Virus record (IMG/VR): IMGVR_UViG_3300005935_000071 | Span: 1 to 32,310 of that record | Source: a virus | Direction: 5' to 3' (one strand) | DNA length: 32,310 bases | Shown: one piece after another, positions 1 through 32,310 of the stretch | Layout: the number at the start of each line of letters is the position of its first letter | How positions within the stretch are numbered: position 1 is the stretch's first letter | Program-made: the position numbers and the translations under genes | The notes under the pieces: generated by a model | Told to the model about the DNA's origin: nothing | The model's database searches: none | Seen by the model: the letters and a program-made list of their open reading frames with translations, nothing else

Positions 1-1719
1 TTAATTGGGAAGATAATTCAAGATGATAGAATTTCTAAGCGTGGGGCTAACTTTATATTTGATACTCAATTTCTTTATCATAAGTATGGTATGGTACCTA
101 GGGGAGAAATTCACTGTACTCAAATTGCTCAGAAGATCATGTTTCCTGATTTTCCTGCTGGGCTGGACTTTGTCACTAACATGCATACTGACATACCTTA
201 TTACAAAGCTGATGGTAAACAGTGGATAAAAGCTGGCACTGGTACCTGGGAGCAATGGTGGAACTATAATGGAATGGATACTATTGCAACATCCGCTGCG
301 CATCCTAATCAGATAATTGAGTTATCAAAGCAGGATAATTTGCCTACTTATGAGCGCCAACGAAAGTTAATTAAACCTCTACTTTATATGGCTGAGCGTG
401 GCATCAAGGTTGACGTTGCTGGAATGTTAAAGTATAAGTTAGAAGAAGAAAAAAAGTTAAGCTATGAAATAGAATCACTTCATAAGGAAGTTGGCTACGA
501 AATTAATCATAACTCACCGAAGCAGATTGCTAGTTATTTTTATGGAGAGCTAAACATTAAGCCTTACAAGAAGCGCAATGCTAAAGGTGAATATAACACA
601 ACTACTGATGTCGATGCTTTGAAACGAATCTCTAGACGTGGATATAAAGCTGCACAAATTATGCTTAATCTCCGCTCCTTAAGCAAGCGCATATCAACTT
701 ACCTTAACATAGGAAAGGTAGACCAAGATGGACGCTATCGAAGCTCGTATAAGCCAGTTGGTACTGAAACAGGAAGACTCTCATCTGGTGAGACTATCTT
801 TGGAACTGGAGGTAATCAACAGAACTGGCCTCATGACCTTCTTAGATTCTTTACGTTTGACGAAGGATATCTCGGATATTCTCTTGACCTTTCTCAGATC
901 GAGAACAGAATCGTCGCTTACGTCGGAGGAGTCATTGAGCAGATTAGGGCTTTCGAAGAAGGAGTTGATCTTCACAGACTCACTGCTTCGATTATTATAG
1001 GTAAACCATATGATCAGATTTCTGGAGAAGATGGTAGTTCACCTTTAGGTGATGGGAGACAGAGTGAACGCTTCTGGGGAAAGAAAGGTAATCATGCTAC
1101 TAATTACGATGTAGGTTATAAAACATTCGCACTTAAGAATGAAATGAGTGAGGTTGAAGCTAAGCATATTATTGAGAAGATTCACAAAGGCTATCCGCAG
1201 ATTCGAGGAGGCTTTCATGTAATAGTAAAGAATATGCTATTGAAGAATAGAGTAGTTACTAACCTCTTTGGACGTAAGAGATTATTCCTAGGTCCTATAA
1301 TCCCTTCTCGTAATATAGCTAAAAGTGCTTGCCTTGCAACTTATCGTGAAGCCTTTGCTCAATTACCTCAAAGTACTTGCGCGGATAAGATTAATGAACA
1401 AGGACTTGAATATATCTATTTTAATCAAGGTCTTTTCAAGTCAGTTGAGCTTCTTGCTCAAATTCATGATTCAGTGGTATTTCAGATTCCTTTGTCTGAA
1501 CCCTGGGAATCTCATGCTAGGATTATTAACTTGATTAAAGGATCACTTGAAACTCCTATCTATTGGAAAGACACTGAAATTAAAACTCCTTGCGATGTTG
1601 CTGTTGGTCTAGACATGTGTAAAGATAACATGACTGAAATTAAAAGTAAGGATTTCCCCACTAATGAATTTAATCTAGCTAATAAACTAAGAGAAATATA
1701 TGAATCAACTCAAGCATAA
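1..1719 (+). CDS. DNA polymerase I, family A (5' end outside window)
   Basis: Replicative phage DNA polymerase with a 3'-5' exonuclease domain followed by a polymerase domain. The reading frame is open from base 1, so the N-terminus lies outside the window; the first ATG at 91 is internal. 572 residues are visible. The exonuclease remnant includes the stretch GANFIFDTQFL (about residues 26-36) and the Exo III-type YNGMD (about 89-93). The polymerase motifs are intact: motif A SLDLSQIENR (Asp near 296), motif B around ERFWGKKGNHATNYDVG (about 356-372) and motif C QIHDSVVF (about 487-494, with HDS where many family members have HDE). The next gene overlaps its end by 20 bases, so the two are probably co-transcribed as a replication unit. 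The assignment is secure; the exact subfamily is not. Confidence 0.95.
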   Translation, partial: LIGKIIQDDRISKRGANFIFDTQFLYHKYGMVPRGEIHCTQIAQKIMFPDFPAGLDFVTNMHTDIPYYKADGKQWIKAGTGTWEQWWNYNGMDTIATSAAHPNQIIELSKQDNLPTYERQRKLIKPLLYMAERGIKVDVAGMLKYKLEEEKKLSYEIESLHKEVGYEINHNSPKQIASYFYGELNIKPYKKRNAKGEYNTTTDVDALKRISRRGYKAAQIMLNLRSLSKRISTYLNIGKVDQDGRYRSSYKPVGTETGRLSSGETIFGTGGNQQNWPHDLLRFFTFDEGYLGYSLDLSQIENRIVAYVGGVIEQIRAFEEGVDLHRLTASIIIGKPYDQISGEDGSSPLGDGRQSERFWGKKGNHATNYDVGYKTFALKNEMSEVEAKHIIEKIHKGYPQIRGGFHVIVKNMLLKNRVVTNLFGRKRLFLGPIIPSRNIAKSACLATYREAFAQLPQSTCADKINEQGLEYIYFNQGLFKSVELLAQIHDSVVFQIPLSEPWESHARIINLIKGSLETPIYWKDTEIKTPCDVAVGLDMCKDNMTEIKSKDFPTNEFNLANKLREIYESTQA

Positions 1720-2899
1720 ACTTTCAAACTGGATTGAGTCTTTCTTACAATACACTGATAATACTGAACCTCCTTATCTCTTTCGCAAGTGGACTGCAAT
1801 TTCCTGTATTGCATCTGCTATGCAACGAAAGTGTTATGTAGAATGGGGAACTTCATTAATTTTCTATCCTAATCTTTACGTTGTCTTAGTAGGTCCTTCA
1901 GCTACTGGCAAGGGAACTGCAATGAATCCAGGACTTGATCTACTCTGTGAAATTCCTTCTATCCGCATGAGTGCTCAATCTACTTCACTTCAAGCACTAA
2001 TTCGTCATTTGAAGGATACAAATCTAACCGATGTAGACATGGTTACTGGCAAGCAAACTTACCATTCCTCCCTTTCAATTTTCTCTAAAGAGTTCACCGT
2101 CTTCTTGGGATATCATAATAAAGAACTAATGGCTGCGCTTTGTGACTGGTATGATTGTGATCGTAAGTGGTCTTATGAAACTATTGCAAGGAAGAAAGAG
2201 GAGATCGTTGGAGTTTGGGTGAATCTCTTAGGTGGTACTACTCCTGACTTAATAAATAGTTCCTTACCAGTTGAGTCAATTGGAGGTGGATTAACAAGTC
2301 GGATTATCTTCATTTATGAAGAGAAGAAGGCCAAGCTAGTAACCATCCCAGTTCAAACCCCTGCTGAGAAAGAACTAGGTGCATTGCTAGTTAGTGACCT
2401 AGAAAAAATCTCTATGCTTTCAGGCCAGTTTAAATACACAGATGATTTTCTATCTGCATGGACTGACTGGTGCTGGGATGCTGAAGATCATCCACCTTTT
2501 CATGACCCTAAGTTTGACGGATATTTAGGTAGACGCAGAACGCATCTAATGAAACTTTCAATGATAGTTAATGCTTCTCATGGACAACATGATCTAGCAT
2601 TAACAAGTGATGATTTAGAAGAAGCTTCTATTATTTTGAAAGAAGCTGAAAATAAAATGGATTTGGTCTTTAAAGGATTTGGAACTAGTGATACTTCTAC
2701 CTTAATTAACAAGGCGACTAAATTTATTCTTAGTTCAGCAACAGATGAAATTCCCTTATGGCAATTTGCCAGACACTTCAGCAATGATATGGATAAGTTA
2801 ATGATGGATAGAGTTTTAGTTACATTAGAAGCAGCTAAGTCAGTCAAGGTAATTAATAAACCTGGAGCAGATACTATAATTAAGAGGTTGAAGGATTAA
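1700..2899 (+). CDS. DUF3987-like P-loop ATPase (helicase/primase-associated)
   Basis: A 399-residue P-loop ATPase of the kind found next to phage and plasmid replication genes (DUF3987-like). It has an N-terminal helical region containing FRKWTAISCIASAM, then Walker A GPSATGKGT (65-73). A Walker B-like acidic strand follows in LSIFSKEFTVFLG, and a conserved GGTTPDL and GGGLTSRIIF segment (about 178-208) resembles the sensor/arginine-finger part of the family. It overlaps the DNA polymerase by 20 bases, which suggests a role as replicative helicase or loader. No zinc-finger or TOPRIM primase domain is visible. Its stop codon lies only 14 bases from the stop of the converging giant virion gene. 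Family placement is from motif pattern, not from a search. Confidence 0.72.
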   Translation: MNQLKHKLSNWIESFLQYTDNTEPPYLFRKWTAISCIASAMQRKCYVEWGTSLIFYPNLYVVLVGPSATGKGTAMNPGLDLLCEIPSIRMSAQSTSLQALIRHLKDTNLTDVDMVTGKQTYHSSLSIFSKEFTVFLGYHNKELMAALCDWYDCDRKWSYETIARKKEEIVGVWVNLLGGTTPDLINSSLPVESIGGGLTSRIIFIYEEKKAKLVTIPVQTPAEKELGALLVSDLEKISMLSGQFKYTDDFLSAWTDWCWDAEDHPPFHDPKFDGYLGRRRTHLMKLSMIVNASHGQHDLALTSDDLEEASIILKEAENKMDLVFKGFGTSDTSTLINKATKFILSSATDEIPLWQFARHFSNDMDKLMMDRVLVTLEAAKSVKVINKPGADTIIKRLKD

Positions 2900-2918
2900 G
2901 TTAATTAATTAATTTAAT
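2900..2918. repeat. 19-bp AT-rich junction motif, copy 1
   Basis: GTTAATTAATTAATTTAAT, a near-palindromic copy of the motif that recurs at gene junctions through the window. It sits between the converging replication block and the leftward late block and overlaps the end of the giant gene. The match continues into the bases CATCT, an extension shared with the copies at 19636 and 31138. Confidence 0.75.
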
Positions 2919-5900
2919 CATCTTTCTCAACCATTAATTTTTTAACTTCATCTCTAAATCCTTCACTAGCAATTCCTCCAATTCTGGAAACTTTTCCATA
3001 CTCTTTCCAGAGTTGGGACTTTTCTTCTGCATTAGATTTCTTTAACCTACCTACAAAGACCTTTGCTCTTGCATCAGTAGATAATCCCTTCAACCGTAAC
3101 CAGAAAGATCTATTAGGTAAAGTCTTAGTCTTCTCTTGAAATTCAAATCTATCTCTTAATCTATCTCTAGTATCTAGGTCTTTATAAGAATTAATATTCT
3201 TAAATATTTCCTTCCTAGTTACACTCTTCTCAAACAAATAACCTTCTGTTAACCTATCTAACTCTCTTCTTTGAATCCATCTTTTTATATCAGAAGCTTC
3301 ATCAGCAGATTCAATCTTACCTGCAAATTTAGAATAAGGATTAGTCACTCCAAAGAATCTCTTAATTATAGGAGTCTTTGCTAACACCATTGCTAAATGT
3401 TGCTCTCTCTTGTCCTTAGGTAATCCTCTCATTGCATCATATCCTTGGCCTAATAGATAACTCCAAAGAGTTCCATTAGTTGTAAGTTCTTCAACTGCAT
3501 ATCTTGTTCTTTCAGGACTTAACCCAGTTACTTCTCCAAAGTCTGTATAGGCCTGAGGTGTCCGTCCAGGGATATGTTCTTCTTTTGACTGAGGAAAACT
3601 AAAGGGTTTATCAGTCTTACGCCAAATATCTTCATTCAACCAGAAGTCTTTATTAGTAACATAACCAAGTGCACCACTAACTGTTGGAGGAAGAACTCCA
3701 CTAACTTCACTAACAGGTGAGAATTGCTTTAAGGTATCAGTTAGTTGATCTACATCTACTTCATTCCCTAACCATTTATCTGTTGATCCTTCAAATAATG
3801 TCTTGAAGAATCTCTGACCTGGGTCTAAGGGAATCTTTAAATAAGGATATCTAATCTGGCCTTTTTCATCTTCAAATCCAAAGTCATCTCCAATAGGAAT
3901 GACTAAGTTATTCTGAGTATTAATATTACCTTTTAGTGCCTTAGAACTTTCTGGATGCATCTTGCCCATAGCAATATAAAGACCAGAAACCAGTGCTCCA
4001 AACTGAGCTAATTTATAAGTTGAACTAAGAGCTGTACCTGAGCCTGGTTTAAAAGCTCTAAACATCCCTCTTGTTCCCTGAATACTTGCATTGAGATAAG
4101 GAATAGCATTATCCAAAGCCTTAGCAATTCCTCCTCCTTGTCCAAAGTCCATGTAGTCTCTTGCTGCAAATGTAGCTTCTCTCGTTATATCTTTGTTCTT
4201 ATAAGCTTGCTCATAAGTAATGCCATTCTCCTTAGCACGATTCCTAATAACTCTATCTCTAATTGCTAACCTAGTCATTATCTCTGAAGTCTCACCAAAG
4301 TAACCTAGGAAATTATATATAGAATCAATCGGCCCTTCAATATGTCTACCTCGTTGAAGTATTCTACCTTGATGAACTAAAAACTCCATTCCTCCACCTT
4401 CATTAATATAGTCATTATACCTCTTACCTTTAGTCGCAGCATCAGTAAATACTCTTGATAAGTCAGATGTAATTTGAGCAGCAAATACTGGAGCATGAGG
4501 GCTATAAGCACCAGACCATTCACCATCCTTAAATGTTCTAGCTGTGAACCAAGTATGCATTACATCTCTTGGTAAATTAGCTAAGGCAAAACTCCAGTTA
4601 ATTCCAGTAGCAAATGTTCTTAAGACTGGAGAACCTGAAGCATAGCGCATTAATTGACTATATCGATAAGTGGTTTCTGGAGAACTTACAATCCATTCCT
4701 TAGACATCTCTGGAGATAAATAAATAGCTTTCCTTTCACCTTTTTCATACATGAAGACTCTAGACCAACCAGAAGGAATTATGTCTGATTTTTCTTCTTT
4801 AACTCTAACAAATGGATTAGTTTTATCTCGTCTGGCAATTTCAAGCAGAGACTTATTAGCTTCATTATTTAATATTCTTCCATAGGCTCTATTAAATACT
4901 TCCAGCGCCATTATCTCTGAACTAGGCTCAAATATATCTGTGTCTCGTCCTTTAGCTAATGACTCAACTCCAGAATCATACACAGTTCTTTTCTTTCCAC
5001 CTACTTTAGCTCCATACCTTTTATCATAAACGTCTACGAGTTTAAGTCTCCGATAATTATGAGATGAAAGTGCAGTGAATTCCTCTTGACTAATTAACTC
5101 TGCATCAAGCATATCTTTAAGTGGTTTCTTCATCCACTCATAATAAGCTCTAGCTCTGCCTCTAATTAGTTTTCCTTTTTCAGGTGTTAGCTTCTCAATG
5201 AGTCCGAAGAGTTCTGAATAAGCAACTGAGTTCTTAGGTTCAAGCCCATCAGGAAATTTAAACTGTGTTGTACTCTTATACTTTCCAATATCTACCATTC
5301 GATCAGATAAGATTAATGTATCTAAGATTTGCTTATCACTTTTATTTAATCCACTGTAGACTTCCTTCTGCAACTGCTTAAGTAAATTTGCCGAGATAGA
5401 GCTAGCTCCCTTTGCAAGATACATTTTCTGAATTGCTTTGTATCCTTCCTCACCAAGATTATTTAGTAGATCAATTCTTATATTACCTGATCTGTCAATA
5501 AATGCTTTGTTAAATTCTTCCCTTAACATTCTTGCAGCTTGCATTGGTTTGAAAGACTTCATCCCACGAGCACGTTTAGTATATTCAGATACTTTCTTTG
5601 CCCCAGCTATGATTGCTTTAGTAGCATCTGTAGGATCAAACCCACTATAAAGTTTAGTTCCTTTCCCAGATGATCCTCCATCCTTATCACTTGGCTTTAT
5701 AGGAAGTGGCTTATTCTCACCAAAGTAATCTATATCAACAGTAGTATCTACCTCAGCTTTTGGTACTTTCCCTTCTTCAATCAATTCAGTTCGTTTAATT
5801 ATTTTATTATCTATCCTCCTCGCCCAGCTTGCTGCATCAGATACAGTTTCCTTCCATGCAAAATGATCTGCACCGGAGATAAAATCTTCTCTTAATTCCT

Positions 5901-7305
5901 CGCCTCTCGATGCAAGATTACTAAGTGTTTCTCTAACCTTAGCAATATCTACATCTTTATCTCCATGATACCAGCGATTAACATCATTGATTAGTTTCTG
6001 AGTAAATAATTCTACATCTCCATTAACAGCAGTCTCTCGTTCTTTATAAAGATTATTAAACACTTCAGTTGTCTTAATATCTTGGAAGAAAGGTGACTTT
6101 TCTCCTTCGATAGAAGGAATGGAAGTGCCAGTTTTTTGATCTAGGTCGATTATCTTTTCTGGTATCTTAGTAAGTTTAACATCTATAACCCCATCCATTA
6201 CTTTATCAAATTCAGGATTGAGTTCTATGTAAGGAGTTTTAGGTACATCTTCTACCATAGGACCTACTCTATCCTTAAATCCCTTCTTCCTTTTATCTAC
6301 TTTAACCTCTCTCATTTTCTCAGGCTTAAGCATCTTAGCCTTAGCAATTTCCTCTGCCTGCCTAGTCAACTCCTCCCTAATAAGTAAATCTTCACTAATC
6401 TTCTTCCCAACTCTCTCAGCTTCTAACTCTAATTGATGCTTCTCAGCTTCAAGAACTTTCTTCTGAGCCTCCTTTATTAATACATCAGGGATTTCATTTA
6501 CAGCTTTTTCCTTCTCAATAATATCTTTAGCTTTCTTAACAATAGTCTCAGTGTCCTTAGCAAATTTCTTACCTCTAGGACCATGAAGTAACAGTCCCAT
6601 AGTCATTAAGCCAGTTATATCCCCAGCAAACTTTGCTAATCCTCTAATATTAGGTGAGTCTTCAAACATTGGTCGAGAAGCAACTTCCTGACCAATAGCA
6701 CTTAAAGCACTCATAGGAGCCATTGCAACCTGAGCAACTAACTGTGACTCAGGTGTAGGCTTGCCTAGTATAAACTTGCCAGGCTCAAAGAATTCCATTG
6801 ATCTTTGCATACCTTTAGAAGCAGCATTGTACATTTCTTCTATGTTAAAAGTGCCATAAGCTAACTGACTCACACCTTCTCGAGCAACACTAATTCCAGC
6901 ATCTCCTAATCCCACCATAAATCCAGGCAGAGACAGAGCAAAGTCAAGACCTCCTTTAATAGTCTCCATAGGATTCATAGCCATAGTTGAAATACCTTTA
7001 AATGTATCAGCTATGACAGAACCTACTTTACTCATATCTTGAGAAAAAGTTCCTATATCATCACCTATGTTAAACCTAGCTGTAGGCTTAATATCTACTA
7101 AAGATACAGGTATAGGAATATTAGCATTTGAGAATCTGCTAGGAGTGTCTAACTCAATAGGCTCTTCAGGAGTAACTGGCGTAGCTATGCTCGGCCCAAA
7201 CATCTGATTAGTCAGACTTCCTTTACTCTCTGAAGGGTCAAATATCTGATCTGTCAATGACTTTTGCTTAACCTCAAACATCTGGTCTGTTAAACTAGTT
7301 GGCAT
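2914..7305 (-). CDS. giant internal virion/DNA-ejection protein, polyvalent LPD38-like region
   Basis: A 1463-residue protein, last gene of the late block, in the place where podoviruses keep their largest ejection protein. The N-terminus carries three copies of a heptad-like motif, SLTDQMF (4-10), SLTDQIF (16-22) and SLTNQMF (30-36). A hydrophobic Gly/Ala/Met-rich stretch follows (about 100-240), then a charged predicted coiled coil (about 240-345). The middle and C-terminal parts, including FALANLPRDVMHTWF (near residue 908), resemble the large polyvalent protein associated domain 38 region of phage proteins. No lysozyme or transglycosylase catalytic motif was recognised. Start: ATG preceded by AGGTG, overlapping the upstream gene by 11 bases. 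Likely ejected with the DNA to form a channel through the cell envelope; this function is inferred from size, position and composition. Confidence 0.7.
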   Translation of the reverse strand: MPTSLTDQMFEVKQKSLTDQIFDPSESKGSLTNQMFGPSIATPVTPEEPIELDTPSRFSNANIPIPVSLVDIKPTARFNIGDDIGTFSQDMSKVGSVIADTFKGISTMAMNPMETIKGGLDFALSLPGFMVGLGDAGISVAREGVSQLAYGTFNIEEMYNAASKGMQRSMEFFEPGKFILGKPTPESQLVAQVAMAPMSALSAIGQEVASRPMFEDSPNIRGLAKFAGDITGLMTMGLLLHGPRGKKFAKDTETIVKKAKDIIEKEKAVNEIPDVLIKEAQKKVLEAEKHQLELEAERVGKKISEDLLIREELTRQAEEIAKAKMLKPEKMREVKVDKRKKGFKDRVGPMVEDVPKTPYIELNPEFDKVMDGVIDVKLTKIPEKIIDLDQKTGTSIPSIEGEKSPFFQDIKTTEVFNNLYKERETAVNGDVELFTQKLINDVNRWYHGDKDVDIAKVRETLSNLASRGEELREDFISGADHFAWKETVSDAASWARRIDNKIIKRTELIEEGKVPKAEVDTTVDIDYFGENKPLPIKPSDKDGGSSGKGTKLYSGFDPTDATKAIIAGAKKVSEYTKRARGMKSFKPMQAARMLREEFNKAFIDRSGNIRIDLLNNLGEEGYKAIQKMYLAKGASSISANLLKQLQKEVYSGLNKSDKQILDTLILSDRMVDIGKYKSTTQFKFPDGLEPKNSVAYSELFGLIEKLTPEKGKLIRGRARAYYEWMKKPLKDMLDAELISQEEFTALSSHNYRRLKLVDVYDKRYGAKVGGKKRTVYDSGVESLAKGRDTDIFEPSSEIMALEVFNRAYGRILNNEANKSLLEIARRDKTNPFVRVKEEKSDIIPSGWSRVFMYEKGERKAIYLSPEMSKEWIVSSPETTYRYSQLMRYASGSPVLRTFATGINWSFALANLPRDVMHTWFTARTFKDGEWSGAYSPHAPVFAAQITSDLSRVFTDAATKGKRYNDYINEGGGMEFLVHQGRILQRGRHIEGPIDSIYNFLGYFGETSEIMTRLAIRDRVIRNRAKENGITYEQAYKNKDITREATFAARDYMDFGQGGGIAKALDNAIPYLNASIQGTRGMFRAFKPGSGTALSSTYKLAQFGALVSGLYIAMGKMHPESSKALKGNINTQNNLVIPIGDDFGFEDEKGQIRYPYLKIPLDPGQRFFKTLFEGSTDKWLGNEVDVDQLTDTLKQFSPVSEVSGVLPPTVSGALGYVTNKDFWLNEDIWRKTDKPFSFPQSKEEHIPGRTPQAYTDFGEVTGLSPERTRYAVEELTTNGTLWSYLLGQGYDAMRGLPKDKREQHLAMVLAKTPIIKRFFGVTNPYSKFAGKIESADEASDIKRWIQRRELDRLTEGYLFEKSVTRKEIFKNINSYKDLDTRDRLRDRFEFQEKTKTLPNRSFWLRLKGLSTDARAKVFVGRLKKSNAEEKSQLWKEYGKVSRIGGIASEGFRDEVKKLMVEKDD

Positions 7306-8398
7306 ACTTCACCTCACTTACTGTTCCATCGGGCCACTTAACTTCCCATACAAAGGTTCTTCCATCTAATCTAGCCTTTACTATTGTGCCACCAGAGGAA
7401 GTTATCTTCCCTTCAATAAACTGTTCCTTACGACTAACTTTCTCACGCTCAAGAGACTGTGGTGTATCAGAGTATTGAAATAGTTCATTTTGAACTTCAT
7501 CTGAAGAGATAAATTTATCTACATCTTGAACTAGACCTTTAGGATCAGTGAAATATTTCTTTGCCGAGACATCTTTAGTCGCTTCCTTCCTTGCAACTAT
7601 ATCACCAAGATTGATTGCTCCAGCTTTGGCCATAGTCAGCATCCACTCATTGAAGCTACCTACATACCCATCATCCTTTGCGCCTATGTAGTTTTTCATG
7701 TGAGTTGTTTTAGCATTATCTTGAAATTGCTCAAAAGAACCTTTAAATTTTCCACCTTTATTAGTCTGAGCAAATTCAAAGTTTTTAATTGCTGCAGTCC
7801 GTTCATCTTTATTCGCTGCAGTAAACCAACTAATATATTCCTTTCTAGTCAACTTAACATCTGTACCAGGAATTGTAATTGAAGGAGTAATACCAATAGT
7901 TTGGGCTCGCTTAAGTTCTCTATCAACTATATCATTAATTCTCTTATCACCAAGTTCCTCACCTGCAAACTTAAACTGTAACGCTTGTGAAATATCCTTA
8001 GGAGTCAGCCCTGCTAGGTCGGATGCTGTAAAGTCACCTAGAGGGCTGGAGGAAGGGTTTAGCATTGATATTAGACCTCCTTGACTAGGCTGCTTCGAAG
8101 TACCTAATGGAGCATTTTCTAATGTACCAGTTCCTTGCTCTTGACCTTCACCTTCTTCCATACCTAGAACTTTAGATAACTCACCAGTAACAGTAGCTTT
8201 ACCTTCAGCATCTGATTTAAATTCAACACCTTTACCAAGCATTTTCTGCAGCATCTTCATATAATTTCTAGAAGAAATCTGCTGTTGAGTCACTTGGTTT
8301 AATGCAGGGCCTACTGGCTGCCCTGCTGACATTGCAGAGCCTGCACCTGAAAGGTATTGAAGGAAGAGTTGATTCTCTAACAAATTTTCCGTTGCCAT
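7295..8398 (-). CDS. virion structural (ejection-type) protein
   Basis: A 367-residue protein of unknown exact function. It begins with a helical segment rich in Gln, Leu and Ala (NQLFLQYLSGAGSAMSAG, then ALNQVTQQQISSRNYMKMLQKMLG). A Gly/Pro/Ser-rich linker follows, then a mixed charged C-terminal half ending in a compact beta-like segment with GGTIVKARLDGRTFVWEVKWPDGT. The start ATG has a strong GGAGG site. It lies between a protein with a Gly/Ala-rich hydrophobic C-terminus and the giant gene, so the three form a group comparable to the T7 gp14-15-16 or P22 gp7-20-16 ejection proteins. That parallel rests on gene order and composition, not sequence similarity. Confidence 0.6.
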   Translation of the reverse strand: MATENLLENQLFLQYLSGAGSAMSAGQPVGPALNQVTQQQISSRNYMKMLQKMLGKGVEFKSDAEGKATVTGELSKVLGMEEGEGQEQGTGTLENAPLGTSKQPSQGGLISMLNPSSSPLGDFTASDLAGLTPKDISQALQFKFAGEELGDKRINDIVDRELKRAQTIGITPSITIPGTDVKLTRKEYISWFTAANKDERTAAIKNFEFAQTNKGGKFKGSFEQFQDNAKTTHMKNYIGAKDDGYVGSFNEWMLTMAKAGAINLGDIVARKEATKDVSAKKYFTDPKGLVQDVDKFISSDEVQNELFQYSDTPQSLEREKVSRKEQFIEGKITSSGGTIVKARLDGRTFVWEVKWPDGTVSEVKYAN

Positions 8399-8413
8399 TT
8401 ACTTTATCCTCCA

Positions 8414-8432
8414 GTTAATTAAATTAATTAAC
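8414..8432. repeat. 19-bp AT-rich junction motif, copy 2 (perfect palindrome)
   Basis: GTTAATTAAATTAATTAAC is a perfect inverted repeat around a single central base. It lies between two virion genes, directly upstream of the CTGGAGG ribosome binding site of the 367-residue protein. Confidence 0.75.
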
Positions 8433-8445
8433 AAACTTATTTTAT

Positions 8446-9411
8446 CTACATAAATGAAGATGCAAGACCTAACATTGCCCCAGCTGCTATACCAACAGGT
8501 CCAGCTATTGCACCAGACGATGCGCCAGCTATCATCCCTCCAGCAGCTGCGCCAGACATAGCACCACCGATTGCTGACTGCATCTGTGAAGGACCTTTAG
8601 CAGCTTTAGGATTAGCAACTCCACCTCCAATTGCAGCAAGAAGATTACCTCCATATTGAAATAGTTCCAAATCCCACATAGCATCTTTTTCATCTATATC
8701 CATATTTACATCATTTTCTTCTTTCTTAGCAACTATCTTTACACGATATGCTTCGGCCAGTAATTGAGATACACTTTTTTGATATTCTAGTTTTAATTGA
8801 ATAACTTTAATCGCATCATCTGACTCTGCCTTATTATGCATATCAGCTGAAAATTTTGCTATCTGCCGATCTTGATTTTCTTCAATCAAGGCTTTCCCAA
8901 TTACAAATGCTGAAGACTGTACTGCATTAATATCTCGCATCCCAGAGTTAAATCTAGGCAAGATGTCTGAAATTAACCTAGCATCTAAATCAGCTGCATA
9001 TTCAGTAACTACTGTATCTATTCTTGTTGTATCTAAGACATTAGATATCAATGTATCAAGTGTTGTACCTGCACTTAGTAGCGTAACCATAGTCTGTAAT
9101 ACATTAGGAGATGCAATTAGATTAACTAAATCAGCATCTGGATCATAAGCAGTTTGAGCAAGCCAAGGTGAATTACCAAGAGCTGAATTAATTACATCAT
9201 TCATTGAGCTTGTTAGTACATCAGCTCCATTATCATCTAAAGCATCACCATGCCAGGCTTTCATATAAGCTTGATAATCTGTGGTTCCAGAACTACTTCC
9301 ACCTCCACCACCACCTTTACATAGACTAACATCTCCAGTATATTCATATGAGTCTTCTTCTATAATCTGGAGTGTTTCCATATCTATAATACACTTAGTT
9401 ATTATTTTCAT
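8446..9411 (-). CDS. internal virion protein with Gly/Ala-rich hydrophobic C-terminus
   Basis: A 321-residue virion protein. The N-terminal 30 residues are beta-like (KIITKCIIDMETLQIIEEDSYEY). A glycine run follows (CKGGGGGG, 31-38), then a long mostly helical middle section with coiled-coil character. The last 43 residues are Gly, Ala and Ser rich with GxxxG spacing (about 279-321) and can be read as one or two membrane-inserting helices. This layout fits a small ejection protein that inserts in the outer membrane, but no family name can be given from the sequence alone. The start is ATG after GGAG and overlaps the stop of the preceding gene as ATGA, so translation is probably coupled. Confidence 0.6.
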   Translation of the reverse strand: MKIITKCIIDMETLQIIEEDSYEYTGDVSLCKGGGGGGSSSGTTDYQAYMKAWHGDALDDNGADVLTSSMNDVINSALGNSPWLAQTAYDPDADLVNLIASPNVLQTMVTLLSAGTTLDTLISNVLDTTRIDTVVTEYAADLDARLISDILPRFNSGMRDINAVQSSAFVIGKALIEENQDRQIAKFSADMHNKAESDDAIKVIQLKLEYQKSVSQLLAEAYRVKIVAKKEENDVNMDIDEKDAMWDLELFQYGGNLLAAIGGGVANPKAAKGPSQMQSAIGGAMSGAAAGGMIAGASSGAIAGPVGIAAGAMLGLASSFM

Positions 9412-9869
9412 ACTTTCTCCATTAACTCATTAACGTTAAAAGAAAGAAATGTATAAGTTGCTTCTGCGCCTATTCGCTTTGCCCAGTCAATGATGCTAGG
9501 GACTTCTGTATAGGCTATGATCTTACTACACTTATTATATTTAGCATACTTTAAAATTGATCTAGTTCCAGCTTCCCAGCTTTTTCTTGATGCGCTTTCA
9601 TAGCTATAAATACAGTAAATTAATAAACTTTTTGTGTCACTTGAATTATCATATAAGATTTTAGTAACCATAAGTCCATCAAATTTTCTATTATCTTCAT
9701 TAACTTCATATGAAGCCCAGCAATCCATCTGACTGCAGAGTAATGAAGTTAAAATTCTATTCATTTTATCTGGGTGATCATCTACAGTTGGAGGCAAAGA
9801 CTCTTCAATTGCATACTTAATAACATCCCAGAAACTTGAAACTTGTTCAGGCGTTAACTTAGTTATCAT
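9408..9869 (-). CDS. GNAT-like / hypothetical phage protein
   Basis: A 153-residue protein resembling the short acetyltransferase-fold proteins often found between tail and ejection genes of podoviruses. The pattern is helices (LTPEQVSSFWDVIKYAIEES), strands around the DGLMVTKILYD and SLLIYCIYSYE segments, a helix (WEAGTRSILKYAKYNKCSKI), then a strand and helix ending in WAKRIGAEATYTFLSFNV, similar to the last part of GNAT folds. The canonical acetyl-CoA loop Q/RxxGxG/A is not evident, so enzymatic activity is doubtful. The start overlaps the hub-like gene upstream, with GGGGAC as ribosome binding site. It may be a structural or assembly protein. Confidence 0.5.
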   Translation of the reverse strand: MITKLTPEQVSSFWDVIKYAIEESLPPTVDDHPDKMNRILTSLLCSQMDCWASYEVNEDNRKFDGLMVTKILYDNSSDTKSLLIYCIYSYESASRKSWEAGTRSILKYAKYNKCSKIIAYTEVPSIIDWAKRIGAEATYTFLSFNVNELMEKV

Positions 9870-11277
9870 TTATCTGTCCCCGTGGAGGAGGAGCATAAAC
9901 CCCCCTTATTCCTCTTAAATCAGTCATTTTATATCTAGCCTTTAAATAACTAATCCTAAATATATCGTAGATAGATCCAAACTTTAAATTAAACATGAAG
10001 AGATTACCTGAAGTTATCATTGAAGCAATTCCCATATTGTTAATAGGTGTATAACTTCCATATCCCCACATTATTAGATCATTAGCCCAGTCAACTGATA
10101 CTTCAGGTTCTACATTTAACAAAGCATCTGTCTCAACTGTAAATACTGTCTTCTGTCCCTTATAGCCCATGTCAAAGATTGATGTTGAGATTAGTGGACT
10201 AAAGATATCAATAGCTGCTGGAAGCATATAGCTTTCTTTATCTCTTCTCCATACAGCTGAAGGATGCTGTTGGATTTCGGTTAAGCCCTTTGGAGATAAT
10301 AAGAAGGTTTTCGTACTATTGCCAATGTAGAAGTCTTTCTCTTTAGGTTCATAACTAACTATAATATCTTCTCCAGCTAATTCCTCCATATACTGTTGAT
10401 AACCTAATTCCTTAATTCCGCCTCTTTCAGTTGTAAGAGATGTAGGAGATAACTCTCTAAGTATATAATCTTCACCAACATAGATATGCCGATTTAGATT
10501 ACCATTCATAGCTCCTTTATTAATCAACCCTATGTCACTAGCTTCAGCAAATCCAAATGAAGGTACAGGTGAAGTTACAGGACTAATTATTGTAATTCCT
10601 TTAGATGAGTAACCTATTACACTATCACCGTATCGTTTAGTATGATAAACTTCTCCACCATAAGGACAGCGTCTATAACCAGCTTCATTATAATTATCTG
10701 GAGTAAAGTCTATAGAACCAATCTTAGACCAAACATAATAGGTTTCATCACAGTCATGCCATACTCCAGATATATTACCACCTACTGCTTGCCCCTTGAA
10801 ATTGCATATAGTTTTCATCATTGGAATAGTTGGTGTTGCTGCTGTAATTGTCCAAGCTGTCAATGCTACATTCCAATAGATAATAACAGCTCCATTTGTC
10901 ATGAAGATATACTCACCGAAGTCAGCAACTTCCATCAACCCACCTTGACCATATATCAAAGTGTCAACATCAGCAATTTGAGTAACTGTCCAATGATCAT
11001 CTGAGACTGAATATACTAGATCATGAAAGCCATTGTCATCTCGAATAACTAAAATGTTATAAAGTTCTCCAGCAATAAACTGAGGAAAAGGCCAGTTATA
11101 TTTCATATCAACTGCTGGATTAATAGGATTATCGAGAGTTATATAAGCTTCAAGTCCCAACTTTCCAACTTTAAATCCTAAACACTCACGTAAGACTTGA
11201 GTGTTAAAAGGAGTTATCTCCTCTGGACTAAGTCCAACTTGAAATGCTTCATCAATGACCAGTTCAAATTCTCGCAT
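9859..11277 (-). CDS. tail hub/stabilisation-like virion protein
   Basis: A 472-residue, beta-rich protein with many short strands and Gly/Tyr-rich turns (for example CPYGGEVYHTKRYGDSVIGY), suggesting a beta-propeller or beta-barrel virion component. It comes after the head-tail adaptor in transcription order, where P22-type phages carry a tail hub/DNA stabilisation protein of very similar length. That assignment is inferred from order, size and fold impression only. The reading frame extends to a GTG at 11286, but AGGTG is correctly spaced for the ATG at 11277 (MREFELVIDEAF), so that start was chosen. The C-terminus is proline-rich (YAPPPRGQ). It overlaps the next gene by 11 bases. Confidence 0.55.
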   Translation of the reverse strand: MREFELVIDEAFQVGLSPEEITPFNTQVLRECLGFKVGKLGLEAYITLDNPINPAVDMKYNWPFPQFIAGELYNILVIRDDNGFHDLVYSVSDDHWTVTQIADVDTLIYGQGGLMEVADFGEYIFMTNGAVIIYWNVALTAWTITAATPTIPMMKTICNFKGQAVGGNISGVWHDCDETYYVWSKIGSIDFTPDNYNEAGYRRCPYGGEVYHTKRYGDSVIGYSSKGITIISPVTSPVPSFGFAEASDIGLINKGAMNGNLNRHIYVGEDYILRELSPTSLTTERGGIKELGYQQYMEELAGEDIIVSYEPKEKDFYIGNSTKTFLLSPKGLTEIQQHPSAVWRRDKESYMLPAAIDIFSPLISTSIFDMGYKGQKTVFTVETDALLNVEPEVSVDWANDLIMWGYGSYTPINNMGIASMITSGNLFMFNLKFGSIYDIFRISYLKARYKMTDLRGIRGVYAPPPRGQINDN

Positions 11278-11314
11278 TTTTGTCACCTGACAAGAGTTAC
11301 CAGTTCACCTACTG

Positions 11315-11818
11315 TTATTCTTCAGATATATCATTTTCGAGATCTTCAATTAAAAATTGTTTAACTACTGCATTTTTAACTTCAGGTACCCAAGTTATAG
11401 AAATCCAAACTTCATTAATTCCTTCTTCATTAGACAAAGGATTTAATGAAATAGTTAGTCGGTCTTTAGGTTTAACCTGCATGTCTATTGTAAATTCATG
11501 TTCTTTATTTGAGATTAGGAATCTACTAGCCTGGCCAGAAAGTTCACTATTAATAGATATTAACAAGTCAATCCCAGTCTTAGGTTTACTATTACAGTAG
11601 ACAATTCCAGTAGTTATCTTCCCTGTTATAGAAAACATATATTTTAAGGCAGGCCCTGAAATATTATCTCCACTTACACAAGCAGAGATTGGAAATGGAG
11701 TTAATAATGCTAACTTAGTTATCTTAGTCCGTCTTGATAATCGAGTAACTATAGTCTCAATAAACGAGATTCGCTTTTCATCTATTGGAATTCCTTCTGG
11801 AAATATAGTTTTTTTCAT
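11315..11818 (-). CDS. hypothetical virion protein
   Basis: A 167-residue protein not recognised. It is beta-rich in its middle and C-terminal portions (KYMFSITGKITTGIVYC, EFTIDMQVKPKDRLTISL, EVWISITWVPEVKNAVVKQF) and ends in an acidic tail. It starts two bases after the stop of the adaptor gene, with GGTGAT as a modest ribosome binding site. Its position between adaptor and tail hub suggests a connector or tail accessory protein. Confidence 0.5.
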   Translation of the reverse strand: MKKTIFPEGIPIDEKRISFIETIVTRLSRRTKITKLALLTPFPISACVSGDNISGPALKYMFSITGKITTGIVYCNSKPKTGIDLLISINSELSGQASRFLISNKEHEFTIDMQVKPKDRLTISLNPLSNEEGINEVWISITWVPEVKNAVVKQFLIEDLENDISEE

Positions 11819-12541
11819 TTAATCACCTATTGATGTTACTTCTGCGATTACTTCTTCAATATAGTCCATACCGAGCTGTTTTATATCTACAGCAATTGCA
11901 TTAGTCCAATCATTAACACCTTGAGTATTTCTATTAATAATTTCAGTTTGACGCATAGCTGCCATGATTAATAGCATAGGATGAACGACTGTCCAGTAGC
12001 TTAAATCAGTTTCTTCGACTAACTCTTTAGAGTAATAAAGACCCTTTATATCAACTACAGTTTTCTCACTTACTGGTACATTTAATAGAATAGTATTATA
12101 CTCGTGAGCATTACCAGAGGGAATTTCAACTGTACCAATAAATGACTCGAATGAATCTGCAGTCTCATTCTCTGGAATGTATCGAGTTATTGTAGGTGAA
12201 TAATATAATGGAGTTCCAGTTGATCTACTTGAAGGAAGGCCTGTTAGATAGTCAGTAATTAAGTCTGATAAGTTCATCTTTTCTAACTTCCATCTTGCTG
12301 ATGCTGTAGATGCCCAAACTTCCTTAATTGCCCTAGAGTATGGGATGGAAGCTGCATAGAACCCAGCCTCAATAAATCGAAAGCAGGAAGCAAAAGATTT
12401 TTGATTAGTGTCTAGTCTATCCAGAAACTTCCTTCCTTCATTAATAAAGAAGTCAGCTCCATTGTTAGAAAAGTCTGCATTTACAAGATCAAATCTTCCT
12501 GATAGCTCTCGGAACTTTGTTCTAACTTGTAATAAGTTCAT
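11819..12541 (-). CDS. head-tail adaptor protein, SU10-adaptor-like
   Basis: A 240-residue protein resembling the adaptor family that sits between portal and tail in SU10-like podoviruses. The N-terminal signature is VRTKFRELSGRFDLV followed by GADFFINEGRKFLDRL. The rest is helical with a central beta insertion, and ends in a helical segment (MLLIMAAMRQTEIINRNTQG) matching the family pattern I recall. The frame extends upstream to a TTG at 12553, but GAGG is correctly spaced before the ATG at 12541, so that start was chosen. It overlaps the preceding gene by 20 bases. It follows the capsid gene and precedes tail genes, as expected for a neck protein. Confidence 0.68.
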   Translation of the reverse strand: MNLLQVRTKFRELSGRFDLVNADFSNNGADFFINEGRKFLDRLDTNQKSFASCFRFIEAGFYAASIPYSRAIKEVWASTASARWKLEKMNLSDLITDYLTGLPSSRSTGTPLYYSPTITRYIPENETADSFESFIGTVEIPSGNAHEYNTILLNVPVSEKTVVDIKGLYYSKELVEETDLSYWTVVHPMLLIMAAMRQTEIINRNTQGVNDWTNAIAVDIKQLGMDYIEEVIAEVTSIGD

Positions 12542-12794
12542 AAGTTGCCTCAAATATATCTGGTTTACAAGGATAGAATTTTCTATTGTCTGTAGGAAAT
12601 GGCTCTTTAATTACCCAATCATCTAAAATTACTAACATATCACCTTCCAAAGTCTCTATAGTAAAATTATTAGCTCCCATGTCTCCAGGCTTCCATTTAT
12701 TAAGTCCCATACCTAATATCTTATCAAAGCTTTCCTTACTACCAAGCCATTGCTCAGCATCTACTATCACTGGTTTCTTTTTATATTTAGGCAT
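12522..12794 (-). CDS. PGDYG-like small phage protein
   Basis: A 90-residue protein of the type beginning MPKYKKKPV and ending with DDWVIKEPF..FYPCKPDIFEATYE, a pattern typical of small phage proteins with a PGDYG-like domain. The biochemical role is unknown. The start has an excellent CTGGAGG site. It is the first gene after the hairpins that follow the major capsid gene. The C-terminal KPDIFEATYE is characteristic, so the family is fairly sure although the function is not. Confidence 0.7.
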   Translation of the reverse strand: MPKYKKKPVIVDAEQWLGSKESFDKILGMGLNKWKPGDMGANNFTIETLEGDMLVILDDWVIKEPFPTDNRKFYPCKPDIFEATYELITS

Positions 12795-12808
12795 CTTGTC
12801 CTCCAGAC

Positions 12809-12828
12809 AATTAAATTATTTAAATAAC
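12809..12828. repeat. AT-rich junction motif, copy 3
   Basis: The minus strand reads GTTATTTAAATAATTTAATT, a copy of the junction motif with one change from the consensus half-site. It lies directly after the capsid-gene hairpin and just upstream of the CTGGAGG site of the next gene. Confidence 0.65.
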
Positions 12829-12863
12829 TGGAGAGCCATTGCTAGCTCTCCAGCCATTGCTGG
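12822..12863 (-). terminator. tandem hairpins after the major capsid gene
   Basis: Reading the minus strand after the capsid stop, there is a first hairpin CCAGC-AATG-GCTGG (12863-12850). A perfect 9-bp stem CTGGAGAGC/GCTCTCCAG with an 8-base loop follows (12853-12828), and then TTATTT. The U-tract is interrupted, so this may be a partial terminator or an mRNA-stabilising 3' structure that lets capsid message exceed downstream messages. Confidence 0.6.
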
Positions 12864-12875
12864 CCTGGTGGGAGG

Positions 12876-14180
12876 CTATAAGTTATTAGCCAAACCAACA
12901 CCATTTAAGACAGCACATTTCTGTGGCAGTCCAAACTCAAGACCAGCTTCCGTTAAGTACTCCTCATTAAGACCATCGACTCGTCTTTGGCCATAACCAG
13001 AAGAATGAGCTTTGGAAGAGTTCTCGGCGTAGAATGAAGTATCATCTACATATCGATAACCGAGTTCCTTCGGCTCAAGAATAATACCCATATTGCGAGT
13101 AGTTGCATCATAAGAAAACAGAGGGTGAGTTTTCATATGAATAGTTCCAAATGGAGTGATCCAAGATCGAATAGCCATACCGTAGGTTTTCTGTGCCGGC
13201 TGAAGATTGATCTGTCCACCTGTCATTGCCAAAGCATCAATACCAAGCAAAAATCCAGATCCACAAAGACACAGTTTATCCTCAGCACCAAACCGGAAGA
13301 TTTGCTCAAGCATATTCTTAAACCAGGTTTCACCTCCAGTTGCCCAGGTCTGTCCAGCGTAGGTAGCATTAAGAGTATAGTCATCACAGTTAGTTGGAGC
13401 ATACTGACGAATGAAGTTGATGACACCCATAGTGGTTCGCTCAGGCTTACCATTGTCACCTATATTCTGAGTCATAATTCCCCAGAGGAAGGCCAACTCC
13501 ATTTCCCAAGAATGCATTTCCAGAGCTTCAGACTTCGCCTTCTGATAATCATTAGGAGTACGAAGACGAGTTTTTAAAGCAGTACGAGTCATTGAAAGAG
13601 GCGAGCGAAAGATCTGGGTGTAATTATAGACCTGCACCGGATTAAGTGCAATCGCATCAGGCATCTCACCGCCCTCAGGGTTAATATTTCCGATGATTTT
13701 GAAGTTGTCACAATCACTGAGATCGTGAGTAGGGGAGTTATCATCAGCTTCAAGTAACTTCACAGCGAGTACAGAGTTGATCGTTCCTCTGGTAACGCCA
13801 GTCACTTTACAAACAACATCTACTCGGTAATCAGAAGCATCACGAAGCAGGATTTGATGACCCTGGCGAATCCTCTCAGCGAGTAAAGTAGTTATCTGAA
13901 TAAATAAAGCATCACCTGCAACTCCACCAGTGACATAAGCAACAGATAAGTCAGCAATAGTAAACACACCTGCTACAGCACCAGCTACAACATTCTGCTC
14001 TTGTGTCCACCAGTTAAACTGTGGATCATCGACAGAATTCCCTCCCATCATAGAAAGAATTGCAGTTAACGGAGCCATTCCATTTGGGTAGAGTTTTAAT
14101 ATCTGCTGTCTCCAATTAAGGGGACGTTGATTTGCTACCCAGTCACCTGTTCCACGCATTCCTAAAAATCCATCAGCCAT
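12876..14180 (-). CDS. major capsid protein, SU10-like (HK97 fold)
   Basis: A 434-residue major head protein. The segment YNYTQIFRSPLSMTRTAL followed by the helix with DYQKAKSEALEMHSWEMELAFLWG (about residues 188-238) matches the central signature of the SU10/DUF5309-type capsid family. The N-terminal region (NWRQQILKLYPNGMAPLTAILSMMG) is also typical. It lies downstream of scaffold and portal genes and upstream of the adaptor. The start has AAGGAG nine bases before ATG, and the base composition is somewhat more GC-rich than its neighbours, which fits a highly expressed gene. A tandem hairpin follows its stop. The assignment as major capsid is strong; the subfamily is moderate. Confidence 0.85.
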   Translation of the reverse strand: MADGFLGMRGTGDWVANQRPLNWRQQILKLYPNGMAPLTAILSMMGGNSVDDPQFNWWTQEQNVVAGAVAGVFTIADLSVAYVTGGVAGDALFIQITTLLAERIRQGHQILLRDASDYRVDVVCKVTGVTRGTINSVLAVKLLEADDNSPTHDLSDCDNFKIIGNINPEGGEMPDAIALNPVQVYNYTQIFRSPLSMTRTALKTRLRTPNDYQKAKSEALEMHSWEMELAFLWGIMTQNIGDNGKPERTTMGVINFIRQYAPTNCDDYTLNATYAGQTWATGGETWFKNMLEQIFRFGAEDKLCLCGSGFLLGIDALAMTGGQINLQPAQKTYGMAIRSWITPFGTIHMKTHPLFSYDATTRNMGIILEPKELGYRYVDDTSFYAENSSKAHSSGYGQRRVDGLNEEYLTEAGLEFGLPQKCAVLNGVGLANNL

Positions 14181-14206
14181 TTTATTTTCTCCTTAAGAAA
14201 AAGATA

Positions 14207-14225
14207 TTTAAATTGTTTAATTAAC
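14207..14225. repeat. AT-rich junction motif, copy 4
   Basis: The minus strand reads GTTAATTAAACAATTTAAA, one base from the core consensus in the centre and one at the end. It lies between the 142-residue protein gene and the ribosome binding site of the major capsid gene. Confidence 0.65.
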
Positions 14226-14232
14226 TATTACA

Positions 14233-14661
14233 CTAAGCCTGGGGAGCATCAGTTGTAGAAGCTGCAGTAGTCGGAGAAGGAGTAGTCCCAGGAGGTGCTG
14301 TAGTAGAAATCCCTGGCCAGTCAGCTTGCTGTCCAAGAGCTAACCAAGCAAGACCGTCAGAGTACATAAGAATTTTATCACACTTACCATCAAATACTAA
14401 ATCACCAACCCAGCATTCAGAGTCATCTTTGTCGGCAATTGTTACAGTGTTAACTGCGTCAGCATTTCTAACAACAATGCTGTAGAATCTCCCCTTTGCT
14501 TCAGCGACTGGAGGGAGTAAGATAATGATCGGCCCTGAATCACCATCTGCAGATGGACGAACTACATAATCAAAAGTTCGCATTTGAAAAGCTGCATTAG
14601 GATTAATGTATTTATCAACTATTTCCTTATCCTGTTGTGCACCTCTATCTTCTAAAGCCAT
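14233..14661 (-). CDS. virion-associated protein with Thr/Pro-rich C-terminal tail
   Basis: A 142-residue protein immediately upstream of the capsid gene. Residues 1-115 look like a compact beta domain (YVVRPSADGDSGPIIILLPP, FYSIVVRNADAVNTVTIAD, ILMYSDGLAWLAL), the kind of small beta fold seen in capsid decoration or fibre-associated proteins. Residues 119-142 form a low-complexity tail of Thr, Ser, Pro and Ala (TTAPPGTTPSPTTAASTTDAP), similar in character to the repeats in the neighbouring scaffold. The start has a strong GGAGG site. It may be a head decoration protein; the tail is a conceivable O-glycosylation target given the glycosyltransferase genes in this genome, but this is inference. 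Confidence 0.55.
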   Translation of the reverse strand: MALEDRGAQQDKEIVDKYINPNAAFQMRTFDYVVRPSADGDSGPIIILLPPVAEAKGRFYSIVVRNADAVNTVTIADKDDSECWVGDLVFDGKCDKILMYSDGLAWLALGQQADWPGISTTAPPGTTPSPTTAASTTDAPQA

Positions 14662-14673
14662 AATTAACCTCCA

Positions 14674-15504
14674 TTAGTAATCGTTAAGTGATTTATCCAT
14701 ATCTGCTAATTCATTAAGTAGTGGATTAGCATCTGGTTTGTTCTGTTGCCTTTGATTTTGCTGCTGTCCTTTGCGCTTAGGTAAGCGAGGAGTTGTCTTT
14801 TCGTTTGGTTTAACTGCTTGTTTCTGCAGATTTAATCGTTTACGAGTTTCAGCTCCTACAGAGTTTAAGATTTCTTTATAGGTCTTGTCAGGATTTTCTG
14901 CAGCAACTTCTTCAAAAACAACTGCTACGACCTTCTTAAAAGGTTCAAGGTCTTTGTTTTCATCATAGAATGTCTCACTAGCTTTTTTTAAACTAGCAGA
15001 CAATGCTACGTTATTCTTTACAATGTCAGGAATTGAACGAAGAATTTTTTCACTTCCAGTCCTCACTGAGGAATTAGCAACTTCAATACCTTTCTTAAAT
15101 ACTTTGTTTAAAAGTTTATTGAATAATTCTGGATCACGAGTTAAGTCGTCTAGATCTAATCCATCTAGAAAATTCTCATCTTCAGTTGGGGCATCTGTGG
15201 ATGGAGCAGTTGTTCCAGGAGCCTTAGTTGAAGGTTTAGGTTTTGTCTTTGATAATGCTTTTAATTCTGCATTTTCCTGCCTAAGCAAATCCATCTCAGA
15301 CGGAGCCTCTGTAGTAGGCGCATCTGTTACTGGAGCTTCTGTTGCAGCAGCATTAGTTGAAGGTGCATCAGTTCCAGGTGGATCAGTAGAAGGTGGGTCA
15401 GTACCTGGAGCTTCTGTAGATATACTCTCAGTAACTGGTGCAGTAGTTATTGCATTAAGTAAATTTCCCATAGCTTCTATCTCTTCATTAATTGTTCCTG
15501 GCAT
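14674..15504 (-). CDS. scaffold-like capsid assembly protein with TxAPx pentad repeats
   Basis: A 276-residue acidic, helical protein between portal-side genes and the capsid gene, the usual place of the scaffold. Residues 30-69 are eight tandem pentads of the form T-[E/D/N]-[A/P]-[P/A]-x. Residues 93-107 hold three more (starting TKAPG). Between them is a short coiled coil (MDLLRQENAELKALS). The remainder is a helical acidic domain (ENFLDGLDLDDLTRDPELFNKLLN) with a basic C-terminal segment rich in Lys and Gln (PRLPKRKGQQQNQRQQ), which commonly contacts the capsid protein. The start has GGGAGG at good spacing. The scaffold call comes from order and composition. Confidence 0.68.
   Translation of the reverse strand: MPGTINEEIEAMGNLLNAITTAPVTESISTEAPGTDPPSTDPPGTDAPSTNAAATEAPVTDAPTTEAPSEMDLLRQENAELKALSKTKPKPSTKAPGTTAPSTDAPTEDENFLDGLDLDDLTRDPELFNKLLNKVFKKGIEVANSSVRTGSEKILRSIPDIVKNNVALSASLKKASETFYDENKDLEPFKKVVAVVFEEVAAENPDKTYKEILNSVGAETRKRLNLQKQAVKPNEKTTPRLPKRKGQQQNQRQQNKPDANPLLNELADMDKSLNDY
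15184..15228 (-). repeat. three TxAPx pentad codon repeats (scaffold gene)
   Basis: Three 15-base units encode pentads beginning with Thr (TKAPG, then TTAPS and TDAPT) at residues 93-107 of the scaffold-like protein. They are diverged at the DNA level. Confidence 0.6.
15298..15417 (-). repeat. eight TxxPx pentad codon repeats (scaffold gene)
   Basis: Eight contiguous 15-base units encode residues 30-69, each beginning with Thr and mostly followed by an acidic residue, Ala/Pro, Pro and a variable residue. The low-complexity, mucin-like character is obvious in the translation. Confidence 0.75.
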
Positions 15505-15528
15505 TGCTAACCTCCCACGGTTAAGTTG

Positions 15529-15545
15529 GTTAAATTATTTAATGG
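15529..15545. repeat. AT-rich junction motif, copy 5 (partial)
   Basis: GTTAAATTATTTAATGG, whose complement matches all but the first few bases of the consensus. It lies between the 153-residue protein gene and the ribosome binding site of the scaffold gene. Confidence 0.55.
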
Positions 15546-15550
15546 TCTCA

Positions 15551-16012
15551 TTATTTAACTGAGAGTTGTCTCCAAAGTTCTTTCCAATAACCATAAGCTC
15601 CAGCACCATCTCCATCGATATTAGTTAAAGCAATTACATCGTCTAACTGAGCATCAAAGGAAGATAAAACTGGTAATTGATTAAGGTAGAGTTTTCCATC
15701 TGATTTAGTACCATCTATGAAGTTAATCGTGTTAGATCCGAAGATGAAGATTTTTATATTTCCTTCAGTACCTCCTCTTATCTTGGCAATGTTAGCAGCA
15801 CCAGTACAAGAGATTCGAACGACTTCAATTTTAGCAGAGCTAAGGTCAACTCCAACTGTTAGCGCTGTATCACCTGCAGTGATGATTAAAGTAGTAGAGT
15901 CAAAATCTGTTGAGTCTGCAAAGAGATTAATTGCAGTACGATTTGCCCTTATATATAATGGAAGGACACTGACTAATTCTTGGTCAGTCGGTTTAGTTAT
16001 GTCTAGAGTCAT
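15551..16012 (-). CDS. hypothetical virion protein (beta-rich)
   Basis: A 153-residue protein starting MTLDITKPTDQELVSVLPLYIRANRTAIN, a beginning I associate with small structural proteins of podoviruses near scaffold genes. The rest is beta-rich, with periodic hydrophobic strands (STTLIITAGDTALTVGVDLS, AKIEVVRISCTG, NIKIFIFGSNTINFIDGTK), and ends in a segment containing GAYGYWKELWRQLSVK. The role is unknown; a decoration or fibre attachment protein is possible. The start has TTGGAGG and overlaps the previous gene by 20 bases. Confidence 0.5.
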   Translation of the reverse strand: MTLDITKPTDQELVSVLPLYIRANRTAINLFADSTDFDSTTLIITAGDTALTVGVDLSSAKIEVVRISCTGAANIAKIRGGTEGNIKIFIFGSNTINFIDGTKSDGKLYLNQLPVLSSFDAQLDDVIALTNIDGDGAGAYGYWKELWRQLSVK

Positions 16013-16295
16013 CTTGTTTATCCTCCAAGATCTGTATTAGAATGTCAGGGATTTCTAAGAAGTATTGAACTGCTTTTCGTCTCCCTTTAATATCACCAAG
16101 GTGAATTAATGTCTCAGATTGATTAGGAATAATTTTAAATCCTTGATCGTCAACATGAGATTCACCTACTATATCATATTCGAGTTGGGCATTTTTAGCA
16201 AGTTGAATTAATTCATCTTTAAAGTCGTCCCAGAGCATAGATGATTTGAATTCTTCAATTTGCATTTTAGTAGATCTTACTTCTCTTTCTTCCAT
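15993..16295 (-). CDS. small hypothetical protein following the portal
   Basis: A 100-residue charged protein, not recognised. It has an N-terminal helical region rich in Glu and Lys, a central beta-like segment (SETLIHLGDIKGRRKAVQYF) and an acidic C-terminus. It starts one base after the portal stop, with GGGAG lying in the last portal codons, so it is translationally linked to the portal. It overlaps the next gene by 20 bases. Confidence 0.45.
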   Translation of the reverse strand: MEEREVRSTKMQIEEFKSSMLWDDFKDELIQLAKNAQLEYDIVGESHVDDQGFKIIPNQSETLIHLGDIKGRRKAVQYFLEIPDILIQILEDKQDDSRHN

Positions 16296-16296
16296 C

Positions 16297-18243
16297 TTAG
16301 GCTCCCACAGGTACCATGTTGCCAGCTTGAACTTGCTGCGCTACGGCATCATCTGGCATTGTCTGAGTTTGAATCTGACTCATGTTACGTTTGAAGTCTT
16401 CAACGTTCTTAGCTCCGAGTTCACTTGCTATATACATGAAAATTCTAGTTGTATCAAACTGCTGAGAAAGTTCAGGTGATTGACCAATTACTTTAAACAA
16501 CTCAATCCATGCATCAGAGAAGTTACCTCCAGGTATTGAACCATCTCGGACGATTAAGTCTGTAGAGATAGCCAAGTCATAAGGAGAAACTTTAACCCGT
16601 TGCTGTTTTCCAAATGTTTTAACTAACTGTTGTTCAGATCTTCCAGCAATCTTCACATACATGTCTTGAGACATATACTGTTGGGTATGGACAGCGAACA
16701 TAGTACCAACATCTTGCATGAATTGCATACTTATGATCATTGCTAGTCTTTGCAAGCGTGATACAGCAGATCCTCTAGTGCCTTGGAATTCACCTTTAGT
16801 TAAACGCTCAGGTCCACCTTGACGAAGTGCACCTTGCATTGATGCATCAGCTCCAGATACTCGATCCATCATTGAGGTTATATAAGTTGCATCTGCCATA
16901 TTAGCACGAGTTATGTCATTTACTTGAAGTTGCTGAACTACCTTATCAACTCCACGTCCCCATGCAGGTCGACGTAAGCGGATTAATTTACCAGGTTCTG
17001 GATCTTCAAGATCCTTAATATTAACAAGATAAGGATCAACAATTAGCATATCGTTAATAGCTTTGCGAACATTAGCTACATGCGAGTTAAACATGAAGTC
17101 GAGAGTACCTTGTAGTCCACCTAGAATTTCCATTCTTGCAATAGGTGTAATTGAGTATCCATCGTATTCAGGCGATGCAACTGCTACAGGATACATCCCA
17201 TGATTATGATCAGATCGCTCACATTGAGTAATGATATCATCTGCTGATAGACAAAAGAACCATTTCTCTGGATATTCTCCATCTGATAATCCCCATTCTT
17301 TTGGAATTAGATTAACATACATTTTGATATTATCAACTGGATTTGTAGACTGATTCATTGTCCTGCGTGAATCAGATGCTCCTCCAAACTTAATCTCTCG
17401 CTCACTCTGGTCATTTGAAAGGGAAGATTTTTTATCTTTTTTCGCTTTAAGATACCTTACATTAAATACACCTGAACTAGGCACTGCTTCATCTGAAAGC
17501 ATATTCATGTAGTTATCACGATCTATCCATCCGTTAAATTCGCCAGATTGAATATTACTACTAGCAACAGATGGATCAGGTAGCCACATATAAGGATCGA
17601 TGTTAGTCAGATCATTTCCTTCAAATATTACCTTATCAATAAAGTCTACAAAGTCAGTAGAAGACTCACCTAATCCACTCTCTGTAATTGACTGAGATTT
17701 AATCGGAACTCGGCCATTTCTAGTTACCCACCCAGGAATTCCAATACCTACTCCATAACTTAGAGAGTCTCTAAGGATTGTATGCAGAGCTAATGGCACC
17801 TTAGTTTTAATACAGTGAAGATTAACAACTAACTCCATCAACATAGCACCAATAGTATCATCATCTTCAACACCCTCATATTGGAACATAGGATTTTGAA
17901 AGAAAGCCATTGAGAGATAAGTTAACAATGATTCAAGGACAGAATAAGAATAAGGGAAAACTATTGATACAGGTTTTGTAGAGTCCTTTTTCTTAAGAAT
18001 CTTCTCTTTATCCTTTAAAGGGATATAAGCTGTTAATGTCTTATCTATTTCTCTCCAGGAAGGAAATCTCTTAGCCATTTCATTCCTTGACTCTCTAGCC
18101 CTAGTCCAGATTTTATTCCTTAGCTTAGTATGAAAATCGCTGTCTGGCTTTAAGTCTAAACCATTAGGATATTCATAATCAAAGCTCATCCTTGAATAAT
18201 CTGGCTTTGGTTCTGAAGGCTCACCTGATACAATGTAAGGCAT
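16297..18243 (-). CDS. portal protein
   Basis: A 648-residue protein with the layout of a podoviral portal (head-tail connector). The N-terminal region holds the hydrophobic segment IVFPYSYSVLESLLTYLSMA leading to FFQNPMFQYEG (about residues 93-125). A central region ends in MEILGGLQGTLDFMFNSHVANVRKAINDMLIVDP, the stem/crown region that typically contacts terminase and DNA. The C-terminal helical part contains ATYITSMMDRVSGAD and RLQRLAMIISMQFMQDV, followed by a Gln/Met-rich end. It would form the dodecameric ring through which DNA is packaged and ejected. The start ATG has GGGGAG seven bases upstream. The call rests on this pattern plus position before scaffold and capsid. Confidence 0.85.
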   Translation of the reverse strand: MPYIVSGEPSEPKPDYSRMSFDYEYPNGLDLKPDSDFHTKLRNKIWTRARESRNEMAKRFPSWREIDKTLTAYIPLKDKEKILKKKDSTKPVSIVFPYSYSVLESLLTYLSMAFFQNPMFQYEGVEDDDTIGAMLMELVVNLHCIKTKVPLALHTILRDSLSYGVGIGIPGWVTRNGRVPIKSQSITESGLGESSTDFVDFIDKVIFEGNDLTNIDPYMWLPDPSVASSNIQSGEFNGWIDRDNYMNMLSDEAVPSSGVFNVRYLKAKKDKKSSLSNDQSEREIKFGGASDSRRTMNQSTNPVDNIKMYVNLIPKEWGLSDGEYPEKWFFCLSADDIITQCERSDHNHGMYPVAVASPEYDGYSITPIARMEILGGLQGTLDFMFNSHVANVRKAINDMLIVDPYLVNIKDLEDPEPGKLIRLRRPAWGRGVDKVVQQLQVNDITRANMADATYITSMMDRVSGADASMQGALRQGGPERLTKGEFQGTRGSAVSRLQRLAMIISMQFMQDVGTMFAVHTQQYMSQDMYVKIAGRSEQQLVKTFGKQQRVKVSPYDLAISTDLIVRDGSIPGGNFSDAWIELFKVIGQSPELSQQFDTTRIFMYIASELGAKNVEDFKRNMSQIQTQTMPDDAVAQQVQAGNMVPVGA

Positions 18244-18254
18244 TAATTACTCCC

Positions 18255-18767
18255 CTATTCAATTATTCCTTCAAAGATAACTTCGTAATCTCTCCAGTTT
18301 TTTATCATATCGGCTACATCATCAGGATTCCAAGATCTCCAAGCATATGATATTTTAGCTTTGTAGAGAAACTTCATTGTTAGTTCAGAGCAAATACCAA
18401 GACCGAAGTTTATGTATTTAGCAGCAAAGGGAATTAGGAAGAGAATTAACCGATGCCCTGCATACCATTTACCTTCGTGCTTCTTAATACCTTCCCAACC
18501 AAGGTGGAATTTCTCTGGAGTCATTTCCTTATGACGACCAATAAGGACTTTCTTACCTCGATAATCAACGAAGAGGTTCTGTCTTTTATTAGTCCAGAGT
18601 GCTTCAAATGTCATTCCATCTTTATACATTATAATACCTGAGTGGGAGTATTCTGCTTCATTATCCTTACTTTTAATCTTCTGAACAAAGTTAATTATTC
18701 GTCCAAGAGCCATAGGATTCCGAGTACAGAAAATGTCACCTTGATTTAGTTCGATACTAATTTTCAT
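18255..18767 (-). CDS. permuted NlpC/P60-like (YiiX/YebB-type) papain-fold protein
   Basis: A 170-residue protein with the signature of circularly permuted NlpC/P60 (YiiX/YebB-like) cysteine hydrolases. GDIFCTR (10-16) resembles the N-terminal strand; AEYSHSGIIM (38-47) carries the candidate catalytic His42; GICSELTMKF (124-133) carries the candidate Cys126; and the C-terminal region ends in a WNPDDVADM segment typical of the fold. A short hydrophobic stretch (HRLILFLIPFAAKYINF, 105-121) is present. It could cut peptidoglycan peptides or lipids, or be a virion-associated or lysis enzyme, since no other endolysin is evident in the window. It sits directly before the portal gene. The fold is well supported; the substrate is unknown. 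Confidence 0.7.
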   Translation of the reverse strand: MKISIELNQGDIFCTRNPMALGRIINFVQKIKSKDNEAEYSHSGIIMYKDGMTFEALWTNKRQNLFVDYRGKKVLIGRHKEMTPEKFHLGWEGIKKHEGKWYAGHRLILFLIPFAAKYINFGLGICSELTMKFLYKAKISYAWRSWNPDDVADMIKNWRDYEVIFEGIIE

Positions 18768-18776
18768 TTAGTTTCC

Positions 18777-19634
18777 TTATTTAGCACTAATAAATCTACT
18801 TCCCATAGTATCTATTTGATAATGAACACCTACCATAAATATCCAAGGATCTAATGTGGGAGTAGGGTTAGTTACTGAAGCAATTCTTTTTAAACTCATT
18901 AGTAAGTTAGCCTCAATTTCCCATCCAGCTGGTGTAAAGGATAAAACACTTGTATATATATGAGTTTTATCTGGAGTATTTAAAGGAATTAATGTCTCAG
19001 TGGATAGTGTAGTAACTGCTGCAAATGCAGTTGTTCCACCATGCGCTAAGCCATTAGACCAAGTATAGTCTATTTCCCACTTAACTCCACGATCAGTCCC
19101 ATCAACTCCATTAGTTCCCCAGTGTACATGGATCTCAATTTGTGTACCTTCTTTCCCATCATGCTTTAGTTCTACTGGCCGTAGTTCAGATATATCATTA
19201 ATAGCCATTTGAAACTGACTAATGTTACCAGAGAAGTTAGCTAATGCTGGCTTACCAGCACCAGTTGTTTTTGGAGCAATTTCGAAATAAAGATCATCAT
19301 AAACAACTTGAATTAATTCTAATGTTTTATTAGCTCCGCAATTAATTTCTAGATCATCTACAGTCTTTGATAAATTTCCAGAGTTGTCTAAAAGTAAAGA
19401 TGAATCTTTAAGTAATTTTCCAGTAACTCCATCAAACCTTGCTATAGCATTATCTGTAGATGCAGCAATGCCAGTTACTAAATCTGCAATGCTAGAACTT
19501 ATCAATGCATCATTAGGACCAACTGGAGTGCCAACTGTAACTGGCTCATCTGTTTCAATAGCAGATACATAATCTCCATTATCATAGCCAATGACGTTTG
19601 TTGCACTTCCTATGCGTATGTATTTAGTTGCCAT
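18777..19634 (-). CDS. fibre- or tail-associated virion protein
   Basis: A 285-residue beta-rich protein, probably virion-associated. The N-terminal third has fibre-like sequence (IADLVTGIAASTDNAIARFDG, then GKLLKDSSLLLDNSGNLS), common in phage fibre shafts. The C-terminal two thirds contain ELRPVELKHDGKEGTQIEIHVHWGTNG, a jelly-roll-like segment seen in phage tail and fibre proteins. It has no visible Shine-Dalgarno: the ATG lies one base from a copy of the AT-rich junction motif, so it may be translated from a very short or leaderless message. The precise role is not recognised. Confidence 0.6.
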   Translation of the reverse strand: MATKYIRIGSATNVIGYDNGDYVSAIETDEPVTVGTPVGPNDALISSSIADLVTGIAASTDNAIARFDGVTGKLLKDSSLLLDNSGNLSKTVDDLEINCGANKTLELIQVVYDDLYFEIAPKTTGAGKPALANFSGNISQFQMAINDISELRPVELKHDGKEGTQIEIHVHWGTNGVDGTDRGVKWEIDYTWSNGLAHGGTTAFAAVTTLSTETLIPLNTPDKTHIYTSVLSFTPAGWEIEANLLMSLKRIASVTNPTPTLDPWIFMVGVHYQIDTMGSRFISAK

Positions 19635-19635
19635 A

Positions 19636-19654
19636 GTTAATTAATTAATTTAAT
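19636..19654. repeat. AT-rich junction motif, copy 6
   Basis: GTTAATTAATTAATTTAAT, identical to copy 1. It fills the gap between a small membrane protein gene and the start codon of the fibre-like gene, ending one base before that ATG on the minus strand. Confidence 0.75.
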
Positions 19655-19660
19655 TATCTG

Positions 19661-19876
19661 TTAAAGTCCATTAAGTCTATTAACTGATGTGTTTAGTAAG
19701 TCTATTTTCTTTGATAATTCTTCAATTTTTTCTATTAGCAAAGATGTACATGAAGTCCTTCTTTCTCCACATAGTCCTTCTTTTACACTTCCTTTACTCC
19801 CAATAAAATTTCCAATACTTATTGAGATAACCGAGATTAGAATACCACTTAAGATTAATTCAATTGAGCTTATCAT
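19661..19876 (-). CDS. small membrane/coiled-coil protein (holin or spanin-like candidate)
   Basis: A 71-residue protein starting MISSIELILSG. An N-terminal hydrophobic helix (IELILSGILISVISISIGNFIG) is followed by a Cys-containing linker and a charged coiled coil (LLIEKIEELSKKIDLLNTSVNRL). The frame extends five codons upstream, but TGGAGG lies inside the last terminase codons and the ATG overlaps the terminase stop as TAATG, so that start was chosen. A single membrane helix with a coiled coil suits a lysis accessory (holin or spanin-like) or a membrane-anchored assembly factor. No specific family was recognised. Confidence 0.5.
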   Translation of the reverse strand: MISSIELILSGILISVISISIGNFIGSKGSVKEGLCGERRTSCTSLLIEKIEELSKKIDLLNTSVNRLNGL

Positions 19877-21417
19877 TATGCATACCTCCAATTATCTATT
19901 GGTTCTTCATAATCAAGTTCTTTATACTCAGACTCGATATCATCTGGATTATCCTTTGGAGAAAAGTAACGTTCGCCTAATTCAAGCATCTCAATTATGT
20001 AAGCTAATGCATCCATAATGTCCCATAGTTTAGACCGAGGAAACATTATGAGTTGCTGTTCTAGCTTTTTCGTATTAGCGCAAGATGCATTGTGGTAGAT
20101 ATAACCGCCTCGATAGTAAGGAACTAGTTCTTTTATTCGATGTTCCTTTTTCATTCCACCTCGGGCTTTTAGCCAGATTAGCTCGAAGAAGGAACCCCTG
20201 CGAAACATCTCATTTTTTATAGGTTGTTTGATAAACTCGTTTAGAGAAGTTTCTTCAATACCTAGGACCTTTGCTCCTAAGCGAGTACCCATTCCAAAGA
20301 GCTCTTCATAGATTTCATCTGGATACATTTTCGCTGAGACGATGTCTCTGACATAAAGTTTAGCGTTGTTAAGATCAATCCCTATTCCTATTATTGCAGA
20401 CTCAGCTGAATGAACCTTTACCGTTTTTGCAGGATCAAGAATAACTACAGTTTCAATATTAGTGTTATTTTGAATATCTATGTCAAGTAACTTAAGATCA
20501 GTCTCCTTCCTTCCAACATCATTAGGTACATTATAGTATCTAAAATAACCTTGTTGAAAAGATGAATCCTTTGTAGAAATTGGTAAGTTTCTTAATTCAC
20601 GAAAGAATACATCTGTCTGACCTGCTTCTGAATGCTCTTTCCATTCCTTCTCAATTGCTTCATCAGACATAAACTCAGGAGCAGTTGATTTAAAGTTATC
20701 ATCACAAGCTTCAAGCCGAATAGATTTCCACTCATTAGAATCGAGCAATTTTTGAAGTACAGAATCTTCATGTTTTAGAGTATCGATGTAGACTATTTTA
20801 TAGTTTTTAGCTTGCTCACCAATTCTAGGTACTGCCTTAACTACATCAGCATAAAGCCATTCATACCACTGCTTTCGAATCTCATCGTTTCGGATCTTTT
20901 CAGGATCTTCTAGATCATCTATTACAATTAAACCAGGTCGATCATTCTTAAATAATACACCTCGGACTTGCTGTCCAGCTCCACGTGGCCAAACTAATGT
21001 ATCATAAGCAACCCAGGCCTTCTTGGAGAAGGTCTCTTCAAAGTCCTTTGTATTTACATTTTTAGTTCTAAATGGACCAAATAAGTGTTTAATCATCCTG
21101 TTGGATACAAGTTCTCGACGTAAGTTTTCAGTTTGTAATGATGCAGCTTCATGTGACTTATTGATGTAACAGATAAATCCAGTGTGATTGAATAAGATAT
21201 AGCGAGTCATAAATGCAAGAGCTAAAATAGAAGTCTTACCCCAACCACGAGGAGCAGCAATAGCTATTTTATTATCAGGCCCATCGATAAGTTTAAATAT
21301 CTCTCCATGAACTTGCTCAGCAAATGGCATGTAGAAGCGCTCAGGAAAGAAAGTCTGAGCAGTCATGCGAGTGCTGACAGAGCATTGAGATAGTATGTTT
21401 TTAGTTTCTTGATCCAT
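19876..21417 (-). CDS. terminase large subunit (packaging ATPase/nuclease)
   Basis: A 513-residue DNA packaging motor. The ATPase domain has Walker A APRGWGKT (55-62) and Walker B LIVIDDLE (163-170). The C-terminal nuclease domain shows the three acidic clusters of the RNase H-like fold: ILDPAKT (Asp328), GIEET (Glu388/389) and DIMDALAY (Asp466/469). It docks on the portal and cuts concatemeric DNA. Unusually, its likely small-subunit partner is about 9 kb away, beyond the tailspike and the glycosylation/sulfation cassette. The start codon lacks a strong Shine-Dalgarno. The end carries the ribosome binding site of the following small membrane protein. Confidence 0.92.
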   Translation of the reverse strand: MDQETKNILSQCSVSTRMTAQTFFPERFYMPFAEQVHGEIFKLIDGPDNKIAIAAPRGWGKTSILALAFMTRYILFNHTGFICYINKSHEAASLQTENLRRELVSNRMIKHLFGPFRTKNVNTKDFEETFSKKAWVAYDTLVWPRGAGQQVRGVLFKNDRPGLIVIDDLEDPEKIRNDEIRKQWYEWLYADVVKAVPRIGEQAKNYKIVYIDTLKHEDSVLQKLLDSNEWKSIRLEACDDNFKSTAPEFMSDEAIEKEWKEHSEAGQTDVFFRELRNLPISTKDSSFQQGYFRYYNVPNDVGRKETDLKLLDIDIQNNTNIETVVILDPAKTVKVHSAESAIIGIGIDLNNAKLYVRDIVSAKMYPDEIYEELFGMGTRLGAKVLGIEETSLNEFIKQPIKNEMFRRGSFFELIWLKARGGMKKEHRIKELVPYYRGGYIYHNASCANTKKLEQQLIMFPRSKLWDIMDALAYIIEMLELGERYFSPKDNPDDIESEYKELDYEEPIDNWRYA

Positions 21418-21463
21418 TAGTATTAATTATCTTACCATATCCTTCTATTAACATTATTTAGAT

Positions 21464-23965
21464 CTAATTCTCAGTTGAGAATTTACCACGCTTACCTGTA
21501 ATACTTGCGTATAAAACTTCAACATCAGTAGCTCCTGCTATACCGACATAAACTTTAACTTCATTACCAACTGTGTATGTTCCACTAATTAAAGGAGCTA
21601 AATATGATCCAGCAGAGTCTGTACTTCTATACACACTTTTCATAGCAGCAGTAGCTACTATAGCTTTAGATGTTGCAGAATCCATAAAAAGTGTACCAGT
21701 TATTTCAAGTATATTTTCTGTTACTGTAAAAGTAGTAGTTTCACTCTCAAGAAATATAGAAATTGAAGCAAATACTCTTACAGTACAAGCTGTTGCGCTA
21801 AGGACAACCCTAATATCGTAAGTATCTCTTAATTCTATAATATCTGCTGGAATTGTAAATAAGACTGTATTACCAGGGCTTACAGTTAAACCCTTAACTT
21901 CCGCACTATACGGAGGTGTAAAAGAACCTATAGAAGATGTTGCTGGAGCTGTTATAAACGTTTGACTAATATCTGATCTATCTCCAGTAGTATTAACTAA
22001 ACCAAAATACTCAATATGATCTATTCTATTACCATAAGAAGCCGAAAGAACTTTAATGAAATCAGCAGGAACTAACCCATAATCTTGAGCGTTTTCATAT
22101 ATATATGGAGTAATAATATCGCAATTATACAGTGTAGCATCAATCATATGATAGTTATACGTAGGAGCAAAATTTACACCTATAGCGTATATCCTTAAAG
22201 ACTCAAAACTGCAGGCCTCAAAATAACTTGTAGCATCAGAATAAATTAATCCTCTTTCCCCGCTACTTTGTTGATCTTGAAGTTCATTAGAAGCAGTTTT
22301 TATAATAGTATTTAACATTTTTGAGTTATTAAGAAGTTGTATTGTTTTAACCCCGCCAAATACAAATGATAACTCCGAATAATGCAAGCTTGCTTTATTT
22401 AATATTATTGCTCCGTGCCTTCCAGTAGACTGCGCCCTATTATCAAAATCAATTGTAGTAATACATCCCAAAAGTAAATTTTCTATTTTTATTTTCCCTA
22501 TTCGAGATTCTGTAGCAGCACTTGTACTTCCATCAACTAAAACAATAGCACTAACACCATAGCTCCCTAAAAAATACATATTTTTTACTATTATACCATC
22601 TGGAACACCTGCATCAACTCCAGCAGGAGTGTAATTAAGGTCGAATTTTATTATACTGCGCGCAGCAAGATTTTCACTCCCTGAAAAATTATTAAATTCG
22701 CAGTTCATTATATACCCTCCATTAATAAATAGAAAGTATTCAAAGTCAACTGCGCTTCCATATGTTCTACCAACACGTTCAGAATAGATAATTACATTAC
22801 TTGCAATAATATTATTTATATGATGATCTACTATACCTGTACGACAGTCAATCATATATACTGCCATAGCACCATTAGTGCACTTAATCTTACAATTATT
22901 CCAGTTAATAATTTGATATTCATATATAGGTATTGCTTTTGATGTATCACCAATACTTGGCTCTACATAATATATACTACCTTTATTATAATTAACTATT
23001 TTTCCAGTATTATGAGCAGAAATTATAGCATCAATATCATCAGTTACACCGTCACCTTTTGCCCCAAACCATTCTGGATATACTCCATATATAACACCAG
23101 AAAAAGATATATTACCAGTACCATCAAATACCTGACTCAGAGAAGATTCAAATGTACCAGATATAGTTAAAGTTATACCGAAATTTATAGTTAAGATACT
23201 ACCAGCAGATATAATAGTATGTATATTATCTGATATAGTATCATCTTGACCAATAATAAATAATCCATTAATGATTAATGTAACTTCTTCAGACTCAATC
23301 CAAGTTAAGGCAGAATGAAGACTATTAAACCAACTTAATTTAAGTACTGCACTATCAAGAAAGTCAAAGTCTCCAACTCCGGCGAAGAGTTGGTAGTTGC
23401 CAGCTTCAATGTTTTTAAGGTTTCCTACTTCTACCCCAGCATTTAAGGATAGGATATTCCCAGGAGATTCCCACTTAAGAATTACATCATCTCCAGGTGA
23501 GTATGATGCAGTAATTGTATGAGGTTTAGATACAATAAGAGTTACTGTGTCATTAGTAGTTAAGGCAAATGCAGCTTCAATGTTAGAGAACCAGCCAGAC
23601 TTAATTACACTCCCACCAGCAAAATCTATATTTCCAGCACCTGTGAAGACCTGACGATTTTCTGCAGAGATGTTAGTAGTTTGAATATTAAGATAGCCTG
23701 AGTTAGTAATAGACCCATTACGAAGAAACTTAAGTCTAACATTTGCAGGGACTGTTAAGTTTGTTACTACTTGTGGAGAAGCTATTACTATCTCACGGTC
23801 TGTAGCGCCGACTGCAGTTATAGCAGTATTTAGGTTTGTATAAGCTCTAGCATCAGTCCATAGACCATCTGGCGAGGTTACTATAATGTCTCGAAAGAAT
23901 TCAGCTGATGCAGTTGACACTAATAATGTTAATGAAAGGATTATTGAAAGAATTAATTTTCTCAT
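21464..23965 (-). CDS. tailspike-like pectate-lyase-fold protein with signal peptide
   Basis: An 833-residue protein with parallel beta-helix character. Residues 1-21 form a classic Sec signal peptide (basic MRK, hydrophobic core, then STASA as AxA cleavage site). Three related modules follow, each starting with QxFxGxGx(I/F)xF and leading to a W-F pair (about 104-133, 190-220 and 276-316). The third ends in WFGAKGDGVTDD, the entry motif of pectate-lyase-type tailspikes. The rest is a long beta-helix with short polar repeats and a beta C-terminal domain. The expected job is host polysaccharide binding or cleavage, but a secreted depolymerase is possible given the signal peptide. The start has GGAG. 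No catalytic residues could be assigned. Confidence 0.75.
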   Translation of the reverse strand: MRKLILSIILSLTLLVSTASAEFFRDIIVTSPDGLWTDARAYTNLNTAITAVGATDREIVIASPQVVTNLTVPANVRLKFLRNGSITNSGYLNIQTTNISAENRQVFTGAGNIDFAGGSVIKSGWFSNIEAAFALTTNDTVTLIVSKPHTITASYSPGDDVILKWESPGNILSLNAGVEVGNLKNIEAGNYQLFAGVGDFDFLDSAVLKLSWFNSLHSALTWIESEEVTLIINGLFIIGQDDTISDNIHTIISAGSILTINFGITLTISGTFESSLSQVFDGTGNISFSGVIYGVYPEWFGAKGDGVTDDIDAIISAHNTGKIVNYNKGSIYYVEPSIGDTSKAIPIYEYQIINWNNCKIKCTNGAMAVYMIDCRTGIVDHHINNIIASNVIIYSERVGRTYGSAVDFEYFLFINGGYIMNCEFNNFSGSENLAARSIIKFDLNYTPAGVDAGVPDGIIVKNMYFLGSYGVSAIVLVDGSTSAATESRIGKIKIENLLLGCITTIDFDNRAQSTGRHGAIILNKASLHYSELSFVFGGVKTIQLLNNSKMLNTIIKTASNELQDQQSSGERGLIYSDATSYFEACSFESLRIYAIGVNFAPTYNYHMIDATLYNCDIITPYIYENAQDYGLVPADFIKVLSASYGNRIDHIEYFGLVNTTGDRSDISQTFITAPATSSIGSFTPPYSAEVKGLTVSPGNTVLFTIPADIIELRDTYDIRVVLSATACTVRVFASISIFLESETTTFTVTENILEITGTLFMDSATSKAIVATAAMKSVYRSTDSAGSYLAPLISGTYTVGNEVKVYVGIAGATDVEVLYASITGKRGKFSTEN

Positions 23966-23976
23966 TTTTTGCTCCA

Positions 23977-23995
23977 GTTAATTAAATAATTTAAT
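23977..23995. repeat. AT-rich junction motif, copy 7
   Basis: GTTAATTAAATAATTTAAT, matching the consensus completely. It sits between the radical SAM fusion gene and the ribosome binding site of the tailspike gene. Confidence 0.75.
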
Positions 23996-23999
23996 TGTC

Positions 24000-26885
24000 T
24001 TATTTAACAGCTTGAATTCTAGATTGCCAACTTGACCCTATTGATGAAGGTTTTGTTCTTGATTTAAGTTTTTCTTTATGAATAAGAACTGGCTTAAGCT
24101 CAGGCCTTATAAATACTTCCTCTCCCATATCTTCGAAGAACTGATCAAATCGATAAAGGCGATTACTTCTATTTTCACCATGTACTACCATAAAGACATA
24201 AGAAGGAGGAATGGTGTAGACAGTGGAGAACTTACTTCCCATATTCAAGTGTATGTCTTCATAAGGACTAATGTAAGGATAGACCTTTTGCACTAGGACA
24301 AGGAATGGACTGGTTCTAGCATGAGTATGTTTAGCGTAGAAATTATAAAGTCGTCCATCAGGAGCTTGACCCATTAGTTGATAGTTAATGATGAAGTGAG
24401 TTTCTGATTTAGTCTTAGTCATATGTTTTATATGGGCTATCCATCCAGGTGCTACCCAATCATCTGTGTCGAGTCTAGCCATTATGGTAGAGATTGGATG
24501 GCTGGAGTTTTTAGCTATGTATTCAGGACTGCCTTTGTCTTTCTCTTGTCCCCAGTTTCGAGATCTTGAAATGGAGCTTTCCCACTCTGAGAGGTTACTA
24601 GTAGTGTGGATAAAGTTGATATTTAATCCAGTCCAGTCTAAAGATTTAATTCTTTGAGTCGTTTCATTGTTAGGATCACCTACAACTAAGGAAATTGAGA
24701 AGTCTTTATCAGTTTGGCTTTTAAGTGAGTTGATGAAATATTTCTGCATCAGAGCTAATCGTGACTCAGTTAAAATTCCAATACCTTTACCTTCTCCCAT
24801 AGTATTGTAGATAGCTCTGGAGATTATGATAGGTGCAGTTAGGACCTTAGTTGGAATTGAAGGATCGGAAGTAATAGGAGGATCTAATTTACCTTTCCAC
24901 TTTTTATCTAAATAAGCTTTGTTAGTTTTGAGTAACGAGTCTACATCGAATCCCTCTTTCATTTGAACTATATTAAAAGTAGATCGACCAAAATGCTGAA
25001 TGCAAGTATTTAGAGCCAGCTCAGTTCTATATCCAGCTGCTCTTACTCCCCTGTTGTAATCAAGATCATCCCACATTCCCATAGCATAGTTAGGATCAAG
25101 GTGACCTACTATGTCTAAGATTCCACGCTTAATTACAGCGCATAGGAAAGCTACGAATGGAGGAGTAGTTGTTCTGTTGTAGTAATGAGATTCTAGATAT
25201 TCATTTACTCTACCCATCTTCCACAGGACTGCTTCTTCGGGCAGAAGTGAAGAGTGAAGAGAGAGACTATGGTGAGAGTCAACTGCATTGCCTTTTCCAT
25301 AGTTAGTCAAAGCACCTATAATGCCAAGGTCTTTGGACGAAGCCAAGTGGTCAACTAGTTTCTTTAACCATTCTTTAGATACAATAGTATCGTTGTTTAA
25401 CAAGCAAACATTAGGCGCAGATGAAGACTCTAATCCTTTATTAATAGCTCCTACAAATCCTTCATTAGTAGGCATTTGAATTAATAAGTGTTCAATGCCT
25501 GAGAGGACTTCCTTGACTTTATCCAAGCTTTCTTTTGTAGATGCATTGTCTACGAAGATTACTCTATATGTTCCAGGTTCTGTGTAGTCTTTAATAGAGT
25601 TTAAACATTCTATTGAATAATGCTCGTTATTGTAAGCAGGGATAATTATGTCGCAGAAGATAGGATAAGGATCTTCACGTAACCCCTGGCGAACTTTACT
25701 TACATAATTATAGTCTACATGTTTAACTTTTTCGCCTGAAGGACAACGATCGTAGGTTTCTTGATTTAGTAAAGACCATCCCTTTTCAATACAATACTCA
25801 CCTAATTCACATCCAGGGTAAGGTGCAAAGTAAGCCCATGAAGGCATTTCAGCGTCTATTTCATCAGCCATTTTAGATGTAGCTTGAATGTCCCATTTAG
25901 TTTCCCAGGGAATTGCTGTGATGTAATTAGCGTAGATCTTAGCTCCAGTTGACTTAATAATCTTGGCTGACTCTAGATTCTGCTCTACTGTGATTCCCTT
26001 TTTTAATTTATCTAAAATTCGCTGTGATCCAGATTCAAATCCTACAGAGATTAAATCCCAACCTATGTCTACAAGTCTTTGAACTAAGTCAGGATTCTTA
26101 CAAATTCCATCTGCACGACCAGATGCCCAGAAAGGCAGACCTATCTCAGGGTACTTATCTATAAATTCTTCTAACCAATTTCGCTGAAGAAGGAAAGTAT
26201 CATCATGGATCATTAAGCATTCAGGGTTGTAGAGAGTTACTAATTGTTTAAGTTCAGATATTACACTATCAACCGAGCGTCTTCGTAGGGCTTTACCAAA
26301 GTGATTGTTTTCTAAAGGTTGACAAAAGGCACAGTGATAAGGGCATCCTCTAGCTGCGCAGACTGAAGTCATTTTAGTGAGTTTTCCTCCATACCACCAG
26401 TTAGTACAATCTTCAATTGAAGTAGTGTAGATTGACCTATCTACGAATGGAAGAAGGTTTAAGTCCTTAGGCTTTTCACCAGTTATAGATCGTTTAAACA
26501 TTAAATGATCTTTAAGGAACTTAGGGAAAGTTAGCTCTGATTCACCTTTGAATATGTAGTCTATTTCAGGATTGTTGAGTAGTTCATTTGGAGCTGCAGT
26601 AGCATGGTAACCTCCTACTATGACCAGTGATCCGAGTTCTTTTGCATACTTTATTACTCTCATTCCTATGGCGTAGTAGGAACTTTTCATACTAATGGCA
26701 ATGAGATCATAGCCCGTTAGAGCAACTTTTAACTCTTTATCATTGGTTAAAGTCTTCATATCAAGAAAGCTTACATCACAGCCTGATTGTTTAGCTGCAG
26801 TGTAAGTCATACCAGCTCCATGGTCAATCCAGGAGTCTAGACCTTTTCCTTGATATGGGTAGAGGGAGACTATTAAAGTTTTCAT
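24000..26885 (-). CDS. B12-type radical SAM - glycosyltransferase GT2 - rhamnosyltransferase-like fusion
   Basis: A 961-residue multidomain enzyme. Residues 1-130 resemble a cobalamin-binding Rossmann domain (DLIAISMKSSYYAIGMRVIK, LVIVGGYHATAAP). Residues 170-400 form a radical SAM core with the cluster motif CPYHCAFC (Cys181, 185, 188), preceded by CAARG and followed by GFESGSQRILDKLKKG. Residues 409-660 form a GT2 glycosyltransferase (DIIIPAYNNEHYSIECLNSI, VDNAST, LNNDT at 496-500, MWDDLDYNRG at 604-612). Residues 680-961 resemble the putative rhamnosyltransferase family, with TESRLALMQKYFINSLKSQT and RLDTDDW (804-810). Such an enzyme could modify and transfer sugars. B12-radical SAM enzymes methylate or rearrange unactivated carbons; the real substrate is unknown. 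It follows the APS kinase gene after three bases. Confidence 0.8.
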   Translation of the reverse strand: MKTLIVSLYPYQGKGLDSWIDHGAGMTYTAAKQSGCDVSFLDMKTLTNDKELKVALTGYDLIAISMKSSYYAIGMRVIKYAKELGSLVIVGGYHATAAPNELLNNPEIDYIFKGESELTFPKFLKDHLMFKRSITGEKPKDLNLLPFVDRSIYTTSIEDCTNWWYGGKLTKMTSVCAARGCPYHCAFCQPLENNHFGKALRRRSVDSVISELKQLVTLYNPECLMIHDDTFLLQRNWLEEFIDKYPEIGLPFWASGRADGICKNPDLVQRLVDIGWDLISVGFESGSQRILDKLKKGITVEQNLESAKIIKSTGAKIYANYITAIPWETKWDIQATSKMADEIDAEMPSWAYFAPYPGCELGEYCIEKGWSLLNQETYDRCPSGEKVKHVDYNYVSKVRQGLREDPYPIFCDIIIPAYNNEHYSIECLNSIKDYTEPGTYRVIFVDNASTKESLDKVKEVLSGIEHLLIQMPTNEGFVGAINKGLESSSAPNVCLLNNDTIVSKEWLKKLVDHLASSKDLGIIGALTNYGKGNAVDSHHSLSLHSSLLPEEAVLWKMGRVNEYLESHYYNRTTTPPFVAFLCAVIKRGILDIVGHLDPNYAMGMWDDLDYNRGVRAAGYRTELALNTCIQHFGRSTFNIVQMKEGFDVDSLLKTNKAYLDKKWKGKLDPPITSDPSIPTKVLTAPIIISRAIYNTMGEGKGIGILTESRLALMQKYFINSLKSQTDKDFSISLVVGDPNNETTQRIKSLDWTGLNINFIHTTSNLSEWESSISRSRNWGQEKDKGSPEYIAKNSSHPISTIMARLDTDDWVAPGWIAHIKHMTKTKSETHFIINYQLMGQAPDGRLYNFYAKHTHARTSPFLVLVQKVYPYISPYEDIHLNMGSKFSTVYTIPPSYVFMVVHGENRSNRLYRFDQFFEDMGEEVFIRPELKPVLIHKEKLKSRTKPSSIGSSWQSRIQAVK

Positions 26886-26888
26886 AGT

Positions 26889-27224
26889 TTAATCCAAAGG
26901 CTCTTCATAAGTTGTGTCCTTCCATAACAGACCAAAAGGCATACATATTTCTATACATTCATTAAAGGTCTTCTGCATACTTTCTCTGAACTTCCTATTT
27001 GGGCTTATACAAGATATTATGACAGTTTTTCCTTGATCTTCTATTATTTTAGCTATTTTAGATATTCTCTCAATGTTAGTTTTTCTGCTTTTATTACTAT
27101 AACCAACTGGAAAATGCTTTCTTACTTCATCACCATCAAGAACTATGCCATTAACTTGCTTTGCTATCCTGTAGGCTAATGTAGTTTTTCCTGCTCCTGA
27201 TCTGCCAGTTATCCAGTATATCAC
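26889..27224 (-). CDS. miniature adenylylsulfate (APS) kinase
   Basis: A roughly 111-residue APS kinase-like protein. APS kinase phosphorylates adenylylsulfate to PAPS, the sulfate donor. Motifs present: Walker A TGRSGAGKTT, DGDEVRKHF, GYSNKSRKTNIERISKIAK and the strand VIISCISPNRKFRESM. Normal family members are near 200 residues; here the C-terminal part that usually contains the RDPKGLYKKA lid and FTGI segment is shortened to a remnant ending YEEPLD. Start: a GTG overlapping the upstream stop as GTGA, with AGGTGG upstream in that gene; an alternative GTG lies 15 bases earlier (27239). The next gene begins three bases after its stop. Activity of this short form is uncertain. Confidence 0.75.
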   Translation of the reverse strand: MIYWITGRSGAGKTTLAYRIAKQVNGIVLDGDEVRKHFPVGYSNKSRKTNIERISKIAKIIEDQGKTVIISCISPNRKFRESMQKTFNECIEICMPFGLLWKDTTYEEPLD

Positions 27225-27715
27225 TCTGTTTGATTCCACCTGAAGTTCTTTCTATCTTTAATAAATAAAGGATGGCTTGAGAGCTTATGGTATTCTATTT
27301 CTTTTGCCTTATCAGATAATAAGGGCTTCTGATGACTTTTCCAGAAGTTATACTTAATCTCTGAAATTACTCCATTTGTATAGCCGTATTTTACCAATTC
27401 TATGAACTCAGACTTCTTATCCCAACAGCGAATTTCTGAAGAGATTATTTCTTGTATTGGTCTTAGAATTACTATTATTAGAGTAGATGGAGTTTTTATT
27501 CTATGTAACAAGTGACAAAGACCAGGACATTGAATTACTACATTTTCCTTTGTTAGGTAATGATTGAGTAAGCGTTCATCATGATTGTTTAAGTATCTTT
27601 CATCAATTAATTCCTTGTTAGTATCAGCAGCGATTATCTTCGCAGCAATGCGTGTACCAGAGCGTTGAGGCCCAGAGATTACTATGCTGGAGAATTCTTT
27701 AAGTGATTCAAACAT
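27221..27715 (-). CDS. sulfotransferase-like protein (short)
   Basis: A 164-residue protein with the two PAPS-binding elements of sulfotransferases. The 5'-phosphosulfate loop is VISGPQRSGTRIAAKII (12-28), and the 3'-phosphate strand-helix is LRPIQEIISSEIRCW (84-98), containing the typical Arg-Pro and Ser-Ser. It is shorter than most carbohydrate sulfotransferases (commonly over 200 residues), so the acceptor domain is reduced. It overlaps the previous sulfotransferase gene by 8 bases and the APS kinase gene by 4. It probably transfers sulfate to a sugar or protein hydroxyl; a minor alternative is a P-loop kinase of another kind. Confidence 0.68.
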   Translation of the reverse strand: MFESLKEFSSIVISGPQRSGTRIAAKIIAADTNKELIDERYLNNHDERLLNHYLTKENVVIQCPGLCHLLHRIKTPSTLIIVILRPIQEIISSEIRCWDKKSEFIELVKYGYTNGVISEIKYNFWKSHQKPLLSDKAKEIEYHKLSSHPLFIKDRKNFRWNQTE

Positions 27716-28304
27716 CTAACACGCCCATAGGGATATAGTTATAATTATATTCTTTAATAAAACTCTTCTCAGTTTCCATTATAGCAAAAGCTGATTCTTT
27801 AGTATATTTTTGATCTGAAGGAATTACATTCTCAAAAGGTTTTTGAAGTAAGTAATCCTTATCATATGAGATTCTTAAGTATTTAAGTATGTTGTTTAAG
27901 TCTTCTTTTAAATTTTCTTGTTTACCAATAAATCTACAGCATTCTGTGAATTTCTTAAAATGACCTGTTAGGAATCCAGGATGAGTTTGTAGTATAGTGT
28001 CTATATAATCTTGAAATGGTAGATCAACTATTTCATTTATCCATATACCAGTTCTGTCCTTTACAGCTTCTTGCTTACATTGCCAGAAAGATCTGTACCA
28101 AGTTAGAGGATGACGTATGAAGCAAAAGTGTAAGTCTTCAGTAGATCCTATAATTTCCCTTACTTGTTGACATCCTATATGAGCATGAATACCAAGACCC
28201 TTATGCTCATGATCCATATTAGTCTCTTTAAAGTAATTAGTTATCCAAGTACCACCAGTTTTAGGAATGTGAAGGAAGATTGCTCTGTTTATTTGAATAG
28301 CCAT
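27708..28304 (-). CDS. carbohydrate sulfotransferase-like protein
   Basis: A 198-residue protein with clear sulfotransferase signatures: FLHIPKTGGTW (10-20) as the 5'-phosphosulfate binding loop and FIRHPLTWYRSFW (62-74) as the 3'-phosphate binding element, as in the Sulfotransfer_2/heparan 2-O type families. Aromatic and charged residues between the motifs (CKQEAVKDRTGIW) suit a sugar-acceptor cleft. The reaction is transfer of sulfate from PAPS to a glycan. The start ATG lies just after the preceding stop, with AAAGGAT as ribosome binding site. It belongs to the same tight cluster as APS kinase and the second sulfotransferase. Confidence 0.82.
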   Translation of the reverse strand: MAIQINRAIFLHIPKTGGTWITNYFKETNMDHEHKGLGIHAHIGCQQVREIIGSTEDLHFCFIRHPLTWYRSFWQCKQEAVKDRTGIWINEIVDLPFQDYIDTILQTHPGFLTGHFKKFTECCRFIGKQENLKEDLNNILKYLRISYDKDYLLQKPFENVIPSDQKYTKESAFAIMETEKSFIKEYNYNYIPMGVLDV

Positions 28305-28565
28305 TTAGTTATCTAATCCTTTGTCATAGTCAGTAAATTCAAAGTCTCCACCTTCTAATATATCAAACTTTAATTGTTCTAACGTACCAATTAATAGAAC
28401 TCTATTAAATCCATTTCTGAAGGTTCTTGTACTGTGATCATCTTTACGTGTATAAGCAATAGCAAGAGCTTCTATGTTGCCATTTCTTAATTCATCAAGG
28501 AGATCATTTATATTTTTAAATGCTCCAGTTTGATCAGCTATGTTTAGTTTCTGAACTGTACCCAT
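28305..28565 (-). CDS. hypothetical phage protein
   Basis: An 86-residue protein beginning MGTVQKLNIADQTGAF. It contains a pattern of small phage proteins I have seen without known function (NIEALAIAYTRKDD, then FNRVLLIGTLEQLKFDIL). The frame extends four codons upstream, but the ATG at 28565 overlaps the preceding stop as TAATG and GGGAGG lies in the last codons of that gene, so this start is preferred. It sits between a glycosyltransferase and a sulfotransferase gene, so it may serve the same pathway or merely be carried along. Confidence 0.5.
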   Translation of the reverse strand: MGTVQKLNIADQTGAFKNINDLLDELRNGNIEALAIAYTRKDDHSTRTFRNGFNRVLLIGTLEQLKFDILEGGDFEFTDYDKGLDN

Positions 28566-29542
28566 TATGCCTCCCAAGGTTTAGTCTTAAGCAATTGATC
28601 AAAGGTTATTATCTTCACTTGGTCAAGCCAGGCTTTTTCATCTTGTCCGAATGATATAGCTTGAGACCAGTGTTTGTTTATATCTAAGTATTTGCCAAAG
28701 CGTTCTTGGATTGCACTTTTATTTCTCAGCATCATTTCTTCTCCGCCGAGTACGTAGCAAGAAACAAGGAAGCCGAGAGTAGCAGGCCCTTCTCCGGACT
28801 TATTCCAGAGGCGGTAATTTCCTACTTTTGTCTTTGAAGAGTCATTAGAGTCTAGGTCAATTTTAGGAAAGGGTCCTATATGGATGCCTGGGTTAGTTGG
28901 TACTGCGTAGTTTTTAAACCCAAGAAGCCAAGGCTTAATTCCTATATGCATGTCACCTCCACCCCAAGATAACTTATGCTGAGAAAGTGCTCCATAGCCA
29001 TTGATAGTCTGCCAGAGACTCTTTCGGCAAATCCAAGGCATTCCTTTCCAAGTTATTGTGCGAACTTTATTATAACAAGTATTCCAATTACCTAGTTCGT
29101 TAACTGACATGTCTCTGTCGTGTTTAGCTGAACGTTCATGCTGATGTGCCCAAGAGATTGGTGCATGAGCGAAGGCTAGTTTAGTATTGTGCTTGTTTTT
29201 CTCCATGAAGTTGTAGAGGTCTAAGAACATATCTCTACCAATGATCATGTGAGAATCGACGCAGGAGATGTATTGACCTAGTGATTTTTCAACTGCTAGA
29301 TCACGAGCAGTGAATAAGCAAGGAAAGTCTTGATGGTAAATCTTAATTAATCTCTCTTTAATGTAACCAGTAGGGATTACACTAGGGAGTAGTTTGTAGA
29401 AGTTCTCATTAGAGTTATCGACTATAATGATTTCACAGTTTTTCAGTCCGAGAGGGCGAAGTTCTTCAATGCAGCTTCTGACTGTTACAGAGAGCATTGC
29501 AAGATCATTTCGATTAGAAATTATAATAGAGAGTTTTTTCAT
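28565..29542 (-). CDS. GT2-family glycosyltransferase with polypeptide GalNAc-transferase-like motifs
   Basis: A 325-residue glycosyltransferase of GT-A fold. The N-terminus KKLSIIISNRNDL and IIIVDNSNEN form the nucleotide-sugar domain; ARDLAVEKSLGQYISCVDSH (79-98) ends in a metal-binding DxH (DSH, 96-98). A later WGGGDMHIGIKPWLLGFKN (193-211), followed by PGIHIG, resembles the WGGEN...E..RvW.CGG...GH motif of polypeptide GalNAc transferases (GT27). DxH is characteristic of that enzyme class. Its role may be to start O-glycans on Ser/Thr or to extend a surface glycan; donor and acceptor are unknown. The start has only a weak Shine-Dalgarno. It is the first enzyme gene of the modification cassette. 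Confidence 0.75.
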   Translation of the reverse strand: MKKLSIIISNRNDLAMLSVTVRSCIEELRPLGLKNCEIIIVDNSNENFYKLLPSVIPTGYIKERLIKIYHQDFPCLFTARDLAVEKSLGQYISCVDSHMIIGRDMFLDLYNFMEKNKHNTKLAFAHAPISWAHQHERSAKHDRDMSVNELGNWNTCYNKVRTITWKGMPWICRKSLWQTINGYGALSQHKLSWGGGDMHIGIKPWLLGFKNYAVPTNPGIHIGPFPKIDLDSNDSSKTKVGNYRLWNKSGEGPATLGFLVSCYVLGGEEMMLRNKSAIQERFGKYLDINKHWSQAISFGQDEKAWLDQVKIITFDQLLKTKPWEA

Positions 29543-29543
29543 A

Positions 29544-29735
29544 CTAGAATCTAGCTACTCTCAGTTTAAGTATGTTAAAATACTCCCTCATAGCAATTAA
29601 CTGATCAAATAAAAGAAGACTTTCTTCTTCAACTAAAATTGCAAAGTTAATAGAATTAATAAACTGAGTCAGTGAGATTAACTTCACTTCAAGATCTGCT
29701 TTTTCATCTAATACTCTCTTTTGGTAATTTTCCAT
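29544..29735 (-). CDS. crAss001_48-related small phage protein
   Basis: A 63-residue protein beginning MENYQKRVLDEKADLEVKL and ending with the pattern REYFNILKLRVARF. This matches a widespread family of small phage proteins related to crAss001_48 (MENYQxRVxDEKxxLDxKLxxL...MxxYxxxLxxRI). A longer version starts 9 codons upstream at 29762 but has no ribosome binding site there and abuts a junction motif, so the internal ATG at 29735 is preferred. Function unknown; it is predicted to be two helices in a coiled coil. Confidence 0.65.
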   Translation of the reverse strand: MENYQKRVLDEKADLEVKLISLTQFINSINFAILVEEESLLLFDQLIAMREYFNILKLRVARF

Positions 29736-29767
29736 TAAGTTTGTCTTTCTCTGAATTTTCATAGTTT

Positions 29768-29786
29768 GTTAAATTATTTAATTAAC
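29768..29786. repeat. AT-rich junction motif, copy 8
   Basis: The minus strand reads GTTAATTAAATAATTTAAC, matching the consensus fully. It lies upstream of the crAss001_48-related gene and overlaps the last codons of a possible 34-residue ORF. Confidence 0.75.
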
Positions 29787-29886
29787 TGGTTATATTTTCT
29801 TTTTCTTCTTTCATTAACTTAAGAACTTTAATAAAAATAGTGCTATCTCCTCTATTGTGCTGCACCAAGACTATTTTGTCTATCAT
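29782..29886 (-). CDS. possible 34-residue small ORF
   Basis: A short ORF in the 160-base gap between recognised genes. It encodes 34 residues starting MIDKIVLVQHNRGDSTIF and ending in a charged helix (KVLKLMKEEKENITS). A purine-rich AGAGAGTG precedes the ATG closely. The composition looks protein-like and the frame is on the operon strand, but with so few residues it could occur by chance. Confidence 0.35.
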   Translation of the reverse strand: MIDKIVLVQHNRGDSTIFIKVLKLMKEEKENITS

Positions 29887-29924
29887 GCCACTCTCTTATC
29901 AAAGTTCCGGCGCTTTTGGGGTAT

Positions 29925-30167
29925 TTAATAATCATCGATCCCTTTATTAACTAAATAAGTATGCGCTATCTTGCCGGATTTGGACGTGCCATATACATGC
30001 CGGTCCTTGCTGTACCTTGCGACATAGCCGATATCTTTAAGCAAAGAATCAATCGTGGCGATCATTTTCTTTAAGTTCTCACGCCTTATGTCATTGCCCT
30101 CATTTGTTCCACCGATTGGCATAATAGGGCCTATTAATTTTTTCACGACTTCGTATGTGTCTATCAT
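29925..30167 (-). CDS. hypothetical phage protein, atypical base composition
   Basis: An 80-residue protein beginning MIDTYEVVKKLIGPIMPIGGTNEG, resembling small proteins common in phages and prophages (a helical segment followed by IDSLLKDIGYVARYSKDRHVYG). Function unknown. The ribosome binding site is a strong CTGGAGG. Codon use is richer in G and C than in its neighbours, consistent with more recent acquisition. The 75-base gap upstream holds no gene I can support. Confidence 0.6.
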   Translation of the reverse strand: MIDTYEVVKKLIGPIMPIGGTNEGNDIRRENLKKMIATIDSLLKDIGYVARYSKDRHVYGTSKSGKIAHTYLVNKGIDDY

Positions 30168-30242
30168 TTATCCTCCAGCATTAAGTGCAGGGGACTACAT
30201 CTGGCTTCTCTGTAAGTCCTTGTAGCAAATAGGCATGTTATT

Positions 30243-30434
30243 TTAATGTTCATCAAAATCATATCCAGGCCAAAAAGAAGTTGCCTTTAAATGGTTCAAA
30301 ATTAGTTTTGCCAAATTATCCATGGGCGCATGTTGATAGCCGCTTGTAGTTTTATCAACAGACCATATCATTAATTGGTCTGATATTTCTTGAAGTAATT
30401 CACGGTGGGACTTATTCTTTTCGTGGATGTTCAT
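30243..30434 (-). CDS. small hypothetical phage protein
   Basis: A 63-residue protein, not recognised. It begins MNIHEKNKSHRELLQEISDQ, is predicted helical, and ends in FWPGYDFDEH. The start has a strong GAGGAGG site. With the following 80-residue gene it forms a small pair of higher-GC genes just downstream of the small terminase gene. Confidence 0.5.
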   Translation of the reverse strand: MNIHEKNKSHRELLQEISDQLMIWSVDKTTSGYQHAPMDNLAKLILNHLKATSFWPGYDFDEH

Positions 30435-30450
30435 CCTGCCTCCTCAAAAA

Positions 30451-31011
30451 TTAAGCCTCGTCAATCTTCTTAACTTCTACTATCATCCCTGCTGATTTCG
30501 CTGCAGCAATTCCTCTCTTTTTAAATTCTTCAATTTCTTGCAGAGTAGCAGTAGTATTCATATTACGAGTGTCTATTTTAGTCGGAGATCTATGTCCACC
30601 TAGATCCATTAATACAGTGTCTGCAGTGTCTTTTTTTAAGTTATAAGACACTGTATCATTGTCAAAGATTTCCTCATAAATTTTAAGGGCTTTTTCTGCT
30701 AACTCTGCAGCTCGCTTCTCTACATTTATAATTCCTTTGTCTCGCTTTTCTCGCATTGATGAGAGTTTTTGAATGCCTAATTCAGAATTTAGCGTGTTAG
30801 AGACAGTAACTGGAGATACATCTAATAACTTTGCAATTACAGATTGCTTATGCCCTTGTAATGCCAGCGCTATGATCTCATGAGAGCATTGCCAAAGCTG
30901 CTTAATATCATGAGTTCCTTGTCTATCACTTCTACGTAGATCAGGCTCTCTCATCTCAAAACCATAAAGGGAACTTCTCTCTACCTTTTCACTTTCCACT
31001 GCTAAGTCCAT
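30451..31011 (-). CDS. terminase small subunit-like HTH protein
   Basis: A 186-residue DNA-binding protein. Residues 35-90 form a helix-turn-helix (EIIALALQGHKQSVIAKLLDVSPVTVSNTL) followed by a helical oligomerisation region (KRAAELAEKALKIYEEIFDND) and a C-terminal segment often seen in small terminases (DTVLMDLGGHRSPTKIDTRNMN). It would recognise the packaging site and recruit the large terminase. It is the first gene after a consensus promoter, with GGAG before the ATG. A transcriptional regulator is the alternative, but the C-terminal part and the position ahead of the late block favour a terminase. Confidence 0.72.
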   Translation of the reverse strand: MDLAVESEKVERSSLYGFEMREPDLRRSDRQGTHDIKQLWQCSHEIIALALQGHKQSVIAKLLDVSPVTVSNTLNSELGIQKLSSMREKRDKGIINVEKRAAELAEKALKIYEEIFDNDTVSYNLKKDTADTVLMDLGGHRSPTKIDTRNMNTTATLQEIEEFKKRGIAAAKSAGMIVEVKKIDEA

Positions 31012-31035
31012 TAATTTTTCTCCAATTTTAAATTT

Positions 31036-31064
31036 ATTATAACCGTTCTTTTCATTATTGTCAA
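31036..31064 (-). promoter_or_regulatory. consensus sigma70-type promoter for the leftward block
   Basis: On the minus strand, TTGACA (31064-31059), a 17-base spacer, then TATAAT (31041-31036), a perfect match to both hexamers. The predicted start is about 20 bases before the small terminase start codon. Host RNA polymerase can therefore begin transcription of the late block. Confidence 0.85.
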
Positions 31065-31137
31065 CGTATTTTTTGATGTATTTGTTTAGTCTAATTCTAT
31101 TAATAAAAAGAGAATAGAGGAAAGAGAAAAGAGAAAA

Positions 31138-31156
31138 GTTAATTAATTAATTTAAC
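31138..31156. repeat. AT-rich junction motif, copy 9
   Basis: GTTAATTAATTAATTTAAC in the intergenic control region, with the CATCT extension shared with copies 1 and 6. The next bases form TGTCAA (a reverse TTGACA), which may or may not be part of a promoter. Confidence 0.75.
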
Positions 31157-31294
31157 CATCTGTCAACAAATGGAAATTTTGGTACAATATAAAAATTTTC
31201 AGCTAAAATGTAGGGAAGCTAACCCCCGCACTATTACATCAATCTTTCCCCATCGACCAGATGTTTTAATTTATGTAATGAGTTACGATTTATG

Positions 31295-31323
31295 TTGACA
31301 GACTAGATTAAATATGTGATGAT
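31295..31323 (+). promoter_or_regulatory. probable sigma70-type promoter for the 124-residue gene
   Basis: TTGACA at 31295-31300, a 17-base spacer, then GATGAT with an upstream TG (extended -10). This would give a leader of about 140 bases before the gene at 31469. The -10 is imperfect (4 of 6). Confidence 0.55.
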
Positions 31324-31381
31324 GGATTTAATGTTAGATGATTAAATAATTAAATGATCTTTGTTCTCTGACAATTTAGGT

Positions 31382-31409
31382 ATGGCTAGTACGGTTTACG
31401 TCTAGCCAT
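31382..31409 (+). promoter_or_regulatory. leader hairpin upstream of the 124-residue gene
   Basis: ATGGCTAG and CTAGCCAT form an 8-bp perfect stem, extended by ACG/CGT with one bulged base, around the loop GTTTA. ACGGT inside it can also pair with ACCGT at 31417-31421, giving a mutually exclusive alternative fold, as in attenuators. No known riboswitch class was recognised. Confidence 0.5.
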
Positions 31410-31420
31410 CATTAGTACCG

Positions 31421-31432
31421 TGTGAACTAGAT
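31421..31432 (+). repeat. left arm of a 12-bp inverted repeat flanking the 124-residue gene
   Basis: TGTGAACTAGAT; its exact complement ATCTAGTTCACA lies at 31857-31868, just after the gene. The arms would close a loop around the coding region. Confidence 0.6.
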
Positions 31433-31442
31433 GTTATAACAT
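31431..31442 (+). promoter_or_regulatory. 12-bp palindrome with extended -10 element
   Basis: ATGTTATAACAT is a perfect palindrome. It contains TGT-TATAAC, a possible extended -10 close to the ribosome binding site (AAAGGA) of the 124-residue gene. This could be a second promoter with an overlapping operator. Confidence 0.4.
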
Positions 31443-31468
31443 TATGTCAATATGAAAGGACATTAATT

Positions 31469-31843
31469 ATGACACTAGGACAAACAATTGGTATTGTTAA
31501 ACATACCTGCTCAATCACGAACAATAACGATGAAAAAGCTTCCATCACAATCAGAATTGATTTTTCATCCGCTAGTGACTCAGATATTAAATCATGGCTA
31601 GTAGGTAATAGAATTATTGCATTTCAGAGACCAACTAGACTATTGAGTCTAAGTGAGATAAATAACCTAGATGGAAGCACTATCCAGGCAACTGAGGCAG
31701 GAGTAAAAGTTAAGTCCAGATCAGAGAAAATCGCTAGTTATGTAAATGCTGGAATTCCAGATTCAATTGCTAGTGCTATTGTAGATGGGACTATTAGTCA
31801 AGAAAAGATGGATTCTATTCAAGCGATTCTAGACGAAAGTTAG
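31469..31843 (+). CDS. hypothetical early-type phage protein in its own cassette
   Basis: A 124-residue protein. The first half is beta-rich (IGIVKHTCSITNN, ASITIRIDFSSASDSDIKSWLVG, IIAFQRPTRLLSL), followed by TIQATEAGVKVKSRSEKIASYVNAG and a helical C-terminus. It resembles small proteins that are frequent in phages without known function. Start ATG after AAAGGA with good spacing. It has its own promoter, structured leader and terminator, opposite in direction to the late block, so it is probably an early or regulatory gene. Inhibition of host functions or DNA binding are possibilities, with no motif to choose between them. Confidence 0.65.
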   Translation: MTLGQTIGIVKHTCSITNNNDEKASITIRIDFSSASDSDIKSWLVGNRIIAFQRPTRLLSLSEINNLDGSTIQATEAGVKVKSRSEKIASYVNAGIPDSIASAIVDGTISQEKMDSIQAILDES

Positions 31844-31856
31844 AACTATAACCAAT

Positions 31857-31868
31857 ATCTAGTTCACA
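31857..31868 (+). repeat. right arm of the 12-bp inverted repeat
   Basis: ATCTAGTTCACA, the exact complement of 31421-31432, located between the stop codon and the terminator hairpin. A partial junction motif, GTTAATTAAAC, begins at 31871. Confidence 0.6.
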
Positions 31869-31882
31869 TAGTTAATTAAACT

Positions 31883-31920
31883 AAGCCCAATGCTAGTTAG
31901 CCATAGTGTTGGGCTTTTCT
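31883..31920 (+). terminator. intrinsic terminator after the 124-residue gene
   Basis: AAGCCCAATGCTA and TAGTGTTGGGCTT form a 13-bp stem with two G-U pairs around the loop GTTAGCCA, followed by TTCTTATT. The hairpin is strong and correctly placed 40 bases after the stop codon. Confidence 0.8.
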
Positions 31921-32011
31921 TATTGTTACTAGTTTAGCAATTCCACTTGGGAGATGAAGATAGGATTAGTGGATAGGTTAGTAAGAGGGTTAAAATACAC
32001 TGAATTATACG

Positions 32012-32040
32012 TTGACAAATTACGTTACTACGTGTATGAT
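32012..32040 (+). promoter_or_regulatory. strong sigma70-type promoter pointing rightward
   Basis: TTGACA (32012-32017), 17-base spacer, TATGAT (32035-32040). It shares the upstream ACG of the minus-strand promoter at 31036-31064. It would transcribe through the iteron region and out of the window; the genes it serves are not visible. Confidence 0.75.
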
Positions 32041-32064
32041 GTAATTATGTTTGGTTGTTTAATA

Positions 32065-32292
32065 TGTAACGGGTTTGTTGGTACCCATCCCCTCCATAGA
32101 GTGTAGGTATGTTTGGGTGTAATGGTGTAATGGTGTAATGATTGTAATGTATCTATATATAATAGTTCTACATAAAAAATATATATAAGTAATATATATA
32201 TAAGTAATACCTACAATGTTACAATGTTACATTGTTACAGACCTACAATGATTACATGTTTAGAGGGGATGGGGAGTAACAAACCTGTTACA
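32065..32292. other. palindromic iteron array around an AT-rich core, possible origin
   Basis: The outer arms (32065-32094 and 32263-32292) are 30-base inverted repeats with 26 matches, including CCCATCCCCTC/GAGGGGATGGG. Inside the left arm are 8-base tandem units of the form GTGTAATG (three exact at 32117-32140, plus variants). Inside the right arm are six 8-base units (CTACAATG, TTACAATG and variants, 32211-32258), which read as TGTA-type units on the opposite strand. The centre (about 32150-32210) is almost pure A and T. Iterons flanking an AT-rich core are typical of replication origins; tandem operators are the alternative. Confidence 0.6.
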
Positions 32293-32310
32293 TTGGTTAC
32301 ATTGGTTACA
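32286..32310. repeat. 9-base tandem iterons at the window end
   Basis: TGTTACATT followed by GGTTACATT and GGTTACA: a 9-base period of the same TTACATT core as the 8-base units, continuing to the last base of the window and probably beyond. Confidence 0.7.

Follow-up and report, generated by a model that had tools for sequence, protein, structure and literature searches.

A phage polypeptide joining a B12-type radical SAM domain to two glycosyltransferase domains, a candidate enzyme for assembling edited glycans

The window analysed here, which is the whole 32,310-nt stretch of virus record IMGVR_UViG_3300005935_000071, encodes a 961-aa chain in which a B12-type radical SAM (rSAM) module is followed by a family 2 glycosyltransferase (GT2) domain and a second GT-A domain (GTc). 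We consider it likely that this is a modular, soluble phage enzyme that assembles a glycan and, through its rSAM domain, edits one of the sugars in it. In the mechanism that we propose, the host would supply the nucleotide sugars from which the two GT-A domains build the chain. The N-terminal rSAM domain, with SAM, a [4Fe-4S] cluster and probably cobalamin, would edit the sugar handled by the fused GT2; C-methylation, deoxygenation and ring rearrangement are the candidate edits. The product would then be sulfated or extended by the enzymes of neighbouring phage genes, and the acceptor may be a virion or exported phage protein or a host surface glycan. We infer three points, namely a sugar as the rSAM substrate, the use of cobalamin and the type of reaction. 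The reading as a whole is supported by the pairing of rSAM with GT2, their correlated trees, domain swapping and conserved motifs, by the predicted folds, with rSAM on AprD4/MgmA and both GT domains on GT-A enzymes, by HpnJ as the nearest family and by the sulfotransferase, APS kinase-like and GT2 neighbours.

One intact chain in a tailed phage

The open reading frame starts with ATG and contains no internal stop (Table 1). Four Pfam families scored above their curated cut-offs along it, namely B12-binding PF02310 at residues 22-123 (44.2 bits vs a cut-off of 32.1), Radical_SAM PF04055 at residues 178-338 (55.7 vs 29.5 bits), Glycos_transf_2 PF00535 at residues 413-558 (93.2 vs 23.3 bits) and Rhamno_transf PF11316 at residues 707-909 (30.2 vs 23 bits). 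They bore out an earlier note, which had read the gene as a single chain of a B12-like domain, a CxxxCxxC radical SAM core, a GT2 domain and a second GT domain. The note had also placed the gene in a phage, and the DNA polymerase, primase, TerL, portal and MCP genes in the window identify the setting as a tailed phage. Elsewhere in the window, at 2914-7305 on the minus strand, lies a 1463-aa protein that matches a PHROG of unknown function. The order rSAM-GT2-GT, for which the note knew of no characterised phage protein, was absent from the 50,697 phage records searched, and nothing relevant to a phage rSAM-GT fusion was found in the openly licensed literature.

Table 1. Features of the fusion gene and its neighbours in the window
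Feature	Position	Strand	Basis
Full ORF, 961 aa: B12-binding, radical SAM, GT2 and GT-A (PF11316)	24000..26885	-	Pfam, full-length relatives
B12-binding/radical SAM module, residues 1-398	25692..26885	-	Pfam, pLDDT mostly 80-97, fold matches
B12-binding domain, residues 22-123, GGYH and GESE motifs	26517..26822	-	Pfam, motif alignment
CxxxCxxC for the [4Fe-4S] cluster, C181/C185/C188	26322..26345	-	Motif alignment
GT2 domain, residues 411-665; LLNNDT, GMWDDxDYN and H-GRSTF motifs	24891..25655	-	Pfam, motifs, fold
Unconserved linker, residues 666-688	24822..24890	-	Model, codon-position differences
GTc, second GT-A domain, residues 689-925, DTDD motif, PF11316	24111..24821	-	Pfam, motif, fold
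APS kinase-like protein, 116 aa, short at C-terminus	26889..27239	-	Pfam, NCBIfam
F08 P-loop protein, sulfotransferase-like GPQRSGTR loop (weak assignment)	27221..27715	-	Pfam, motif
F07 sulfotransferase PF03567, PKTGGT and RHPxxxxxS motifs	27708..28304	-	Pfam, motifs
F06 GT2 family glycosyltransferase	28565..29542	-	Pfam
Fibre/beta-helix-like protein, N-terminal signal sequence, directly downstream	21464..23965	-	Sequence

A fusion produced by assembly or sequencing, which the origin of the window as a metagenomic contig would allow, is excluded for practical purposes. Five further viral contigs encode the full rSAM-GT2-GTc chain, 54-68% identical and with every catalytic motif kept, and a second record (L002) encodes a protein 100% identical to that of the window. 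The third-codon-position bias of the differences revealed coding constraint in the rSAM, GT2 and GTc parts, and hardly any in the linker between GT2 and GTc or in the C-terminal tail. The earlier note had asked for homologues with the same domain order and had named a frameshift at residues 400-410 or 670-680 as the observation that would overturn it; the five contigs supplied the homologues, and since both junctions are conserved across independent contigs the fusion at these positions is no artefact. The open reading frame is thus one intact chain.

Fused, split and permuted relatives

A profile of the rSAM part retrieved 21 viral loci, including the window's identical twin, and L037 was added through its GT2 part; beyond the window, the rSAM family covers 21 other viral contigs and one phage contig in a MAG. 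The rSAM-GT2-GTc architecture occurs in the window and in L003-L007, and rSAM-GT2 in L011, L014, L015, L017, L019, L021, L022, L023, L028 and L037. The order is reversed to GT2-rSAM in L009, the two parts are separate neighbouring genes in L008, L016, L018 and L024, and the contigs of L010 and L025 break off within the locus. In L008 the separate products are 407 aa (rSAM) and 357 aa (GT2) long. Architecture labels clustered on the rSAM tree. The cysteine triad C181/C185/C188 was invariant across the family, and together with LLNNDT, GMWDDxDYN and the DTDD of GTc it was conserved whatever the architecture, with slight variation in single members.

The same GT2 subfamily was always found near rSAM where the contig allowed it. 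All fetched GT2 relatives that scored at least 334 bits against the GT2 profile had an rSAM nearby, compared to none of those at 152 bits or below. The rSAM and GT2 trees were correlated (Mantel r 0.68, p 0.0005 by permutation), a value to which shared phage ancestry contributes. The F02/F03 gene families, which belong to the phage type of the window, are absent from five carriers (L008, L009, L016, L018 and L024), which indicates that the rSAM/GT2 pair moved between phage lineages. The idea of an assembly-line enzyme, put forward in the earlier note, thereby gained indirect support from domain swapping and permutation, rSAM/GT2 pairing and correlated trees. We regard the assembly-line reading as reasonable, and the permuted and split relatives strengthen it. 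One of the split loci also encodes a minor-capsid-like protein (L018:9218-10984) that resembles an intein splicing domain at a score under the cut-off.

The MAG member, L011 (MAG JAHFMX010000007.1), is a contig binned as bacterial that carries an rSAM-GT2 gene together with a fibre gene and TerL, and the latter two mark it as phage DNA. A conserved-peptide scan of 84,980 species genomes returned no close relative except this one contig, and the best score among 287 genomes of that MAG's phylum was 143 bits vs 770. A bacterial origin therefore found no close relative in scans that rely on conserved peptides or sample one phylum.

Two sibling phages, L106 and L147, have the gene order of the window (F04, F02, F06, slot, fibre F10, TerL F03) with another gene in the slot. 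The 542-aa slot gene of L106 (L106:9004-10632) consists of one other GT-like stretch and the same C-terminal GTc, and the 778-aa gene of L147 (L147:6468-8804) of two GT2 domains and the same GTc, both without rSAM; there was no rSAM match anywhere in the 46.9-kb record behind L106. The different front ends at a fixed slot show that rSAM is one of several exchangeable ones. Its absence from both siblings means that it is dispensable for the role of the slot, which counts against the glycan-editing reading.

The radical SAM module, the glycosyltransferase domains and their nearest relatives

Structure prediction, which the earlier note had proposed as a check, agreed with the domain assignment, the rSAM part fitting AprD4/MgmA and both GT2 and GTc fitting GT-A enzymes. 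The AlphaFold2 model, built on 24 sequences, had high confidence in the rSAM and GT2 parts and low confidence in GTc; a second model of GTc alone, from 8 sequences, reached a pLDDT of 71.5. The GT2 domain belongs to glycosyltransferase family 2 by its PF00535 score and by the acidic metal motif, with LLNNDT and GMWDDxDYN conserved. Among the GT-A enzymes that its model matched were polypeptide GalNAc-transferases, at Z about 22. The DTDD motif of GTc was invariant in the rSAM-fused copies (6/6) and reads DNDD in L106. The GTc model matched TarS, RmlT and SpsA at Z about 12, consistent with a GT-A fold, albeit at about 12% identity, and the predicted fold together with the family score places GTc in PF11316. 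The resemblance to putative rhamnosyltransferases noted earlier holds as a match to PF11316; rhamnosyltransferase is here the name of a Pfam family, and the nearest folds are the three enzymes above. To our knowledge, none of these three is fused to a radical SAM domain.

With a CxxxCxxC core and an N-terminal B12-binding domain, the rSAM module falls within the B12-binding radical SAM superfamily, but it passed none of the curated NCBIfam family cut-offs. The best matches were HpnJ, TIGR04013, BchE, MgmA and HpnR, all far below cut-off. Membership was rejected for HpnJ (TIGR03471, 120 bits vs a cut-off of 577.6), for AprD4 (NF033070, 56.4 vs 500 bits) and for MgmA (TIGR04014, 81.4 bits in a range of about 81-100, vs 360). 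HpnJ is the nearest curated rSAM family and the best annotated full-length match among plasmids (25-26% identity). HpnJ edits the glucosamine attached by the glycosyltransferase HpnI, completing the BHT cyclitol ether after HpnI has added the sugar and HpnK has deacetylated it (PMC12583986), and in the plasmid matches hpnJ overlaps hpnI, the rSAM gene standing first. The window protein likewise pairs a B12-type rSAM with a GT, and HpnJ is 25.9% identical to it over residues 1-397. In contrast to the window, HpnJ and HpnI are separate bacterial genes acting on a lipid-linked sugar, and a specific kinship of GT2 with HpnI was rejected at an hhalign probability of 0.3%. HpnJ/HpnI nevertheless offers a functional parallel for an rSAM that edits a GT-attached sugar. 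The failure to pass any curated cut-off and the GT2 domain's lack of specific relation to HpnI count against the glycan-editing reading.

The top Foldseek match of the rSAM model was AprD4, a radical SAM 1,2-diol dehydratase that acts on the aminosugar paromamine (Z 30.2, 384 residues aligned, rmsd 3.4); unlike the window protein, AprD4 has no GT fusion and spaces its cysteines as CxxxCxxxC. MgmA (9ccb), a B12-dependent glutamine C-methyltransferase, matched at Z 30.0 (340 aligned, rmsd 2.8) and is also similar in sequence past the cysteine motif, and OxsB, CysS and TsrM followed. The MgmA substrate is a peptide that belongs to methyl-coenzyme M reductase (PMC11796369), and, as the best-scoring solved cobalamin-binding relative, it counts against sugar editing because it methylates a peptide and no sugar.

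Cobalamin use is plausible from the sequence. The GGxH and GESE motifs of the B12-binding domain are retained in nearly all family members, yet the residues expected at the lower face of cobalamin, K67 and S69, are polar. In profile alignments the invariant Lys67 lies opposite MgmA Gln49, near that face, a match that takes the 20-residue offset of the crystallised MgmA chain to be a tag, and Ser69 aligns with TokK Trp76, which we take to face cobalamin. The B12 rSAM enzymes characterised before MgmA carry a hydrophobic residue at the lower face (PMC11796369). The polar pair, the top rank of AprD4 and the proximity of HpnJ would all suit a domain that keeps the B12-type fold, works without cobalamin and acts as an AprD4- or HpnJ-like sugar dehydratase or ring-rearranger, no methylase. 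To this we give a little less than an even chance, given the retained GGxH and GESE motifs, a PF02310 score above cut-off, the equal fold match of cobalamin-containing MgmA and the different cysteine spacing of AprD4. That the rSAM instead modifies a peptide, by MgmA-like C-methylation of a phage protein that is also glycosylated by the GT domains, appears improbable: MgmA is one of the two solved relatives closest in both sequence and fold, and the GT2 fold resembles polypeptide GalNAc-transferases, though GT-A folds are widely shared, but the MgmA cut-off is missed by far and the constant partner of the rSAM is a GT, with no fixed protein substrate.

Neighbouring genes and a phage route to edited glycans

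Upstream of the fusion gene lies a tight run of the APS kinase-like ORF, F08, the F07 sulfotransferase and the F06 GT2. The APS kinase-like protein leaves the last third of its family profile unmatched. Solved structures gave no support for F08 as a sulfotransferase, and F08 was left out as linkage evidence since it is common without rSAM. The corresponding stretch of relatives contains methyltransferases. At three loci (L015:7057-8004, L024:2513-3439 and L147:5401-6468) a neighbouring protein combines a class I methyltransferase with a kinase-like P-loop part. By hydropathy, no membrane-spanning stretch was present in the window cassette proteins. Among 11 related records, several of which may be fragments, there was no nucleotidyltransferase PF00483 gene, which speaks against own nucleotide-sugar synthesis, and no thymidylate synthase-type gene, and the only integrase was in a record of a different phage type. 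Together, these results support a soluble enzyme that uses host nucleotide sugars. The fibre-like protein directly downstream begins with a Sec-type signal sequence, as do its homologues in L004, L005, L007, L011, L014, L015, L019 and L021, and this, being unusual for a tail fibre, suggests an exported protein. Two more ORFs with signal-sequence-like N-termini (L007:15385-16563 and 16563-17414) lie beside phage structural genes.

The grouping of several sugar enzymes with a signal-sequence fibre-like protein could also mean that the cassette alters the host surface polysaccharide during infection, for superinfection exclusion or receptor masking, and phages are known to alter the serotype of their hosts through GT genes (PMC12619734). 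We find this rather unlikely, as the window cassette has no membrane GT or flippase and an integrase is missing from 10/11 related records, which makes lysogenic conversion unlikely. Hypermodification of the phage DNA with sugars is very improbable: DNA-decorating phage GTs are known, as cited in PMC12619734, but the lack of a thymidylate synthase-type gene in the 11 related records argues against it and the sulfotransferase neighbours point elsewhere. The glycan-assembly reading, in which the product would be decorated further by the neighbouring genes, has a known counterpart in mycobacteriophage virion glycosylation, where phage-encoded GTs build glycans (Freeman et al. 2023, as cited in PMC12619734). 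The window shares phage GTs with that system, but it combines them with rSAM and a sulfotransferase neighbour. We know of neither radical SAM nor sulfation in mycobacteriophage virion glycosylation.

If the glycan-assembly reading is true, the gene would represent a phage-encoded route to chemically edited glycans in which an rSAM sugar editor is physically linked to its glycosyltransferase, and the natural fused, split and permuted versions would form a tractable set for probing the radical step. It would also mean that, next to a fibre-like gene, phages have a fixed slot in which domains for glycan building are shuffled. More tentatively, we suggest that phages may encode self-contained, swappable enzymes that combine sugar transfer and cobalamin radical editing in one polypeptide, giving unusual C-branched or deoxy glycans that may also be sulfated, with the editing module exchanged at that slot.
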